This document shows, piece after piece, positions 1 through 64,000 of a stretch of 64,000 nt of DNA. The position numbers and the translations under genes are program-made. The notes beneath the pieces were generated by a model that was not told the origin of the DNA, ran no database searches, and saw only the letters and a program-made list of their open reading frames with translations. This DNA comes from Planctomycetota bacterium. GTDB lineage: Bacteria; Planctomycetota; Phycisphaerae; UBA1845; UTPLA1. Where the stretch lies: NCBI GenBank assembly GCA_016235815.1, contig JACRIM010000039.1, positions 1 to 64,000 of the forward strand, in the 5' to 3' direction. Positions within the stretch are counted from its first letter, which is position 1, and the number at the start of each line of letters is the position of its first letter.

Positions 1-139
1 ACCCTTTTCGGTCTGTGCCTGTTGTGCCCGCGCCAGCCGGCCGCCATCCATGGCGAACTCCCAGAAGGCTCCGCCCTTCCTCTTTCACCATTCTAAGATC
101 GGCTAAACTCAAGCGGAAACGCAAGACGGTAAACAGTTA

Positions 140-235
140 CTAGCTTTCATAGACGTACCGTTCCATCAAAGCACCGGTCCGGTCGATCAGGCCCCAGACA
201 TTGTGCCCTTGACGTGACGAGTCGTTGGCCGACAT
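140..235 (-). pseudogene. RHS/YD-repeat protein remnant
   Basis: A 31-residue frame on the minus strand reads NVWGLIDRTGALMERYVYES near its end. This matches the repeating core of RHS/YD proteins, in which a (N)V..L.D..G..vERY.Y motif recurs. It has a formal ATG at 235 but is far too short for an RHS protein, which usually has over 1000 residues. It stops straight after the motif, where a Tyr-Gly continuation would be expected. It lies just downstream of the 261-residue gene on the same strand. I read it as a decayed tail of a former RHS gene; that reading is inference. Confidence 0.4.
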
Positions 236-243
236 TCTTATCC

Positions 244-1029
244 CTATGGCGACGAGGGATTTGTAGTCGCGTCATTTGGTTTGTGTTTAAATAACACACC
301 ATTTTTAATATCATTATCTAAAGAATAGGTTGCCCATCTCTCGTTATTACTGTCCCACAAATAAGCTTGAGGCATGCCATCATTGCCAGAAAATACAAAA
401 CGACAGTTTTCCTTGTCGTCAAACACACTTAATGTCGGCCATCCATTTGCTTCAAGCGCCAATACTAAGCGACAGCGCTGCTTCTGATCAAAGAAAGATA
501 GACGGGGCGTATCATCAGGTTGGAGATAAAGCGCGGCACGGCTAAGTTCGTTCTTATCAAAAATGCACACTCTCGGCGTTTTGTCGGCTTCCATAAACCC
601 TGCGGAGATTCGTGTTTTTCCATTCGGATCGATTAATCCAAAAATAGGGTTGTCTCGAAAAACAGAGAGCCCGCCTCTATCCCTTCCTTGGGAGTCACGA
701 AAAAGCAACCCCGCTGACCTGATGTCCGTGCTCCAAAGCTCAACATAGGAGCGACCAGTTCCCGCTTTTCCATCGATCGATGATTGGAACAGCATGTTTC
801 GGCCTTCTGCTCGCAGCAAAGCAAGAATCACAGGGCCTGAAACTGTTAGAAAGCAGCAGTAGGCACTAAGAACATAAACCCAGCGTCGATGACGATTAGT
901 CGTTGCTTCAAGCCTGGAAATGCGTTTAGTCAAATAGTGTAACGAATCGTCTTGCTCAGTTGGCACTTGTGTCTCCAATTCTAGGTAAAAGGGGTCATTC
1001 AACTTTTCCAGTCCCTTCTCGACAAACAC
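244..1029 (-). CDS. Membrane-anchored protein with C-terminal beta-type repeats, unknown function
   Basis: No family is recognised for this 261-residue protein. Residues 28-46 are charged and helix-like, and one membrane segment follows at about 51-74. The rest, probably outside the membrane, contains at least four tandem units of about 21-24 residues (151-173, 174-197, 198-219, 220-240). Each has the pattern P-x-l-x-[FW]-D followed by a charged turn and a short hydrophobic strand. Two looser units (FRDSQG..., LIDPNGK...) come before them. The regular strand-turn pattern suggests a beta-solenoid or small propeller. The gene is clearly more AT-rich than its neighbours and sits beside an RHS remnant, which suggests acquired DNA. 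Confidence 0.6.
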   Translation of the reverse strand: MFVEKGLEKLNDPFYLELETQVPTEQDDSLHYLTKRISRLEATTNRHRRWVYVLSAYCCFLTVSGPVILALLRAEGRNMLFQSSIDGKAGTGRSYVELWSTDIRSAGLLFRDSQGRDRGGLSVFRDNPIFGLIDPNGKTRISAGFMEADKTPRVCIFDKNELSRAALYLQPDDTPRLSFFDQKQRCRLVLALEANGWPTLSVFDDKENCRFVFSGNDGMPQAYLWDSNNERWATYSLDNDIKNGVLFKHKPNDATTNPSSP

Positions 1030-1707
1030 ACTCCTACCGGCTCATCCGAACGTTAGAATAACGAGCCCCCCACGCGCTTCCAAATCCCACCATTCACGCG
1101 ACCGACGTCACGCCCCAACCACATAACGACGCGACATCCCTGACCATTCCACCACGGCAACCGGCTCGCCCTGCAAAATCCGCACCCGCCGCGACGCCAA
1201 CCCTCACCCGCCAAACGACTTATCGAAAAAATCGCACCCGACTGAAACGACGAGCAAGATTGATTGGTGTCACGCAGAGAAAGAAAGGAACAACCCCATG
1301 TGCGTCAATGTGTCAATTCCGATCATCGATCACCCACGGCTCGCGCACCGGCCAGGCTCCGTCACTCGACCCCTTGGACCCCCGATCCCCATGTCCCCCG
1401 GTCCCCTCGGAACCACGCCGGCAAATCGAAGATCCGCCTGGGTGGACGCCAGCTGTTTTTCAATTCCCGCGCCAATTTGCCGCAATTACAACCCCCACCC
1501 CAACGTCGCGCAGCGACTTCTACCTCCCCTTCGTGCCGCAGTTTACCCGCCGCGGCGGGTGCCTCAGTGCCTTCCTCTGTTCCCTGTTCCCCGTTCCCTC
1601 TTCCCTCAGCGCCTCAAGACTCAAGACTCAGGACTTCTTGCGTCCTTTTGCGTCCTTTTGCGTCCTTTTGCACCATTTTGCGGGGGTAGTTTTTTTCGCA
1701 AACCGGC
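1030..1707. other. Intergenic stretch without a convincing gene
   Basis: Several overlapping plus-strand frames are open here, but none shows a ribosome-binding site, a recognisable domain or consistent codon use. The sequence is C-rich and low in complexity. It ends in the short tandem repeats at 1613-1680. Confidence 0.5.
1613..1680. repeat. Heptamer (ACTCAAG-type) and decamer (CGTCCTTTTG) tandem repeats
   Basis: Two and a half copies of a CTCAAGA heptamer (about 1613-1634) are followed by three perfect copies of the decamer CGTCCTTTTG at 1641-1650, 1651-1660 and 1661-1670, then a degenerate fourth. They lie just beyond the 3' end of the dipeptide epimerase gene. The heptamer returns as a longer array near 52090. 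Confidence 0.8.
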
Positions 1708-2724
1708 TCATGCGACCGGCATGACGCCAAGCCCTGGCCCGCCGCCAATGGTCAAAAGTCCCTCGCGGCCGCCAAGCCCGTTGAACGGATCGTTGGAAAT
1801 AAGCAGATGCCCATCGAGGTCCAACCAATCCGCGAGCGGTGCAAGCTGCGCAGCCGCCGCAATGCCCAGCGAACTTTCGATCATGCAGCCAAGCATCACC
1901 TTCAAACCGGCCGCCCGCGCAAGGTGAATCATCTTTAGCGCAGGCCGAATGCCGCCGCACTTGCTGAGCTTGATGTTGACGCCGGCCACGCACCCTGCGA
2001 GCGGAAGAACATCAGCAGGAACAACGCAACTCTCGTCGGCCACAATGGGAAGAATGCCGGATTCATGCAATCGACGAAGACCATAGCGGTCGCCGGCGCG
2101 GATCGGCTGTTCAACAAACTCGACGCGATACTTCGCGAGCATGGGAAGCTTCTCAAGCGTTTCGTCGACGGTCCACGCCGCGTTGGCATCGACACGAACC
2201 GTCTTTTCCGGTGCGATGTCTCGAATGATTGCAAGGGTCTCCTCGTCGCGCGCAGATCCGAGTTTCACTTTGATAATCGGATACTCAGCAGCCCGGCGCA
2301 TCTTGTCGGCGATTTGTTCAGGTTCGCCGATGCCAAGCGAGAATGATGTGAGCGGAACGATGCGCGGCGAAAGCCCAAGCACGCGGACGGTCGGCAGGCC
2401 CGCGCGCTTTCCAAGCCAATCGTGCAGCGCTGCATCCACGGCGCACACCGCTGCAAGCTGATCGTGAAACGATGCCGTGAGTCGATTGCTGATGCCTTCG
2501 ATGTCGGTCGGATCATCGCCCAGGAGCGGCCCGATTTTTCTCAGCGTCGCCTCGGCCGATTCGAGCGTCTGGCGATAGGTGTCGACCGGCGCGGCCTCTC
2601 CCCAGCCCTCGATTCCCTCATGCTCGACTCTCACCCAGAGGGTTTCTTTATCGGTCCGGTCGGCCTTGGCCGTTCGGAACGAATCGGCCAGTCGCAACGG
2701 CATTCGACGAAAGGTCAGGTTCAT
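1708..2724 (-). CDS. Dipeptide epimerase (enolase superfamily, L-Ala-D/L-Glu type)
   Basis: This 338-residue protein has the full muconate-lactonizing subgroup signature of the enolase superfamily. It shows a KVK motif (Lys152/Lys154) and metal ligands in VDANAAW (Asp179), VEQP (Glu205) and ADES (Asp230). A second catalytic lysine lies in NIKLSKCGG, and the C-terminal stretch DLDGHLLISNDPF is typical of Ala-Glu epimerases. Such enzymes racemise the alpha carbon of one residue of a dipeptide, usually during recycling of murein peptides. The length fits the family. The substrate cannot be fixed by eye; N-acylamino acid racemase or muconate cycloisomerase are alternatives. The gene stands alone, divergent from the KAS-like gene. 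Confidence 0.85.
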   Translation of the reverse strand: MNLTFRRMPLRLADSFRTAKADRTDKETLWVRVEHEGIEGWGEAAPVDTYRQTLESAEATLRKIGPLLGDDPTDIEGISNRLTASFHDQLAAVCAVDAALHDWLGKRAGLPTVRVLGLSPRIVPLTSFSLGIGEPEQIADKMRRAAEYPIIKVKLGSARDEETLAIIRDIAPEKTVRVDANAAWTVDETLEKLPMLAKYRVEFVEQPIRAGDRYGLRRLHESGILPIVADESCVVPADVLPLAGCVAGVNIKLSKCGGIRPALKMIHLARAAGLKVMLGCMIESSLGIAAAAQLAPLADWLDLDGHLLISNDPFNGLGGREGLLTIGGGPGLGVMPVA

Positions 2725-3117
2725 GACTGGTGGATGACAAAGGCCGAGCGCCCCAGACGCAAGGCCGCCAGGCTCCTCCCACGAACTTTTTCACCGGCCA
2801 GGCCCCGGCATCCTGAACCGTTCCAAGCCTTCGTTCTGCTGGAAAAACGGCATGTAAAGTATTGTCAGAAATAGGATTGTGGGAAAAATGCCACTTGCCC
2901 CGTAGCTGGACTGGGTAATAATTTCCCCAGTCGCCAGGGTCCGAATAGGTTGCCGCACGCCGCCATTTAGGTTAGAAAGGGACTCTGACGCTGCGGCGCG
3001 GAGTTTGCTACCATACTCCGCCTGCCGGGCGGCACGGAATCGCCGCCCCGAGGATGGACACTCGCCGAACGAAGCGTACTCTGCTTCGGGAGTGAGAGAG
3101 TTTTTACTGGGAGTGCT
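2725..3117. other. Divergent intergenic region
   Basis: This 393-base region separates the epimerase (leftward) from the KAS III-like gene (rightward) and must hold promoters for both. I see no convincing -35/-10 pair. The only clear structure is the inverted repeat at 2906-2937. A good ribosome-binding site (GGGAG) precedes the ATG at 3118. Confidence 0.5.
2906..2937. repeat. Inverted repeat with AT-rich loop, possible operator
   Basis: GACTGGG (2909-2915) and CCCAGTC (2926-2932) are perfect inverted arms around the loop TAATAATTTC. Outside them CTGG and CCAG extend the symmetry. No T-run follows on either strand, so it is not an intrinsic terminator. Its place in a divergent intergenic region suggests a protein-binding site, which is inference. 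Confidence 0.4.
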
Positions 3118-4233
3118 ATGTCCTTCTTATCTGTGAAGATCGCCGGAACCGGAAGTTTCCTTCCCGGCCCACCTGTGACCAATGAACGCCTTGAGGCGGT
3201 TCTCGGTCCGCTCGAACACGCTCCACCGAAGGTAAAGAGCTTCATCGAAAACCTCGGCCCCAAAATGCTCGATCGCGGCGGCGTTCGCACCCGCCACTTT
3301 GCCGTCGATCCTGAAACCAAGGACATGACGCACAACTTCAGCACGCTGGCCGAGAAGGCCGCGCGCAATGCCCTTGAGATGGCTCAGATGGAGCCGCAGC
3401 AGATTGAACTGGTCATCATGTCGTGCCCGTCGTATGACCAGAGCACGCCCCCGACCAGCACGCTGCTTCAGGAGCGTCTCGGCATTCAGAGTTGCGCCGA
3501 GATGGAGATTCACTCGAACTGCACCGGCGTCGGCAAGAGCGTGCAGGTCGCCTACGACGCCCTGCGATGCGGCCGCTACAAGACGGCCCTTGTCGCCTAC
3601 AGCCAGCTTTCATCGATCTACCTGCGCAGCTGCTATTTCAACCAGTCAAAGATGGACAAAGTACACGCCGCATTGCGATGGATCCTCGCCGATGGCGCTG
3701 GCGCATTGGTGCTTACGGCAACGGAAAACGGCAAGCCCGGCCGCGAAATCGTCGGGACATTTGTGGAGTCCGTCGGGGCCGGTCGCCCTGCGGGCATGAC
3801 CGCCGGTGGCGCAGCCGCCGACCTCATGAAAGCCGGCCACCAGATTCCCGAGCTGTATCAGGACGGCCAGCATCACCTGTGGCAGGATTTCTCTGCCGTG
3901 AACGACAACGCCGCCCCCCTGCTTCTCCAGGGGCTGTGCAACTTCACCAAGCAGATGAACATCGACCCCGGCACCGTGGATCATTACGTCGTCTCAATCC
4001 CCACGCTGCAGCTTTACGAAGACCATATTCCGGCCTTCCTTGATCGGCTGCATATCACGCGCGACAAGATTAAGTTCCGCAGCGACAAAATCGGCTATTG
4101 CGGCGGCTCGGCCACCTTGCTGCACTTCGACGAAATGGTCCGTGCGGGTGAGATCAAGCCCGGTCAACTGGCCATGGTCCACGCCGTTGAATCCAGCAAA
4201 TGGATGACGGCCGGTTTCGCGGTGCGATGGTAG
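3118..4233 (+). CDS. KAS III (FabH)-like thiolase-fold protein lacking the usual His and Asn
   Basis: This 371-residue protein has the thiolase fold of beta-ketoacyl-ACP synthase III. The probable nucleophile is Cys135 in IHSNCTGVGKSV, and it ends with the family's C-terminal G-x-A-x-x-W pattern. In my by-eye alignment the HQAN motif that carries the catalytic His of FabH is replaced by SIPT (Ser293). The GNTS motif with the catalytic Asn is replaced by GYCG (Tyr327). Classical decarboxylating condensation is therefore doubtful; acyl transfer or an unusual condensation is possible. GGGAG lies 5 bases before the ATG. The stop codon overlaps the start of the methyltransferase gene, which implies joint translation. 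An epimerase and an adenylate-forming ligase follow. Confidence 0.75.
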   Translation: MSFLSVKIAGTGSFLPGPPVTNERLEAVLGPLEHAPPKVKSFIENLGPKMLDRGGVRTRHFAVDPETKDMTHNFSTLAEKAARNALEMAQMEPQQIELVIMSCPSYDQSTPPTSTLLQERLGIQSCAEMEIHSNCTGVGKSVQVAYDALRCGRYKTALVAYSQLSSIYLRSCYFNQSKMDKVHAALRWILADGAGALVLTATENGKPGREIVGTFVESVGAGRPAGMTAGGAAADLMKAGHQIPELYQDGQHHLWQDFSAVNDNAAPLLLQGLCNFTKQMNIDPGTVDHYVVSIPTLQLYEDHIPAFLDRLHITRDKIKFRSDKIGYCGGSATLLHFDEMVRAGEIKPGQLAMVHAVESSKWMTAGFAVRW

Positions 4234-4784
4234 ATCAACCACCCCCGGCAGCCCCAAGCCCGCCGGAAAAGCCTTTTGCGCTCAAGAGCACGATCTTCAC
4301 GATCGGGTTTCTGCTGGTCGTGCTGGGCGTATTCCCATCCGTCCTGTATCTCATCGAATACCGGCTCGCAACAGACATCCCGGTTGGCGCGATCATTCGC
4401 TCGTTTTGGACGCAATTCTGCACGCTGGTGGGCTTGGCGGTCTTTACGACCGGGCTTGCCGCGTACACCTATTGTTCGGTCTGGTTGATCTTCCACGGCA
4501 AGGGGCCGCACGTTGAGTTCGACCCGCCAAAGCACTTCGTCGCCACCGGGCCTTATCGCTACGTGCGAAACCCTGTCGTCATCACGCTGATCCTTACGGC
4601 CATCGGGCAGGCGATCTACTTCGCCTCGATCGGCATTGCCGTGTTCGTCGTCATGGGAATGGTCTTCGCCCACTACCAGGTAACACGCATCGAAGAACCG
4701 CTGCTTCGGAAGCGATTCGGAGAGTCGTATGAGCAGTTTTGTCGCGATGTACCGCGGTGGATTCCCAGGCCGCCGGCGTCCTGA
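4227..4784 (+). CDS. ICMT/NnrU-type membrane methyltransferase
   Basis: This is a small integral membrane protein of 185 residues from the ATG at 4227, with about four or five hydrophobic segments. The C-terminal half carries the isoprenylcysteine carboxyl methyltransferase signature: GPYRYVRNP, then a hydrophobic hairpin, then EEPLLRKRFGESYEQFCRDVPRWIPR. Bacterial relatives such as SrsB and the B. subtilis YpbQ (BpsB) type O-methylate polyketide products made by neighbouring type III synthases. That makes methylation of the product of the upstream thiolase-like enzyme a reasonable guess. ATG 4227 lies inside the end of the upstream gene, with the stop TAG at 4231-4233. An in-frame ATG at 4200 also exists but is less likely. 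Confidence 0.75.
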   Translation: MVDQPPPAAPSPPEKPFALKSTIFTIGFLLVVLGVFPSVLYLIEYRLATDIPVGAIIRSFWTQFCTLVGLAVFTTGLAAYTYCSVWLIFHGKGPHVEFDPPKHFVATGPYRYVRNPVVITLILTAIGQAIYFASIGIAVFVVMGMVFAHYQVTRIEEPLLRKRFGESYEQFCRDVPRWIPRPPAS

Positions 4785-4847
4785 TCGAATTCACCTCGCG
4801 GCCGAACCGCCTTTCGCGTTTTCCTGTTCCCCCTTATCAATTACCAC

Positions 4848-5852
4848 ATGAATGTCCTTGTCACCGGCGGGACCGGCTTTGTCGGCAGCCACCTCATCGA
4901 ATTGCTCATCGCCGCGGGGCACACCGTGCGCGGGCTGGTGCGCGCCGGCAGCAATGCGGATTTCGTTCACTCGCTTGGAGCGGAGGTCGTGACCGGAGAC
5001 CTCGACGACGAAGCATCACTTGCCGCCGCCTCTGAGGGAATCGACATTCTCTATCATTCAGCCGCCCGCGTTGAGATCGTTGGAAGCGAGGAACAGTTTC
5101 ACAAGACGACCGTGCTGGGAACGCAGCGGTTGGTCGACGCTGCCAACGCGGCCGGCGTCAAGCGATTCGTGTATGTCAGCTCCTGCGGAGTCTATCACCC
5201 GAGTCTGCTTGCATCGGGGCAGGTGATCGAAGAATCGACACCGACGCCCGAACCACCGCGTTGGTTTATCTACGGCCTCGCCAAGTATCGCGCCGAGCGG
5301 GTGGTCATGCAGCGCTGCCGCGGCGAATGGACCATTGTGCGCCTGGGTTATCTCTACGGCCCGCGCAATCGCACGATGCACACCTATCTCGCTCCGACGA
5401 TGCGCGACGACATCATGATGATCCTCGGTGACGGGCAAAACGAAATGGCGCTGGTCTATGTCGTCGACGCCGCACGGGCCATCATGCTCGCGGGGCTGGT
5501 CCCCGGCGCGGCCGGTCGACTGCTTATCGCCGGGCCGAACGAGCGCGTGACGCAGCAGCAATACTTCGATGCCCTCGCCGACGGTTTCGGCGTACCTCGC
5601 ATCAAGAAGAAGATCCCCTATCCCATTGCATTTCTCTTTGGATGGCTCGGTGAATTCCTCATCAAGTCCGGCCCGCGCGCCCATGTCCTGCAACGCAGCG
5701 CGATCGCGCTCACCGGATTGCCGCAGCGACTGCGCAGCGACGAGACGCAAAAGATACTTGGGTGGAAACCGGAGACGCGCTTTGCCGACGGGATGGCAAA
5801 GGCGTTTGAGTGGTACAAGCAGGAATACGGCGACGGTCACGCCGCAGGATGA
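4848..5852 (+). CDS. Extended SDR: NAD(P)-dependent epimerase/3-beta-HSD-like reductase
   Basis: This 334-residue protein begins with the Rossmann motif VTGGTGFVGSHL (GxxGxxG). It has a conserved HSAA segment after strand beta 4 and the catalytic pair in YGLAK (YxxxK). The overall pattern is that of extended SDRs acting on sugar nucleotides, flavonoid-type ketones or sterol/2-alkyl-3-keto acids (3-beta-HSD and OleD groups). With a KAS-like enzyme, a methyltransferase and a ligase around it, reduction of a beta-keto intermediate is plausible. The gene lies 63 bases after the methyltransferase on the same strand. Its 3' end overlaps the convergent zinc-ribbon gene by 16 bases. Confidence 0.8.
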   Translation: MNVLVTGGTGFVGSHLIELLIAAGHTVRGLVRAGSNADFVHSLGAEVVTGDLDDEASLAAASEGIDILYHSAARVEIVGSEEQFHKTTVLGTQRLVDAANAAGVKRFVYVSSCGVYHPSLLASGQVIEESTPTPEPPRWFIYGLAKYRAERVVMQRCRGEWTIVRLGYLYGPRNRTMHTYLAPTMRDDIMMILGDGQNEMALVYVVDAARAIMLAGLVPGAAGRLLIAGPNERVTQQQYFDALADGFGVPRIKKKIPYPIAFLFGWLGEFLIKSGPRAHVLQRSAIALTGLPQRLRSDETQKILGWKPETRFADGMAKAFEWYKQEYGDGHAAG

Positions 5853-6652
5853 GGGTGATTCGCGTTGGCAATCGGCGTGCCGCACTCCGGGCAAACGGCT
5901 GATTTCAACTGATAAAGGGGGTAGCCGCACTTCACGCAGTTGTCTTCCTCAATCTCGATATGAAACCGCAGGTGACACGAACTGCACGCGCTTCGCCCCG
6001 CCGCCAAGACTTGCGTAGTGGAGCAACGAGGACAGGTCATCGAAATCGACAGCTCCGTGGTCTGTACCGACTCGGTCGTCTTGATGGCTGACACGCGATG
6101 AAGGATCGGAACTGTGATCGTGCCACAGGCCGAGAGAATAGCGAAGACACCGATCCCTCGCATCCAGTTGTCAACATCGTAATCACAAAAAATGGCGACC
6201 TGAAGCATCAAGACGAGCGTGGCAATTGAGACGATGGTGAGACCGAGAACGACTTGAAGGTTGCTTCGAAGCCTCGCAAGCGACAGTAAGCCCACCGTCG
6301 GAAGCGCGCATGCAAAGACCCACGCAGAAATCGCGAACCGCTCCCACCGGATATCCAAAAAGTGTGGATATGTATCAAACCAGATCAGGTAAACAGTCAG
6401 CCCCAGAGCAGCCACGATCGCCATGATCGAGACCGGTCCGATCGGATGCCATCGCCGTCGCTCCCACGGAATCGCCGCGGCCAGTGCGAGCATGGAACAA
6501 GCACCGACGGCCGCCGTTGTGCCCAGAATCCTCTCCTCCGTCCGGCCCATCCCTCCAACGAGCAGGCAATAAATGCCCACCACCGCGCAGCACACAATCG
6601 ACCCGATGAACGCGAAGAGGAGTTTTCGTTGCACTGGCGATCGGATGGCCAT
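5837..6652 (-). CDS. Multi-pass membrane protein with C-terminal zinc ribbons
   Basis: This 271-residue protein has about six hydrophobic segments in residues 10-180. Its cytosolic tail carries two zinc-binding clusters: CPRC...CSSC and CVKCGYPLYQLKSAVCPECG. The second cluster (CxxCGY...CPECG) is very common at the ends of membrane proteins in planctomycetes, especially Phycisphaerae-like genomes; that is from memory. A distant relative lies at 41603-42832. No function is known. It is convergent with the SDR gene and overlaps its end, which interrupts an otherwise rightward cluster. Confidence 0.65.
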   Translation of the reverse strand: MAIRSPVQRKLLFAFIGSIVCCAVVGIYCLLVGGMGRTEERILGTTAAVGACSMLALAAAIPWERRRWHPIGPVSIMAIVAALGLTVYLIWFDTYPHFLDIRWERFAISAWVFACALPTVGLLSLARLRSNLQVVLGLTIVSIATLVLMLQVAIFCDYDVDNWMRGIGVFAILSACGTITVPILHRVSAIKTTESVQTTELSISMTCPRCSTTQVLAAGRSACSSCHLRFHIEIEEDNCVKCGYPLYQLKSAVCPECGTPIANANHPHPAA

Positions 6653-6755
6653 TTGGCCGGGCAGTATAGCCCCCTCCCACTTTTGCGTTTAAGCACCCTC
6701 GCCGCGGAGCCTCCCCATCTTGGGACACCAACCCCGCAATAGCCGATCCATACCC

Positions 6756-8183
6756 ATGTCCACCGCCGTTTCGTGGCCGACCCTGACGTCTCCCGTTCGC
6801 GCACCGCGGCGAGCGATCTCACTGCGCTCGCCGGTTCGAGGCTGGGTCGCGTTGCACGAGCGACTCATGGGTCGCGACACGCTTTCGCTCGCCCGGGAAT
6901 TGCGCTATGCCGAATCACAATCCACCGCTGAGCTCGAAGCACGCGCTCTCACCGCCCTCCGCGACCTCGTTCGCCATGCCAAGACCCATTGTCCCTTCTA
7001 CTGGGACGCCGCCCTTCCCGACCCGGACTCGCTCCAACAGCTTTCAGACGTCGAACGCCTCCCCTACCTGACGCGCGACATGCTCCGTCACCACCACCAC
7101 CGCATGGCCTGGGCCAACGCGCCGCGCCGCCTGCTGCTTGGTCACACCCACGGGACCTTCGACGAATCCGTTCGATTCATCTGGGATCGCACGCGGCAGG
7201 CCTGGGACAAGGCCAATCGATTGCGCGGCCACGCGTGGCATGGTTTCGACATCGGCGACCGGGAACTGCATCTGTGGCCCATCGACCCTCCATGCACAAC
7301 GGCAGGCCGCCTGAAACAACGGCTGCGAGAAACTCGCGACTCTCTGACGGCCGAATCGCAAATCAACTCGCTCGCATTGCTCGATGGTCGCATCGCTCCG
7401 CGCGATGCGTGGGCACAATGGCACGAGTTCAATCCAGCCCGTGTTACCGCATACCCCTCCATGCTCGCCGAATTAATTCAATCTGGAATGGACTGCGGAA
7501 TCGATGTGCGAAACCCCGCGCTTCGGGCCGTATTCCTCACCGGGGAGGTAACGTTCGATTGGCAACGACGACTCATCGAATCGGCCCTGGGGGTCCCGAC
7601 GATTCAATGCTACGGCTTACAGGAAGTCGGCGCGATTGCATTCGCCTGCGAGCGCGGGCATTGGCACGTCTCCGCCGAATCGGTGATTGTCGAGATCATT
7701 CGCGATGGTCGTCCCGCACGACCCGGCGAACTCGGCGAGATCGTCGTCACCGGCCTTCAAAGCCACGCGATGCCAATGATTCGCTATCGCACGGGCGACA
7801 TGGCTCGCGCCGCGGAGATTTCGCCCTGCCGCTGCGGCCGATCGCTGCCGATCATGGCCCCGGTCCTCGGGCGTGGGGCTGACTATCTGGTAACGACAGA
7901 CGGCCGCCAACTCGCGCCACACGAGGTCGTCGCCGCTCTTTCAGAAGTCCTACTGCCCGGCACATTTCAGGTCGATCAAGACGAGCACGGCGACATCACA
8001 ACGTCAGTAATCGAAGCCGACCATTTGCCGATCAACTGGCAAAACCGCGTCATCCAGCGATCGCGCGAGATGATCGGCCGCTTCCGAATCTGCACGGTGA
8101 ACGCGGTTCCTACCCTTCGACGCACGGCATTCGGGAAGTGCCGGTATGTCACGTCCAATCGGCGACCACGACCCCTGCACTAA
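6756..8183 (+). CDS. PaaK/CapK-type adenylate-forming ligase
   Basis: This 475-residue protein belongs to the phenylacetate-CoA ligase/CapK family of the ANL superfamily. Visible features are a GHTHGTFDESVRF loop at the usual P-loop position, LTGEVTFDWQRRLIESALG, YGLQEVGAIAFACE and the adenylate-binding segment MIRYRTGDMA. A cysteine-rich PCRCGRSLP motif typical of PaaK follows, then a C-terminal lid domain with the lysine-bearing FGKCRY. The reaction would be ATP-dependent activation of a carboxylate, probably as a CoA or other thioester. I chose ATG 6756 over the TTG 36 bases upstream. It may supply the acyl starter for the KAS-like enzyme, which is inference from position. Confidence 0.75.
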   Translation: MSTAVSWPTLTSPVRAPRRAISLRSPVRGWVALHERLMGRDTLSLARELRYAESQSTAELEARALTALRDLVRHAKTHCPFYWDAALPDPDSLQQLSDVERLPYLTRDMLRHHHHRMAWANAPRRLLLGHTHGTFDESVRFIWDRTRQAWDKANRLRGHAWHGFDIGDRELHLWPIDPPCTTAGRLKQRLRETRDSLTAESQINSLALLDGRIAPRDAWAQWHEFNPARVTAYPSMLAELIQSGMDCGIDVRNPALRAVFLTGEVTFDWQRRLIESALGVPTIQCYGLQEVGAIAFACERGHWHVSAESVIVEIIRDGRPARPGELGEIVVTGLQSHAMPMIRYRTGDMARAAEISPCRCGRSLPIMAPVLGRGADYLVTTDGRQLAPHEVVAALSEVLLPGTFQVDQDEHGDITTSVIEADHLPINWQNRVIQRSREMIGRFRICTVNAVPTLRRTAFGKCRYVTSNRRPRPLH

Positions 8184-8255
8184 ACCTCCGCCGTCGAAGC
8201 GTCGGTTGGCAGATCGTATGCTCGCGGGGTAGTATCACGTTGCTCATAACGCACT

Positions 8256-9086
8256 ATGACCGATTCCGCCCCACAATCTCCCCTCCCCGCGCTTTCGTCG
8301 CTCCCGCCGGACGAGTTGCGCCGATACGCAACCGAGCTTGGGCTGGAATTACATGAAGACTATGCGCCCGCCAAGGTTCTGGAGGCCGTTCGGGCGAGAC
8401 AAGAACTCCTGCTCGAACTCGACCGCGACGCCATGCTCGACATCGTCGTCTGGGCGCGGCAGCCGGTACGAAAGTCCGCCAGCAAGGAGTCGCTCGCCAA
8501 GGTGATCGCAGGCGTCCAACTCGCGAACTATGACAGCCTTTCGACGCGCGGGCTTTTTGCACTCGCGCGATTGCGCGGGCTGGAGGCCAAGCCCGGCGAC
8601 GGCGCGAATGATCTTATTGACCGCCTTCGGGAACACGACGGCTTCTGGACCACGGTGCGCCGCAAACGCCGCGCGATGGTCGGATCATTGCTGACCAAGT
8701 TGATCGATGGAAAGCAACCGCAAGGCGACAACGAGTATCAGTTCCTTCCCGAGGAGGACGGCGTGGCGGCCGAACGGCGCACGCTGAAAGATGCGGTGGT
8801 CGAACGCGGCATTGTCGGCGGCATCGCCCAGAAACTTCGCGGCGCGGCCGATGACTACATCAAAATAAAGCTCGACGAGATCGAGGCGCGCATCGACGCC
8901 AAGCTCGATCAGATTGATCGTCGCCTGGGTGAGTGGCGCGATCGCGAAGTGGCGAATCGACTGCGCATCCTGCGGCTCACGCTGATGTTCACCGTGCTTG
9001 TCGCGCTGATGAGTCTTGGGTATAATTACGTGAAAACACGGGTGGCCGAGATGCCGGGCGCATCGACAACGTCGAACCAGCCGTGA
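8256..9086 (+). CDS. Tail-anchored membrane protein, unknown function
   Basis: I do not recognise a family for this 276-residue protein. The first 130 residues are helical and charged. They contain two similar segments (LPPDELRRYATELGLELHED... and STRGLFALARLRGLEAKPGD...) that resemble SAP-like or Rho-N-like helix-extended-helix units. A coiled coil (KLDEIEARIDAKLDQIDRRLGEW) follows at about 205-230, then one membrane helix near 238-258 and a short tail. The Clp N-domain gene starts 15 bases after it on the same strand, so the two are probably co-transcribed. Confidence 0.6.
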   Translation: MTDSAPQSPLPALSSLPPDELRRYATELGLELHEDYAPAKVLEAVRARQELLLELDRDAMLDIVVWARQPVRKSASKESLAKVIAGVQLANYDSLSTRGLFALARLRGLEAKPGDGANDLIDRLREHDGFWTTVRRKRRAMVGSLLTKLIDGKQPQGDNEYQFLPEEDGVAAERRTLKDAVVERGIVGGIAQKLRGAADDYIKIKLDEIEARIDAKLDQIDRRLGEWRDREVANRLRILRLTLMFTVLVALMSLGYNYVKTRVAEMPGASTTSNQP

Positions 9087-9101
9087 TCGACGGGGCGATA
9101 A

Positions 9102-9575
9102 ATGTTTGAGAAGCTCACGCCAAGAATGGATCGCGTCCTGAAGATGTCGCAGCAGGTGGCGCGCGACTACGAGCAGGACTACGTCGGCACCGAGCATCTG
9201 CTTCTCGCCATCATTCAGGAAGGCACCGGCGTCGGCTCATCCATTCTGGCGGACAACGACATTACCCTCGCCAGGGCCAAGGCCGCTGTTGACAAACTCA
9301 TCAAGAAAAGCCTTGAAGACACGTGGGTCTTCGGGCGCCTCCCCGGCACACCGCACTTCCGCAATGTCATGGCGGTCGCGATCGAGGAGGCACGCCAGTT
9401 GGAGAGCAAGGTCGTCTGCACCGAGCATCTGCTGCTGGCGCTCGCCAAGGAGGACGGCAGCGTGGCACAGGCCGCGCTGCACGAGCTGGGCGTGAAATCG
9501 GGCACCATACGAGCTGCCATCACCCGCCGGCTGGAAGACCCCGCCAGTGCCACGTCGCCGGATTGTGCGGACTAG
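9102..9575 (+). CDS. Standalone Clp N-terminal (repeat) domain protein
   Basis: This 157-residue protein consists of the double helical repeat found at the N terminus of ClpA/ClpC/ClpB. The first copy is MFEKLTPRMDRVLKMSQQVA...VGTEHLLLAIIQEG and the second is MAVAIEEARQL...CTEHLLLALAKEDGS. No AAA+ module follows. In Clp ATPases this domain binds substrates and adaptors such as MecA and McsB, and in ClpC it also binds phosphoarginine. A free copy could act as an adaptor or decoy. The linker between repeats contains WVFGRLPGTPHF, longer than in ClpC. It probably shares a transcript with the upstream tail-anchored protein. Confidence 0.8.
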   Translation: MFEKLTPRMDRVLKMSQQVARDYEQDYVGTEHLLLAIIQEGTGVGSSILADNDITLARAKAAVDKLIKKSLEDTWVFGRLPGTPHFRNVMAVAIEEARQLESKVVCTEHLLLALAKEDGSVAQAALHELGVKSGTIRAAITRRLEDPASATSPDCAD

Positions 9576-9873
9576 CGTTCGGCGGCTTTCGTACCTCGAC
9601 GGGCAAGAATCAAGCAGTCCCCTCCCCTGGCTGGCGTCGAATCATGCCCTTTTGGCGCTACTGATATCAGCGTTGACCCAACTTCCTGATGCTGGCATGG
9701 CCTCTTCACAGTCCGCCTCTCGACGAATTCTTGCAATCGTTGCAATTGCGACCTAACGCAGGAATCAACCGGCTAACCCCTACGCGCTGGTCCTGGATCG
9801 CAGAATCGGCCGATCTACAGGCGACATCAGGATTTACCCTGATGCCGAGGTCACCGTTGTTCGAGGTTTTGAC

Positions 9874-10272
9874 ATGCCCAGATACATTTCGCCGAACCCC
9901 TCGCCGTTTTGGAAGCGAATCCAATTCGCTGGTCGCCTTATGTGCGCCCTCTTCGGAGGTGTCGTGTTCGCCATCGTTGCATGGGAGCCGACGACTCCCT
10001 CGAAGGAAGGCGACGCGACGGCAATCGATGCCAACGCAAATCCCTTCGGTTCGAACGACCAGACAATTGGGCGCGATGCAAATGGCGCACCTTCCGATGA
10101 TTGGAAACCGGCACTCAACCCATCGCGCAAGAAACAGGAACCGTTCGCCTGGAACGCCACACACGACACGCCGACCGGCGATTTCCATGCAGGCTCTCCA
10201 CTGGCCACGTCAATCGCCGACGATGACGGTACACCGACCGTGATGCCGCATTCACGCGGCCCGCCTCCATAA
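9874..10272 (+). CDS. Small single-pass membrane protein, unknown
   Basis: This 132-residue frame has one membrane segment near residues 17-38 (FAGRLMCALFGGVVFAIVAW). A hydrophilic, proline- and aspartate-rich tail of low complexity follows. No domain is recognised. The frame ends 28 bases before a good intrinsic terminator at 10300, which supports it being the transcribed strand. Competing open frames on both strands overlap it, so confidence is limited. Confidence 0.45.
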   Translation: MPRYISPNPSPFWKRIQFAGRLMCALFGGVVFAIVAWEPTTPSKEGDATAIDANANPFGSNDQTIGRDANGAPSDDWKPALNPSRKKQEPFAWNATHDTPTGDFHAGSPLATSIADDDGTPTVMPHSRGPPP

Positions 10273-10299
10273 CGCTTGATGGATGATCCCTCCGTCATA

Positions 10300-10328
10300 C
10301 CCCGTCCATTTCAGGGCGGGGTTTTTCT
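10300..10328 (+). terminator. Rho-independent terminator
   Basis: An 8-bp stem forms between CCCCGTCC (10300-10307) and GGGCGGGG (10314-10321) with one G-T pair and a six-base loop. It runs directly into TTTTTCTT. It closes the rightward transcript that ends with the small membrane protein. Confidence 0.8.
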
Positions 10329-10384
10329 TGCGCCAGAATTTCCTTCAACGATTTGATCAAACTCGAAGAACTGAAAGGCGACCG

Positions 10385-10990
10385 TCAAAGCGGCCTCGCC
10401 GCTTCGGCGCGGCGAAGGTTGAGAATCAATTCCACTTCGCCGACCGGCTGCTCCATCTGCCGGGCGATCTCGAGGGTGGTCATGCCTTTTTCGGAAAGTT
10501 CGTAGATGCGGGCTTTTCGCGATTCCTCCCGAGACAACGGTGGCGGAGACATCACGGTCGGCTCGCCGGATCGCGCCGCCTGCACCAGTGCCCGCAACGC
10601 GAAGATACGCTGATCCGCATCCCGAATGGACTCCTGAAGCTGGGCATGCTTCTGATCAAGTTGGGTGTTGAGCCTCGTCGACAGCGTTTCTAATTCCAAC
10701 AGCAGCCGCTCCATATCGTCGCGAATCTGCCCCGTCTCGCGATTGGCCGAATCGATCTCCCGTCGATACTGGGTCGGCGATCCATCCAATGGGCGTGACC
10801 GCCAGCGGGCAACGACAATGGCAAGCCCGACGAACCCCAGCAATGCCAAAACGGCCCATTGCTGCGGCGAGGGAGTGATGCTTTCGGCCAATAGGTGCGT
10901 CACGGCAAGTCCAGTCGTTTCTGGTCTGGTCGAAACCGTACAAGAGCCGGCCTGTAATGACAAGTAAAAACCAATACGGTCCGGCCGCAC
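10385..10990 (-). CDS. Membrane-anchored coiled-coil protein with C-terminal helix-turn-helix-like segment
   Basis: The open frame gives 201 residues. A membrane segment lies near 44-62 (WAVLALLGFVGLAIVVARW), then a long coiled coil (about 75-125). The C terminus, RIYELSEKGMTTLEIARQMEQPVGEVELILNLRRA, reads as a helix-turn-helix. This layout resembles DUF6115/DUF2802-type proteins, whose role is unclear. The N terminus is uncertain: the ATG at 10990 has no clear ribosome-binding site, and a GTG about 29 codons in (VTHLLAESITPS...) would place the membrane helix near the start. Confidence 0.6.
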   Translation of the reverse strand: MRPDRIGFYLSLQAGSCTVSTRPETTGLAVTHLLAESITPSPQQWAVLALLGFVGLAIVVARWRSRPLDGSPTQYRREIDSANRETGQIRDDMERLLLELETLSTRLNTQLDQKHAQLQESIRDADQRIFALRALVQAARSGEPTVMSPPPLSREESRKARIYELSEKGMTTLEIARQMEQPVGEVELILNLRRAEAARPL

Positions 10991-11066
10991 GGTTGCCGCG
11001 TAGGCTGCCGAATCCTATCATCCGGGCATCGAATCAACCTGAGAGCATCAGAGAAAGGGTGAGCCA

Positions 11067-11555
11067 ATGTCCATCTCCGTCAAAATGGCCGAACAACTCA
11101 ATCAACAAGTCGCCAATGAGTTCAACGCGGCTTACAAGTACCGGGCCATGTCGTTTTGCTTCGCCGACATGGGACTGAAGATCTTCGCCAAGCGTTTCGA
11201 GCAGCAGGCCGATGAGGAACGCGGCCACGCCATGAAGATCGCCAAGTACATACAAGACGTCAACGCCAAGGTCGAGCTTCAAGCCGTCGCGAAACCCAAG
11301 CACGATTACAAGTCGGCGAAGGAAATCGTCGAGGCTGCCCTTAAAAGCGAGGAAACCGTCACCAGCCAGATCAACGCGCTCGTGGCACTGGCGGCTCAGG
11401 AAAACGACTACGCCACGCGGAACTTCCTCGAATGGTTCGTCGAGGAACAGGTCGAAGAGGTCGCCTCCATGCGCGAATTGCTCCAGTGGGTGACGATGGC
11501 CGGCGAGAATAATCTCTTCCAACTGGAGAATCGCATCGCCCAGTCGATGTCGTAA
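11067..11555 (+). CDS. Non-haem ferritin
   Basis: This 162-residue four-helix ferritin has the ferroxidase-centre pattern of bacterial FtnA. Helix A has NEFNAAYKY, helix B has FEQQADEERGHAMKIAKYI, and helix C/D has EENDYATRNFLEWFVEEQVEE (the last residue block carries the third iron site). It should oxidise and store ferric iron in a 24-subunit shell in the cytoplasm. A strong purine-rich site (AAAGGGTGAG) precedes the ATG. Its stop codon is only 5 bases before the probable start of selD, so the two may be co-transcribed. Confidence 0.9.
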   Translation: MSISVKMAEQLNQQVANEFNAAYKYRAMSFCFADMGLKIFAKRFEQQADEERGHAMKIAKYIQDVNAKVELQAVAKPKHDYKSAKEIVEAALKSEETVTSQINALVALAAQENDYATRNFLEWFVEEQVEEVASMRELLQWVTMAGENNLFQLENRIAQSMS

Positions 11556-11560
11556 CCCGG

Positions 11561-12607
11561 ATGACACCCGGCCGAAAAATCCGCCTGACGGCATACGCCA
11601 ACTGCGCCGGTTGAGCCGGCAAGCTCCCTCGTGGAGCGTTGTCGCACGTGTTGCGCGATCTACCCGCTTTTTCCGATCCCAATCTGCTTGTCGGGGCTGA
11701 TCATTTCTCCGACGCAGGCGTGTACAAGCTGCGCGATGACCTCGCCATCGTGCAGACCACCGACTTCTTTCCCCCTCTTGTTGACGACCCATTCACCTTC
11801 GGCCAGATCGCCGCGGCGAACAGCCTGTCCGATTGTTACGCAATGGGGGCGACGCCCAAGACGTGTCTGAACATTGTCGCCTTCCCAGACAAAGACCTTC
11901 CCATCGAGATCCTAGGGGACATCCTCGCCGGCGGGGCGAACAAGATTATCGAGGCCGGTGCGGTGATCCTCGGCGGCCACTCCGTCCGGGACGCTGAGAT
12001 CAAGTACGGCCTCGCGGTCACGGGCGTCGTTCATCCCGATCATTTCTTCAGCAACGATCGTGCCAGGCCCGGCGACCGTCTCCTGCTCACCAAGCCAATC
12101 GGTTCGGGCATCATGGCCAGCGCCGCCAAGAACGAGAAGATCTCGGAATCCGTCTTCGCAGAAGCAGTAGCCGTAATGACTCAACTAAACGCTGGGGCGG
12201 CCGCTCTGGCCCGGGCTGCCGGCGCCCACGCCGTAACCGACATTACAGGTTTCGGGCTGGTTGGACACGCGTTTCAGATGGCGGACGCATCCGGCGTCTC
12301 ATTTGAAATCCGGGCATCGTCTGTACCGCTCATCGGGCCGACGCGCGAATTGGCTGATCAGGGAATCGTTACTCGTGCGTGGAAGAGCACGGTCGAGAGC
12401 ATCGGATCGGCCTTCCGGGCCGATGGAGTGGACGAGACACTTATGAAAATCCTTGCGGATGCTCAGACCTCCGGTGGATTACTCATCGCCGTTGCCGCGG
12501 ATCATGTCGATTTGGCACGATGCGAAGCGAAGGCCCAGGGTGTAACCGTATGGGAAATCGGGCAGGTTCTCCCAAGGTCCGACGTCACATTACGACTTGC
12601 GCCGTAA
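11561..12607 (+). CDS. selD: Selenide, water dikinase, probable selenoprotein (in-frame UGA)
   Basis: SelD makes selenophosphate from selenide and ATP for selenocysteine synthesis. The standard-code open frame starts only at about 11639 and lacks the catalytic N terminus. Reading upstream in frame gives an ATG at 11561 and YANCAG-TGA-AGKL, with TGA at 11612-11614. The family motif has Cys or Sec at that site, followed by a catalytic Lys three residues later, as here (U18, K21). With Sec read through, the protein has 348 residues, the normal length. The remaining motifs are intact: the ADHFSDAGVY segment, TTDFFPPLVDDP, NSLSDCYAMGA, GGHSVRD and TDITGFGLVGH. A SECIS-like hairpin follows the TGA. 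Start context is weak (ACCCGG, 5 bases from the ATG). Confidence 0.9.
11615..11645 (+). promoter_or_regulatory. Putative bacterial SECIS hairpin of selD
   Basis: Right after the TGA the mRNA can fold into an imperfect stem. GCTCC (11623-11627) pairs perfectly with GGAGC (11633-11637) around the loop CTCGT. After one bulged G, CGGCAA pairs with TTGTCG below it (11617-11622 with 11639-11644). A G lies in the apical loop. The loop begins 13 bases after the UGA, slightly closer than the commonly quoted distance. SelB binding is inferred from position and shape only. Confidence 0.55.
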
Positions 12608-12611
12608 CCAC

Positions 12612-13067
12612 TTAACGCGCACGCCCACCACGCTCCATTTTCACAACGATCCTTTCCCGCCGGCCCGGCTTGCGAGAGTCGAGCAGTCGCATCGCCTTCT
12701 TCAGATTATCCACTTTGAAGATGCCGATCGTTCGCCCCCCCGCCGACCCGCTGGTGACATAGGCGTACTTGATGCTGATGTGATTGCCATTGAGCCGGGC
12801 GCAGACGTCCGCCATCGAGCCGGGGCGGTTCGGCATTTCCACGACCAGCACCTCGGTTTCGGTCATCGGCAGATTGAGCGACGCCAGGACCATCCGTGTC
12901 TTTGGCACATCCTCGGCGACGATCCGGAACACGCCGTGTTCCACGGAGTCCATCAGCGTCAGGGCCGACAGGTTGATCTTTCGATCGGCCAGGGCGTCAC
13001 ACACCGTGGTGAGAATGCCCGGCTTGTTCACAAGAAAAATCGAAAACTGGGTCGCCGTTTTCAGCAT
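12612..13067 (-). CDS. Tandem ACT-domain protein
   Basis: This 151-residue protein has two ACT domains back to back. The first begins FSIFLVNKPGILTTVCDALADRKINLSALTLMD, and the second VLVVEMPNRPGSMADVCARLNGNHISIKYAYV. Both keep the NxPG loop that binds small ligands, often amino acids. There is no catalytic domain, so it is probably a ligand-sensing regulator. GAGGAG lies 7 bases upstream of the ATG. It converges on selD, with only four bases between the two stop codons. Confidence 0.8.
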   Translation of the reverse strand: MLKTATQFSIFLVNKPGILTTVCDALADRKINLSALTLMDSVEHGVFRIVAEDVPKTRMVLASLNLPMTETEVLVVEMPNRPGSMADVCARLNGNHISIKYAYVTSGSAGGRTIGIFKVDNLKKAMRLLDSRKPGRRERIVVKMERGGRAR

Positions 13068-13200
13068 GGTTGGCTCCTCGGAAAAAAGATGGGCGAAAAA
13101 GTCGGCTCAACGAGTTGAACCGCCGCCGCGCCGTGATAGTATAGAGTCTGTCAGCCGCGCCAAGTTCGCCGCACATGACGCGCAGGACACGGAGGTCCTC

Positions 13201-14193
13201 ATGTCACCAGTTCGCCTTGCATTTATTGGTTCCGCGAAGGAAGTCTCTCCGTGGTTGTTCCACGCCGTTTCGCGCGTGGCCTGCCTTGAGGCCGTCTGCG
13301 GGCCGTACGCCGAATCCGATTCCGCCACTCACCGCGCTCGCTGGTCCTTTTCCGATTTGCCGGCCATGCTCCGTGAAACGGAACCCGACGGCGTCATCAT
13401 CGCCGGCCCCGTGTCGCGCCGCGCAAGCGTCGTGAAAGAGTGCCTTGCAGCGCGAACCGCCGTGCTGGTCCTTGGCAATCCCGGCGCCCCGCGCGAGTTG
13501 ACGCGCATCCGATCGCTGGCCCACCTGGTTACGCGGCCGGTGCTGATCGCTACCCCCGCCCATCACAGTCCGGCGATGCAACTGGCACGACGACTCATCG
13601 ATTCTGAAAAGATCGCCCGGCCGATTTCGATGCAGCTCGTGTCCACGTGGCGGCGTTCGGTGAATGCCGCGGGTGATTCCGCCATCATTCATCCAGACCA
13701 GGTCTTCGAGGGCGTCGATCTCGTACGGCTGCTCCTCGGCCCCCTGACGCGCATCCACGGCATCATGCACGGCGACGGTGTCATGCTTTCAGTCGGCGTC
13801 ACCGATGAGCACGTGCCGGTCTCACTCGCATTTCACTCCGGCGGCCCGGTGGAATCGCTCGGCTTGGACATCGAGATTCGTGCGGCGGATGGCGCGTGCC
13901 TGCGAATTTCCCGTGACGGGCGGCTCTATTGCGGCAACGGCACGCGCGTCGATGCTGCGCATGCCCCGAGCCTCGTTGCGTCTGATCCGGTGATCGAGCT
14001 AGGCTACGACGCGATGGTCAAGTCGTTTGTGCATTACATCACCACGAGTGCGACGGGGCTGCTCGGCCACGCTGACGAATCCACAATCGCTGCGGACGCA
14101 CTGCTCCGGCCGGGCAGACCACGGTCGCTCCGGCGCATTCATCGGCAAAGCAACGCCGCCGACGGGCGAACCGCATCCGCCTCGTTTTCATAA
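13201..14193 (+). CDS. Gfo/Idh/MocA-like oxidoreductase, divergent
   Basis: The start at 13201 is chosen because GGAGG lies 6 bases before the ATG and the protein then opens with a Rossmann strand (VRLAFIGSAKEVSPW). The 330 residues follow the Gfo/Idh/MocA layout. The N-terminal nucleotide-binding half includes EPDGVIIAGP and VVKECLAARTAVLVLGNPGAP, with CLAARTAVLV in the place of the usual CLEAGKHVLVEKP. A C-terminal alpha/beta half follows. The usual EKP lysine is replaced (GNPGAP), so dehydrogenase activity is uncertain. The last 30 residues are Arg-rich and unlike the family end; a late frameshift is possible but cannot be decided here. Confidence 0.6.
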   Translation: MSPVRLAFIGSAKEVSPWLFHAVSRVACLEAVCGPYAESDSATHRARWSFSDLPAMLRETEPDGVIIAGPVSRRASVVKECLAARTAVLVLGNPGAPRELTRIRSLAHLVTRPVLIATPAHHSPAMQLARRLIDSEKIARPISMQLVSTWRRSVNAAGDSAIIHPDQVFEGVDLVRLLLGPLTRIHGIMHGDGVMLSVGVTDEHVPVSLAFHSGGPVESLGLDIEIRAADGACLRISRDGRLYCGNGTRVDAAHAPSLVASDPVIELGYDAMVKSFVHYITTSATGLLGHADESTIAADALLRPGRPRSLRRIHRQSNAADGRTASASFS

Positions 14194-14585
14194 GTGAAGT
14201 TGAAACAATGGCATGCACCGCGCTGCGATGAATTGCCCGCCGCGTCCGATTGGCAGGACCTTCACAAACTTTGCTCTGGTGCCCTTCACACACTCTCCGG
14301 TCGTCTCATACAACCTTCCCTGCACTCAGATCAATTGTCCGCAATGGTCGGCAAACGGCATGAAATTGGCCGAATGATCTCCCGCGACCCTCCGCCACCA
14401 GCACAGACCCATTGGTTGTTCGCTTGCCTCGCCCGCCCCAAGCATCGGTCGTTACTCCTTCTGTATCAGACGCTTATGCTCAATTGACGGAAACTCAGTT
14501 GGTCCTTCCTACTCGATTGGCTCAAAGCATTACAGGGTTGGTGAGAATGCCACAAACAGATTTGAAAATATTTTCTCTTTTTGCC
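14194..14585. other. Intergenic stretch, no gene seen
   Basis: Short open frames exist but none has a recognisable start, domain or codon pattern. Composition shifts from GC-rich to AT-rich through this stretch, marking the left edge of the AT-rich islet that ends near 16350. Confidence 0.5.
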
Positions 14586-14612
14586 TTGATAAAATATGCA
14601 CGGTTGTATAAT
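14586..14612 (+). promoter_or_regulatory. Possible sigma-70-like promoter
   Basis: A perfect TATAAT lies at 14607-14612. TTGATA (14586-14591) is 15 bases upstream and TTGCCT (14581-14586) is 20 bases upstream; neither spacing is ideal. It would drive the two exported-protein genes that follow. Confidence 0.4.
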
Positions 14613-14654
14613 CAGTTACGGTTACGGTTACGGTTGTATGTGCTAAGTAACTGA
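14613..14654. repeat. Hexamer repeat (GTTACG)x3 within an imperfect inverted repeat
   Basis: Three tandem GTTACG units occupy 14615-14632. CAGTTAC at 14613-14619 and GTAACTG at 14647-14653 form inverted arms around them. The nonamer CGGTTGTAT occurs on each side (14601 and 14631). The array begins about where transcription from the TATAAT box would start. Confidence 0.7.
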
Positions 14655-14747
14655 TATTGCTTTCGAGGTGGTTGGGGTTCCAGCCCGATCCGCGACATAC
14701 CGCGATGCGTGTTCGTGACTCGGTCGAAATTAAGAAGGGAAAACCCC

Positions 14748-15380
14748 ATGAAACGGAACAGAGTTTCTTACGGATTGATTGTGATACTCGTTTCTCTAGT
14801 GCCGGTGGTGGCTGAAGAGTACGGAGAGCCTGGCGAAGCATTCGATCAAGCCTTTGCCGCGTACAAGTCTGAGCTGAATGCCAGACTTGCCTGGAGCGAG
14901 CAGGCTATTGAGGCTCACTCAGAGGCCGTTGCCGACGCATTCGCGGTGGAAAACGGCAATGCTCTGGTAGCGTGTGCTGCTGGGGTTATTGTTTGGAACA
15001 GTTCGCTGGGGCATGTGGAATTGTGGCTCGACGATGAAGAGCAGGTAATCTCACGAGGAGTGGATAGTCTAGGCCGGCTGTCGTTTTCAAATTCCAACGT
15101 TGCAGGATCGTTGGACACGGTCGCCGATGACCACGTTTGGCTTGAACTTGAGTATGAAGGTACAGCCCATCTCTGGATTGGCACGATTGAGAGAAATCAA
15201 GCAACCAATATTATTGTCTCAGTTCCCGTTGATCAGAACACGACTGCGTGCGTTTGCGTTGGCAGCCTTAATGTCTGCCCGAATGGTCGTATCGCGTGCC
15301 GAACCGAGGCAACATGCCAATACACCAAGCCAGACGGAACGCATGATAGCGTTTGCAAGTTTAAGCTCGTCCCCGCCTGA
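14748..15380 (+). CDS. Exported protein, cysteine-rich C terminus, unknown
   Basis: From the ATG at 14748, preceded by AAGAAGGG, the product has 210 residues. It has a signal peptide (KRNRVSYGLIVILVSLVPVVAEE). The mature part starts with an acidic helical stretch and continues as beta-rich sequence. It ends with a cysteine-rich segment (ACVCVGSLNVCPNGRIACRTEATCQYTKPDG...C) that probably forms disulphides outside the cytoplasm. No family is recognised. It lies 6 bases before the next gene, so the pair is an operon. Base composition is more AT-rich than the surrounding genes. Confidence 0.6.
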   Translation: MKRNRVSYGLIVILVSLVPVVAEEYGEPGEAFDQAFAAYKSELNARLAWSEQAIEAHSEAVADAFAVENGNALVACAAGVIVWNSSLGHVELWLDDEEQVISRGVDSLGRLSFSNSNVAGSLDTVADDHVWLELEYEGTAHLWIGTIERNQATNIIVSVPVDQNTTACVCVGSLNVCPNGRIACRTEATCQYTKPDGTHDSVCKFKLVPA

Positions 15381-15386
15381 ATTGAG

Positions 15387-16349
15387 GTGTCCGTCGTGTT
15401 GAACTTCCTGATAGCGGTGGTCGTGCTATTTGGCGGAAGCCACTTCGCAAGCATTGGTTTACCGGAGGCCGGATTCTGCCTTGACGGTAAGAACGAGTAT
15501 TACTCGCTGATCGCGATTCGAAAGAAGTCATGCGAGGCAACTCCTCTCCCAGAGCGAAAAAAAAAGGCTACCGTTCTTGCCGCCCGCGTACGGAAATACA
15601 TGGAGGGCTGCAAGTTTGCCTCGTTTACATTGCGCAACAATTACTTCTGGACTATCGAAGGGTCCAAAGAGTCCAGCCGACCCCTCCGTGAATGGGCGCT
15701 GCAAGAAGAGCACGTTGCCGACGTTTTCAGCACGCATTCGCAAGTGGCGGTGCATGTCCGAATCAACAGCAAGCCGCTGTATCACTACTTCCTTGGCCCG
15801 CGCGAAGCCCGTGAATTCAAATATCCTCGAAACGGCGTAAGCGGGCAAACAGCTACGTATAAGCCGGACGGGTATTTTCATCTGCGTGACGGGGTCGAGC
15901 CGCGACTTAATTTGGATTGCGGCATTGCCGCCTTTCTTACACCCTACGGAGGACCGCAAAGCACACTTGCCGAGCCATATGAAGCGAGTATGAAAATGAA
16001 TGGTGAGTGGCTCGGGACAGTGAAAGGGCCAAGGGGAGTACCATGTGACTTAGTGTGCGTCACTAGCAGTCCAAATGAGAATGATGGACAGTGGGATTAT
16101 TATCTGATTGGCGAACAAGGACTGATCATTCAAAAGTACAGGCTCTGTGCCTATACGGAATACGAAAAGTTCAATCGACTCGTATGGCGGGAATCTTACG
16201 AGAAGTTCTCGACCGCGCCGTTAGAGCCGAGCGATTTTGTCCCAGCGCCCGATTTGCTTGAACTCTCCAAGAACTGGAAAGACGTAAGCGAAAAGGTCAT
16301 AGCCGCTCAGGCTAAGGAAGCACGGGCTCAAGCAAAGCAGAGAGAATAG
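15387..16349 (+). CDS. Exported protein of unknown function
   Basis: This 320-residue protein appears to start at a GTG (15387), 6 bases after the previous stop. A hydrophobic signal (VLNFLIAVVVLFGGSHFASIG) is followed by a soluble domain rich in Tyr, Arg and Lys. The C-terminal tail is helical and charged (KVIAAQAKEARAQAKQRE). No motif or family is recognised. Composition matches the upstream partner, so both may have come together by transfer. Functional linkage is inferred only from the tight spacing. Confidence 0.6.
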   Translation: MSVVLNFLIAVVVLFGGSHFASIGLPEAGFCLDGKNEYYSLIAIRKKSCEATPLPERKKKATVLAARVRKYMEGCKFASFTLRNNYFWTIEGSKESSRPLREWALQEEHVADVFSTHSQVAVHVRINSKPLYHYFLGPREAREFKYPRNGVSGQTATYKPDGYFHLRDGVEPRLNLDCGIAAFLTPYGGPQSTLAEPYEASMKMNGEWLGTVKGPRGVPCDLVCVTSSPNENDGQWDYYLIGEQGLIIQKYRLCAYTEYEKFNRLVWRESYEKFSTAPLEPSDFVPAPDLLELSKNWKDVSEKVIAAQAKEARAQAKQRE

Positions 16350-16406
16350 ACCGCCGACTTTAGCTTCTATCTTAATTCGGGTATGCCCGTCGAGGCTGGG
16401 CGGTAC

Positions 16407-17729
16407 TTATGCCTTCACAATCTTCTCACGCCCCCGCTTCACGCCCGCCGTCGCATTGCGCGTATCGAGGACCAATTTGGCGTTCTTCACAATCATGTCG
16501 TAGTCATAGGCCGAGTGATCGGTGCTGATGAGCACGGCGTCATACCGCTTGAGTGATTGCGGCGTCAGCTTCACCGATGTCATGCCGAGATCGTGCTCGC
16601 GGCCTTTGTGGGTCCTGGGGATGTGCGGGTCGTTGTAATCGACCTTTGCCCCGCGCTGCCAGAGGAGATGGATCAACTCGATGCTCGGGCTTTCCCGCAA
16701 GTCGTCCACGTCTTTCTTGTAGGCAAGGCCGAGCACCAGAATCTTCGACCCGGCCAGCGGCTTTTTGCGATCATTCATCGCGATGGCGAGTCGATTGATG
16801 ACATACTCCGGCATCCGCGTGTTGATCTCGCCGGCCAACTCGATGAATCGGGTCGGCTCGCCATATTGCCGCGCCTTCCACGTGAGATAGAACGGGTCGA
16901 TCGGAATGCAATGGCCGCCCAGCCCCGGTCCCGGATAAAACGCCGAATAGCCGAACGGCTTGGTCTTGGCTGCGTTGATCACATCCCAGACGTCGATGCC
17001 CATTTTGTCGAAGAGCATCTTCAACTCATTCACCATGGCGATGTTCACGCAGCGGTAAACGTTTTCCACGATCTTCGCCGCCTCGGCGACCTCGCAATTT
17101 GCCACCGGCACGACCTTGGCAATGGCCGCGCTGTATAGGGCCGTGGCAACGCGCTTGCTGCCGGCGTCGAACCCACCCACGACCTTTGGAATCGTCTCGG
17201 TGCTGTAATCCTTGCGACCCGGGTCTTCGCGCTCAGGGCTGAAGGCGAGGAAAAAATCCTTGCCCGCCTTGAGGCCGCTGCCCTTCTCAAGGATCGGCTT
17301 CACAAGGTCCCGCGTCGTGCCCGGATAGGTCGTCGACTCCAGCACCACGAGCTGCCCACGCCGCAACTGCGCCGCGATGGCCTCCGACGTGCGCTCGATG
17401 TAGCTCATGTCGGGGTCGCGCGTCTTGGAGAGCGGCGTCGGGACGCAGATGATGATGGCGTCGGGTTTGCGCAGTTCGCGAAAATCGGCCGTGGCCCGGA
17501 ATTGCTTTCGCTTGGCCAGCGCCGAGATCATTGAATCCGGGATGTGTTTGATGTAGCTCTTGCCCGCATTGAGCAGCTTCACCTTTTTCGGATCAATGTC
17601 GAATCCGATGACGTTGAATCCCACACTGCCGAAGGTCCGAACGAGCGGCAGGCCGACATAGCCCATGCCCATGATGCCGACCACGGCCTTGCGCTTTTGG
17701 ATCTTTTGTTCGAGGGCTTTGGTGTCCAA
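16407..17729 (-). CDS. Nucleotide-sugar 6-dehydrogenase (UDP-GlcNAc/ManNAc type)
   Basis: The protein has 440 residues from TTG 17729, which has AGGAG at the right distance (a longer frame reaches an ATG at 17786). It matches the UDP-glucose/GDP-mannose dehydrogenase family. An N-terminal Rossmann GMGYVGLPLV is followed by CVPTPLS, ESTTYPGTT and FSPEREDPG. The catalytic cysteine lies in GPGLGGHCIPIDPFYL, and the C-terminal domain has VLGLAYKKDVDDLRESPS. The motif set is closest to WbpA/WecC/TviB enzymes, which oxidise N-acetylated UDP-hexosamines to uronic acids for capsule or O-antigen. A DegT aminotransferase and a WecA-like transferase lie 8-10 kb away. Confidence 0.9.
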   Translation of the reverse strand: MDTKALEQKIQKRKAVVGIMGMGYVGLPLVRTFGSVGFNVIGFDIDPKKVKLLNAGKSYIKHIPDSMISALAKRKQFRATADFRELRKPDAIIICVPTPLSKTRDPDMSYIERTSEAIAAQLRRGQLVVLESTTYPGTTRDLVKPILEKGSGLKAGKDFFLAFSPEREDPGRKDYSTETIPKVVGGFDAGSKRVATALYSAAIAKVVPVANCEVAEAAKIVENVYRCVNIAMVNELKMLFDKMGIDVWDVINAAKTKPFGYSAFYPGPGLGGHCIPIDPFYLTWKARQYGEPTRFIELAGEINTRMPEYVINRLAIAMNDRKKPLAGSKILVLGLAYKKDVDDLRESPSIELIHLLWQRGAKVDYNDPHIPRTHKGREHDLGMTSVKLTPQSLKRYDAVLISTDHSAYDYDMIVKNAKLVLDTRNATAGVKRGREKIVKA

Positions 17730-17873
17730 TGCGGTCTCCTGAACGCGGTGTTTGATCGTTCCGCCGACGGTATCGAAAGCTCGCAATTAGACCGGCAATT
17801 GAAGAGGATGACAAGGCAGTCAGCCGTCCGGCTTGGTATGGCTTGGCGTGCGCAAGCCGCATTCACGCGCCGG

Positions 17874-18845
17874 TCATTCCGCGTTTCTCGGACCCGTCTC
17901 GGACTTCGTTCGATTCGTGGAAATCATCGACGCGATGATGCCTATCGAAAGGATGCCGATGATCATGCCCATCGAGACCGGCGTCGGAATTGGATAGTGA
18001 TGTGCGAGAAGCATCTTGACGCCGACGTAGGCCAGCACGAACACCAGGCTCGGCTTGAGATACTTGAACTTCTCGATGGCGCTGGCCAATACGAAGTACA
18101 TGGATCGCAAGTTCAATATCGCGAACACGTTACTCGTGAACACGATGAATGGTTCCTTTGTAATTGCAAAGATCGCGGGGATGGAGTCAACCGCGAAAAG
18201 CAAGTCCGTGCTCTCGATCACCAGAAGCACAAGAAACATCGGCGTGATGGCCTGCTTGCCATCGATCTTGACGAAGAACTTTTGCTCGTGAAAATCGCTT
18301 GTAACGGGATAGAGTTTCCGGGCAATCTTGACCAGCGGATTCCGGTCCGGCTCGACCTTTTCCTCACCGCTCCGCAACATCTTGATGGCCGTGAGGATGA
18401 GCATGGCCCCGAAGACATAGATGATCCAGTCAAAGCGCTTAATCAGGGCCGACCCCGCCCCGATCATGGCCCCGCGCATGACGAGCGCGCCGATGATGCC
18501 CCAGAAGAGGGTGCGATGCTGATACTTCTGCGGGACGTGAAAATACCCAAAGATCATCGCAATGACGAAGATGTTGTCGAGGCTCAGGGACTGTTCGATC
18601 AACCAACCGGTGAAGAACTCCATCGCGGCCTGTTTGCCGTGCAGGTCCCCACCGAGCCAGTGATTCTCGTAGATGAAATAGATCGCGACGTTGAACGCCA
18701 GCGCCAGCAAAACGCAGAAGCTCGACCAAATCAGGGCCTCGCGTGTCTTGATGACGTGGGCCTCGCGATTGAGTACGCCGAGGTCGATCGCCAGCATGAT
18801 CAGCACGAACAAAACGAATCCGGCCCACAGGGCAACGGTCAGCAT
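17874..18845 (-). CDS. TerC/Alx-family integral membrane protein
   Basis: This 323-residue protein has about nine membrane helices and the conserved acidic motifs of TerC proteins. These are EQSLSLDNIFVIAMIFG in the first half and IESTDLLFAVDSIPAI in the second, related by internal duplication. Members (Alx, MeeF/MeeY) export Mn2+ or load it into secreted enzymes. GAGAGGA precedes the ATG. It is divergent from purF, with about 150 bases between the two starts. I looked for a yybP-ykoY manganese riboswitch there and did not see one. Confidence 0.9.
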   Translation of the reverse strand: MLTVALWAGFVLFVLIMLAIDLGVLNREAHVIKTREALIWSSFCVLLALAFNVAIYFIYENHWLGGDLHGKQAAMEFFTGWLIEQSLSLDNIFVIAMIFGYFHVPQKYQHRTLFWGIIGALVMRGAMIGAGSALIKRFDWIIYVFGAMLILTAIKMLRSGEEKVEPDRNPLVKIARKLYPVTSDFHEQKFFVKIDGKQAITPMFLVLLVIESTDLLFAVDSIPAIFAITKEPFIVFTSNVFAILNLRSMYFVLASAIEKFKYLKPSLVFVLAYVGVKMLLAHHYPIPTPVSMGMIIGILSIGIIASMISTNRTKSETGPRNAE

Positions 18846-19000
18846 GGTGTCGATATCCTCTCACTGCACACGAACCGACGACGGCCTGCACGCGTGCCGA
18901 CACGGATGATAGTGACATGCGCCGTCGGCAACAATTCACAACTTCGTTGTCCAATCCATCAAGGCGCGATACACTACCACTTTCCCCAGGAGCCATACGC

Positions 19001-20449
19001 GTGACGCCCGTTCCGGTGAGCCTCCCGATTCTCGACGAGCCTCGCGACCACTGCGGCCTTTTCGGAATCTACGGCCCATCCGACGCTGTCGAACTCACCT
19101 ACCTCGGAATGTACGCCCAGCAGCACCGAGGGCAGGAATCCGCAGGCATCTGTTGCGTCCGTGGCGGCCGCCTCGAACGTCAGGCTGGTCTCGGCCTTGT
19201 CACCCAGGTTTTTTCCCCCGAGTCGCTCAAGCGGATGCGCGGCAACAGCGCCATCGGTCACGTTCGGTATTCGACCACCGGCTCGTGCAGCGATGCGAAC
19301 TGCCAGCCCTTGCTCGTGCAGTATTCCGCGGGACAGGTTGCCGTCGCCCACAACGGGAACCTCATCAACGCCGGCGAACTTCGTTTTCAGCATGAGGCCC
19401 AGGGCGCGATCTTTCAAACGACCAGCGACACCGAAGTGATCCTTCACATGCTGGCGAACCCCGTCCATTCCGAAACACCCGATCCACTGGCATCCGTCTT
19501 GCGAGCGCTGCGTGGGGCCTATTGCTTGCTCTTCATTTTCCCCGATCGGATTGAAGCCGCTCGCGACCCCAACGGCCTTCGCCCGCTGTGCATCGGGCGG
19601 CTGGAAAACGGGCATTTCTGCGTGGCCAGCGAGACCTGTGCTCTGGACATGATTGATGCGGAGTATGTTCGCGACGTCGCGCCGGGAGAGATCGTCACGC
19701 TCAACGATTCCGGCATCCACAGCCGCATGTTCGTAGAGCCAACGGTCATTCGCCCTGCCCATTGCATCTTCGAGATGATCTACTTCGCCGACCCGGCCAG
19801 CACAGTGTTTGGGCAAAATGTGCATTCCTATCGCGTGGCCCTCGGACGGCAACTGGCTCGCGAGGCACCCGCCGATGCCGATTACGTCATCCCCGTTCCC
19901 AATTGCGCACGCTGCGCAGCAATCGGCTACAGCGACGAAAGCGGACTCCCGCGCGGCCGTGGCTTCGTAACCAGCCACTACAGTGGTCGCAGCTTCATCA
20001 TGCCGTCGCAGCATCTTCGCGATCTGACCGTGAAGATGAAGCTCAACGTGATCAAAGAAGCCGTCCGTGGCAAGCGACTCGTCGTCGTGGAAGATTCGGT
20101 CGTGCGCGGCACGACGACGCGCGGAAAAATGGGCGCGCTGCGCAAGGCCGGCGCGAAGGAAATTCACCTGCGCGTGGCGAGTCCGCCGATTCGGTATCCG
20201 TGCTACTTTGGCATAGACTTTCCCGACCCGCGTGAATTGGCCGCGACGGGCCGCACGATTGACGACATCCGTGATTTCCTCGAAGTTGATTCGCTCGCCT
20301 ACCTGTCGCACGAGGGCTTGCTGGCCTGTGCGACACAGGCCGGCGACCACTATTGCACGGCCTGTTTCTCCGGCAATTATCCCATGCCGATCAACGCGCC
20401 CATCGAGAAACTCGGATTTGAACGTACCCCGACACCAGCGAAGATCTAG
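19001..20449 (+). CDS. purF: Amidophosphoribosyltransferase
   Basis: PurF transfers glutamine ammonia to PRPP, the first step of purine synthesis. The GTG at 19001 is chosen because AGGAG lies 8 bases upstream. It gives 482 residues and a 17-residue propeptide before Cys18 (DHCGLFGIYG), the Ntn glutaminase nucleophile exposed by self-cleavage. The PRPP-binding motif is VVVEDSVVRGTTTRG. Cysteines at the B. subtilis [4Fe-4S] positions are present (AHCIFEMIYF, RYPCYFGID, HYCTACFSG), so this is the oxygen-sensitive iron-sulphur type. The next gene starts at the very next base. Confidence 0.95.
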   Translation: MTPVPVSLPILDEPRDHCGLFGIYGPSDAVELTYLGMYAQQHRGQESAGICCVRGGRLERQAGLGLVTQVFSPESLKRMRGNSAIGHVRYSTTGSCSDANCQPLLVQYSAGQVAVAHNGNLINAGELRFQHEAQGAIFQTTSDTEVILHMLANPVHSETPDPLASVLRALRGAYCLLFIFPDRIEAARDPNGLRPLCIGRLENGHFCVASETCALDMIDAEYVRDVAPGEIVTLNDSGIHSRMFVEPTVIRPAHCIFEMIYFADPASTVFGQNVHSYRVALGRQLAREAPADADYVIPVPNCARCAAIGYSDESGLPRGRGFVTSHYSGRSFIMPSQHLRDLTVKMKLNVIKEAVRGKRLVVVEDSVVRGTTTRGKMGALRKAGAKEIHLRVASPPIRYPCYFGIDFPDPRELAATGRTIDDIRDFLEVDSLAYLSHEGLLACATQAGDHYCTACFSGNYPMPINAPIEKLGFERTPTPAKI

Positions 20450-22027
20450 GTGACCACCCATTTCTCCATGAGCGCGCACCGACAATCACGGTTCACCGTG
20501 TGGCCGATCCTTCTCGTGCTCGCCGCAGCCATCCTCCCCTATTTGAACACCGGCCGGACGGTTCTCTTCCTCGATTCGCTGATGCTGGACAGCATTCCCG
20601 AGGCGAAGGACGTTGCGCTCGCCTTTGAGCGTTTGATCGTGACTGCGGTGTACCCCGGCCAGGAACTTACCATACTAACAATCGCCATCAACCATAGGAT
20701 CAACCTCGCGTTGGGGCTTGACGGTTTTCACGCTCCGTCGTTCGTATTTGTCAACGTCGGCCTCCACGCGATTCACGCTGTTCTGGTCTATTACCTTCTC
20801 CGCTCTCTCCTGGGAAGGTTGCGGCCGACGCGCAATGGCCCGCCCTTCGTACTCGTCGCCGCAGCCATGCTTTATGCCTCACACCCCATCCATGTGTCGT
20901 CTGTTATCGACGCAATTCAGCGAAGAAGCATTCTTGCAGGATTGTTTCAAACCGCCGCAATGCTCGCTTACCTTCGATGCCGCGACGAAAAGGACACTGG
21001 TAACCGCGCCCGGTGGATTATCGCGACGCTTGCATTTCTATGGCTTGGAATGAAGTCGAGATCGACCGGCCTGGCCGCGCCGCTCGTGCTCGTTACACTC
21101 GAAATCGTTCTTCAACTCGCCGAGGGGCGATCGCTCCGCCGGATGCTGCCGCGTGTCACGGTTCCTATTTTGATGTGCGCGGCGCTGGCATTCATGTTTG
21201 CCTGGAAAATGGAGCTTCTTAACGTCACGTCGCTTTCCATGCGTTCGCCGCAAACAATGAACGTCGAGGCCGACTGGGGTGGTCGACAACAGGCGATGTT
21301 CCAGGCGCAGGCCTACGCCACTTACGGATCACTCTTGTTTTTTCCGTCGCCTCGGAGGTTGTGCATCGATCATGCTGCATCGCTGAAACTCGGAACCCCG
21401 GATAAGTCCAACGTCGGCAAATGGTTCGTCGGAGGTGTTCACCTCATCATCATCGCAACTGCTGTGTTTGCGGCACATTCGGGCCTTGCCGTCGGCGCCT
21501 TTGGAATCCTGCTGTTCTACGCGACTCAATTGCTGTGGCTGCTGTTGCCCCATCCGGGCCAGGTCGTCGAATATCGGCTCTACGCCGCAGCCATTGCGAC
21601 CAGCCTTGTGGTGCTTGAGCTGATCATGCAAATACCCCGCGAAGGATATCGCAACGTCGCAGCGGCGCTATGCATCATCGCCACGATGTTTCTCGCCACG
21701 ATTACCTGGCAGCGAAATGAAATCTTTCAAAGTCCGGTCACCATCTGGCAGGATGTAGTCGACAAATATCCCGGACAGTTTCGAAGCGAATACAACCTCG
21801 CCAACGCTCTCTTTCGAGACGGCCACTATGAAAAGGCCGTGCAACATTATCGCAATGCCTGCGCGGCGGATTTTCTTGACCATCGCCCACACTACAACCT
21901 TGCAAATACCCTCTTCAAACTTGGAATGCGTGACGAGGCCGCTCGGGAATATGGTGAGACACTCCACCGGAAGCCCGATCACGCAGGAGCGAAACAAGGG
22001 CTTGCGGATTGCAAACTGCAACCGTAA
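20450..22027 (+). CDS. Multi-pass membrane protein with C-terminal TPRs (TMTC-like)
   Basis: This 525-residue protein has about nine or ten membrane helices in residues 15-420. Two clear TPR units follow (YNLANALFRDGHYEKAVQHYRNA and YNLANTLFKLGMRDEAAREYGETL). The layout matches the TMTC/PMT-like GT-C proteins with TPR tails that are frequent in planctomycetes. A luminal loop after the first helix contains DSLMLDS, in the place where GT-C enzymes carry an acidic motif. A glycosyltransferase role is possible but unproven. The start may be GTG 20450, abutting the purF stop, or ATG 20468. Confidence 0.7.
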   Translation: MTTHFSMSAHRQSRFTVWPILLVLAAAILPYLNTGRTVLFLDSLMLDSIPEAKDVALAFERLIVTAVYPGQELTILTIAINHRINLALGLDGFHAPSFVFVNVGLHAIHAVLVYYLLRSLLGRLRPTRNGPPFVLVAAAMLYASHPIHVSSVIDAIQRRSILAGLFQTAAMLAYLRCRDEKDTGNRARWIIATLAFLWLGMKSRSTGLAAPLVLVTLEIVLQLAEGRSLRRMLPRVTVPILMCAALAFMFAWKMELLNVTSLSMRSPQTMNVEADWGGRQQAMFQAQAYATYGSLLFFPSPRRLCIDHAASLKLGTPDKSNVGKWFVGGVHLIIIATAVFAAHSGLAVGAFGILLFYATQLLWLLLPHPGQVVEYRLYAAAIATSLVVLELIMQIPREGYRNVAAALCIIATMFLATITWQRNEIFQSPVTIWQDVVDKYPGQFRSEYNLANALFRDGHYEKAVQHYRNACAADFLDHRPHYNLANTLFKLGMRDEAAREYGETLHRKPDHAGAKQGLADCKLQP

Positions 22028-22043
22028 TCATCGTTTGCAACAA

Positions 22044-23255
22044 TTAAGAACTTCGCCGTGCGACGGGCGTCGCCACGGCCGCCGCATAGGTCGTCCCCCG
22101 CCAGGTGATCGTCGCACGATTTCTCAATCGACGCACCGCATTGATCAACGCCCCCAACCCCACAACCGCGCCAAGCGGATAAAGAGTGCCATACCATGCC
22201 GGCGTGTGGTTCAGCGCGTAAAACCGCCACATCACCGTCAACTGCGCGAGGCATGCGGCGGCGGCAGCGAACAGAGGGTTCCGCAGATTTTCCGGTTCGG
22301 CGGCCACCAGGGTCGATACACCAAATGCCCCAAGCGCAATCCATGGCATGAGGCTCACCATCACAACGACCGTCATCGCCAGCACCAATCGTCGGAGCGT
22401 GCCGAAACAGCCGAAAAAAATGCGGCTCCACCCAGCCCACGTCGCCTTGAGCGAACCGTACATCCGCACCGTGTACAACCCCTCATTGGACATCACACGC
22501 AGCCGCAGGCCCTTCTCCTTCGCCAGCCGGGCCATGTGCATGTCTTCATTGAATTCGGCCTTCACCGCTTCATGTCGGCCGATCGCGTGGTAGCACGCGC
22601 GACTCATCAGCATAAACGCGCCATTGGCATACGCGGCGCGGCTTTTCGGGTTGTTCACCTTCATCGGGTTGAACCAGATCATCATGATGCCGCTGCATGC
22701 CGGTTGCACCACGGCCTCCCAAAAGCTCTGCGCATCATGCGCCGGCAACACCGAGAGAAAATCGAGCTTTTCCTGGAGTGCGTAATTCATCGCAATGCGA
22801 AGCGATCGCTTCGAAACTTGCGTGCAATCGGCATCGGTAAAGCAGAACCAGTCGCCTTTTGCCCGTTCCACAGCCGTGCGCATGGCGTTGTTCTTGCCGA
22901 GCCACCCGGCAGCGAGTTCCTTCACATGAATGACGGTGAGCCGATTCGAGCCGGCCGCAATGCGATCCATGATCGGGCCGGTTGCATCAGCACTTCGATC
23001 ATTGGCCGCAATCACCTCGAGCGACGGGTAATCCTGCGCCAGCATTGACGTGAGGCAGTTTTCAATGTTTTCCGCTTCATCCTTGCCGGCGACGATGAAA
23101 CTCACCGTCGGAAGCGTACCGACATCGGACGCAAACATGCCGTCCGTCAGCGGCGCCATTTTCCGCCGGGCCAACAGCAACTGCACATGCCGGCTGCCCC
23201 AGACCAGCACCGTGAGGACCAGCCACCCCGTGCAAATTGAGATGAATGTCTGCAT
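22044..23255 (-). CDS. Family 2 glycosyltransferase with C-terminal membrane helices
   Basis: This 403-residue protein has one N-terminal membrane anchor. A GT-A domain follows with SFIVAGKDEAENIENCL, IAANDRSADAT and the metal motif DADC; an FNEDMHMARLAKEKG segment supplies the ED acceptor motif. Three or four helices close the chain. The arrangement matches GT2 enzymes of the HpnB/CrtQ group that modify hopanoids or carotenoids, but the acceptor cannot be read from sequence. It is convergent with the TPR gene and the leftmost of a leftward run. Confidence 0.8.
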   Translation of the reverse strand: MQTFISICTGWLVLTVLVWGSRHVQLLLARRKMAPLTDGMFASDVGTLPTVSFIVAGKDEAENIENCLTSMLAQDYPSLEVIAANDRSADATGPIMDRIAAGSNRLTVIHVKELAAGWLGKNNAMRTAVERAKGDWFCFTDADCTQVSKRSLRIAMNYALQEKLDFLSVLPAHDAQSFWEAVVQPACSGIMMIWFNPMKVNNPKSRAAYANGAFMLMSRACYHAIGRHEAVKAEFNEDMHMARLAKEKGLRLRVMSNEGLYTVRMYGSLKATWAGWSRIFFGCFGTLRRLVLAMTVVVMVSLMPWIALGAFGVSTLVAAEPENLRNPLFAAAAACLAQLTVMWRFYALNHTPAWYGTLYPLGAVVGLGALINAVRRLRNRATITWRGTTYAAAVATPVARRSS

Positions 23256-23277
23256 TCGTCACCGCAGCGACAGGGCG

Positions 23278-23559
23278 TTATCCGCGAATCCCCAACACGC
23301 GATGGAGATTCAAAACCAGCAGCAACGCCGCCGCCCAAAGCCCGATCTGCACGAACTCCCACGAGAATCGCCGCCAGCGCATTCGAAGCAACGACGCAAT
23401 CGCGTATCGCCGCATCACCCCTGTCACTTTATCCGGCGCAGAGAAATACTCCAGCCAACCCCACAGCGAGCGACTCGTCACCACCAACGCATAGATCGTG
23501 CAAATGGTCGTCAGGACAAGGCGATACAACTCAAATAGGTCGCGGCCGGCAAGCGTCAC
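23278..23559 (-). CDS. Small two-helix membrane protein coupled to YggS gene
   Basis: The likely start is the GTG at 23559, which overlaps the TGA of the upstream gene in the sequence GTGA. This gives a 93-residue protein with two hydrophobic segments (about 12-35 and 67-85) and a basic loop between them. No family is recognised; it lacks the YggT pattern that often accompanies YggS. The stop-start overlap implies translational coupling. Confidence 0.6.
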   Translation of the reverse strand: MTLAGRDLFELYRLVLTTICTIYALVVTSRSLWGWLEYFSAPDKVTGVMRRYAIASLLRMRWRRFSWEFVQIGLWAAALLLVLNLHRVLGIRG

Positions 23560-24371
23560 GGCTCGTCCTCGACGTCCGGTGTCGCCGCGGAGGCGTTGAA
23601 CAAGCCCTCGAACAGCGTCGATCCTACACGGATGATCGTCGCGCCGCACTCAATCGCCACCTCGAAATCACCGCTCATGCCCATTGATAGTTCTTTGAAA
23701 TGAGGCCCCGGCTCCATCTCCCCGCGAATATCCTCGAACACGTCGCGAAGTCGCTCGAAATACAACCGCAACTCCACCGGCGTCGAGTCAACCGGGGCCA
23801 TGGTCATCAGCCCGCAAAGTCGAATGTTCGGCCATTCGTCCAGGTGCTCGAGCAAGTGCGGAACGGCCCCGACGGCGATGCCGAATTTGCTTTTTTCGCC
23901 GCTCGTGTTCACCTGAAGGAGGACATCCACGGTTCGCCCCAGGCGCGCCGCCTGAATGTGCAGATCCTCCGCGAGGCGCAGGCTGTCCACCGAGTGAATC
24001 ATCTCGCACCACGGCAACACTAATTTCACTTTATTGCGTTGAAGGTGGCCGACCATATGCCAGCGCGGACGCGGCAGGCTCGGCCCGGTGCGCCCGGCGA
24101 GCACCGCCTTACGCTCGATAAATTCGTGGATCATGCCCGCACGCTGATTCAACTGCTGCGGTCGGCTCTCCCCCAAATCAAGCAGGCCCAATTCCAACGA
24201 TTGCCGAATGACATCAAGGTCGACGTATTTTGTCACCGCGACAATTCGCACAGACGCCGGATCGCGCTTGGCGCGGGCGCACGCCGATTCCACCCGGTCG
24301 CGCACGCGCTTCAGGTTCTCGGAGAGCTTTCGTCGAACGGTGGTGACGTTGGTGACCACGGGCCAAAGCAT
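23556..24371 (-). CDS. YggS/PROSC-family PLP homeostasis protein
   Basis: This 271-residue alanine-racemase-fold protein carries the family marks. VRIVAVTKYVDLDVIRQSLELG has the PLP lysine in VTK. RWHMVGHLQRNK, HSVDSL, LLQVNTSGEKSKFG, LCGLMTMAP and ELSMGMSGDFEVAIECGATIIRVGS follow. YggS proteins bind PLP and buffer its level without a known enzymatic reaction. The frame runs on upstream to 24617, but that would overlap the next gene, so the ATG at 24371 is preferred. An insertion near residues 100-115 (IERKAVLAGRTGPSLPRP) is longer than in E. coli YggS. Confidence 0.9.
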   Translation of the reverse strand: MLWPVVTNVTTVRRKLSENLKRVRDRVESACARAKRDPASVRIVAVTKYVDLDVIRQSLELGLLDLGESRPQQLNQRAGMIHEFIERKAVLAGRTGPSLPRPRWHMVGHLQRNKVKLVLPWCEMIHSVDSLRLAEDLHIQAARLGRTVDVLLQVNTSGEKSKFGIAVGAVPHLLEHLDEWPNIRLCGLMTMAPVDSTPVELRLYFERLRDVFEDIRGEMEPGPHFKELSMGMSGDFEVAIECGATIIRVGSTLFEGLFNASAATPDVEDEP

Positions 24372-24462
24372 CCTTTCATCGGCAACGCGTCGGGAAAGTG
24401 CGGCATCGCTCCCACCCCGAAGATTCGATTCTAACGCGGAGAATGCGATTGGAACAAGGGCG

Positions 24463-25605
24463 TCACGATTGCTTCGACCGGGCCGCCGAATCGTCCACTT
24501 TGAGCAACCCATACCGCCGGGATAGCAACGCCGCCGCGATGGGGCAAAGGACCGCAACCGCGACCAAAAGCACGGGCGAAAGCGAGACGACCGAAAGGCC
24601 CACCCCTGTAAGAACAAGTCCGATCAGGTAGCAAAGCAGCACAGTCTGGCGCACGGTACGCCCCCGGTCACGGAGTTGATCGTAGTAATGACTGCGATCG
24701 CCAACGAAGAGCCGCTTACCGTTAAGCCATCGCCGGGTGATCGCGAGCGCTGTGTCATAAATCGGGAAGCCGAAGATCAACACGGCGCCGATCAGCCATC
24801 GCCACGACCCCTGCTCTGCAAACAAAATGAGCAGCAACGCGACGTTGTAACCAAGCAGCAATGACCCGCTGTCTCCCATAAAGATCGTCGCCGGGTTGAA
24901 GTTATAGACGAGGAAGCCAATGCACGCGCCCGCGACACCGATGGCCAACGCGGAACGAAGCGTTTCGGACGTATCCGCTCCCACGGTGCGATTAAGCAGA
25001 ATGCTGAGTGCGAGAAATCCGGCCGCCGCGATGCCGAGCACACCTGCGCACAAACCATCAAGACCGTCAATGAGATTCGTGGAATTCGACGCCCCCGCCA
25101 GAATGAACGCGCAAACTCCCCAACTCAAGACCTTGGCAATAAACCGCTGCGAAACAAACGTCGGCAGCCACTCGGAGATCGGACTTAAGAGTGAGTTGGA
25201 CACGCCGTCCCCGACGCCTCCATACACAAGCCCCGCGGCCACGAGTGCTTGCACGATGAGCCGCGTCTTCGGCGGCAGATGCCGAATGTCGTCGATCAAC
25301 CCCGTCAACATAAGCGCTGTCCCACCCAGCGCGATCCAGAGCAGCTCCGCCCCGCCGCCGCTCGACGCTGGAAGCGTCCACGCCAATGCCGCCAGCCAGC
25401 CTGCGAACATTCCGACGCCGCCAAGATAGGGAATCGGCTTCTCATGCGGCTTCAACCCTGCATCGGGTCGGTCATACAGCCCCAGCCGCATGGCGACGGC
25501 GCGCACCACCGGCACCGCCACCAGCGTCACGCCGAGTGTGGCGAGCAATGGCCATCCGTACGCTCGAATGAAACTGGAATCGACCTGCGACGCGAGTAGC
25601 CACAT
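24463..25605 (-). CDS. WecA/MraY-family undecaprenyl-phosphate sugar-1-phosphate transferase
   Basis: This 380-residue protein has about ten or eleven membrane helices and the polyprenyl-phosphate N-acetylhexosamine-1-phosphate transferase motifs. These are DDIRHLPPKTRL, STNLIDGLDGLCAG, FMGDSGSLLLGY and a last cytosolic loop VGDRSHYYDQL. It should attach a sugar-1-phosphate to the lipid carrier to start O-antigen, capsule or teichoic-type polymer synthesis. The loop has HYYDQL rather than MraY's HHHF, so WecA/TagO is the better match. ATG 25605 puts the first helix at the N terminus. The DegT gene ends 14 bases upstream. Confidence 0.9.
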   Translation of the reverse strand: MWLLASQVDSSFIRAYGWPLLATLGVTLVAVPVVRAVAMRLGLYDRPDAGLKPHEKPIPYLGGVGMFAGWLAALAWTLPASSGGGAELLWIALGGTALMLTGLIDDIRHLPPKTRLIVQALVAAGLVYGGVGDGVSNSLLSPISEWLPTFVSQRFIAKVLSWGVCAFILAGASNSTNLIDGLDGLCAGVLGIAAAGFLALSILLNRTVGADTSETLRSALAIGVAGACIGFLVYNFNPATIFMGDSGSLLLGYNVALLLILFAEQGSWRWLIGAVLIFGFPIYDTALAITRRWLNGKRLFVGDRSHYYDQLRDRGRTVRQTVLLCYLIGLVLTGVGLSVVSLSPVLLVAVAVLCPIAAALLSRRYGLLKVDDSAARSKQS

Positions 25606-25619
25606 CGGCGATGCGGCTC

Positions 25620-26756
25620 CTATCGGCAGAAGTTGATGATCGTCTCGGCAACGCGCTGCTGCTGCGCCTCGGTCAATTCCGGGTAGATCGGAATCGCCAG
25701 CACCTCTCCGGCAGCCTTCTCGCTCGCCGGCTGATCGCCTGCCTTGCCGCCAAGGTGCTTGAAACACTCCTGCATGTGCAGCGGCACAGGATAATAAACT
25801 TCGTTGCCGATGCCCTGGGCGTTCAGATGCTCGCGGAGTTTGTCGCGGTTCGGCACGCGGATGCAGTACTGGTTGTAGATGCTGACGTTCCCCTTGGCGA
25901 TCTTCGGCGTAACGATCTTTGTGCCGGCGAACATCGCGTCATACCGCCGCGCGTTTTCCTGTCGCTTCTTCGACCAGCCGTCGAGGTGCCGCAGCTTGAT
26001 CCGCAGCACCGCCGCTTGAAGCGCATCGAGTCGGAAGTTGCCGCCGATCCACTTGTGGTAATACTTGGGCTTGGACCCGTGCTCGCGAAGAATGCGAAGC
26101 CGCTCGCCGAGTTCCGCGTCGTTCGTAACGATCATGCCGGCATCGCCAAACGCGCCGAGGTTCTTGCTGGGGAAAAACGAAAGCGTCCCTAGTCGCCCGA
26201 TGCTGCACGCCTTCTTGCCGTTGTGGCTTGCGCCGATGGACTGCGCCGAATCCTCCATCACCGGGATTCCGCGTGCGTTGGCCATGGCCATGATCGCGTC
26301 CATCTCGGCAAGCTGGCCGAAAAGGTGGACGGGAATAATGAGCTTCGTCTTCGGCGTGATCGCCTTCTCAACAATCGCGGCCGTGACGTTGAACGTGTCG
26401 GGATCGACATCGACAAACACGGGTTTGGCCCCAAGCCGCGCTACGCAACCGGCCGTCGCAAAGAACGTGAAGGTCGGCACGATGACTTCATCGCCCGGCC
26501 CGATGCCGAGGCCCATCATGCCGCACAGCAGTGCATCCGTTCCCGAGGTCATGCCGATGCCGACCTTGCAGTCGCAATACCTGGCAATCTCTTCCTCGCA
26601 CGCCGTGACCTCCGGGCCGCCGATGAACCGCTGCGATTCGCACACCCGCTCCATGGCGGGCATGACTTCATCGCGAATGGCGTTGAACTGCGCGACGAGG
26701 TCGAGCAGCGGAATGGCGGTTTGTGTCGGAGATGGTTTGGTCATGGTGGCGGTCAT
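25620..26756 (-). CDS. DegT/DnrJ/EryC1/StrS-family sugar aminotransferase
   Basis: This is a PLP-dependent enzyme of 378 residues. The Schiff-base lysine is Lys198 in SFFPSKNLGAFGDAG. MTSGTDALLCGM binds the phosphate, EDSAQSIGA holds the ring-nitrogen aspartate, and GGNFRLDALQAAVL is the usual substrate loop. Close motif matches are WbpE/WlbC enzymes, which aminate 3-keto-UDP-GlcNAcA, a product of WbpA-type dehydrogenases like the one at 16407. The next gene, 14 bases on, is a WecA-like transferase, so these two are likely an envelope-polysaccharide operon. Confidence 0.9.
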   Translation of the reverse strand: MTATMTKPSPTQTAIPLLDLVAQFNAIRDEVMPAMERVCESQRFIGGPEVTACEEEIARYCDCKVGIGMTSGTDALLCGMMGLGIGPGDEVIVPTFTFFATAGCVARLGAKPVFVDVDPDTFNVTAAIVEKAITPKTKLIIPVHLFGQLAEMDAIMAMANARGIPVMEDSAQSIGASHNGKKACSIGRLGTLSFFPSKNLGAFGDAGMIVTNDAELGERLRILREHGSKPKYYHKWIGGNFRLDALQAAVLRIKLRHLDGWSKKRQENARRYDAMFAGTKIVTPKIAKGNVSIYNQYCIRVPNRDKLREHLNAQGIGNEVYYPVPLHMQECFKHLGGKAGDQPASEKAAGEVLAIPIYPELTEAQQQRVAETIINFCR

Positions 26757-26872
26757 TGGGCGTCCTCAAATAGTCGGATTCGAGACGTTTTGAATGATAA
26801 GGCAAACAGGTAGAACGGCCAAATAATGCAGCATTCGCATAGATCACTTGCCGAGGCCGGAATGTATCTCGC

Positions 26873-27061
26873 TCATTTCGAGTCACGGTCTGACTTGCGA
26901 GCATGTTGCTTGCCGATCTCCCCGCGCAGCACTACACGTCGACCGCTCTTTCTTGTGGCGATCCTGAGTCGCTCCGCCATCCGGTGCACGTCTCCGCCAC
27001 ACTCTTCAGAGAGCTTCTCGCCATTTTTGCGAACTTCGTTAACGACCGGATCCGAATACAT
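26873..27061 (-). CDS. Putative antitoxin of the PIN toxin pair
   Basis: This 62-residue protein from ATG 27061 begins MYSDPVVNEVRKNGEKLSEE and continues with a DVHRMAERLR helix. The pattern D-P-[VI]-V-x-E-[VI]-R is familiar from small proteins encoded next to PIN-domain genes. The C-terminal half is strongly basic. It lies 14 bases downstream of the PIN gene, so the antitoxin comes second, the reverse of the common order. Assignment rests on context and the N-terminal pattern. Confidence 0.55.
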   Translation of the reverse strand: MYSDPVVNEVRKNGEKLSEECGGDVHRMAERLRIATRKSGRRVVLRGEIGKQHARKSDRDSK

Positions 27062-27075
27062 TGAGTTCACTCCAG

Positions 27076-27552
27076 TTACTCGCGTGGCTCGATCATCAAT
27101 TCTTCGGGAGAGCAAATTACCGGCGACGAAAGATGTAACCGCCGATTTAGCGTCTCAATGTGAGTCCGCTTGCTCGCGTTGGCCAAATGAGCATAGTTCC
27201 ACGTCACGAGGTAATCAATGTCATGCACGGCCGCCAATGCCAGGTGAAAAGCGTCTCTTAGATTCTTTCGCGGCATGGCCATTTGGTCCACATAGTAATT
27301 CGCCGCATGTTCCACCGTTTCGTCAATATCGAGCAAAGGAAACGCATTGACGAGATTACATCGCTCGGCGGCCCGCGCAGGATCCCCTCCGCCTAACTCT
27401 TCGAGAACTATTTGCGATATGTACACATCGAATCGAGGAAGTTCATCCGCCCACCATTGACGAGTAATCAAATGGCGAGCCTGAACAATGGGGTCACCTT
27501 GTTGCGGAAGCCAATAGGATGGCACGGATGAGTCAAGGTAGACTGTGGGCAT
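27076..27552 (-). CDS. PIN-domain ribonuclease toxin (VapC-like)
   Basis: This 158-residue protein starts PTVYLDSSVPSYWL, with the first PIN acidic residue in LDSS. It has a conserved Glu in VLEELGGGD and the third acidic residue in RKNLRDAFHLALA. VTWNYAHLAN near the end replaces the common LVTWDxxH. PIN proteins cut RNA with Mg2+ or Mn2+. The ATG at 27552 is preferred over one seven codons upstream. Composition is more AT-rich than the flanking aldehyde dehydrogenase, consistent with a mobile toxin pair. Confidence 0.8.
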   Translation of the reverse strand: MPTVYLDSSVPSYWLPQQGDPIVQARHLITRQWWADELPRFDVYISQIVLEELGGGDPARAAERCNLVNAFPLLDIDETVEHAANYYVDQMAMPRKNLRDAFHLALAAVHDIDYLVTWNYAHLANASKRTHIETLNRRLHLSSPVICSPEELMIEPRE

Positions 27553-27582
27553 CGTCAAGGCTCTCAAAGTCAAGCCGGCAAA

Positions 27583-29064
27583 CTACACCTTCATCGTCAC
27601 CGTCTTCACTTCCGTGTAATGCTGCAACGCATACTCGCCCAGTTCCCGGCCGACCCCCGACATCTTGAAGCCGCCGAACGGAGCCGCCGCGTCGAAGACG
27701 TCGTAGCAATTCACCCACACCGTCCCGGCCCGAACCGACTGCGAGATCCGCATGGCCTTCTCAATGTCCTTGGTCCACACCGCCGCGGCCAGGCCGTACA
27801 TCGAGCGGTTCGCCCGCTGCACGACTTCATCCGTGTCCTTGAACGGCAGCACCGCCAGTACCGGGCCGAAAATCTCTTCCTGCGCGATCGTCATGTCGTC
27901 GCGCACGCCGTCGAACACCGTCGGCTCGATGAAGTAGCCGCGATCGCCGACGCGGCCGCCGCCGGTGACGCACTTGGCGCCTTCCTTGTTGCCCTTGTCG
28001 ATGTAGCCCATGACGCGGTCGAACTGCTCTCGCGAGACCTGCGGGCCTTGGTGTGTCTTCATGTCAAATGGATCGCCCACGCGCCGACTCTTGGCGATGC
28101 CAATGAGCTTCTCCACGAACTGACCATGAATCTTCTCTTCCACGAACAGCCGCGACCCGGCGCAGCAGCACTGCCCCTGATTGAAGAAGAGCGCGAAGTA
28201 CGCCCCTTGAATCGCCGCATCCATGTCGGCATCGGCAAAGACGATGTTCGGGCTCTTGCCGCCCAACTCCAACGACACGCGCTTGAGATTGCTCTTGGCC
28301 GCTGCTTCCATAATGAGATGGCCGACTTCGGTCGAACCGGTGAACGCCACCTTATCGATATCCATGTGTCGCGCGATCGCACCACCCGGCCCCGGTCCCA
28401 TGCCCGGGATGACGTTGACGACGCCCTGCGGATAGCCCGCCTCCAACGCAAGCTGCGCAACATAGAGCGCCGTCAGCGGCGTCTGCTCGGCCGGCTTCAG
28501 GATTACCGTGTTGCCCATCGCCAACGCCGGCCCCCACTTCCACGCCTGCATCAGCATCGGGAAGTTCCACGGGATGATCTGCCCCACCACGCCCACTGGC
28601 TCATGCCGCGTGTAACAGAAGTACGGTCCGTTCACCGGGATCGTCTTGCCGTGGTTCTTATCCGCCCAGCCCGCGTAATAGCGATAGCACGCCACGGTCA
28701 GCGGCAAGTCGGCGTTCAGCGAATCGCGCAGCGGCTTGCCATTGTCCAGCGTCTCCAGCCGGGCAAGTTCTTCCTTGTTCTTCTCGATGAGGTCGGCCAG
28801 CTTGTACATCAGCCGTCCGCGCTCGGCCCCCGACATCTTCGGCCACGGCCCGGACTCGAACGCCTTCCGCGCCGCCTTCACGGCCTTATCGACGTCGGCC
28901 GCATCGCCCTCAGCCACCTGAGCGATCACGTCGCCGGTCGCCGGGTTGATCGTCTCAAACGTCTTCCCGCTGGCTGCATCGACCCACTGGCCGTCGATGA
29001 GGCACTTGGTGTACTTGATCTGAACATCGGGCTTCGTCGGAGCCGGTGCGGTGGCAGTGGCCAT
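27583..29064 (-). CDS. NAD(P)-dependent aldehyde dehydrogenase
   Basis: This 493-residue class 1/2-type ALDH starts at ATG 29064, with AGGAGGG 8 bases upstream. Key segments are [34 protein letters not shown] for NAD, the general-base Glu in [10 protein letters not shown], and the nucleophile in [13 protein letters not shown]. The C-terminal end reads [19 protein letters not shown]. It should oxidise small aldehydes to acids in the cytoplasm; the substrate is not evident. A 14-residue Ala/Pro-rich N terminus comes before the fold. No partner alcohol dehydrogenase is adjacent. Confidence 0.95.
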
Positions 29065-29256
29065 GATGGACCCTCCTGAATGGGTGTCGAGTTTTGCGTT
29101 CAAAATGCCGGGGAAGTCACCCGACGATCGCAGGAATGAGCCTGCAAAATCAGTGGCAACAGGATAGCGCCGTGCGTGAAAAGTGTCAAAACTGGCCACG
29201 AGCAATCGTCATTTGACCCTTCCAACCGGCAGTGAAGCATTGATTACAATTGTCTC

Positions 29257-30291
29257 ATGGGCCAATCCAACCAGCTGACGAGTAACACGCAATCGCATTC
29301 CACCCTCAGCCAATCTGCGCACTTAATTGAGGCTCAGATGAGTCAGCCCTCTGGACTCGCTGAGTTGATATTGGCCTTCTTGATCCTCCTGCCTCTTGGA
29401 ATTGCATTCGGAATAGTCGCATTCATGACAATACTCCCAAGTCCGTGGGATATTATTTCTTTTGGATCTGCAATGCTGATCGCGGCCTTCGCCGTGGCCT
29501 ATTGGAGGAAGCACAGCACGATACGGACTGCCCAATCCCTGGTCGCGGCTGGGGCATTGGGTGATCTGAAACTTACGCTTGAGGCCGTTGGCGAACAGGT
29601 TGCTTTGGCGTACGCAGCACCATTTGCGTCGGCTGTTGCCAAGTCATTGATCGAAAACAAGCGATTGGGAACCACAGGGCGAATTCGCTGCACCAATACA
29701 CATGTTCGCGTTGAACCGCTTGCCGTCAACTTCGAACCGCTCCTGCTTGATGAGTCCGATTCAAGCTTCTGTACTCTTCGCTCCTCAATAGGAATTCACA
29801 CGATAACGGATCGTAAGCACACGAAAGAGCAGGCTGCGTGGATAAGGAAAGCGAAGAAGTCCATTCAAATGCGCGGTGGGATGTGGATCGTTATCGTATT
29901 CGGATTCAATTTCCTTATCGCAGCCGCTGAAGCATATTACAAACGGAGAGTAACTTGGCAGGTTGTCATGTGGGGATCCTATTTAGCGATGATGTTCACC
30001 TCGCCCGTTCGCGGTTGGTTCTCGACCAAAGAGTGGCACCTCGTGCCCGGTGGTCTGCTGCTGCGAACCGCACGGATGATCGACACCAAAAGCACGCTGC
30101 ACGTCTTCGACCGACGAAGCGCCGCGCTCATCCTCCTCGAACTTCGCCGACGCGTATGGGTCGCCGGCGTCGCTGACGGACAACGAGACTCCTTCATGAC
30201 TCTGACCGAATCCGAAGCCGACATGCTCCTGCGTGCCTGGCTAAGCCCCCTTCCACCACCCGACATCTCGAAGCTCGTCGATTTTCAGTAG
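29257..30291 (+). CDS. Four-helix membrane protein, unknown function
   Basis: This 344-residue protein has two hydrophobic pairs. The first is at about 35-85 (LILAFLILLPLGIAFGIVAFMTIL and FGSAMLIAAFAVAYW), the second at about 210-255 (MWIVIVFGFNFLIAAAEA and VVMWGSYLAMMF). The loop between the pairs has about 120 soluble residues, and a soluble tail follows the second (GWFSTKEWHLVPGGLLLRTARM...). The tail resembles a PH-like or YcxB-like fold, but I cannot confirm that. The first 800 bases are AT-richer than the last 250. Confidence 0.6.
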   Translation: MGQSNQLTSNTQSHSTLSQSAHLIEAQMSQPSGLAELILAFLILLPLGIAFGIVAFMTILPSPWDIISFGSAMLIAAFAVAYWRKHSTIRTAQSLVAAGALGDLKLTLEAVGEQVALAYAAPFASAVAKSLIENKRLGTTGRIRCTNTHVRVEPLAVNFEPLLLDESDSSFCTLRSSIGIHTITDRKHTKEQAAWIRKAKKSIQMRGGMWIVIVFGFNFLIAAAEAYYKRRVTWQVVMWGSYLAMMFTSPVRGWFSTKEWHLVPGGLLLRTARMIDTKSTLHVFDRRSAALILLELRRRVWVAGVADGQRDSFMTLTESEADMLLRAWLSPLPPPDISKLVDFQ

Positions 30292-30303
30292 GAAAACGGC
30301 CGC

Positions 30304-30738
30304 CTACGGACACTCCGCCGCGCTCAACAGCCCCGTCACAAACTCGCTGATATCCGCCACCGTAATCTGCGAATCCGCATCCATATCCGCACAGTAGCAC
30401 TCCCCCGCCGGAGCGATCACGCACTGCACAAACTGCGCAATGTCCCGGCCGTCCGATTTGCCGTCGAAATTGGCATCCGTCGCGCATCCGCACGCCGCCG
30501 CGCCCGCCCAGAAACCACCATTCAGCGTGAAGTCGCCGCCGGCAAGCGTATCCGTCGCCGGCTGCCCAAGGGTCGCGCCCAACGAGAAATCCCCGCCCGC
30601 GCTGAACGTCGCCCCGCCGCCGGCCGTCGCAAACCAGTTCAGCGAAAAGTCATCAGCCAGCACAACGCCGACCGAGAGCACGCCGATCAGGCCGAGCGCC
30701 CACGTTCGTCGCATTATCTGAAATATCGCGTCACCCAT
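30304..30738 (-). CDS. Exported protein with dockerin-like C terminus
   Basis: With ATG 30738 (GGAG 5 bases upstream) the product has 144 residues. A signal peptide (RRTWALGLIGVLSVGVVLA) is followed by a Gly/Ala-rich segment with the repeated phrase GG-D-F-[ST]-L (FSAGGDFSLGATLG, LAGGDFTLNGGFW). The end has two EF-hand-like loops (DANFDGKSDGRDIAQFV, DMDADSQITVADISEFV), the pattern of type I dockerins. In planctomycetes such tails occur on many secreted proteins without any cellulosome. No catalytic domain is present. Confidence 0.7.
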   Translation of the reverse strand: MGDAIFQIMRRTWALGLIGVLSVGVVLADDFSLNWFATAGGGATFSAGGDFSLGATLGQPATDTLAGGDFTLNGGFWAGAAACGCATDANFDGKSDGRDIAQFVQCVIAPAGECYCADMDADSQITVADISEFVTGLLSAAECP

Positions 30739-30786
30739 CTCGCACTCCAATCCATCATTCGTCAGCCGCCTGGCGCTCCGTACGAG

Positions 30787-30942
30787 CCACGGCCATTCGG
30801 CTTATTGCCCCGGAGGGGCACCGAATCGTAGCCACCGGCGCAAGCCCGTGGATACCTGTCCCTTCACCTCTAAGCCCCGACAGGGGCGACGGAGCGTTTC
30901 GATTGCTCCAATCTCGATTCGCACACCGGTTGGAAACCGGTG
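30787..30942. repeat. Cluster of intergenic palindromic repeat elements
   Basis: Three structures sit in the 208-base gap. An element at 30787-30851 has nested arms: CCACGG with CCGTGG outside, ATTCGG with CCGAAT inside, and GCCCC-GGA-GGGGC at the centre. A second hairpin is GCCCC-GACA-GGGGC at 30874-30887. A third is a perfect 8-bp stem, CACCGGTT with AACCGGTG, at 30924-30942. They resemble the scattered palindromic repeats seen in many planctomycete genomes; that is from memory and not searched. Confidence 0.65.
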
Positions 30943-30958
30943 CCACATCACGCTTCGA

Positions 30959-33900
30959 CTAATCCGCCAGCGTCACCACGATGCGGCCGATCGAAATATC
31001 ATTCGTCGGCGAAGCACCGGCGTAGTTCAAATCGAACGCCACGAAAACCGACCCCGTCACCACCACCGGCATTGCCGGGCCGAGTGTGTACGTCGCATAC
31101 GACCGGCTGGTCTGATCGGTCAGGTCGCTCACGATCGTCGTAAATGTCCCATCATCATTCAGTGAGCGAATGTGCGTCGCCGTGATGAAGCTGGCGCTCG
31201 ACGCCACCTTGTACGAAATCTTGATGCTCTTGAGTTTCTTATCCGTTCCCAGGAGCTTACTGATGATATCGACGGGGAGCAGTGCATAGGCCGTGCCCGC
31301 CGCCAGCGGCCGCGCGGTAATCACGCCGTTCACGCCCGCGATGAGGTCGATGGTCGCCCCGCCGGCCTTTACCAGTTTGAGCGACGAAACCTCAATCGTC
31401 GTATCAATCGGCGTCTTGAAACACGTTGCCTTCACGCAGCCGTTCACCTCGACCGCCACCATCGGGTCGGGATCGACCGGCATCGGCGGCGGCGAGCCGA
31501 TGCCCACCTTGCCGTCGGCCTGAATGATGATGTGCGGCGCGCCCTCCGTCTTCAGCGACAGACTCTGATTCAAGTCCGCCCCGTCGGTATTGCTATCGAC
31601 CATCGTCGTCAGCACGCTGCCGGTGAACAGGCCGTTGCCCACGACATGCAGCTTCTCAGTCGGCGTCGTGGTCATGATGCCGAGGTTGCCGTTCGCGTCG
31701 ATTCGTGCGCGTTCCAATGATGCAACGCGGAAGGTCATCGCATCCGTCCCAAGATAGCCCAGTTGCCCGACGGCAGCCGGCACGTTGTTATAGAAATTGA
31801 CCGCGCCAAGAAACGCCGGAGTCGGTGGTGTCGGAGTCAGATTGAACAATTCCAGCACGGCGCCGTTGGGATGATTGGTCGTGAACATGCGCTGCACGGC
31901 CTGGGTATCAGCGACTTCAACGGTCACGACCGGGTTGGCGACGCCAACGCCAAAGTTGCCGCTGTTGCTGCCGGGCGACACAACCACGTTGCCGCCTTCA
32001 TTGTTCAGGAACAAGGTCGACACCACGCCGTTGTTGCGGGCCATGATCTCGTTGTTATCAATGCCGATATTCGTACTCGCGGACTCGCCGAGTTGCAGGA
32101 ATCCACCGCCCGCCGGACTCACATCCGTTCCGCCCGACACGTGCAATCGAACCGCTGGTGCCAGGTTCCCGATGCCCACGTTTCCGTTGTCATCAAAATA
32201 AACAAGCGACGGATTCGCGCCGATATCGGGACTAAGCCCAAACGTAAACCGCATCCCCGCGCCGCCGGGTGTCGTCTCGCGAATGATGCCCCAGTTGTTT
32301 ACCAAGGCCCCGCCGAAGATCTCGCCAAACGTAATGGACGATCCACCGGCGCCTGCCTGAAGACTGTACAGCCCGAGCCGCGCATCGGTCGCTTCGACGA
32401 TCAGGTCCTCATCAACAATCGCCCCCGCCGGCAAGCCGATCGGATTACCCCAGACATGCAGTCTGGCCAGCGCATCCGTATTGCCGATGCCCACGTTGTT
32501 TGTCGTCGAATTGGCAAAGATATTCGCAAACGCGAGGTTGTTCGGCGCCGGCCCGTGACCAATGATCAAATTGCCCGGCCCGCCGCCATTGCCGCTGCCG
32601 GTCGAGACAAACTGCCAATTCGTTCCACCCGCGCTGGTATTCTGCACATCCAACCACGTTCCCGCCACGTTGCTGGATTCCAATAACGTGTTGCCGAACC
32701 CCGGCGAAGACACATGAAGGCGGAAGAACGGGGTTGTCGTCCCGATCCCAACATTGCCGCTCGGATCATCGATAAACACTCGGGTAACGCCGCCCGTCTG
32801 TAACTCCAGCGGACTGTGGCTCGAAATGAAGTTCACCAGCAGTTTGCCCGGCGCGGGGATATCGATGTTTCCGCCGACCGCCTGAGCGATACCCCCCGTC
32901 ACCTTATTAAGCGACATCGCGTCGCTGGCCAGCTTCGTGTTATCGATCGAATCATTCGCAATGTCCGCCGACGTAATCGCCCCGTCAGCAATCTTCCCGC
33001 TCGTCACCGCGTCATTCGCGATGTCCGCCGTCATCACAGAGCCATCCGCGATCTCCGCACTGCCAACGGCATTGGGTGCGATATCGGGATTTGGATACGT
33101 CCCCGCGAGGTCGCCTCCCGCAGGCCCCGTCGGATTCGCATTCGGCATTCCCCACGATGCCACGCCTGTGGCATCCGACGTGAGCACCAGCCCGTTCGCG
33201 GCGCCAGTCGGCATGATGAAGCCATCCGTGCGAATGTTGCCCGTCACGTCCAGTTTTTCAGCCGGGAGCATCGTACCGATGCCGACATTGCCGCCGCCAT
33301 TTGCAATCAAGACGTCATTCGCGGAAACGCCGTTCAACTCCATCGGTGGGGTCGCACCAAAGGTAGCCGAATCCACGACAATTTCGCCGTATTGAGTGCC
33401 GAATCCACCGCCGCCCGTCGTGCCAAACAAGATGCGGCCGACGCCGTCATTTCCTGCCCCATCGCGGTCCATGTCGAGCGTCAGGCTCAGATCATCGTCA
33501 CTTCCTAAATGTAACAAACTGATCGGCGTGTCGGTCCCCGTGCCAATTCCGACGAACCCTGATGGATCATCAATGAGCACACGCGTGACGCCGCTGGTCT
33601 GCAATTCCAGCGGGCTTTGACTGCTGATGAAATCCGCTATTAACGTTCCCAGCACGCGAGCGTCGCCGTCGACATCCAGGTCGAATGACGGCGTCGTCGT
33701 TCCGATTCCCACATTTCCACCCGTGACCCAGGTATTCGTGCCATCGGTATCCCAGAATATTCCAAGCACAGGGTTGCCGGAGCCGCTCGCCGCGGTCATC
33801 TGAATGGACCCGTCGGGGAACTTGATGCCTCCGGCCACGGAATGAATAGGCCCCTGAACTTGCAACCCTCCGCTGCCGGTAAGACTCAGCGGCCCCGAAT

Positions 33901-34375
33901 CCGTATTGATTGTCCGCCCCGCACCCGGCCCGCCTTTGTTATACGCCTCCTGAAGCGTGCCGACATAATCGCCGCCGGTCAGCGCGTGAATCGCCTGCGC
34001 CGACGGGGTGATGCACTGGCGCGGTGTCAGCGTCGTGAACGCTCCACCTTGGGCCGACAGGCGAACCTGAACCTCCAGCCAGCGCTCATGTCCGTTGAAC
34101 GCCGTCGCTCCGAACTCCAACGGCACCGTAAAAAGCCCCTTGTCCACGGCAATGACACGCGGAGCAAGCGTCGTCCCAAATTGCCCGACCATCGTGCCGC
34201 CCATGGCAGCGTCATACAGGCTAAACACAAAGTCGCAGCTTTCATTCACCGGCCCGGTGCTGAGCTTGAGCTGCCCCTGATACGAGACCACGCGCGGGGT
34301 CGGCGTCTCCGCCCCGGCGGTTTGAATCGATCCCATGGCAACGAGTGCAATGACCAATCGCGTGCAAGGCTTCAT
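30959..34375 (-). CDS. Large exported tail-fibre-like repeat protein
   Basis: This 1138-residue protein starts at ATG 34375 with AAGGAG upstream and has a signal peptide (KPCTRLVIALVAMGSIQTAGA). Residues about 25-140 form an N-terminal module (VSYQGQLKLSTGPVN...FVFSLYDAAMGGT...GLFTVPLEFG...RWLEVQV...LTPRQCITPSAQAIHA) often found before tail-fibre repeats. Then come around ten to twelve units containing N-V-G-I-G-[TN]-x-x-P/A, as in phage long tail fibres. A pentapeptide-like stretch of ADGSVMTADIANDAV-type units lies in the middle. The last 150 residues form a separate beta domain rather than a visible S74 autoprotease. It is probably a surface fibre; the function is unknown. Confidence 0.8.
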   Translation of the reverse strand: MKPCTRLVIALVAMGSIQTAGAETPTPRVVSYQGQLKLSTGPVNESCDFVFSLYDAAMGGTMVGQFGTTLAPRVIAVDKGLFTVPLEFGATAFNGHERWLEVQVRLSAQGGAFTTLTPRQCITPSAQAIHALTGGDYVGTLQEAYNKGGPGAGRTINTDSGPLSLTGSGGLQVQGPIHSVAGGIKFPDGSIQMTAASGSGNPVLGIFWDTDGTNTWVTGGNVGIGTTTPSFDLDVDGDARVLGTLIADFISSQSPLELQTSGVTRVLIDDPSGFVGIGTGTDTPISLLHLGSDDDLSLTLDMDRDGAGNDGVGRILFGTTGGGGFGTQYGEIVVDSATFGATPPMELNGVSANDVLIANGGGNVGIGTMLPAEKLDVTGNIRTDGFIMPTGAANGLVLTSDATGVASWGMPNANPTGPAGGDLAGTYPNPDIAPNAVGSAEIADGSVMTADIANDAVTSGKIADGAITSADIANDSIDNTKLASDAMSLNKVTGGIAQAVGGNIDIPAPGKLLVNFISSHSPLELQTGGVTRVFIDDPSGNVGIGTTTPFFRLHVSSPGFGNTLLESSNVAGTWLDVQNTSAGGTNWQFVSTGSGNGGGPGNLIIGHGPAPNNLAFANIFANSTTNNVGIGNTDALARLHVWGNPIGLPAGAIVDEDLIVEATDARLGLYSLQAGAGGSSITFGEIFGGALVNNWGIIRETTPGGAGMRFTFGLSPDIGANPSLVYFDDNGNVGIGNLAPAVRLHVSGGTDVSPAGGGFLQLGESASTNIGIDNNEIMARNNGVVSTLFLNNEGGNVVVSPGSNSGNFGVGVANPVVTVEVADTQAVQRMFTTNHPNGAVLELFNLTPTPPTPAFLGAVNFYNNVPAAVGQLGYLGTDAMTFRVASLERARIDANGNLGIMTTTPTEKLHVVGNGLFTGSVLTTMVDSNTDGADLNQSLSLKTEGAPHIIIQADGKVGIGSPPPMPVDPDPMVAVEVNGCVKATCFKTPIDTTIEVSSLKLVKAGGATIDLIAGVNGVITARPLAAGTAYALLPVDIISKLLGTDKKLKSIKISYKVASSASFITATHIRSLNDDGTFTTIVSDLTDQTSRSYATYTLGPAMPVVVTGSVFVAFDLNYAGASPTNDISIGRIVVTLAD

Positions 34376-34789
34376 TTCCCGGCTCCTTCGTGCATGATGC
34401 AGACTTCTGGCAGCCGCGCGTACTGCTCCGAAATCCCGGCGCAGATCACGTATGGCGACAGCCAAAGTACAGATCTACTAACTAAAAAACGAACGGTCTT
34501 AGGTGTCTGGCAGCCAATCGAGTGACAGAGGCGACGAACGACACCCCCCGAATTGCCCCAAGACCCCACGTGACCCACCGATAATCATTAGTCTAATCGA
34601 ATTGGGTCTCCTAATTCAAGGCGGGAACGAGGCTTGCGGCTGGTTTCGCTGGGCTGCACAACGGCATCGCGGGGGTGCTCCCGGTCACCGCAACCAATGC
34701 CAATCCCTTAACCGGGAATGAGGAACTCGATCTCGGAACGTTTGAGCAAGGGAGGAAAAAAACTTTCCACCTGAGAAAAGCTGGACGTC
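34376..34789. other. Divergent intergenic region
   Basis: This region holds the upstream sequences of the leftward fibre gene and the rightward blaI-type gene. I see no gene in it. Short AT-rich patches lie near 34470-34500 and 34585-34615, but I could not fix a promoter. Confidence 0.5.
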
Positions 34790-34830
34790 CTACGACGTTT
34801 GTAGTAGAGTGACTACGACGCTTGTAGTAG
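34790..34830 (+). promoter_or_regulatory. Two operators for the BlaI/MecI-type repressor
   Basis: Two nearly identical 18-mers, CTACGACGTTTGTAGTAG (34790-34807) and CTACGACGCTTGTAGTAG (34813-34830), stand 23 bases apart, start to start. Each is an imperfect dyad of the form CTACnACnnnnGTnGTAG, close to the TACA/TGTA boxes bound by BlaI, MecI and CopY. They end 23 bases before the repressor start, so autoregulation is likely. Confidence 0.8.
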
Positions 34831-34853
34831 CAAGAGGTCCGAGGAACCCTGCC

Positions 34854-35240
34854 ATGAACGATAAGTTGGGCGAACTGGCTGCTTCCGAGTTGGAGGTGTT
34901 GAAGGTGTTGTGGGACGTCGGACCTTCCACGGTTCGCGACGTGTTGGCGCACCTTCAGGACCGCGGCCGTCGTCTCGCCTATACCACGGTGCTTACCTTC
35001 TTGAGCAGGCTCGAACAAAAAGGCTACGTCACCAGCAACAAATCCGAGACGGCCTACGTGTACAAAGCCAAAGTCTCACGGGAGCGCGTCTCGCGCTCGC
35101 GTGTGCGTTCTCTCATTCACGAACTCTATGACGGAGCTGCGGGCGCGCTCGTGCTCCAACTCATGCAGGACGAGCGACTCTCCCCCGAAGAACTCGGCGA
35201 ATTGCAGTCGCTCCTGAACAAACTGGAAGACAACTCGTAA
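34854..35240 (+). CDS. BlaI/MecI/CopY-family transcriptional repressor
   Basis: This 128-residue winged-helix protein starts LGELAASELEVLKVLWDVGPSTVRDVLAHLQDRGRRLAYTTVLTFLSRLEQKGYV, the full DNA-binding domain of the family. A C-terminal dimerisation helix pair follows (SLIHELYDGAAGALVLQLMQDERLSPEELGELQSLL). ATG 34854 has GAGGA upstream. In the family, repression ends when a partner M56 metalloprotease triggers cleavage of BlaI. That partner is the next gene, 25 bases on. Two operator copies lie just upstream. Confidence 0.9.
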   Translation: MNDKLGELAASELEVLKVLWDVGPSTVRDVLAHLQDRGRRLAYTTVLTFLSRLEQKGYVTSNKSETAYVYKAKVSRERVSRSRVRSLIHELYDGAAGALVLQLMQDERLSPEELGELQSLLNKLEDNS

Positions 35241-35265
35241 AAACGCTTGCAACGGAGGCGGCGCC

Positions 35266-38133
35266 ATGACGGCGTGGATGACCATCGCAGCAGAGTGGAT
35301 TGGGCGCGGGGCGCTGTCGGCGCTGCCGGCCGTCATCCTGATCGCGATCCTCGTGCGGATCATTCCCGCACGACCCGCGACGCGCCACACGCTCTGGCTT
35401 GTGGCACTCGCCTTCTTTGTCTGCGCTCCCATGCTGCCGGCAGGTCCGCTCGACTGGTCGGCCGTAAGTCGGAATTGGTCCAAATCGGCGACCTCATACG
35501 CGACCGCTTTGATTTCAACTCCTGATACCAAGAACGACGATGTCGCGGCGTCCACGCTGACAGACTATCTCCACACGGCACCCACTCCACCCGGGACCGG
35601 CGCTCGCACCGAGGTGTGCCCGCCCCCTTCGCTCGCACAGGCGACACGCCCAGACGAGCGCCGGTCCAGTCTTAGCCCTGCGCCTGATTCATGGGTCGTA
35701 GCCGCGCAAGGCGCGAGACCGGCGGCAGCGAGCGACCCGTGCACGTCATCCATCGTCGACGTGCCAATCGAGTTCGTCGACGAGGGACCATCATCGCGTT
35801 CGACGCTCGCCACCTTCGAGGCGCGCCCCGATGCTCCTGTTCTGATGGCCATCGTTGACGAAGACACGCTCACGTCGACCTGGGCCACACTGGTTGACAA
35901 CATTCGCATCTGGCCTGCATGGGCTTGGCTCATCGGCGCAGCCGCCTTGATCATCGCCCGCGCCTGCGCATGTCGCCGATTCCTTCGCGACCTGCGACCG
36001 GTCAGCGCCTGCCCCGCGCATGTCCAACGGATGGTGGCCGACGTCGCGGGTGTCGTCGGACTTACCCGCGCGCCCGACGTCACGTTGGTCGACAACTGCA
36101 TCTCTCCGATGATCTCATGCATCGGCAAACGTCGATTGCTGTTGCCCGCTGCCCTGTGGAACGAGCTGGATGACCAGGGCCGGCGCGCCGTTCTCTTTCA
36201 TGAATTGGCCCACCTGCGACGGCGCGACCACTGGGTTCGGTGGGTTGAGTCCCTGATCAGCACGGCCTATTGGTGGAACCCGCTCGTTTGGTTCGTGCGC
36301 AATCGCGTTCACACCGAAGCCGAAAACTGCTGCGACGCATGGGTCACGTGGCTCTGGCCCGAGGGCCGATCCGCGTATGCCCGTGCCCTGCTCAAAACCA
36401 CTGCTTTCATTTCCGAAGGACGCTCCCCGGTTCCCATGGTGGGAATCGGCATGGCGTCTGTGCGAGCGAGACGATTTGCGAGGAGACTGACAATGGTCAT
36501 GACTGACAACCCCCGTCCACGACTCTCGGCGACCGGTATCGCAATGGCCGCGATTCTGGCCGCCGCCGGCTGGCTTTTCACGCCGGCCTGGTCGCTCGCT
36601 GACAACTGCCCCGACGATGAAAAACACAACGTTACCTGTGAGGACGTCGCTGTGCCGGATGCGCCCGAACCAGCAGAACCCATCGAGCTTTCACAAGAAG
36701 ACGTCGATGCCGTCCTTGCTGAGGCCGAACTTGCCACTGCCGATGTCGTGGACGTTGCCCCGGTTGCCGACGTCGGCGTCCCCGGAACGATCTGGAGCAC
36801 CGGCGCGGCTTTGGTCAATGGCGCCATCGGAATCAATGATGAGTCGGGCCCGCGCGCCCGCCGCAATCGCGATAACGATGAAGACGCCGACATCGACGCC
36901 CGAATCGAGCGTCTTGAACGCCGAATCGAAGAACTCATGGCGCGAATCGAAGGTCGCCGCATCGCCGTTCGAGGGATGCCTTTGCCTTCGCCGAACACAC
37001 CGGCACCGCCGCCGATGTCGCGCGGCGGTTCACCATTCGCGGCCACTCTGCCACGAACACCAACTCCGCCGGCTCCCGCCAGTGACGAGAAAATCGACCG
37101 CGTGTACAAACTTTCACAAGGCAAGCTCCAGGCGCTGACGCAACTTATGTCTCGGCAGGACGTTCCCATCATGATCCGCTCGGAAAACGACGGAATCCAT
37201 GTTTCCGCAACGCCGGCCGAGCACGAGGTCTTCGCCGCTTTCGTTCGCATGATTGACCCAAACGTCTCATCCACCGGCTCGTCGAGAAGCGCCACACCGG
37301 CTCCGAGACGATCGCGGGCGCCCGAAGCCGTCCGTGTCGTGCCAGGCGTGAATCTCCGAAAAACCAAACCGGATGTGAAGCTCAAGAAGCGACTCGCCGA
37401 AATCGAGGAACGCCAGTCGCGTCGAATGCACGAGCGTGAGATTGAGAACCTCCAGGAACATCGTGATCGCATGATGGAAGAGGCGGACGTGCTCCGGGAG
37501 CGTGCCGAAGAACTGAGGGAACGCGCGGCGGAACTCGCCGGCGATGCCAAGAAGGCCTTGAGTGAAGAAGCTCAGGCCCTGATCAAGCAGGCGGAGGAAC
37601 TGGCTAAACACGCCCGTGACGTCCAGCCCTCACTTCAGTCCCTTACCAAGGAACTGGCTGAGCTTGAAAAGCTGTCCGCATTGGCGGGCCACGGCGACGA
37701 TGACGACGACGCCGATGATGAAGACGATCATGACGAACATGCCGCGCAGCTTAAACACGAGCGCGCGGCGAAGGAGTATGCCGCGGCTGCCGGCAAGCAT
37801 GACTGGTACAGCAAGGGCTATTCGCTTCATATGGCCAAGAAGTACGACGAGGCGATTGAGTGCTTCCAAAAGGCCGCCGAGATGAGCGATCGCATGGCAG
37901 AATCCTATTACAACATCGCCTGTGGCTACTCGCTTAAAGGCGACAAGGACCGTGCATTCGACTGGCTGCGAAAGGCCTGGGCCGCCGGCTATCAGGATGT
38001 CGAGCACATGAAGGGCGACTCCGACCTCGACAATATCCGCAAGGATCCACGCTTTGCCGAATTCACCGGTGCCAAGGGAGACTCGGACGATGGCGATTCG
38101 GATGACGACGACGATGATGACGAGAGTCGCTGA
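35266..38133 (+). CDS. M56 (BlaR1/MecR1-like) peptidase fused to coiled coil and TPR tail
   Basis: This 955-residue protein is preceded by GGAGG. Membrane helices occur near 10-30, 35-50, 220-240 and 415-440. The M56 zinc site is HELAH at about residues 312-316 with a downstream Glu in RVHTEAENCCDAW. Unlike BlaR1 there is no penicillin-binding sensor domain. After the last helix comes an acidic linker and a coiled coil (about 535-565), a small folded part, and a long charged coiled coil (about 700-810). An Asp-rich patch and TPR-like repeats follow (KGYSLHMAKKYDEAIECFQKAAEM, YNIACGYSLKGDKDRAFDWLRKAWAAG), with a poly-Asp tail. It probably senses something outside the cell and relieves repression by the upstream BlaI. 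Confidence 0.85.
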   Translation: MTAWMTIAAEWIGRGALSALPAVILIAILVRIIPARPATRHTLWLVALAFFVCAPMLPAGPLDWSAVSRNWSKSATSYATALISTPDTKNDDVAASTLTDYLHTAPTPPGTGARTEVCPPPSLAQATRPDERRSSLSPAPDSWVVAAQGARPAAASDPCTSSIVDVPIEFVDEGPSSRSTLATFEARPDAPVLMAIVDEDTLTSTWATLVDNIRIWPAWAWLIGAAALIIARACACRRFLRDLRPVSACPAHVQRMVADVAGVVGLTRAPDVTLVDNCISPMISCIGKRRLLLPAALWNELDDQGRRAVLFHELAHLRRRDHWVRWVESLISTAYWWNPLVWFVRNRVHTEAENCCDAWVTWLWPEGRSAYARALLKTTAFISEGRSPVPMVGIGMASVRARRFARRLTMVMTDNPRPRLSATGIAMAAILAAAGWLFTPAWSLADNCPDDEKHNVTCEDVAVPDAPEPAEPIELSQEDVDAVLAEAELATADVVDVAPVADVGVPGTIWSTGAALVNGAIGINDESGPRARRNRDNDEDADIDARIERLERRIEELMARIEGRRIAVRGMPLPSPNTPAPPPMSRGGSPFAATLPRTPTPPAPASDEKIDRVYKLSQGKLQALTQLMSRQDVPIMIRSENDGIHVSATPAEHEVFAAFVRMIDPNVSSTGSSRSATPAPRRSRAPEAVRVVPGVNLRKTKPDVKLKKRLAEIEERQSRRMHEREIENLQEHRDRMMEEADVLRERAEELRERAAELAGDAKKALSEEAQALIKQAEELAKHARDVQPSLQSLTKELAELEKLSALAGHGDDDDDADDEDDHDEHAAQLKHERAAKEYAAAAGKHDWYSKGYSLHMAKKYDEAIECFQKAAEMSDRMAESYYNIACGYSLKGDKDRAFDWLRKAWAAGYQDVEHMKGDSDLDNIRKDPRFAEFTGAKGDSDDGDSDDDDDDDESR

Positions 38134-38356
38134 CCGCGAATTCCCGCCGGCCCATCAGCATCCGGGAATTCGATGATCGTTCAATCCCATGATTCAATGG
38201 CCTTCGCTCCGGCGCAGGCCATTTTCATTGACTTTGGCGTGATCTGAATCCACAAAATTGACCGGGCATGAGAGGCCAACTACCATTCCGAATCGCATCG
38301 CCGACCGGGCGATGTACTTGCGATTCCATGCATTCCAGCGAGAAAGGAATTACACC

Positions 38357-38869
38357 ATGAACCGTACGTGCACACTCAAAGGAAACCCCCAGGCCCTCGA
38401 AGGCCCCGAACTGAAGGTCGGCCAAAAGGCTCCGGAAGCCACCCTCAAGAAAAACCTTGTTGAGGAATTCAAAGTGAGCCAGACCGCCGGGCGTCCGCGT
38501 GTCTTCAGCGTGGTCCCCTCGGTCGACACGCCGGTCTGCGCCGAGCAGACGCGCCGCTTCAACAAAGAAATGGCCAACCTTTCCAACGTGGACTTCTACA
38601 CCATCAGCTGCGATTTGCCGGTGGCCATGGCCCGCTTCTGCGGCGCCGAAGGGATCAACACTGAGAAATTCAAAGTGCTCAGCGATCACAAAGACACGTC
38701 GTTTGGCAAGGCCTATGGAACGCTGATTCCCGGTCTGCGGGTGCTCTGCCGCGCCGTGTTCGTGGTGGATCGGAATGACACGCTTCAATACGTGGAATAC
38801 GTTCCCGAAATCGCCAGCCACCCGAACTATGACGCAGTGATTGCGGCGGCTCAAAAAGTCGCCGGTTGA
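38357..38869 (+). CDS. tpx: Thiol peroxidase
   Basis: This 170-residue atypical 2-Cys peroxiredoxin of the Tpx family has its peroxidatic Cys61 in PSVDTPVCAEQTRRF and resolving Cys95 in MARFCGAEG, the same numbering as E. coli Tpx. It reduces hydrogen peroxide and alkyl hydroperoxides using thioredoxin. AAAGGA precedes ATG 38357. It is a single-gene unit, closed by a bidirectional terminator shared with tRNA-His. Confidence 0.95.
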   Translation: MNRTCTLKGNPQALEGPELKVGQKAPEATLKKNLVEEFKVSQTAGRPRVFSVVPSVDTPVCAEQTRRFNKEMANLSNVDFYTISCDLPVAMARFCGAEGINTEKFKVLSDHKDTSFGKAYGTLIPGLRVLCRAVFVVDRNDTLQYVEYVPEIASHPNYDAVIAAAQKVAG

Positions 38870-38890
38870 ATACCGGACCCATTGCCGAGA

Positions 38891-38935
38891 AACAAAAACA
38901 GCCGGTGCCCCTTACGGTGCGCCGGCTGTTTTCTT
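38891..38935. terminator. Bidirectional intrinsic terminator between tpx and tRNA-His
   Basis: ACAGCCGG (38898-38905) pairs perfectly with CCGGCTGT (38922-38929), with further partial pairing inside. TTTTCTT follows on the plus strand and AACAAAAA precedes it, which gives a T-run on the minus strand. It can end tpx rightward and the tRNA transcript leftward. Confidence 0.85.
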
Positions 38936-38940
38936 GAACG

Positions 38941-39015
38941 GGTGAATGACGGGGATCGAACCCGCAACCCCCAGGACCACAACCTGGTGCTCTAACCAAT
39001 TGAGCTACACTCACC
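38941..39015 (-). tRNA. tRNA-His (anticodon GTG)
   Basis: The minus strand folds into a full cloverleaf. The acceptor GTGAGTG pairs with CATTCAC (one G-T). The D arm is GCTC...GAGC, and the anticodon stem CCAGG/CCTGG encloses the loop TTGTGGT with anticodon GTG. The T arm is GCGGG-TTCGATC-CCCGT. An extra G at position -1 faces C73, the identity mark of histidine tRNA. The 3' CCA is not encoded, so it must be added by tRNA nucleotidyltransferase. Confidence 0.95.
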
Positions 39016-39329
39016 ATCGTGGCCGCACGCAACGTGCGGCGTTCACCGCTGCAAGACCTGGCCCGGTGGAACACTAAACTTTATTCGGACGGGGGCAGAC
39101 TTTCAAGCTCATACGTGGATGCCCGTGCAGCGGACTAATCCCGGACCTCTGCCAATTCTTCGACCATACCGTTCATCAAGTACCCCGCCCACCTACTCGA
39201 TAATTCCAGGAGATTCGGTTTCGAATCCTCGATGCTTCGGGCGGAAACCGCCGGTCGTATTCGCTTCGAGACATTGCAACGACCCGGTTGCGGCCATGCG
39301 CCGTAATCGTGTTCAGGGGGTAACTCCGC
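39016..39329. other. Intergenic region between tRNA-His and the diguanylate cyclase gene
   Basis: It holds the tRNA promoter (39078-39106) and a perfect 7-bp hairpin, CCGCACG-CAA-CGTGCGG, at 39022-39038 in the tRNA leader. No gene is seen. AGGGGG lies upstream of the GTG at 39330. Confidence 0.5.
39078..39106 (-). promoter_or_regulatory. Sigma-70-like promoter of tRNA-His
   Basis: On the minus strand TTGAAA and TAAAGT are separated by exactly 17 bases. Transcription would start near 39071, about 55 bases before the tRNA 5' end. Confidence 0.7.
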
Positions 39330-40718
39330 GTGTCGGCTGTTCGTGACGTCGTATATCGCGGTTTGTTCGGACTACAATTCCGAACGACTGTGCTGCTCGC
39401 CGGTATCGTTCTCGCCGCAACCGGCCTGATCGGTGCGACATTTCTGCGCCTTTCAACGCAATTAATCGTCGCCGATGCCGAGGCCAATGCACGCGACCTT
39501 GCGCGGGCCATGGCGCTCTCCTCGTCCGCCGCCGTTGAATCCGAAGATCGCGACTCGCTTATGCGGGTCGCCGAAGAATCCGTGATTAAGGGCCGGCTCG
39601 CGTACGTCATTTTCGCCACAACCACCGGCCAGATGCTCGCCAGCTTCCAACGCGAACCCGGCAGCATCCGCGAATTTTTGCACAATGACACCGACCGAGT
39701 ATCCGTCGAACCGATCGACCGGCCGGACCTCGTGGCGTCGCAACACGGCGGTTCGCGCATTGATGTGGTCTATCCCGTGCAGGCCCTGATGCCGAACGCC
39801 GTGGGATCCGCGATTCGCCCTACGGTCGGATTCGTGCGCATCGGAGTAAGCCTCAAGTCGTCGGAAGCGAGCCTCAATGCGCTCGTTCGAAATGTCTTCG
39901 GCCTTTCCATCGGCATCACGTTGCTGATGGTGCCCATCGGTTACCAGGTCGTGCGATATGTCATCGGACCAATTGAGCACCTTTCTACTGCGGCGCGGGC
40001 CTTCGCGGCCGGGCGACTCGACGCCCGCGTGGAAGTCATGCGGCGCGATGAAATCGGCGAACTTTCCCGCTCTTTTAATCTGATGGCTGACGAATTGGCA
40101 AGCTCTCACAATCAGCTTGTCAAACTGAACGCAGAACTCGAGGACCGCGTCCTTCTCCGAACCACCGAACTCGAAAACGCCAATCGCCAGCTTCGCGAAA
40201 TGGCGGCCCGCGATTCACTCACCGGCCTCTACAATCGCCGCCACTTCAATGACTTGCTCGCCCAGCTTTTTGCCGAATCGTCGCGATACGGCACCGATCT
40301 GACCTGCATGATGATGGATCTCGACAACTTCAAGCGGGTCAATGATTCCCTGGGGCACCAGGCCGGCGACAAGCTCCTGCAACTGGCCGCCGATGTCATT
40401 CGTTCTTCGATTCGCGAGGCCGACGTGGCGGTTCGATACGGCGGCGACGAATTCGCCATTCTCCTGCCGCAAACGTCGCCGACCGACGCCCGGCACTCCG
40501 CGGAACGAATCATTGTGAATTTCCGCGCCACGCTGGCGCGCGACCTTCCCGAGGCAAACATCGCAACGCTTTCAATCGGACTCGTCAGCCGCGAACGAAA
40601 TCTCCCCACCACCGCCGCCGAACTTGTGAATCTCGCCGACGAAGCGCTGTACCTCGCCAAAGCCGGGGGAAAGAACCGAATCACCGTCGCCCGCCCGGCC
40701 GGCGCATTGGCCACCTGA
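39330..40718 (+). CDS. Membrane diguanylate cyclase (HAMP-GGDEF)
   Basis: This 462-residue protein has two membrane helices (about 20-42 and 190-210). They flank a periplasmic sensor domain of roughly 145 residues, with RLAYVIFATTTGQMLASF resembling a double-Cache/CHASE8-type fold. A HAMP domain (VIGPIEHLSTAARAFAAGRLDARVEV...DEIGELSRSFNLMADEL) and a coiled-coil stalk follow. The GGDEF domain has DSLTGLYNRRHF, DLDNFKRVND and the intact active site RYGGDEF near residue 370. The inhibitory I-site READ is five residues before GGDEF. It should make c-di-GMP in response to an outside signal, with product feedback. The start is a GTG. Confidence 0.9.
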   Translation: MSAVRDVVYRGLFGLQFRTTVLLAGIVLAATGLIGATFLRLSTQLIVADAEANARDLARAMALSSSAAVESEDRDSLMRVAEESVIKGRLAYVIFATTTGQMLASFQREPGSIREFLHNDTDRVSVEPIDRPDLVASQHGGSRIDVVYPVQALMPNAVGSAIRPTVGFVRIGVSLKSSEASLNALVRNVFGLSIGITLLMVPIGYQVVRYVIGPIEHLSTAARAFAAGRLDARVEVMRRDEIGELSRSFNLMADELASSHNQLVKLNAELEDRVLLRTTELENANRQLREMAARDSLTGLYNRRHFNDLLAQLFAESSRYGTDLTCMMMDLDNFKRVNDSLGHQAGDKLLQLAADVIRSSIREADVAVRYGGDEFAILLPQTSPTDARHSAERIIVNFRATLARDLPEANIATLSIGLVSRERNLPTTAAELVNLADEALYLAKAGGKNRITVARPAGALAT

Positions 40719-40763
40719 GCGTGTGCTCAAGCGTCACCATTGCACGCCCCCGCGCGCGACGCG

Positions 40764-41594
40764 ATGATCCAACCGATGTCGCGCCCTCCCACCAACGCAG
40801 AACTTCGCAAGACGGCATGTGATCTTGCCTGTTTGGGCGCAAACGAAGCCCGACGCTGGCTTGGACGAGTCACCGCGTCGCGCAAGGCAGACAACACCCC
40901 CGTCACCGACGCCGACCATGCCGCGCAGGAGGCGATTCTCTACCACCTCGCCCACCGCTTTCCCGATCACGCCATTCTGACAGAGGAAGACGTCGCAAAA
41001 CCCCATCGCCACGAGACCATTGAGCAGACCGAGTATTGCTGGCTCGTCGATCCGATTGACGGCACTCGCAATTTTGCCCGGGGAGTCCGGCTCTACGCCG
41101 TCAGTATTGCCGTGCTACACGCAGGGCGCCCGATTGCAGCCGCTGTCTTCGATGCAACGACCGACCTGCTCTTCTCCGCCTCGCTCGACGAAGGGGCGTT
41201 TCGCGGGGAGGAACCCATGCACCTCACGGACCGCCCCATCGATCACGACTCCACGGTGGCGATCTCGTCTTTTCGACGGCGTGAAATTCCACTCGCCGTT
41301 CGCGGTTGGATGGATCGCTATCTCTTCCGCAATCACGGTTCGGTTGCACTGCATCTCGCATGGGTCGCCGCAGGCCTGCTCGATGCTGCTTACACGCTCG
41401 AATGCAAACTCTGGGACGCCGCCGCCGGGGCACTCTTGATTCAAACCGCCGGCGGCACGATCACCGGCCACGATGGCAAACCGCTCTGGCCATTCGACGT
41501 GGCGAACTATTCCGGCCAAGACGTGCCGGTCCTTGCCGGCGCACCAACGATTCACGCCGCACTGCTTGATTCTCTGCGATCTCGCCATTCGTGA
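40764..41594 (+). CDS. Inositol-monophosphatase-family phosphatase
   Basis: The protein is about 276 residues with the Mg2+-dependent phosphatase motifs: ILTEEDV (metal Glu), WLVDPIDGTRNFARG (DPIDGT core) and LWDAAAGALLIQTAGG (WDxAAG). Members dephosphorylate inositol phosphate, histidinol phosphate or 3'-phosphoadenosine phosphate; the motifs do not separate these. Several in-frame starts are close together (TTG 40740, ATG 40764, ATG 40776), and none has a clear ribosome-binding site. It is convergent with the zinc-ribbon gene. Confidence 0.85.
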   Translation: MIQPMSRPPTNAELRKTACDLACLGANEARRWLGRVTASRKADNTPVTDADHAAQEAILYHLAHRFPDHAILTEEDVAKPHRHETIEQTEYCWLVDPIDGTRNFARGVRLYAVSIAVLHAGRPIAAAVFDATTDLLFSASLDEGAFRGEEPMHLTDRPIDHDSTVAISSFRRREIPLAVRGWMDRYLFRNHGSVALHLAWVAAGLLDAAYTLECKLWDAAAGALLIQTAGGTITGHDGKPLWPFDVANYSGQDVPVLAGAPTIHAALLDSLRSRHS

Positions 41595-41602
41595 CGGGAG
41601 CC

Positions 41603-42832
41603 TCATTCCCCCGCATGAAACTCCTCCCGAGATTGCGAATACAAGAACACGCGTCGTCCGCGATCCGTGAATCCGATCCACCCCTGCACATGCAACCATC
41701 GCGCCGTTCGGTGCGTCTCTTCCATTGTGTCTTCCAGGCCGCGCAAGTCTTCCCAGGGCATCCCGCTTGTTCTCCCCATCAACTCCATCAGCATGCGCAC
41801 CGCCCGATCGCGCTCGGCATCCGTGAGTCGATTCGATCGAAGATTCGTGATTGCCTCAACAAACAAATCCGGCCCAACGAGAACAAGTTTGGTCAGCACC
41901 TGCAGCGAAAACCTCATGCCGGCCCACCGTTGGAAGTAATACCCGCCGGTCGGGTCGGGTAGCTCGGGGTCGTATTCATTCACCAACCCACGATGTCGCA
42001 GAAAGCTCACAATCGTGCCCCCGACCAGAATGATGGCGAAGACCACCCAGAAAAGGGTGCCGAGATTCTGAAGGGCCGGCCCGCGTCGCCCCATTGCCAG
42101 AAGTACGACAAAAGTCCACATCGCCGCGGTCACCAACAAGATCACCGCGCCGACAAAAAAATACAGTGCCGCCTGCCCCCGCCTCATGTCAGTCCGCCGG
42201 TCGATGCACCGCCCAATCCGCTCGACATTCGGCCGCCCTTGTTTGCCATCCGAGAATTGCCCGCACTCCGGGCACTCGTGATTCGTCGGCAGGCCGAATA
42301 AGTCGTAACCGCAATGCTCGCAAACCTGCACCCCAACCAGCCGCAGCGCCCGACGAATCGAACGCAATCGCCCCCAGGCCTTCAGATTGAGCCGCCACGC
42401 GGTCATCTGATAAATCGGCGCGAGCGCTGCGATCGCCGCTCCAAACACCTCGTGCCCCGTCGCTGCTATCCAGCCGGAAAATCCCAACGCAAACCAAAGC
42501 ACGCCGAAAAACTGCCGCACCTCATGGATGAATGCCGCACCCTTCGCACTCTCCATGATCATCACCACCGACCGCGGCGTCGGCGTCCATTCCCACGCAT
42601 CATTCCGAAAGCAATAGACATCCCCGCGCCGACATCCAGCCACTTCGCCCGTATCCAGAAGCCGCCCCATGGCCGAGTGTGCCACCTCAACCGGCACTGC
42701 GCTTTGCCACTCCTCGCGCTGCGCTACCCACCCAAGCCGGTAGTAGCCTGCAATAAATAATCGATAACACGCCGTCTCCAGTGCGCCAAGAAGGATGAAA
42801 AACCACGCCAGTAGTACGAGAGTGACTTCCAT
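41603..42832 (-). CDS. Membrane protein with internal CxxCGY...CPECG zinc ribbon
   Basis: This 409-residue protein has hydrophobic segments near 5-28, 105-150, 228-250 and 260-285. A zinc ribbon lies between them: CEHCGYDLFGLPTNHECPECG. The zinc ribbon type is shared with the protein at 5837-6652, but the membrane parts do not look alike. Such proteins are common in Phycisphaerae-like genomes and have no known role. The C-terminal 100 residues are soluble and helical. It is a single gene, divergent from the esterase. Confidence 0.65.
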   Translation of the reverse strand: MEVTLVLLAWFFILLGALETACYRLFIAGYYRLGWVAQREEWQSAVPVEVAHSAMGRLLDTGEVAGCRRGDVYCFRNDAWEWTPTPRSVVMIMESAKGAAFIHEVRQFFGVLWFALGFSGWIAATGHEVFGAAIAALAPIYQMTAWRLNLKAWGRLRSIRRALRLVGVQVCEHCGYDLFGLPTNHECPECGQFSDGKQGRPNVERIGRCIDRRTDMRRGQAALYFFVGAVILLVTAAMWTFVVLLAMGRRGPALQNLGTLFWVVFAIILVGGTIVSFLRHRGLVNEYDPELPDPTGGYYFQRWAGMRFSLQVLTKLVLVGPDLFVEAITNLRSNRLTDAERDRAVRMLMELMGRTSGMPWEDLRGLEDTMEETHRTARWLHVQGWIGFTDRGRRVFLYSQSREEFHAGE

Positions 42833-42948
42833 AAAAAAATCACGAGTGTATCAGAATCACGGGCAACCCCGGGCTTATTCGCACACCAATGGGCCGATCA
42901 TATTTCGATTGTTGAGCAAAAGGTAGTAATGGAGTAGCATCAACTAAT

Positions 42949-43851
42949 ATGACGATGAAAAAGAGTAACGCAATCTCGTTCGCGCTTTTCCTGCTTCCGA
43001 TGGCCTGCAACCGCCCGCCGGCAGGCCTCTACGAAGTCCAATCTTCCATGAACGTCGAATACGTTCGCCGCGGCGACCGCCCGCTGCACATGGATGTCTT
43101 CACTCCCCTCAATGCAATCACGCCCCGTCCCGCCGTCGTCCTCTTTCACGGGGGCGGATGGGTCTTCGGTGATCGCAAAGACGAACACAACCTCGCCAAG
43201 TTTCTTGCCTCCATGGGCTACACCACCGCAACCGTCACCTACCGACTTTGCACGGAGCAAGGGCCCCATCACCCCATCCCTCTCCAGGACGCGCTCGCCG
43301 CGGTGAAGTTCATGCGATCACACGCCGCTGACTTCGGCGCCGACCCGAATCGTATCGCCGTCGGCGGTGAATCGGCCGGCGGACAACTCGCCCTCATGCT
43401 CGGATTCGTGAAAGACCCCTCCATCTTCGGCGACGACTCCTACCCCGGCGTTTCGCCTGAGGTGTCTGCCGTTATTAACATCTACGGCCCCACCGATTTA
43501 TCGACGCTCTTCAATGGTTCCGGCGTGCTGATCCGTCGGCTCGGACTCGCCTACATTGGATGCCCGCCGGGCCAACACCCTGAAAAATGGAAGGCCGCCT
43601 CGCCCCTGACCTACGTTCACAAGGATGCTCCGCCCGTGCTCACCATTCAGGGAGACAAAGACAACGTGGTCCCCTACTCCCAGGCGGAAATCCTTCAAAA
43701 GGCCATCGAGGCGGTCGGCGGTCGCTCAAAGCTTGTCCGCGTTTCCGGCGCCGGTCACGGTTGGGGCCTGCTCTTCTGCGAAAACGACAACATGCGCACA
43801 CTGCCGGCCATCACGCAATTCCTTGCTCAAGTCTTTCCAGCGGCTCCCTGA
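42949..43851 (+). CDS. Exported alpha/beta-hydrolase esterase (BD-FAE type)
   Basis: This 300-residue protein has a short signal (FALFLLPMAC) whose Cys might carry a lipid, although the lipobox is imperfect. The hydrolase has the HGGGW oxyanion loop, the nucleophile in GESAGG, an acid in GDKDNVVP and the base in GAGHGW. All are typical of hormone-sensitive-lipase-like or BD-FAE carbohydrate esterases, which remove acyl groups from polysaccharides or small esters. ATG 42949 or 42955 are both possible starts. Confidence 0.85.
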   Translation: MTMKKSNAISFALFLLPMACNRPPAGLYEVQSSMNVEYVRRGDRPLHMDVFTPLNAITPRPAVVLFHGGGWVFGDRKDEHNLAKFLASMGYTTATVTYRLCTEQGPHHPIPLQDALAAVKFMRSHAADFGADPNRIAVGGESAGGQLALMLGFVKDPSIFGDDSYPGVSPEVSAVINIYGPTDLSTLFNGSGVLIRRLGLAYIGCPPGQHPEKWKAASPLTYVHKDAPPVLTIQGDKDNVVPYSQAEILQKAIEAVGGRSKLVRVSGAGHGWGLLFCENDNMRTLPAITQFLAQVFPAAP

Positions 43852-44001
43852 CGCAGGGGTGCAGAGTTGGGAGCCTTTGTGCCTGCTCAAATGGAGCGGG
43901 CCAAGACATCGAGTGGGGCGGGCCGCAGGTTACCCGCCGTGTCGCGTGCCCGCTTTCCGTTATAATGAACCGGACGCACAAGGCCCTGTTTGACACCAAC
44001 A

Positions 44002-44259
44002 ATGTCCACGACCACCGAGAAACTCGACGATCCGCTCCGACGCGAAGTCGCCGACGTGCTGAAGCAACTCCGCCCCGCGGTCCAAAGCGATGGCGGTGAC
44101 ATCGAACTCGTCGACGTCTCCGACGACGGACTCGTCCGCGTTCGTCTGCTTGGCGCCTGCATCGGCTGTCCCAGCAGTTCCATGACGCTCAAGCTCGGCG
44201 TCGAGCAAACGCTCAAGAGCCGCATCCCCCGCGTTCGCGAAGTCATCTGCGTAAACTAG
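44002..44259 (+). CDS. Nfu-type iron-sulphur scaffold (NifU C-terminal domain)
   Basis: This 85-residue protein is a single NifU C-terminal domain: VLKQLRPAVQSDGGDIELVDV...VRVRLLGACIGCPSSSMTLKLGVEQTL. The CxxC in CIGCPSS bridges a [4Fe-4S] cluster between two subunits for transfer to apoproteins. The short N terminus fits SUF-associated Nfu proteins. No other cluster-assembly gene is nearby. Confidence 0.9.
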   Translation: MSTTTEKLDDPLRREVADVLKQLRPAVQSDGGDIELVDVSDDGLVRVRLLGACIGCPSSSMTLKLGVEQTLKSRIPRVREVICVN

Positions 44260-44328
44260 TTCGGCTTGTCCACGCCGTTGACATCCGCACGCCACTCGCT
44301 TCTAATCCCAACCCAACGGAACGGAATC

Positions 44329-44421
44329 ATGTATTCAGCCCCCATCAAGCAACTCCTGCCGACCATGACACCGGTCATTGATCGGATCATCGCCATTGAT
44401 ATTGCAGGGTTCCCCGGCTGA
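44329..44421 (+). CDS. Possible 30-residue leader peptide upstream of the MATE gene
   Basis: A short frame (MYSAPIKQLL...IAGFPG) lies between nfu and the strong terminator before the efflux gene. A GGAA sequence precedes its ATG. Its last bases, CCCCGG (44412-44417), can pair with CCGGGG (44470-44475), the 3' arm of the terminator. GGCTGAC (44416-44422), covering its stop codon, can pair with GTCAGCC at 44447-44453. That is the geometry of a translational attenuator. No homology is claimed. Confidence 0.35.
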   Translation: MYSAPIKQLLPTMTPVIDRIIAIDIAGFPG

Positions 44422-44450
44422 CCGTCCCGTTCACGATTGAACAACCGTCA

Positions 44451-44482
44451 GCCTCGGAAGTCGACACTTCCGGGGCTTTTTT
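44451..44482 (+). terminator. Strong intrinsic terminator 12 bases before the MATE start
   Basis: An 11-bp stem (44451-44461 with 44466-44476, one T-G pair) has the loop CGAC and runs into six T residues. It ends only 11 bases before the ATG of the MATE gene. Either it ends the nfu transcript and the pump has a nearly leaderless start, or it acts as an attenuator. Confidence 0.85.
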
Positions 44483-44493
44483 GTTGATAGGCC

Positions 44494-45942
44494 ATGCACG
44501 ACTCGACGCACAAAATTGAACTGAGCGACGCGCCCTCCTTCAAACAGGAGCTGCGCCTGCTTCTCACCCTCGCCATCCCCACCGTCGGCGCGAAGCTTTC
44601 GCACATGGCGCTCGGCTTCACGGACTTTGTCTTCGTATCCAAAATGGGAACCGAAGCAACCGCCGCCATCAGCCCCGCCACCATCTTCTGTTTCATCGTC
44701 CTCTGCATGGGCATGGGCTGCGTGACCAGCATCCAGACCTTCGCCGCCCAGTCGCTCGGCCGCGGCGAGCCGCATCGCGCCGCCGCCTACGTCTGGCAAT
44801 CGTTCTACGTCGGATTCTTCTTCCTCTTACTGACCTGGCCCGCGATCCAACTAATGCGCCCCTTCTGGACCTTGGTCGGCCACCCGGAAAACGTCCGCGA
44901 AATGGAGATCGCCTTTTGCGAAATCGACCTCTGGTCCATGGGCCTGGCCATCATCTGCGTCGGGCTGGAGAGCTTCTTCAACGGCATCCAACGACCGGCC
45001 GTCGCCCTTTGGTCCGTCGCCGCGGCGATCCTCTTCAACGCACTGGGCGACTACGCCCTGATCTTCGGCAAGTGGGGGTTCCCAGCGATGGGAATCAGAG
45101 GCTCGGCATTGGCCACGGTCCTCGCCTGGGGTGTCCGCATCGGCATCATGCTGACCGCGTTCCTTTCGCTGAAATATGAGGCTGCCTTTCACACGCGCCG
45201 AAATTGGCGACTTAACTTCGGCAGGCTATGGGAAATTCTGCGAATGGGCGGCCCTATCGGCGTACAGTGGTTTCTCGATGTCACCTCGTGGTTTGTCTTC
45301 ATCGGCCTCATCATGGCCAAATTCGGCACCGAAACGCTCGCGGCCTCTAACATCGCCACTCAGCTCATGCACATGTCATTCATGCCGGCCATCGGGATCG
45401 GCACTGCCGTTGCTTCGCTGGTGGGCCACGCCATTGGCGCGAAGAAGCTCGCCCTTGCACAGCGCCATGGGCGCGACGGCATGGTGGTCACCATGATCTA
45501 CATGGGCGCGATCGGTCTGATCTATTGGCTCGGCCGGTATCGCCTGATGGCTTGGCTCTCAACCGACCCGGTCGTTATCGAGATCGGCGCAGGCATCCTG
45601 CTTTGGGCCGCCGTCTTTCAGGTCTTTGACGCCATGGGCATCAATTACATCTCCGCCCTGCGCGGCGCGGGCGACACCAAATGGCCCATGCTATACGTCA
45701 TTTTTCACTGTTGGATCATCTTCATCGGCGGTGGCCTGCTCATGGTTCGCTTCGCCCCGGGCCTCGGCTACCACGGACCCTGGATGATCTGTACGCTCTA
45801 CATTATCTTGCTCGGCCTGACGCTGTGGGTTCGCTGGCGACGCGGCGAATGGCAGCGGATCGACCTGTTCAAGAAGAACGATGAAATGGCCGGCATGGAT
45901 CATGCGCCCGGCGTACCTCTACTCTCCGCGGATGCGGAGTAA
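44494..45942 (+). CDS. MATE-family multidrug/cation antiporter
   Basis: This 482-residue protein has 12 predicted membrane helices in two related halves. Each starts with the MATE pattern: AIPTVGAKLSHMALGFTDFVFVSKMGTEATAA in the first half, GPIGVQWFLDVTSWFVFIGLIMAKFGTETLAASNIA in the second. VASLVGHAIGAKKLALAQRHGR follows the second. These pumps export cationic drugs or metabolites against Na+ or H+. ileS starts 14 bases downstream, so both may share a transcript. A terminator lies just upstream of the start. Confidence 0.9.
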   Translation: MHDSTHKIELSDAPSFKQELRLLLTLAIPTVGAKLSHMALGFTDFVFVSKMGTEATAAISPATIFCFIVLCMGMGCVTSIQTFAAQSLGRGEPHRAAAYVWQSFYVGFFFLLLTWPAIQLMRPFWTLVGHPENVREMEIAFCEIDLWSMGLAIICVGLESFFNGIQRPAVALWSVAAAILFNALGDYALIFGKWGFPAMGIRGSALATVLAWGVRIGIMLTAFLSLKYEAAFHTRRNWRLNFGRLWEILRMGGPIGVQWFLDVTSWFVFIGLIMAKFGTETLAASNIATQLMHMSFMPAIGIGTAVASLVGHAIGAKKLALAQRHGRDGMVVTMIYMGAIGLIYWLGRYRLMAWLSTDPVVIEIGAGILLWAAVFQVFDAMGINYISALRGAGDTKWPMLYVIFHCWIIFIGGGLLMVRFAPGLGYHGPWMICTLYIILLGLTLWVRWRRGEWQRIDLFKKNDEMAGMDHAPGVPLLSADAE

Positions 45943-45956
45943 CGATCGAATCGACC

Positions 45957-48900
45957 ATGTTCAAAGAAGTCCCCAATCAATTCGACTTTCCCAGGATGGA
46001 GCAGGAAATCCGCGCCTTCTGGGAGGCAAGCAATATCTACGAAAAATCCCTCGCCAATCGCAAGGGCGGAAAACCCTTCGTCTTCTATGAAGGCCCCCCC
46101 ACCGCCAACGGCCTGCCACACCCCGGCCACTGCCTCACCCGCGCCATCAAGGATTTGTTCCCGCGCTTCAAAACCATGACCGGCCACTACGTCCTCCGCA
46201 AAGGCGGCTGGGACACCCACGGCCTTCCTGTCGAAGTCGAAGTCTGCAAGGAACTCGGCATCCACACCAAGGAAGAAATCGAGGCCTACGGCGTCGAGGC
46301 CTTCAACCGCAAATGCCTCGAAAGCGTGTTTCGCTACACGAAGGAATGGGAAGAACTCACCAAGCGCCTCGGCTTCTGGGTGAATCTCGAAGAGGCGTAT
46401 GTCACGTATCACCAAAGATACATAGAGAGCGTCTGGTGGAGTCTCAAACAACTCTTCGACGCCGGCCTCCTTTATCAAGGCCACAAGATCGTCTGGTGGT
46501 GGGCGCAGGGCGGCACGGCGCTCTCCAGCGGCGAAGTCGGCCAAGGCTATCGCGAAGTCGACGACCCATCGGTCTATGTGCGATTTCCGCTCGTCGAGGA
46601 TGACCGCTTCAACGCGTTATTTGCCGGGCACGATCTGAGCCGCGACCGTAAGGAAGCGGGTTCTGCTGATGGAGAAAAGAACCCGCTTGCTGACGCGCGC
46701 GGCTCGGAAAGAGCGTTGCGCGTTTCGCTCCTCGTCTGGACCACCACCCCGTGGACGCTCCCCAGCAACACATTCGCCGCCGTTCGCAAGGATTTCGATT
46801 ACGCCATCGTCCACGACGAAGAAACCGGCGAACGATTGATCTTCGCCGCATCTCTCGTTGAGTCGATCGCAAAGAAAGTAAAGAAGACGGAGAAATGGAA
46901 AGTCGAGCAGACGGTAAAAGGCAGCGCACTCGTCGGCCTCAGCTATCGACCGCCGTTCGACTACTACCGAAAACGCCCTGCAAAAGAAATCGTCCCCCAC
47001 GCCGAGCCGGGCATTCCGCTCGGTGATTACAAACCCGCCCTCACCACCGGCGGCACCGACTACGCCTGCTGGCGAGTCCTCCATGCCGACTTCGTCACGC
47101 TCGACTCCGGCACCGGGCTCGTCCACGAAGCCCCCGCGTTCGGTGAAGTGGACTACAACCTTCTGCAAGAAGAGCGCAAACGATTCAAAAACCCCGACTC
47201 CGTCCCGCTGCTTTGCGCCGTCGCCCCCAACGGCAAATTCACCGACGACGCCCCCGCCTACAAAGGCCGCTTTGTCAAAGAATGCGACAAAGACATCAGC
47301 CGCGACCTCAAAGAGCGCGGCCTGCTCCTGCATCAAGAACAATACCGCCACGACTACCCCTTCTGCTGGCGCGCCGAGGAAGACCCGCTCATCCAATATC
47401 CGCGACGAAGCTGGTTCATCCGCACGACGCAGTTCAAGGACGCCATGCTGGAGAACAACAGCCGCATCAATTGGCTGCCCGACCACATCAAGGAAGGCCG
47501 CTTCGGCAATTTCCTCCGCGACAACGTTGACTGGTCCCTCTCCCGCGAGCGCTACTGGGGAACGCCGCTGCCGATCTGGGTCTGCGACGCCTGCAGCCAC
47601 ATGGAAGCGATCGACTCCTACGACTCCCTCGTCGCCAAGCCCGGCGTGAAGGGACTGGAAGTCTGGGAAAACGCCAAGAAGAAAGAGCCGACCCTCAGCG
47701 ACCACCTAAAGGTCCACAAGCCCTACATCGACGCGATCACCTACGCCTGCCCCAAGTGCGCAGTACCGAGCCGCGACCGTAAGGGAGCGGGTTCAAATTC
47801 CGCCACGACGAACCCGCTTGCTAACGCGCGCGGCTCTGATGCGCGCATGCACCGCGTCCCCGAAGTCATCGACTGTTGGTATGACTCCGGCGCCATGCCC
47901 TTCGCTCAATGGGGCTACCCACACAAGAACGCCGAGATGTTCGCCTCGCAATTCCCCGCCGACTTCATCAGCGAAGCCCTCGACCAGACACGCGGCTGGT
48001 TCTACTCGCTCACCGCCATCAGCACGCTGCTATTCGGAAAGAACGGCGTCGCGGGTGGCATGGGTAAGCGCAGCTTACCCGTGGCGACGCGCGAAGAACC
48101 CACGGGCAAACAGAGTTTGCCCATGCCACCCCAGGACTATCCCCACCCGTTTAAAAACTGCATCGTCCTCGGCCTCCTCATGGGTGAGGACGGCCTGAAG
48201 ATGTCCAAGAGCAAGAAGAACTACAAAGACCCGACCTACATCTTCGATCACGAAGGCGCCGACGCCATGCGCTGGCTCTTCTTCTCCGGCCAGACCCCGT
48301 GGACCAGCATCCGCTTCCAGGAATCCGCCATCGCCGAGGCCCAGCGCGAGTTCCTCATCCGCCTCTACAACTGCTACAGCTTCTTCGTCATCTACGCGAA
48401 CATCGACAAGTGGACACCCAATCCGAGCCGCGACCACACTCAGAGCCGCGACCACACTCAGAGCCGCGACCACACTCAGAGCCGCGACCGTCAGGGAGCG
48501 GGTTCTTCTGGCGACGAAAACAACCCGCTTGCTGACGCGCGCGGCTCGGTTTCCGAACTCGACCGCTGGATCCTCAGCGAACTCGCCCAATGCAGCCTCA
48601 CCGTCCACGATCGCATGGACGAGTACGACAACTACAACGCCGCCAAGTCCCTCATCGCCTTCGTGGACGCCCTCTCCAATTGGTACGTCCGCCGCAGCCG
48701 CGATCGCTTCTGGAAAAGCGGCATGGACGACGACAAGTCCGGCGCCTACGCCACGCTCCACGAGTGCCTCGTCACCGTCGCCAAACTCATCGCCCCCTTC
48801 ACACCCTTCATCGCCGAGTCGATGTATCAGAATCTCGTCCGCACGCACGATGCCGCCGCCCCCGAGAGCATCCATCTTTGCGACTACCCCGTGACCGCCA

Positions 48901-49685
48901 CGACCCGCACCGCTGCACTGTCGCGCGTCGATGCCAAGCTCAACGAAGAGATCGACCTCGTTCGCCAACTCGTCTCCTGCGGCCGCGCGGCCCGAAGCGC
49001 CGCGAAGCTCCGCGTCCGCCAACCCCTGGCCGCCGTGGAACTCTTCCACCGGGCCGCCGACGTCGTGAAGCGCCATGAGGCCGTCATCAAGGACGAGCTG
49101 AATATCAAACGAATCGAGTTCAAAGACTCCGCCGCAATCGCCGAGTACGTCACCTACGACCTCAAGCCCGATTTCAAAAAGATCGGCCCCAAGCACGGCG
49201 CTCTCGCACCGAAGATCAAGGCCGCCCTCGGCGCAATGAAGGACGTCGGCCCGTTGGTGAAGTCGCTGGAACAGTCGGCGACATGCACCATCACCGTCGA
49301 TGGCAAAGAAGTTCAACTCACCACCGACGAAGTCCTCGTCGAACTCCACGCCAAGGAAGGCTACTCCGCCGAGCGAATCCCCGGCCAGGGCATCCTCGTC
49401 CTCAACACCAGCCTCACCCCCGCCCTCATCGATGAAGGCATGGCCCGTGATCTGGTGAATCAAGTTCAGCAGGTGCGTAAAAATCTGAACCTCAAATACG
49501 AGCAACGCATCGACCTCGCCATCACCGGCGACGCCGACATCCAGCGCATCGTGTCCAGCTTCGGCGAATACATCATGGGCGAGACGCTGGCTACAAGCCT
49601 GCTTACTGCTCCCTTACGCGATACTCAGCCAACGGAGGCTGACATCGAAGGCCACGCCGCCCAGGTGTTCGTAAAACCACAATAG
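45957..49685 (+). CDS. ileS: Isoleucyl-tRNA synthetase with in-frame repeat insertions
   Basis: This 1242-residue class I synthetase has an adenylation HIGH-type motif at residues 55-58 (HPGH in PPTANGLPHPGH). The CP1 editing domain occupies about 180-400 and KMSKS is at about 748-752 (GLKMSKSKKN). The tRNA-binding helical domain and the C-terminal domain typical of the eukaryote-like IleRS2 group follow. Four low-complexity insertions encoded by repeats interrupt the chain: residues 228-250 and 605-627 (69-bp element), 700-725 (77-bp palindrome), and 824-864 (three 18-bp units plus the 69-bp element). All keep the frame and fall between conserved blocks, so the enzyme is probably functional. 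IleRS2-type enzymes are often mupirocin-resistant (family knowledge). Confidence 0.95.
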   Translation: MFKEVPNQFDFPRMEQEIRAFWEASNIYEKSLANRKGGKPFVFYEGPPTANGLPHPGHCLTRAIKDLFPRFKTMTGHYVLRKGGWDTHGLPVEVEVCKELGIHTKEEIEAYGVEAFNRKCLESVFRYTKEWEELTKRLGFWVNLEEAYVTYHQRYIESVWWSLKQLFDAGLLYQGHKIVWWWAQGGTALSSGEVGQGYREVDDPSVYVRFPLVEDDRFNALFAGHDLSRDRKEAGSADGEKNPLADARGSERALRVSLLVWTTTPWTLPSNTFAAVRKDFDYAIVHDEETGERLIFAASLVESIAKKVKKTEKWKVEQTVKGSALVGLSYRPPFDYYRKRPAKEIVPHAEPGIPLGDYKPALTTGGTDYACWRVLHADFVTLDSGTGLVHEAPAFGEVDYNLLQEERKRFKNPDSVPLLCAVAPNGKFTDDAPAYKGRFVKECDKDISRDLKERGLLLHQEQYRHDYPFCWRAEEDPLIQYPRRSWFIRTTQFKDAMLENNSRINWLPDHIKEGRFGNFLRDNVDWSLSRERYWGTPLPIWVCDACSHMEAIDSYDSLVAKPGVKGLEVWENAKKKEPTLSDHLKVHKPYIDAITYACPKCAVPSRDRKGAGSNSATTNPLANARGSDARMHRVPEVIDCWYDSGAMPFAQWGYPHKNAEMFASQFPADFISEALDQTRGWFYSLTAISTLLFGKNGVAGGMGKRSLPVATREEPTGKQSLPMPPQDYPHPFKNCIVLGLLMGEDGLKMSKSKKNYKDPTYIFDHEGADAMRWLFFSGQTPWTSIRFQESAIAEAQREFLIRLYNCYSFFVIYANIDKWTPNPSRDHTQSRDHTQSRDHTQSRDRQGAGSSGDENNPLADARGSVSELDRWILSELAQCSLTVHDRMDEYDNYNAAKSLIAFVDALSNWYVRRSRDRFWKSGMDDDKSGAYATLHECLVTVAKLIAPFTPFIAESMYQNLVRTHDAAAPESIHLCDYPVTATTRTAALSRVDAKLNEEIDLVRQLVSCGRAARSAAKLRVRQPLAAVELFHRAADVVKRHEAVIKDELNIKRIEFKDSAAIAEYVTYDLKPDFKKIGPKHGALAPKIKAALGAMKDVGPLVKSLEQSATCTITVDGKEVQLTTDEVLVELHAKEGYSAERIPGQGILVLNTSLTPALIDEGMARDLVNQVQQVRKNLNLKYEQRIDLAITGDADIQRIVSSFGEYIMGETLATSLLTAPLRDTQPTEADIEGHAAQVFVKPQ
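46637..46705. repeat. 69-bp palindromic coding element, copy 1 (in ileS)
   Basis: Outer arms GAGCCGCG and CGCGGCTC and inner arms AGCGGGTT and AACCCGCT surround a variable centre. It encodes SRDRKEAGS, then a variable middle, then NPLADARGS. It lies at the start of the editing-domain region. Confidence 0.9.
47768..47836. repeat. 69-bp palindromic coding element, copy 2 (in ileS)
   Basis: The length and arms match copy 1. It encodes SRDRKGAGS...NPLANARGS. The centre differs from copy 1, while the arms are conserved. It lies between a Cys-containing strand (YACPKCA) and the catalytic-domain block VIDCWYDSGAMPF. Confidence 0.9.
48054..48130. repeat. 77-bp cloverleaf-like palindrome (in ileS)
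   Basis: Outer arms GGTGGCATGGG and CCCATGCCACC enclose two perfect 8-bp hairpins, GGGTAAGC-GCA-GCTTACCC and GGGCAAAC-AGA-GTTTGCCC. CCCGTGG and CCACGGG lie between them. The element is read through in frame (GGMGKRSLPVATREEP...) just before the KMSKS loop. It is unrelated in sequence to the 69-bp element. Confidence 0.85.
48425..48478. repeat. Three tandem 18-bp units (in ileS)
   Basis: GAGCCGCGACCACACTCA is repeated three times without change, encoding SRDHTQ three times. The first 11 bases equal the left arm of the 69-bp element that follows directly. Confidence 0.95.
48479..48547. repeat. 69-bp palindromic coding element, copy 3 (in ileS)
   Basis: It encodes SRDRQGAGS...NPLADARGS. It sits at the junction between the catalytic core and the helical anticodon-binding domain (SELDRWILSELAQ follows). 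Confidence 0.9.
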
Positions 49686-49762
49686 CCACTCACCACGGGA
49701 AGTTTCGACTTTTCGATTTTTCGACGTTTCGACTTTTGCAAAGCAAAGGCGTTCCGACTTTT

Positions 49763-50557
49763 ATGAAATACACCGCCAAAACCGCCGACAAATTCGTCCT
49801 CTACCAGAACGCCGTCCAATCCGCTGATGCCGAGGTCGATTTCATCGATCGCCTCTACAAAAAAGCCTACGGCCGCCCCGCCCTTCACTTTCGCGAAGAT
49901 TTCTGCGGCACCCAGCTTATCTCCTGCGAGTGGGCCAAACTGCGGAAAGAGAATGAAGCCTGGGGCGTCGACCTCGATCAGCCCACCCTCGACTGGGGCC
50001 GCGACCATAACATCTCGAAACTCAAGCCCGACGTCGCCGCTCGCGTCCACCAGCTTCACCAAAACGTCTTCCACGTCATCAAGCCCAAGGTCGAAATCAT
50101 CGGCGCGTTCAACTTCAGTTACTTCATCTTCAAAGAGCGCCGCACCCTGGTGACGTACTTCAAAGCCGTCAGAAAGTCGCTCGCTTCCGAGGGCCTCTTT
50201 GTCCTCGACTGCTACGGCGGTTGGGAATCGCAACAGGTCATGCAGGAAAAAACCAAGCACGACGGCTTCACCTACATCTGGGACCAGGCCGCCTACGACC
50301 CCATCAACGACCACACCCTCTGCCACATCCACTTCAAGTTCCCCGATGGCACGAAAATGAAAAAGGCCTTCACCTACGACTGGCGGCTCTGGACCCTCGG
50401 CGGCATCCGTGACTGCCTCTTCGACGCCGGCTTCAGCAAGACCGATGTCTACTGGGAAGGCACCACGAAAAAAGGCGAGGGCGACGGCCAATTTCGCAAA
50501 ACAAAGGAAGCCGAAAACGAACCCGGCTGGATCGCCTACATCGCCGCGATGCCCTGA
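49763..50557 (+). CDS. Class I SAM-dependent methyltransferase
   Basis: This 264-residue protein starts at ATG 49763. FREDFCGTQLISCEWAK corresponds to motif I in a variant form, AWGVDLDQPTLDWG has the acidic residue that binds the SAM ribose, and FNFSYFIF and GLFVLDCYGG follow as motifs IV/V. The substrate is unknown. The 77 bases before it contain repeated TTTCGACTTTT phrases. It lies between ileS and the mutase gene on the same strand. Confidence 0.75.
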   Translation: MKYTAKTADKFVLYQNAVQSADAEVDFIDRLYKKAYGRPALHFREDFCGTQLISCEWAKLRKENEAWGVDLDQPTLDWGRDHNISKLKPDVAARVHQLHQNVFHVIKPKVEIIGAFNFSYFIFKERRTLVTYFKAVRKSLASEGLFVLDCYGGWESQQVMQEKTKHDGFTYIWDQAAYDPINDHTLCHIHFKFPDGTKMKKAFTYDWRLWTLGGIRDCLFDAGFSKTDVYWEGTTKKGEGDGQFRKTKEAENEPGWIAYIAAMP

Positions 50558-50586
50558 CGTACAATTCATACCCTGTGCAATCCGAG

Positions 50587-50606
50587 CACCGGGCGCTAGC
50601 CCGGTG
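50587..50606. repeat. Perfect 8-bp hairpin between methyltransferase and mutase genes
   Basis: CACCGGGC and GCCCGGTG flank the loop GCTA. No T-run follows, so it is not an intrinsic terminator. It looks like another member of the palindromic repeats in this window. Confidence 0.7.
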
Positions 50607-50647
50607 GCCGCGCGATCACCAAATCGCATGACCAATAGGACTCCCCC

Positions 50648-51988
50648 ATGCCCCTCATGATGAGCGTCTCCGGTGTTCGCGGAATCATCGGCGAATCCAT
50701 GACCCCCGCCCTCGCCGCCGACCTCGGCGCCGCCTTCGGCTCCCACCTCGGAGGCGGCCGCGTCATCATCGGCCGCGACTCGCGCCCCAGCGGCGACATG
50801 GTCCTTTCCTCGCTCATCGGCGGACTGCTGTCGACCGGCTGCTCCGTCGTCGACCTCGGCGTCGTCACCACGCCCGGCACTGCCATGATGATCGCCGAAC
50901 TCGGCGGAGTCGGCGGCATCGTCATCACCGCCAGCCACAACCCGATCCAGTGGAACGGCATCAAATTCCTCACCCGCGAAGGCTACGCCCCACCGCCCGA
51001 CGTCGCCGAACAAATCTTCGCCCGCCATCGCAACAAAGACGTGCGCCTCGTCGATGTCGACCGCATCGGCCGCCTCACCCGCGACGACTCCACGGTGCAG
51101 CGTCATGTCGCCCGCGTGTTAAAAACGGTTGACGTGGAAGCCATCCGCCGTCGCAAGATCAAAGTCGTGCTCGACAGCGTCAACGGTGCCGGCGGAGCCG
51201 AAGGCCGCAAGCTCCTCGAAGACCTCGGCTGCACCGTCGTTCACGTCAACGGCGAACCCACCGGCCGCTTCGCCCACACCCCCGAACCCACCGCCGAAAA
51301 TCTCACCGGCCTCTGCGACGATGTTCGTAAACATGCCGCCGACATCGGCTTCGCCCAGGACCCCGACGCCGACCGCCTCGCCATCGTCGACAACACCGGC
51401 CGCTACATCGGCGAGGAATACACCATCGTCCTCGCCGCCAAGCAGGTTCTATCGAAGACACCCGGTCCCGCCGCCGTGAACCTCTCCACTTCGCGCATGA
51501 TCGACGACCTCGCCGCAAAGTCGGGAACCATCGTCCATCGAACCGCCGTCGGTGAAGCCCACGTGGCCCGCACCATTCGCGACAAGAAATGTGTCATCGG
51601 CGGCGAAGGCAACGGCGGCATCATCGACCCGCGCGTCGGCCTCGTCCGCGACAGCCTCGTCGGCATGGCGCTGACACTCAATCTTCTCGCCGACGACCCG
51701 CGCCCGCTCAACACGATCGTGGACGAGCTTCCGCGTTACACGATGGTAAAGTTGAAATACGAAATGGAACGCCCGAAGGTGGACGCCTGGCTCGTCGCGA
51801 CTCGAAAAATGGCCGCAAACATTGGCGCGAAACTCAACGACGCCGACGGCATCCGCCTCGACTGGCCCGAAGGCTGGGTCCACGTCCGCCCATCCAACAC
51901 CGAGCCGATCGCCCGAGTCATCTCAGAAGCAAAGGACGCACCCACCGCCAACGCCCTCGCTCAGCGAGTCGCCGACCTGCGCTCGTAG
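50648..51988 (+). CDS. glmM: Phosphoglucosamine mutase/phosphomannomutase
   Basis: This 446-residue alpha-D-phosphohexomutase has the four-domain pattern. The phosphoserine is in TASHNPIQWNG, Mg2+ ligands in DPDADRLAI, the sugar loop is GGEGNGG and the phosphate loop RPSNTEPI. GVRGIIG at the N terminus is also typical. GlmM converts glucosamine-6-P to glucosamine-1-P for UDP-GlcNAc; a phosphomannomutase/phosphoglucomutase role is equally possible from motifs, so the symbol is tentative. Its TAG stop lies inside the first unit of the tandem repeat at 51981. Confidence 0.8.
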   Translation: MPLMMSVSGVRGIIGESMTPALAADLGAAFGSHLGGGRVIIGRDSRPSGDMVLSSLIGGLLSTGCSVVDLGVVTTPGTAMMIAELGGVGGIVITASHNPIQWNGIKFLTREGYAPPPDVAEQIFARHRNKDVRLVDVDRIGRLTRDDSTVQRHVARVLKTVDVEAIRRRKIKVVLDSVNGAGGAEGRKLLEDLGCTVVHVNGEPTGRFAHTPEPTAENLTGLCDDVRKHAADIGFAQDPDADRLAIVDNTGRYIGEEYTIVLAAKQVLSKTPGPAAVNLSTSRMIDDLAAKSGTIVHRTAVGEAHVARTIRDKKCVIGGEGNGGIIDPRVGLVRDSLVGMALTLNLLADDPRPLNTIVDELPRYTMVKLKYEMERPKVDAWLVATRKMAANIGAKLNDADGIRLDWPEGWVHVRPSNTEPIARVISEAKDAPTANALAQRVADLRS

Positions 51989-52148
51989 GGTCCGCTGTGC
52001 GGACCATCTCACTGTGGCCTCAAGCCTCAGGACTCAGCTCGTAGGGTCCGCTGTGCGGACCATCTCACTGTGGCCTCAAGCCTCAGGACTCAAGACTCAA
52101 GACTCAAGTCTCAAGACTCAAGACTCAACCCTCAACCCTCAACCCTTC
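51981..52148. repeat. Tandem 56-bp repeat plus heptamer array
   Basis: Two identical 56-bp units (51981-52036 and 52037-52092) each contain the hairpin GGTCCGC-TGT-GCGGACC. An array of GACTCAA-type heptamers with one inverted-looking unit, then CCCTCAA units, runs to about 52148. The first unit overlaps the last codons and stop of the mutase gene. The array ends at the stop codon of the leftward propeller gene. Confidence 0.9.
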
Positions 52149-52150
52149 CC

Positions 52151-53443
52151 TCACCCCATATTCAGCGCCATGATCTGCTTCTGATCCCGAATATAAAGCG
52201 TCTTCCCGACCAGCGTCGGCACGGTCCACGACACCTTCTTCAGAATCGGATACTGCGTCACGATGTTGAACTTCTCCGGCGTGCATTCCGCGAGGCCGAG
52301 GTTGCCATCCTCATCGAGCACGATGAATCGCCCGTCGGCATACAGGAAATTCGCCTTGGCGAAACCGCGCTCCTTCCACTTCACTTCGCCCGTCTTCGCA
52401 TCCAGCGCTTGAATGAAGCTTGGCCCGCCGCCGGAACCGCCGGCAGAGACATAAATGCAGTCGCCGACGCGAATCGCCGTCGTGTGATGGACGCCGACTT
52501 TCTTATTCTCCCAGAGTTTTTCAACCTTGTAGCCGTCGCCATCTTTCACGAGCTTGAGATTCTCGCTGCCATCGCCCGGCGATGTGATAAAGAGCGACCG
52601 CTCCTCCGCCGTCCAGATCGGCAGCGTGATATTCTGTCGCCACTCGTTCTTATGCCCATGGCTCCAGAGCAAATCGCCGTTGGACGGATCGACACCGATG
52701 ATCTCCCTCGCCATGAAGCAGATCATCATGTCCTTGTCGTCGACCTTAATAATCTTCGGCGTCGAGTAGCTGTTGTCGAAGTCGTGCTTGGCCCAGACCA
52801 CGTCGCCCGTCTTCTGGTCGAACGCCATCAGCGCATGCCCCTTGCCGCCGACCGGAACGATCACCGTCTCGCCATAGGCGACCGGGCTGCTGGAATAACC
52901 GTGATTGAGGAATGTGCCCTTGTATTCTTCCCACAGATTGTGCGCCCAAACCATCTTGCCTGACTTCTTGTCAACGCAATTCATATGCCCCGATACGCCG
53001 ACCGTATAGACCTTGTCGCCCTCCACCAGCGGCGTCCCCCGGGGGCCAAGGCCGAACTCCGCGACGTGCCCCGGCGCGACCGGCGCCTCATACTTGTGCT
53101 CCCAAAGCACCTCGCCATCCTTGGCGTTAATCGCCATAACAACTTCACGGCGTTCCTTCTTATTCTTCTCCTTCGTGCGGCACATCGTGTACAGCGTTCC
53201 GCCATCTACGGAAATCGCAGAATAGCCGTCACCAATCTCATGCTTCCACAGCGTCTTCGGCCCCTCGTCCGGCCACTCCTTGGCCAGCGTCGCGCCATCG
53301 ACCTTGAAGTCCTGATGCGGCCCGCCCCATTGAGTCCACTGCGCCGAGGCCGACGACACGGATGCGCCGATCACCGCGGCACAAAACACGGAAAGGCCGA
53401 ATCGGCTCAGTCGAACACGAAGCGAAAAATCGATGGATGACAT
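52151..53443 (-). CDS. Exported PQQ-like beta-propeller protein
   Basis: The protein is about 430 residues. GGAGGAG lies 7 bases before the second of two close ATGs, which is preferred (the other is at 53449). A signal peptide (LSRFGLSVFCAAVIGASVSSASA) precedes a chain of WD-like blades of the quinoprotein/BamB type. These show A-x-D-x-K-[TD]-G-x-x-x-W motifs, for example INAKDGEVLWEH, VDKKSGKMVWAH, FDQKTGDVVWAK, VDPSNGDLLWSH and LDAKTGEVKWKE. No catalytic PQQ residues are evident, so it is probably a structural or binding propeller, a type abundant in planctomycetes. Confidence 0.85.
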   Translation of the reverse strand: MSSIDFSLRVRLSRFGLSVFCAAVIGASVSSASAQWTQWGGPHQDFKVDGATLAKEWPDEGPKTLWKHEIGDGYSAISVDGGTLYTMCRTKEKNKKERREVVMAINAKDGEVLWEHKYEAPVAPGHVAEFGLGPRGTPLVEGDKVYTVGVSGHMNCVDKKSGKMVWAHNLWEEYKGTFLNHGYSSSPVAYGETVIVPVGGKGHALMAFDQKTGDVVWAKHDFDNSYSTPKIIKVDDKDMMICFMAREIIGVDPSNGDLLWSHGHKNEWRQNITLPIWTAEERSLFITSPGDGSENLKLVKDGDGYKVEKLWENKKVGVHHTTAIRVGDCIYVSAGGSGGGPSFIQALDAKTGEVKWKERGFAKANFLYADGRFIVLDEDGNLGLAECTPEKFNIVTQYPILKKVSWTVPTLVGKTLYIRDQKQIMALNMG

Positions 53444-53449
53444 GCGCAT

Positions 53450-53827
53450 GCTCCTCCGAAAAGGGGGCTACAAAGTGGGCAGGAAAGACTCGAATACTCC
53501 CGAACCGGCGAAGGGGACCTCCGCCAACCTTCAAAACGTAAGCACTCTATCCGGTTTTCGCAAATCAGACCGGATTCGGTCCCGGAATAAAAATGCCCAC
53601 CCGGTCCGACCACCGAGTGGGCTGATGACCAGCAGGTGGGCGAGCCGACAATCACCCACTGGCCAAACACGCTGGGTAATACGCCAGGCCGCCGGAGTGC
53701 GCTCGGCCAAACGACGAGCCATGGTCGAAAGCCCCGCAAGGGGAATCGCGCCGCTGACTCATATCACTAACAACGATGGACCTCGCAAGATTCCACGCGC
53801 CGCGCGGAAAAAATCCAGAACAACAAC
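53450..53827. other. Intergenic region, no gene seen
   Basis: The region lies upstream of the leftward propeller gene. It contains an imperfect inverted phrase around GCCCACCCGGT and CCGAGTGGGC (about 53593-53622). No coding signal is convincing. Confidence 0.45.
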
Positions 53828-53855
53828 GGCCGCGGGGGAGTCATGTCCCGCGGCC
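53828..53855 (-). terminator. Hairpin downstream of the pseudopilin gene, possible terminator
   Basis: GGCCGCGGG and CCCGCGGCC form a perfect 9-bp stem with a 10-base loop. On the minus strand it is followed within about 15 bases by a TTTTTT run. It lies 36 bases after the leftward pseudopilin gene. Confidence 0.6.
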
Positions 53856-53891
53856 GCTATTAATCCCTTCGTGACAAGGACTTATATCAAC

Positions 53892-54629
53892 TCAAAAGAG
53901 CACGCCCCCTCCTACCAACGCCAGATCCTGCTGAGTCGTCTCCCGATCGCGAAACTCCACGCCGAATTCCCGGTTGATCAGGTTCACGCCGCCGTCATGC
54001 GGGCCGATGACCTGCTCGCCCTCGCGATACACCATGTCTCGCAAGTAGGCGCCGCGCAGTGCGCTGAGGCCCTGTGCATCCCGGATCGGATCGCCTGTCG
54101 ACTTGTAACGCAATTCCCGCATCGGCCGGCCGTCGAGAAAGCCGAATGTCTCGCGATCGTATGAGTTCTCCAGTGAGATTCTCCCGCTCGGCTGATTCAC
54201 TGCTGCATCACGATAGGTCATTTGCCACGACCCGCCCTTCCGCGGCCAACCTTGTCGCGCCGACGGACAGACAAACAGCTCCTTCGCGTTTTGCAGATAC
54301 AAGGGAAGGAGCAGGTTCTGCAGCGAATTCGGCCAACGCTTCGCATCGAATGGGTTGATGTCCGCATCCGGCACATTCGCTCGGCCGTATCCGGGGTTGC
54401 CGGTGCTGCCGTTGGTCATGGGTGAAATGACATAAGGCACACACGAGTCATTCGCCACCGAGTAGGCCCACAACGCCTGCGCAACAGAGCGCAGCCGCGT
54501 CTGACAGTTCGTTCGCTGGGACAATCGTCGCGCCGACGACATAGCCGGCATCGTGAGCGAAATCAGAACCGAGATAATTGACACACTGACGAGAAGTTCG
54601 ATCAGCGTGAATCCATGTTTTTGTTTCAT
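53892..54629 (-). CDS. Type II secretion-like pseudopilin with prepilin N terminus
   Basis: This 245-residue protein starts MKQKHGFTLIELLVSVSIIS, a class III prepilin signal. Cleavage after Gly6 would leave methylated Phe at position 1 and Glu at position 5. The rest is a periplasmic domain like the DUF1559/prepilin H-X9-DG proteins that are highly expanded in planctomycetes. Near the end VIGPHDGGVNLINREFGVEF has only a partial match to the H-x9-DG motif. GGGAG precedes the ATG. The dockerin-bearing gene lies 21 bases upstream on the same strand, so they probably form an operon. Confidence 0.8.
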   Translation of the reverse strand: MKQKHGFTLIELLVSVSIISVLISLTMPAMSSARRLSQRTNCQTRLRSVAQALWAYSVANDSCVPYVISPMTNGSTGNPGYGRANVPDADINPFDAKRWPNSLQNLLLPLYLQNAKELFVCPSARQGWPRKGGSWQMTYRDAAVNQPSGRISLENSYDRETFGFLDGRPMRELRYKSTGDPIRDAQGLSALRGAYLRDMVYREGEQVIGPHDGGVNLINREFGVEFRDRETTQQDLALVGGGVLF

Positions 54630-54650
54630 CGCGGTCTCCCTTCATCACAC

Positions 54651-56009
54651 CTAGATGAGTTTGTCCACCAGTGCGGCAATGTCACGGCCGTCCGTGTTGC
54701 CGTCCTGATTCACATCGCCACGGGCCAGCTCGCACGCCGAAGATGCGTCAGGAGCGAGCAGCATGGTTGCAAGGTCTGTCGCGTCCTGTGGGGTGACCGA
54801 CCCATCACCATTCACGTCGCCGGCAATCCCCGGGATCGCCTCAGTTGACGACGCCACCACGACCACGTCGTAACCGGTCGTGTCACTAAACACCGGATCG
54901 CCGCTGTTGTTGATGCCGACGCCGGCCGCCTCCAGATAGACAAACGCTTGCGCCGTCGCCGAAAGCATCGGCACCGCGACCGTGTCGAAATACGCCCCAA
55001 TGTCGCCCGCACCGTCGGTCAGCGTCAGGCCTCCATTGCCCGCCGCGGAATATTGGTCGCTCGCCGGGCCGTTCGTAATCGTTGCCGTCGGGCCAAACAG
55101 TGTCACCGCAGTGTTGAAGACCTGCCCCACATTCGCACTGTTCACCGTTGGCCACAACGTCCCGCCGAGGTTTTGCCCGGTCAAAGTCGGGAACTGCCCC
55201 GTCGCGCAATCACGCACGACGAGCCAACCCCGAAACTTCCCGAGGTGCTGCAGCGTGCCGAGTTGATCGGCCGACGCACTGGCCGGGTCAATCGCGTCGT
55301 ACCAAAGTTCGAATCCGAGATTGCTGATTCGGTAAACACCCTTAAGCGCCCCGCTCGGGCCTGTATGTGCTGTTAGTGTTCCCGTTCGCGTGTCCATGCC
55401 GGGATTGATCGCGCCACCGAAGGTGCCGGTGGGCGATGTGCCGGCCAGCGTAACAACCACCGTCGCAATCTCGGGTTGAATGTTCGGCCCGCCTTCATTT
55501 GTGCCGGTCGCATCGAAATTCGTCAGGCTTACCGTGAGATTGGAAAGATTAAACGACAGATCCACGTGGCTCGCCGAGCCGGGGATCTCCACCGGTACCT
55601 GGCTGGCGACCGGCACCAGACTCCGCGGTCCCGTCGCATTGCCGTCCAAATCGAGCAGCGGACCGCCAAGGAAATCCGTCCCAAGAATCGGCACCCGATT
55701 CGATCCACCGGCCGGAATCGATCCTCGCCGAAAAAGGAAACTCATCGCGCCGACGTGATTCGGTGCGTACATGGGTGAGCCTAATCCCTGATAGGTCGCC
55801 GTAACACCCACGTCGCTTGTTCCCGCAAGCCGATCTCCGTCATGCACCGTCCCCGGAAATCCAGGTCCCGGCGACGGCATCAAAAACCGATTCGGCCCCG
55901 GATACTTCGTCGCGTCCTTGCCGGTCATCAACGTGAACGTCCCTCCGAACGCGGCGTTTGAAAAACTTACTGTCGCCAAAACCAACGTCATGTGCTTGAA
56001 CGATCGCAT
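54651..56009 (-). CDS. Exported protein with C-terminal dockerin repeat pair
   Basis: This 452-residue protein has a signal peptide (SFKHMTLVLATVSFSNAAFG), a long beta-rich region rich in Gly, Thr and Asn, and a type I dockerin-like end. The two EF loops there are GDVNGDGSVTPQDATDLATML and GDVNQDGNTDGRDIAALVDKL. No catalytic motif is seen. In planctomycetes dockerin tails are thought to mediate surface or matrix assembly (inference). AGGAG precedes the ATG. The downstream pseudopilin gene is probably co-transcribed. Confidence 0.8.
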   Translation of the reverse strand: MRSFKHMTLVLATVSFSNAAFGGTFTLMTGKDATKYPGPNRFLMPSPGPGFPGTVHDGDRLAGTSDVGVTATYQGLGSPMYAPNHVGAMSFLFRRGSIPAGGSNRVPILGTDFLGGPLLDLDGNATGPRSLVPVASQVPVEIPGSASHVDLSFNLSNLTVSLTNFDATGTNEGGPNIQPEIATVVVTLAGTSPTGTFGGAINPGMDTRTGTLTAHTGPSGALKGVYRISNLGFELWYDAIDPASASADQLGTLQHLGKFRGWLVVRDCATGQFPTLTGQNLGGTLWPTVNSANVGQVFNTAVTLFGPTATITNGPASDQYSAAGNGGLTLTDGAGDIGAYFDTVAVPMLSATAQAFVYLEAAGVGINNSGDPVFSDTTGYDVVVVASSTEAIPGIAGDVNGDGSVTPQDATDLATMLLAPDASSACELARGDVNQDGNTDGRDIAALVDKLI

Positions 56010-56219
56010 TTCGATTCTCCTCGATCCACTGCCTCACCCATTTGCCCGCGTAGATTCCTCTATGCCGTGCCGAAACGGGCTTTCCTTGATTTCAAAATAG
56101 ACTCTTGTGATTGCCCCGGCGGATGGAATTCGGCGGTTCTGCGCAGCTCGCGCAGGACGAATCACCAGTTACGCCGGGTAGTGCCGCGCGCAAAATGCAC
56201 GCAGCGTCGAATGGAGCAA

Positions 56220-56771
56220 TTAGCAGATTGAGAGAGGAGGAGCGCGAGGCGGAATGCTGAGGTATGATCTGATGGGTCGCGGTCGCAGAAGCGATTCGCA
56301 CTCGCCCCGATTACCGGTCTGATAAGGTCGAACATTTTCCGGCACAAGCACGGACGTGATGAATCGTGCGGCCCTGGTCGCCAGCGAGAGCAGTCGCCGC
56401 CAATCCGCCGCCCCGATAGCCGTTAAGATCAGGCAATACACAAACTGAGAATCCGTCACCGCCGAGGGCAGCCGATTCTCGAAAACGCCGGTGTGCAACA
56501 GAACCACGATCAACACAAAGACGATCGCATTCCTGCGGCTCGACAACAATTGCAACGAGCACGCGAACAGTATCTCAAGCACGAAAAACGCATTGCTGGC
56601 CGCCAGAAGCAACAGCGACGACCCCGAAGCCCGTCCCTCCGCCAACCCCAAAAGCGATCCAAACGCATTGATCGTCAGGGGGGCGTGACAAACGAGCACG
56701 ATCGCCCACAGCGCACGCCAGAACTTCGTGCGGTGTCGTCGAAACCAGTTTCGTCGGGCCGATGCGTCCAT
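56220..56771 (-). CDS. Multi-pass membrane protein, unknown function
   Basis: This 183-residue protein has about four hydrophobic segments (near 18-40, 50-75, 82-98, 108-122). The N terminus is basic (RRNWFRRHRTKFWRALW) and the tail hydrophilic. The pattern of a W-R-A-L-W first helix and LFACSLQLLSSRRN recalls small HTTM/DoxX-like membrane proteins, but I cannot assign it. It is divergent from the radical SAM gene. Confidence 0.5.
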   Translation of the reverse strand: MDASARRNWFRRHRTKFWRALWAIVLVCHAPLTINAFGSLLGLAEGRASGSSLLLLAASNAFFVLEILFACSLQLLSSRRNAIVFVLIVVLLHTGVFENRLPSAVTDSQFVYCLILTAIGAADWRRLLSLATRAARFITSVLVPENVRPYQTGNRGECESLLRPRPIRSYLSIPPRAPPLSIC

Positions 56772-56840
56772 TGGATTGCTCTGCTATCCTAGTGTTCCAA
56801 CGCCATGCTGGCGACTCTTATTACCCCCTAGGCAATTGCG

Positions 56841-57737
56841 ATGCCCGATCCGACCAAAAACCTCGCGATCCTCCAGCAGGCCTACCAGGACCACGGTCGA
56901 AAGTGGCGGGAATTCCTCTACTGCTACCCTGTCATCTCTCGGCGTAGCAAGGGTTTATCTATCGGCGTCAATCTGAACCCAGACAAGGCGTGTAATTTCG
57001 ACTGCGTCTATTGCCAGGTCGATCGCTCCACCCCACCCGTCGTCAGAAAAGTGGACCTGCCCACAGTGGGTGTGGAATTGGCCGCACTCCTCGACGCTGC
57101 CCGATCCGGCGACCTCTTCAACGAGGCCCCGTTCAGTGCCCTTCCCCCCACTCAGCGCGTCATCCGAGACATTGCCTTTTCCGGCGATGGCGAACCCACC
57201 AGCTACCCCCAATTCGATGAGGCCGTCGCCCTCGCCGCCAAATGCAAGGCGGACCGACAACTCACCGACACCAAGATCGTCCTCATCACGGACGCCAGCT
57301 ATCTGACCCGCGATCCCGTTCGCCGCGGTCTCGCCCTCATGGATTCCAACAACGGCGAAATCTGGGCCAAGCTCGATGCAGGAACCCAGCCTTATTACGA
57401 GGCCGTCAACCGGCCAAACGTGTCACTCGACCATGTGCTCGCAAATATTCTCGATGCAGCCCGTGTGCGACCGCTCGTCATTCAGTCACTCTGGATGAAC
57501 CTGCGAAACGTCCCGCCACCCGACGCCGAAATCCTCGCCTACTGCGAACGCCTCAACACCATCCTTCATGAAGGCGGCAAGCTCAAGCTCATCCAGATCT
57601 ACACCATCGCGCGGCGCACGACCGAGGCCTACGCCACGGCGCTGTCCGACGACCAACTCGCCCACATAGCCGACCTCGTTCGCTCGCATGTCCGTGTCGC
57701 CGTCGAATCATTCCCCGGCATCCAACCGACCGGATGA
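56841..57737 (+). CDS. Radical SAM protein
   Basis: This 298-residue protein has the [4Fe-4S]-SAM motif CNFDCVYC (Cys51, Cys55, Cys58). It continues with the GE-type motif FSGDGEPTSYPQF and a TIM-barrel pattern. Its opening, with SRRSKGLSIGVNLNPDKACNFDCVYCQVDR, matches the wyosine-like/COG0731 group of radical SAM proteins of unknown substrate. There is no extra C-terminal cluster domain. The antiporter gene starts 3 bases after its stop, so the two are co-transcribed. Confidence 0.85.
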   Translation: MPDPTKNLAILQQAYQDHGRKWREFLYCYPVISRRSKGLSIGVNLNPDKACNFDCVYCQVDRSTPPVVRKVDLPTVGVELAALLDAARSGDLFNEAPFSALPPTQRVIRDIAFSGDGEPTSYPQFDEAVALAAKCKADRQLTDTKIVLITDASYLTRDPVRRGLALMDSNNGEIWAKLDAGTQPYYEAVNRPNVSLDHVLANILDAARVRPLVIQSLWMNLRNVPPPDAEILAYCERLNTILHEGGKLKLIQIYTIARRTTEAYATALSDDQLAHIADLVRSHVRVAVESFPGIQPTG

Positions 57738-57740
57738 GCT

Positions 57741-59717
57741 GTGATGCACGAAACCCTGTTCCTCAAACAGACAGTCCTCATCTTCGGCAGTGCGCTTCTC
57801 GTCGCGTGGCTGTTCCGAGTACTCCGCGCCCCCGCCATTATCGGTTTCCTTTTCACTGGTCTACTCATTGGTCCATCCGGCGTCGGCCTCATTCCCGCCG
57901 ATGACGTAACACAGTTCGCCGAGATCGGCCTTTTGCTCCTGCTGTTCACTGTCGGCCTCGAACTCACGCCCGAGACCCTCTTCCGTTCAGGGCCGCAAAT
58001 CGTCATAGCCTCCCTGATTCAGATGTTCGCCACTGTCGGCGTCATGGCCGTCGTAGTGAAACTCGGTTATTCCGCCACCACCATCGCTGCCATCCTCGTC
58101 GGCATCGCCATCGCACTCAGCAGCACGGCCATCGTTCTCAAGCAATTGGCCGACCTGCGCCAAACGGACTCTCCCTCCGGCTCGATCATCACGGCCATCC
58201 TTCTCGTGCAGGACATCTTCATCATCATGGTCATGATGACCAAGCCGATGTTCGCCGCGGCATCGACGGCATCGTTGGGCGCGGTCGTCGGTCGCGGACT
58301 ACTCGCGATCACCGGCCTCATAGTCACCACTCTGATCATCAGACGAGTATTGTCACCCCTGCTTCGCTGGCTTGTCGGCCAGGGTGCGCGGGAACTGGTC
58401 ACCCTTCTCGCCGTCTTCATGGCATGTGCCGGTGCCTACCTGGCAGAACTCGTCGGATGGTCTGGAGCGCTCGGTGCCTGCATCGCCGGGCTGCTGCTTG
58501 CCGAAACAGACCTTCGACACCAGCTTTTCGCCGACATCCTCCCATTCCGTGACGTGTTTAATGCACTCTTCTTTATCTCGATGGGCATGTTGGTGGATCT
58601 TCCCGCCGTTGCGCCGCACCTTCCCTTCATCGCCGGCGCCATCGTTGGCGTCATTCTCGCAAAGACCGCCATTGCCGCCTTTGCTGTCCGCATCGCCGGA
58701 TGGCCGACCCGGCTGGCCATTCAGGTCGGCCTCGGCTTGTGCACCATCAGCGAGTTTTCATACATCGTTGCCCGCGAAGCAGCGGAGCTTGAAATCATTT
58801 CGCAAAACTGGGTAAAAGTGCTCCTTGCGGTCACGGTCGGCACGATGCTGCTCGGAGCGACCCTCGTGCCCATCTCCGATCGCATCGCCTCCGCGCTGAG
58901 CCGCTCCAGAAAAACAGAAAAGCCGAGTCCTGCCTCCTCCAGTGCTGAAGAAACTCTTCACCACGTCATCATCGTCGGCTTCGGCCTGAACGGGCACAAC
59001 CTCGCCACCGTCCTTCGCGAGACACGCGTGCCCTTCTGTGTGATCGAAATGAATCGCTATCTGGCGGACCGGGCCCGAGTCGAGGGCTGCCGTGTGATCG
59101 TCGGCGATGCCGCCCAATCCACGATTCTCGAACACGCCGGGCTGCATGATGCACGCGCGCTGGTCATCGCCATCGATGATCAGCACGCCACGCGCCGCAT
59201 CGTCGCCCAGGCCCACCACGCCCGGTCCGACTTGTTCATCCTCGCCCGCACACGCTACCTCAGTGAGCTTGACACGCTCTACAAACTCGGCGCCCGCATG
59301 GTGATTCCCGAAGAATTCGAAACCTCCATCGAGATCTTTGCACACGTACTCAAGGAATTCGGCATCCCGGACAACATCATCGAAAACCAGATTCTGATGG
59401 TTCGATCCGGCCGATACGGAATGCTCCGCGGCTCCCCCACCACGGCCCGCCAGCGAAGTGAAATCCTGCAGATGCTCGACGCCACCGCGACCCAGACATT
59501 TCTCATTCCGACCGACAGCCCCGCTCACGATCGTAGCATGAAAGACCTCGACCTCCGTGCCAAGTCGGGCGCGACCGTCATCGCGATTGTCCGCTCCGGA
59601 AAACCCGTCACAAACCCCTCGCCCGATACGCACATGCAGGCAGGCGACGTCCTCGTCCTGGTCGGTTCTCACGAGCAGCTCGACAAGGCCAAGACGCTCC
59701 TGTCAAAAAGCACATGA
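57741..59717 (+). CDS. Kef-type K+/H+ antiporter (CPA2) with RCK domain
   Basis: This 658-residue protein has about 12 membrane helices (residues 10-385) with the CPA2 motifs GFLFTGLLIGPSGVGLI and ALSSTAIVLKQLAD. A cytosolic TrkA-N domain (about 405-520) follows, with HHVIIVGFGLNGHNLATVLRET binding NAD or glutathione-like ligands and the acidic end in VIEMN. A TrkA-C domain comes last (about 570-658). It probably exports K+ in exchange for H+ under stress. Start is GTG 57741 or ATG 57744. It shares a transcript with the radical SAM gene. Confidence 0.9.
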   Translation: MMHETLFLKQTVLIFGSALLVAWLFRVLRAPAIIGFLFTGLLIGPSGVGLIPADDVTQFAEIGLLLLLFTVGLELTPETLFRSGPQIVIASLIQMFATVGVMAVVVKLGYSATTIAAILVGIAIALSSTAIVLKQLADLRQTDSPSGSIITAILLVQDIFIIMVMMTKPMFAAASTASLGAVVGRGLLAITGLIVTTLIIRRVLSPLLRWLVGQGARELVTLLAVFMACAGAYLAELVGWSGALGACIAGLLLAETDLRHQLFADILPFRDVFNALFFISMGMLVDLPAVAPHLPFIAGAIVGVILAKTAIAAFAVRIAGWPTRLAIQVGLGLCTISEFSYIVAREAAELEIISQNWVKVLLAVTVGTMLLGATLVPISDRIASALSRSRKTEKPSPASSSAEETLHHVIIVGFGLNGHNLATVLRETRVPFCVIEMNRYLADRARVEGCRVIVGDAAQSTILEHAGLHDARALVIAIDDQHATRRIVAQAHHARSDLFILARTRYLSELDTLYKLGARMVIPEEFETSIEIFAHVLKEFGIPDNIIENQILMVRSGRYGMLRGSPTTARQRSEILQMLDATATQTFLIPTDSPAHDRSMKDLDLRAKSGATVIAIVRSGKPVTNPSPDTHMQAGDVLVLVGSHEQLDKAKTLLSKST

Positions 59718-59777
59718 CGGCAATCGTGCGCGACACATTCCGCACTTTCCTCGAACGCGTCGGTCTGACTTCAGGTT

Positions 59778-62294
59778 TTAGCTGATAGCGGTGAGTGCGT
59801 TAATCAAGGCCAGATGCGAATAACATTGCGGAAAGTTGCCCATCGCCCGTTGCGCCCGCGAATCGAACTGCTCCGAATATAAACCGGTCGGCCCCGCAAG
59901 GCCGGCCAGTTGATCCAGCAACTCATCTGCCGCGTCCCGGCGGCCGATTCGAGCAAGCGATTCGATAAGCCACCCCGTGCAAATGTGAAATCCTGACTCC
60001 ACACCTGCGACGCCGTCGCCGTAATGATATCGATGTACACTTGGGCCGAAACGCAATTGGCGTTCAATATGATTGACCGTGGAGCACCAGCGCGGATCAC
60101 CCGGAGGCAACAGCCCGCTTAATCCAACCCACAGGACGGCGGCATCCGGGGATTCATCTTCGTACCACGCTCCAAACGACTGTGTTTTCTCGTGCCATCC
60201 CTTCCTGAATAGATCGTCGGCAATTGCGTCGCGGAGTGCAGGCCATTCACATCGCTTGTGACCCAGATAGGTCGCCACGGCGATCGCCCGGTCTATTGTC
60301 ATCCAGCACATCACCTTGGAATGTACATGATGTCGCTTGGAACGTCGGGCCTCCCAGATGCCGTGATCCGGTTCGGCCCACCGATGCTCCACGGCTTCGA
60401 CCATCCGCTCGACGAGCCGCCAGTGTTCCGGAGCGAGCGCCTCGCCGCGCGCTGCGAGTCCAGCAACCAGATCAACAATCGGGCCAAAGACATCAAGCTG
60501 AACTTGATGCGCCGCCGCATTACCGACGCGCACCGGGCGACTTCCGCCATATCCGGGCAAACCGCTGATTTCCGCTTCGGTCGGTATGTGATGCCCCGTC
60601 ACAGAATAAATGGGGTGAAGCCGATCCGGCGACTCGCACCGTTCAACAACGCCCAGCAGCCAATCAAGAAACCGCATGGCCCGACCGGTGGCGCCAAGAC
60701 GCAAAAGGGCCGACGCCGACATCGCGCCATCGCGAGGCCAGCAATAGCGATAATCCCAATTCCGCACGCCTCCAAGATGACCGGGCAGACTGGTCGTGGC
60801 AGCCGCTACGATGGCTCCCGTCGGCCCATACGTCAGCGCCCGCAGAACCAGTGCGCTGCGAACAACCAGCGGGCGATGCCGAGCCGGAACCGTCAAGCTG
60901 GACGCCCAACGTGCCCAGAAGTCCACCGTCTGGCGCCGACGCTCCGCCTCAGGGAGCACGGCAGGACTGAAACTCGCTGTTCCATATCGAAGCTCAAGCA
61001 CCAAAGGCTGGTCGCGCACCTCAACGTCGGCAATCGCGGTCTGATGCGCGCCATGCTGCTCGATGCGCCAATTCAGTCCTGGAGACACAAGCACCAACGG
61101 GTCCAACCCTTCTTCGACCACGAGTCCGCCGGGCGTGATTTGCAATCGGGTCGTCGCGCGACCGAAATTTAACCGCGGCGCAAACCGAATTACGGCCCTG
61201 GCACGTCCTTCGATGACGCGAATAAGATCAGTGCGGCCGGCGCGCTGAAAGGCGCGCCCCCCGCTGCAATCCAGATAATCAGTGACGCGCATTCCGGGCC
61301 ATTGGGTCTGCAGGACCATCGAATCGCCGGCATAGGCGCACGTCGCCGCGGCAGACGTATCCGCAGGGCGCACCTCAAAGTAGCCTGCCGACGATCCACC
61401 GATCAATTCTGCGAACAACGACTCCGCATCAAAGCGCGGGACGCACATCCAGACAACCCGACCCGATTCGTTGATCAGTGCCGCAGTGCGCTGATCCGAA
61501 AGCAATGAATGGCTCTGAATCGGCGGCGCCGAGGATTCAAACCAGCGCACACGACTCTCGGCAAGGCGGGCGAGAAGGCGCGACGCCTCCTGGGTATCGG
61601 CCACGCGAAACTCGGCACGCGAATTACCCGGTCCAACACGAACCCCAACATCAGGACCGGCCAATGTGGCGAGGGCGTCTTCGTCGGTAGTGTCATCCCC
61701 GATAAACAGGCAGGCGTCTGCTCCTGTTCGGGCCCGAATGGTGCGAAGCGCATCGCCCTTGTTAGTTTCCATGATGCTGAGTTCAAGCACCATCTTTCCG
61801 GCGCGGACATGAATGCCGGACGCTTGATTGAAACGCGCCGCGATCTGGGCCGCCACCGACGCGGCGAGGGAAGGGTCGGCGTTGCGATAATGGAAGGCCA
61901 ATCCGGCCGGCTTTTCTTCAACGAAGGCTCCCGGGCAATGCCGCGCCAGGATCGAGACCTGCTGTACCAGCGTTTCTCGTATGAGCCGCTGGTGCTCGGT
62001 GAAGTCCCTTGCGAATCCCGGGTCAAACTCGCCCCCGTGACTGCCCACCAGATAAAATCGTACCGAACTTTCGCCTATGATCGATGCAAGGTCGGCCAAC
62101 GCGCGCCCCGAAATGACGGCAACATGCGTGTGCGGCGTCGCGGCGAGCGCCCGCATGGCCACCAGCGTGTTTCGGTCGGGCACGGCCAACTCGGGCCGAT
62201 CCGCAATGGGCGCGATGGTTCCGTCGCAATCGCAGGCCACGAGTAGAACGGAGGCACGCGATAGTTCATCCAGGGCCGATTCCAGCGATCTCAT
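59778..62294 (-). CDS. Trehalose-6-phosphate phosphatase fused to GH15 hydrolase
   Basis: This 838-residue protein joins two enzymes. Residues 1-240 are an OtsB-type HAD phosphatase: LLVACDCDGTIAPI (nucleophile DxDGT), VISGRALADL, GSHGGEF, KPAGLAFHYR and FIGDDTTDEDAL. From about 255 to the end is a GH15 (alpha/alpha)6 barrel: VWMCVPRFDAESLFAELIGG, WDYRYCWPRDGAMSASALLRLG, a catalytic-acid region in GYGGSRPVRVGNAAAHQVQLD, and the closing GLYSEQFDSRAQRAMGNFPQCYSHLALI. GH15 relatives hydrolyse trehalose or alpha-glucans. The ATG at 62294 overlaps the otsA stop (ATGA), so translation is coupled. The product could both release and degrade trehalose, or trim glucans. Confidence 0.9.
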   Translation of the reverse strand: MRSLESALDELSRASVLLVACDCDGTIAPIADRPELAVPDRNTLVAMRALAATPHTHVAVISGRALADLASIIGESSVRFYLVGSHGGEFDPGFARDFTEHQRLIRETLVQQVSILARHCPGAFVEEKPAGLAFHYRNADPSLAASVAAQIAARFNQASGIHVRAGKMVLELSIMETNKGDALRTIRARTGADACLFIGDDTTDEDALATLAGPDVGVRVGPGNSRAEFRVADTQEASRLLARLAESRVRWFESSAPPIQSHSLLSDQRTAALINESGRVVWMCVPRFDAESLFAELIGGSSAGYFEVRPADTSAAATCAYAGDSMVLQTQWPGMRVTDYLDCSGGRAFQRAGRTDLIRVIEGRARAVIRFAPRLNFGRATTRLQITPGGLVVEEGLDPLVLVSPGLNWRIEQHGAHQTAIADVEVRDQPLVLELRYGTASFSPAVLPEAERRRQTVDFWARWASSLTVPARHRPLVVRSALVLRALTYGPTGAIVAAATTSLPGHLGGVRNWDYRYCWPRDGAMSASALLRLGATGRAMRFLDWLLGVVERCESPDRLHPIYSVTGHHIPTEAEISGLPGYGGSRPVRVGNAAAHQVQLDVFGPIVDLVAGLAARGEALAPEHWRLVERMVEAVEHRWAEPDHGIWEARRSKRHHVHSKVMCWMTIDRAIAVATYLGHKRCEWPALRDAIADDLFRKGWHEKTQSFGAWYEDESPDAAVLWVGLSGLLPPGDPRWCSTVNHIERQLRFGPSVHRYHYGDGVAGVESGFHICTGWLIESLARIGRRDAADELLDQLAGLAGPTGLYSEQFDSRAQRAMGNFPQCYSHLALINALTAIS

Positions 62295-63670
62295 TCCGGC
62301 ATGGCTCCCATGAAATCGCGGCCCCACTGATGGACATGGTGTCGGCGCACATGCATTCGGAGCATGCCCATTCGAAGGCGACCGTCCTTGCGTGATTGGC
62401 GGAGGGCAATGTCCATGGATCGTACCATCCCATCCATGTCCCACGGATTGACCAGGTAGGCCTGTCGAAGCTCCTGCGCGGCACCGGCGAATTCACTGAG
62501 CACCAGCGCACCCGAGTGATCCAGTCGGCTCGATACATATTCCTTGGCCACGAGGTTCATGCCGTCGCGAAGGGGCGTCACCATCATGACATCCGCCGCG
62601 GCATAGTACGCAACCAACTCTCGGCGCGGAATACTCCGGCGGAAATAATGAACGGCCACTCGCCCCGGTATGCTGTACTCGCCGTTAATACGCCCGACAA
62701 TGCGCTCAATGGTGGTTCGCATTTCGACATAGTCGCTCACGGTTTCGCGTGTGGGCGAAGCAACCTGAATCATGACGCATTCATCAACCGTCGCAAGGCC
62801 GCGCCGCAACAACTCTTCAAAGGCGAGCAGCCTCAAGTCGATGCCTTTGGTGTAGTCGAGTCGATCCACCGCCAGGATGATGCGACGCGATGCCCCGACG
62901 CGACGACGAAGTTCCTGAGCATGGCCAATGGTATGTGGATCCGCAGCGCATCGCTCAATCTCATGTGAATCGACAGAAACGGGAAATGTATCGATCTTGA
63001 TCGGACGGCTCTTATGGCGAAGAGCATGATCCGTGCCCGTCGCCGATGTGAAAAGGCGCGCCGCGCGTGAGAAATCCCGGGCGTCCGCCGTGGTCTGAAA
63101 TCCAATCAGATCGGCCCCCAACAGGCCCTCTATGATTTCACGGCGCCACGGAAGCCACGCGAACAACTCTTCCGGTGGAAACGGAATATGCAGGAAGAAC
63201 CCAATCCGCAGGTCTGGCCGCAACTCCCGTAGCATCTTTGGCACAAGTTGAAGTTGATAGTCATGAATCCAGACACGCTGGCGAGGTGTCGCGACTCGTG
63301 CCGCCGCCTGCGCGAAGCGCTTGTTTACATCCACGAATGGCTTCCACCACTTGCGATTGAAGGTTGGTGTGCGTATGGCATCGTGATAAAGCGGCCATAT
63401 CGTTGCGTTTGAGAACCCGTGATAATATTGTTCGACCTCCGATGAGCTTAAGTGAATTGGAATCATCCGCATTCCATCATGCTTGAAGGTGCGAATCCCG
63501 GTCGTCCCCCCGGGCCAGCCGATCCATCCGCTTCCTGAGCCTTTAAGGATGGGGGAAAGCGCTGTAACAAGGCCCCCCGGACTGGTGTCCCAGCGGGCGT
63601 GACGACCCGACCGCACTCGATGGATGGGCAGTCGATTGGCAATGATCAGAACGTTGTCCTTGGCGGCCAT
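62291..63670 (-). CDS. otsA: Trehalose-6-phosphate synthase (GT20)
   Basis: This 459-residue GT20 enzyme starts at ATG 63670, with GAGGA 7 bases upstream; the frame extends 15 codons further. It shows IANRLPIHRV, GGLVTALSP, WIGWPGG, the donor/acceptor site IHDYQLQLVPKMLRELRPD and FFLHIPFPPEELF. DRLDYTKGIDLRLLAFEELL and the EFAGAAQEL end that contacts the UDP ribose follow. It makes trehalose-6-phosphate from UDP-glucose and glucose-6-phosphate, as an osmolyte or stress sugar. The phosphatase/GH15 gene overlaps its stop by four bases. Confidence 0.95.
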   Translation of the reverse strand: MAAKDNVLIIANRLPIHRVRSGRHARWDTSPGGLVTALSPILKGSGSGWIGWPGGTTGIRTFKHDGMRMIPIHLSSSEVEQYYHGFSNATIWPLYHDAIRTPTFNRKWWKPFVDVNKRFAQAAARVATPRQRVWIHDYQLQLVPKMLRELRPDLRIGFFLHIPFPPEELFAWLPWRREIIEGLLGADLIGFQTTADARDFSRAARLFTSATGTDHALRHKSRPIKIDTFPVSVDSHEIERCAADPHTIGHAQELRRRVGASRRIILAVDRLDYTKGIDLRLLAFEELLRRGLATVDECVMIQVASPTRETVSDYVEMRTTIERIVGRINGEYSIPGRVAVHYFRRSIPRRELVAYYAAADVMMVTPLRDGMNLVAKEYVSSRLDHSGALVLSEFAGAAQELRQAYLVNPWDMDGMVRSMDIALRQSRKDGRLRMGMLRMHVRRHHVHQWGRDFMGAMPE

Positions 63671-63861
63671 GGATCGATCCTCACTGCGATCCCACAAGTG
63701 CGGCGACGAATTCACAAGTCCCTTCGTGGGAGCTTATTGTCACAAAAGGACTGAACTATCTGAGATGACGGTTGCCTTGCGTAAGCATGAACTGAACTCG
63801 TTTCGCCGGTGCACGGATCGACGCTAAGTTGAATGGCGGCCCGACCACTCAAGGAGCCTGC
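63671..63861. other. Upstream region of otsA, no gene seen
   Basis: The sequence probably holds the leftward otsA promoter. A plus-strand open frame crosses it (63624-63827) but has no start signal or domain. Confidence 0.45.
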
Positions 63862-63912
63862 ATGAACGCTCGTACATGCACCCTTGGAAACGCAGACGTG
63901 TTGTGGATGTAA
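63862..63912 (+). other. Tiny 16-codon frame with strong ribosome-binding site
   Basis: AAGGAG lies 7 bases before this ATG, the best such site in the last 300 bases. The frame (MNARTCTLGNADVLWM) stops at 63912. Another ATG follows at once at 63913, opening a frame that runs off the window end. The first ten residues recall the Tpx start at 38357 (MNRTCTLKGN). It could be a leader peptide, a decayed gene start or chance. Confidence 0.25.
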
Positions 63913-64000
63913 ATGCTAGGTGCGAAATCCTCGCAAGGCAAGTGCCACGGACTTCCTGTTACAAATTGTGGCATTCCCGAACGGTGCAACGCACTCTGGT

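Follow-up and report, generated by a model that had tools for sequence, protein, structure and literature searches.

REP doublets read in frame in a planctomycete isoleucyl-tRNA synthetase gene, and REP-associated transposases embedded in the frames of essential enzymes

The isoleucyl-tRNA synthetase gene (ileS) in the window, by which we mean the whole 64,000-nucleotide stretch of planctomycete DNA analysed here, carries three in-frame 69-bp elements that are REP doublets (REPINs). On the evidence of sequence, we think it probable that they are non-autonomous members of a class-3-like REP/RAYT system whose transposase (RAYT) lives in the alanyl-tRNA synthetase gene (alaS) of the same genome and may have spread them. 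A broader proposal, to which we give even chances, is that several RAYT lineages of the Planctomycetota are protein-resident transposons. Such transposons would lack a start and a stop, be made only inside AlaRS, IleS, ValRS, LeuRS or PurH, retain their nuclease, remain faithful to one host and occupy a few recurrent loop sites; they would resemble inteins without splicing and hold the host frame hostage, and REPINs, including the three in ileS, would be their non-autonomous offspring.

REP doublets in ileS and related arms in the genome

The host is identified as ileS by Pfam (tRNA-synt_1, Anticodon_1 and DUF5915 in a scan of the window frame) and by the NCBIfam ileS model, against which the frame scores 818.7 bits with a cut-off of 621.4. 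Solved IleRS structures are the best matches of the model of this protein, and type 2 enzymes rank first. Against the family of the mupirocin-resistant enzyme MupA the protein scores 802.2 bits, which nearly equals the ileS score and lies below the cut-off of 1900. The features are as follows.

45957-49685, + strand: ileS, isoleucyl-tRNA synthetase, host of the insertions; 1242 aa, KMSKS motif present
46637-46705, + strand: REPIN copy 1; residues 227-250, CnGA foot from 46635, pLDDT below 50 at 240-253
47768-47836, + strand: REPIN copy 2; residues 604-627, pLDDT below 50 at 607-621
48053-48131, + strand: a different 79-bp palindrome, in frame in ileS; residues 699-725, z -5.6, pLDDT below 50 at 701-721
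48425-48478, + strand: 18-bp array of three in-frame units (SRDHTQ), preceding copy 3 and repeating the outer REP-arm foot
48479-48547, + strand: REPIN copy 3; residues 841-864, pLDDT below 50 at 826-862

In REPIN/RAYT systems two inverted REP arms enclose a variable centre, and the transposase is flanked by the same arms. The three 69-bp elements meet the first part of this description, each consisting of two inverted REPs around a short spacer. A preliminary description, made from the letters alone, had claimed three in-frame palindromic copies of this length in ileS, and all three were confirmed at the positions above; their peptides are SRDRKEAGSADGEKNPLADARGS, SRDRKGAGSNSATTNPLANARGS and SRDRQGAGSSGDENNPLADARGS, in that order. 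The 3′ half of the element has three exact matches in the window and one with three mismatches, which is the inverted arm of copy 1, and shuffles lead to an expectation of 0.00. Folded as single-stranded DNA, the three copies reach -24.6 to -28.7 kcal/mol (z -4.6 to -8.1), and no shuffle was equally stable. The AlphaFold model of the protein (residues 1-1200, mean pLDDT 84.4) falls below a pLDDT of 50, in runs of at least three residues, only in the four segments listed, all of which coincide with the four inserts or lie no more than three residues away.

The fourth insert, the palindrome at 48053-48131, was overlooked by the preliminary description; it encodes GMGKRSLPVATREEPTGKQSLPMP, is unrelated in sequence to the three REPINs and can be called REPIN-like by shape only. 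No second copy was present in the 409 kb of the window genome examined, and a search for its pattern over 464 loci matched nothing beyond the palindrome of the window itself, in overlapping copies. Neither of two hand-made patterns designed to find its kin matched the window, one of them being badly spaced so that it misses the palindrome itself.

The arm of the three REPINs belongs to a family that extends across the 4.58-Mb genome (assembly 95.5% complete), where the arm pattern, with up to three mismatches, occurs at 72 places and its reversed control at none. The suggestion that this is a spreading element is thus supported. BLAST with the 69-mer found mostly single arms and a few doublets. 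The foot CnGA is present at 70 of the 72 arms, and TAGA or ACGA at the remaining two; because GA belonged to the search pattern, the test of CnGA is the C two bases ahead of it. Coding signal on both sides (a codon score of at least 7, trained on 23 window ORFs, with a threshold of our own choosing) places 22 of the 72 arms within genes. The SRDR frame is used by 13 of the 16 sense arms among them, and the NPLxxxRGS frame by all six antisense arms; the sense frames are unequally open, the first having a stop if the variable base is A or G. The idea that the element is selected to stay open in one frame therefore survives as a preference and fails as a rule, since the copies in ValRS deviate: the window genome's ValRS holds two REPINs of 68 bp each, the left side of which reads EPRPLGSGFD. 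Other arm-bearing genes named by Pfam include those for KdtA, MgsA/RarA, an MmeI-type methyltransferase, a BadF-type activase, RuvC, a polyketide synthase-like protein and an O-antigen ligase-like protein, and two serine/threonine kinases, named by eye, also hold arms. The MgsA/RarA gene (L243, Pfam MgsA_C) holds a single arm.

RAYTs within the frames of synthetases and PurH

The window genome has ten matches to Y1_Tnp, and one of them (contig C34, 9785-10357) lies between family-A arms. These arms, at 9785, 10299 and 10332, surround the RAYT as expected of a REPIN/RAYT transposase. The domain is in frame within a 1238-aa frame, the remainder of which is alanyl-tRNA synthetase; the frame reads SRARKEAGSFPSRDRQGAGSDGPH, then the RAYT, then NPLPDGRGS, with SRDRQGAGS and NPLPDGRGS as the arm peptides. 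Pfam finds Y1_Tnp flanked by two tRNA-synt_2c stretches, which are the only two such matches in the genome and represent the halves of one alaS, with no second copy of AlaRS, and the RAYT-bearing protein scores 853.8 bits against the NCBIfam alaS model (cut-off 457.05). The 60 codons upstream of the RAYT contain no ATG, although TTG occurs at 33 and GTG at 42; the RAYT has no stop codon of its own, and 670 residues follow in frame. The AlaRS arms are not among the 22 intragenic arms, because the codon score next to the RAYT in alaS is too low to pass the filter.

A RAYT-type transposase, which the preliminary description had proposed to look for, is thus present and bears the same arms, not as a separate gene but embedded in AlaRS. 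Because the same arms and peptides surround it, and because it is the only match in the genome to the AlaRS-type RAYT profile (F1) at E <= 1e-10, we regard it as the likely transposase of the ileS REPINs, although shared sequence is our sole basis for inferring that it acts on the ileS arms. The purH gene of this genome, 18 kb past the window end, holds a second, different RAYT in frame; the scores of this RAYT are below the cut-offs (Pfam Y1_Tnp 20.3 vs 23, NCBIfam REP transposase 75.2 vs 80).

Embedded RAYTs recur in relatives. Our IleS alignment combined the protein of the window genome with 40 stretches, some of them incomplete, that came from 39 relatives. The insertions cluster at few sites, and whole RAYTs occupy sites 227 and 645 in 8 of the 39; aligned full-length proteins range from 1086 to 1634 aa. 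In the longest (L119, genome G029) a long in-frame GSIGVPPVPSAQSP-like array adjoins the embedded RAYT. AlaRS contains a RAYT in 6 of 18 genomes, chosen partly for gaps already apparent; the six RAYTs fall at two sites, one used four times and the other twice. The AlaRS of G029 has two RAYT matches (C11:69577 and 71740) in one 1686-aa frame. Among the 114 genomes of the order, profile F1 gives 78 matches in 52 genomes, 32 of them in frames of at least 400 aa, and the IleS-type profile, F2, gives 44 matches in 32 genomes, 39 of them in frames of at least 481 aa; a long frame by itself is no proof of a host.

Hosts were identified for 48 embedded RAYTs, spread over 41 of the 114 genomes: PurH (20), AlaRS (12), IleS (10), ValRS (4) and LeuRS (2). 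This count leaves out RAYT domains shorter than 90 aa, identical copies and seven long frames without a host among the references. Host sequence is matched on both sides in 42 of the 48 and on the N side only in the other six, five of whose frames reach the contig end; in the IleS case L408 (G065) the frame continues for 186 aa after the RAYT without an IleS match, which may reflect a broken host, an assembly error or a frameshift. By hand tally, a RAYT interrupts PurH near profile position 132 in 26 of the 102 genomes in which PurH was found, and two RAYT clades occupy this position.

Beyond the order, relatives of F2 occur in 45 of 392 genomes of the phylum, the window's own included and at most ten candidates scored per genome. 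They are found by blastp in ValRS (G416, G432) and LeuRS (G438), and by eye in DNA methyltransferase-like hosts; many stand alone. By eye as well, RAYTs are in frame in apparent DNA methyltransferases at L217 (G055), L423 (G105), L424 (G079), L445 and L454, and an F2 RAYT is in frame in an apparent MgsA/RarA at L422 (G025), the gene that has one REP arm in the window genome. Speaking against a universal pattern, none of 80 named IleS loci, mostly from other planctomycete groups, holds a RAYT (80 of 584 relatives; records close to the window genome may be missing).

Stand-alone RAYTs of the same families also exist, and 23 of them were compared with the 48 embedded ones. Of the embedded RAYTs, 4 of 48 have an ATG in the 20 codons upstream, compared with 16 of 23 stand-alone ones; for any start (ATG, GTG or TTG) the figures are 16 of 48 and 21 of 23, and internal initiation is therefore not excluded in those 16 embedded cases. 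A stop follows within 40 codons of the domain in 22 of 23 stand-alone RAYTs vs 3 of 48 embedded ones, all three at contig ends. The catalytic H, H and Y are intact in 47 of the 48 (in L394 an R replaces the first H) and in 21 of the 23. Constraint could be estimated from one close pair only, the PurH proteins of G002 and G013, in which dN/dS is 0.14 for the RAYT, 0.06 and 0.11 for the PurH parts and 1.04 for the downstream spacer (53 codons); constraint is not restricted to the domains, because the upstream spacer (28 codons) gives 0.27 and the PurH linker 0.44. On these grounds the embedded RAYTs look alive, with enzyme activity, expression and mobility remaining inferences.

Within genus g2, a RAYT is present in AlaRS only in G015 of three genomes and in PurH only in G012 of three, a patchiness that we read as turnover. 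RAYT lineage and host gene cluster on the trees, which are quick and have few well-supported branches: F1 requires 8 host changes against a shuffled mean of 22.5, and F2 requires 4 against 15.4. Peptides of the SRDR and GRGS types occur on both sides of 12 of 13 F1a RAYTs; by a somewhat stricter, crude pattern, they flank none of 11 F1b and none of 24 F2 RAYTs.

Known systems and competing explanations

According to a published survey (PMC6006769), class 3 TnpA_Y1 transposases of Planctomycetes have the foot CnGA and the motifs NHVH, Y----Q and W[TA], with YV[VI][AENY]EQ as the consensus of the Y motif and a median length of 178 aa; unexpectedly long proteins were dropped from that survey as fusions or annotation errors. 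The system described here shares NHVH, Y----Q, the CnGA foot, many hairpin copies per genome and the host phylum, and differs in that the gene sits inside AlaRS. In the six aligned AlaRS-embedded RAYTs, that of the window genome included, NHVH, Y146 and Q151 are invariant, and the residue after the aligned W is S in four and T in two. We therefore call the system class-3-like, a fit of motifs and foot except for the S after W in four of the six, made without comparison to the published sequences.

The ileS elements are like REPINs in being doublets with a variable centre, and the AlaRS RAYT is like other RAYTs in lying between the same arms, but here the elements are in essential frames and the transposase has neither its own start nor its own stop. 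Palindromes in frame within genes, tRNA synthetases included, have been described in Rickettsia and other bacteria (PMC10969869, PMC3733652), and our elements resemble the Rickettsia palindromic elements in this respect. RPE-4 and RPE-6 of Rickettsia are CGTC REPs that "apparently lack a dedicated transposase", and the portions of these two reports available to us describe no in-frame transposase. The preliminary description called the ileS elements unrelated in sequence to those of Rickettsia; this holds for the foot, CGTC there and CnGA here, which was the sole feature compared. In-frame palindromes are thus already known. Among the matches listed, preprints and most subscription papers being outside the search, we found no report of an enzyme whose frame contains a RAYT, or of in-frame transposases in essential enzymes.

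IStrons place a mobility enzyme inside a host gene and remove themselves by self-splicing. Inteins with homing endonucleases likewise carry a mobility enzyme in a host gene whose function must persist, and they splice out (PMC3943268). The embedded RAYT is similarly a mobility enzyme in a gene that the host must keep, but Pfam, NCBIfam and Rfam scans found no splicing element. We consider it very improbable that RNA or protein splicing of either kind removes the inserts from the product. Such removal would explain how essential enzymes tolerate inserts of about 170 aa; against it, the frames stay open across the inserts and no intein or Hint family was detected (Pfam scan of seven proteins, NCBIfam scan of four). 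Candidate group I and II introns, IStrons and other known RNAs were rejected, an Rfam gathering search of seven host loci (44,232 bases) giving no match. Less credible still is the view that the inserts are ancient synthetase segments rather than insertions. Extra residues do occur at the same sites in many family members, but many relatives have little or nothing at these sites, what is inserted varies in sequence, and the window element repeats elsewhere in its own genome. The preliminary description had named segments shared at the same sites by orthologous IleS proteins of distant phyla as what would refute insertion. No such result emerged: the 40 IleS stretches of the 39 relatives lack NPLxxxRGS altogether, and G008 alone has an inserted SRDR peptide (SRDRKGA, site 751).

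Two further readings accept the insertions and dispute their meaning. It is unlikely, though not negligibly so, that they are passive junk, with REPs and occasional whole RAYTs landing in tolerant loops, those in frame and free of stops surviving, and the embedded RAYT being dead or incidental. In-frame insertion of the RPE type is already known (PMC10969869, PMC3733652), the inserts lie in segments of low predicted order, and the frame of an essential gene cannot close in any case; the intact catalytic residues in 47 of 48, the constraint on one embedded RAYT (dN/dS 0.14) and the predominance of long frames among F2 matches, which suggests a way of life rather than an accident, weigh on the other side. 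We find it decidedly unlikely that the RAYT domain has been domesticated, that is, recruited by synthetases and PurH for nucleic-acid binding or regulation in the service of the host. Patchy presence in genus g2, the two RAYT clades at one PurH site, the REP-type peptides still flanking 12 of 13 F1a domains and the seeming inclusion of DNA methyltransferases (by eye) among the hosts all argue against recruitment, and the recurrence of sites, the clustering of lineage with host on the quick trees and the constraint in the G002/G013 pair argue for it.

The explanation that we prefer, a transposase resident in AlaRS with REPINs as its offspring, rests on observed sequence, frame, flanks, distribution and constraint in one pair; the rest of its mechanism is inferred. 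The cell would make the transposase solely as a domain in the interior of alanyl-tRNA synthetase, for which there are no expression data. The domain would be an HUH/tyrosine nuclease with REP hairpins of single-stranded DNA as its substrate, for which there are no activity data. The REPINs in ileS, valS and other genes may owe their spread to it, and copies would persist where a loop accommodates the arms as a short, soft peptide; no transposition was observed, nor was a precise pair of empty and filled sites found at the DNA level. Residence in an essential frame would be protective, since any stop or frameshift in the RAYT would destroy the host enzyme too. A plausible route, likewise inferred, starts with the insertion of an arm into a tolerant loop; a form carrying the RAYT would then join or replace that arm, keeping to its phase.

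If this explanation is true, a transposase persists through translation inside an indispensable enzyme, with no splicing to conceal it, which would suggest how low-copy RAYTs persist. It would also show a route by which essential enzymes acquire large loops and domains, and it would offer a testable model for selfish DNA that invades proteins. Length filters and "fusion artefact" rules in surveys may have discarded such proteins.

Short repeats beside REPs

The 18-bp array at 48425-48478 was absent from the preliminary description. The outer foot of the REP is likewise repeated, with a locus-specific spacer, in arrays of about 18 bp at L227 (the end of RuvC), L251 (KdtA), L017 and L026; the in-frame peptides are SRDHTQ in ileS, SRAKNP in ruvC and SRDPNQ in kdtA. 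These arrays point to slippage at the ends of REPs or to repeated rounds of partial copying there. Right after ileS, at 49703-49740, lie tandem TTTCGACTTTTCGA-like repeats, which account for four of the five matches in the window (0.69 expected per window), and runs resembling this tandem adjoin REPs in L010 and L017.
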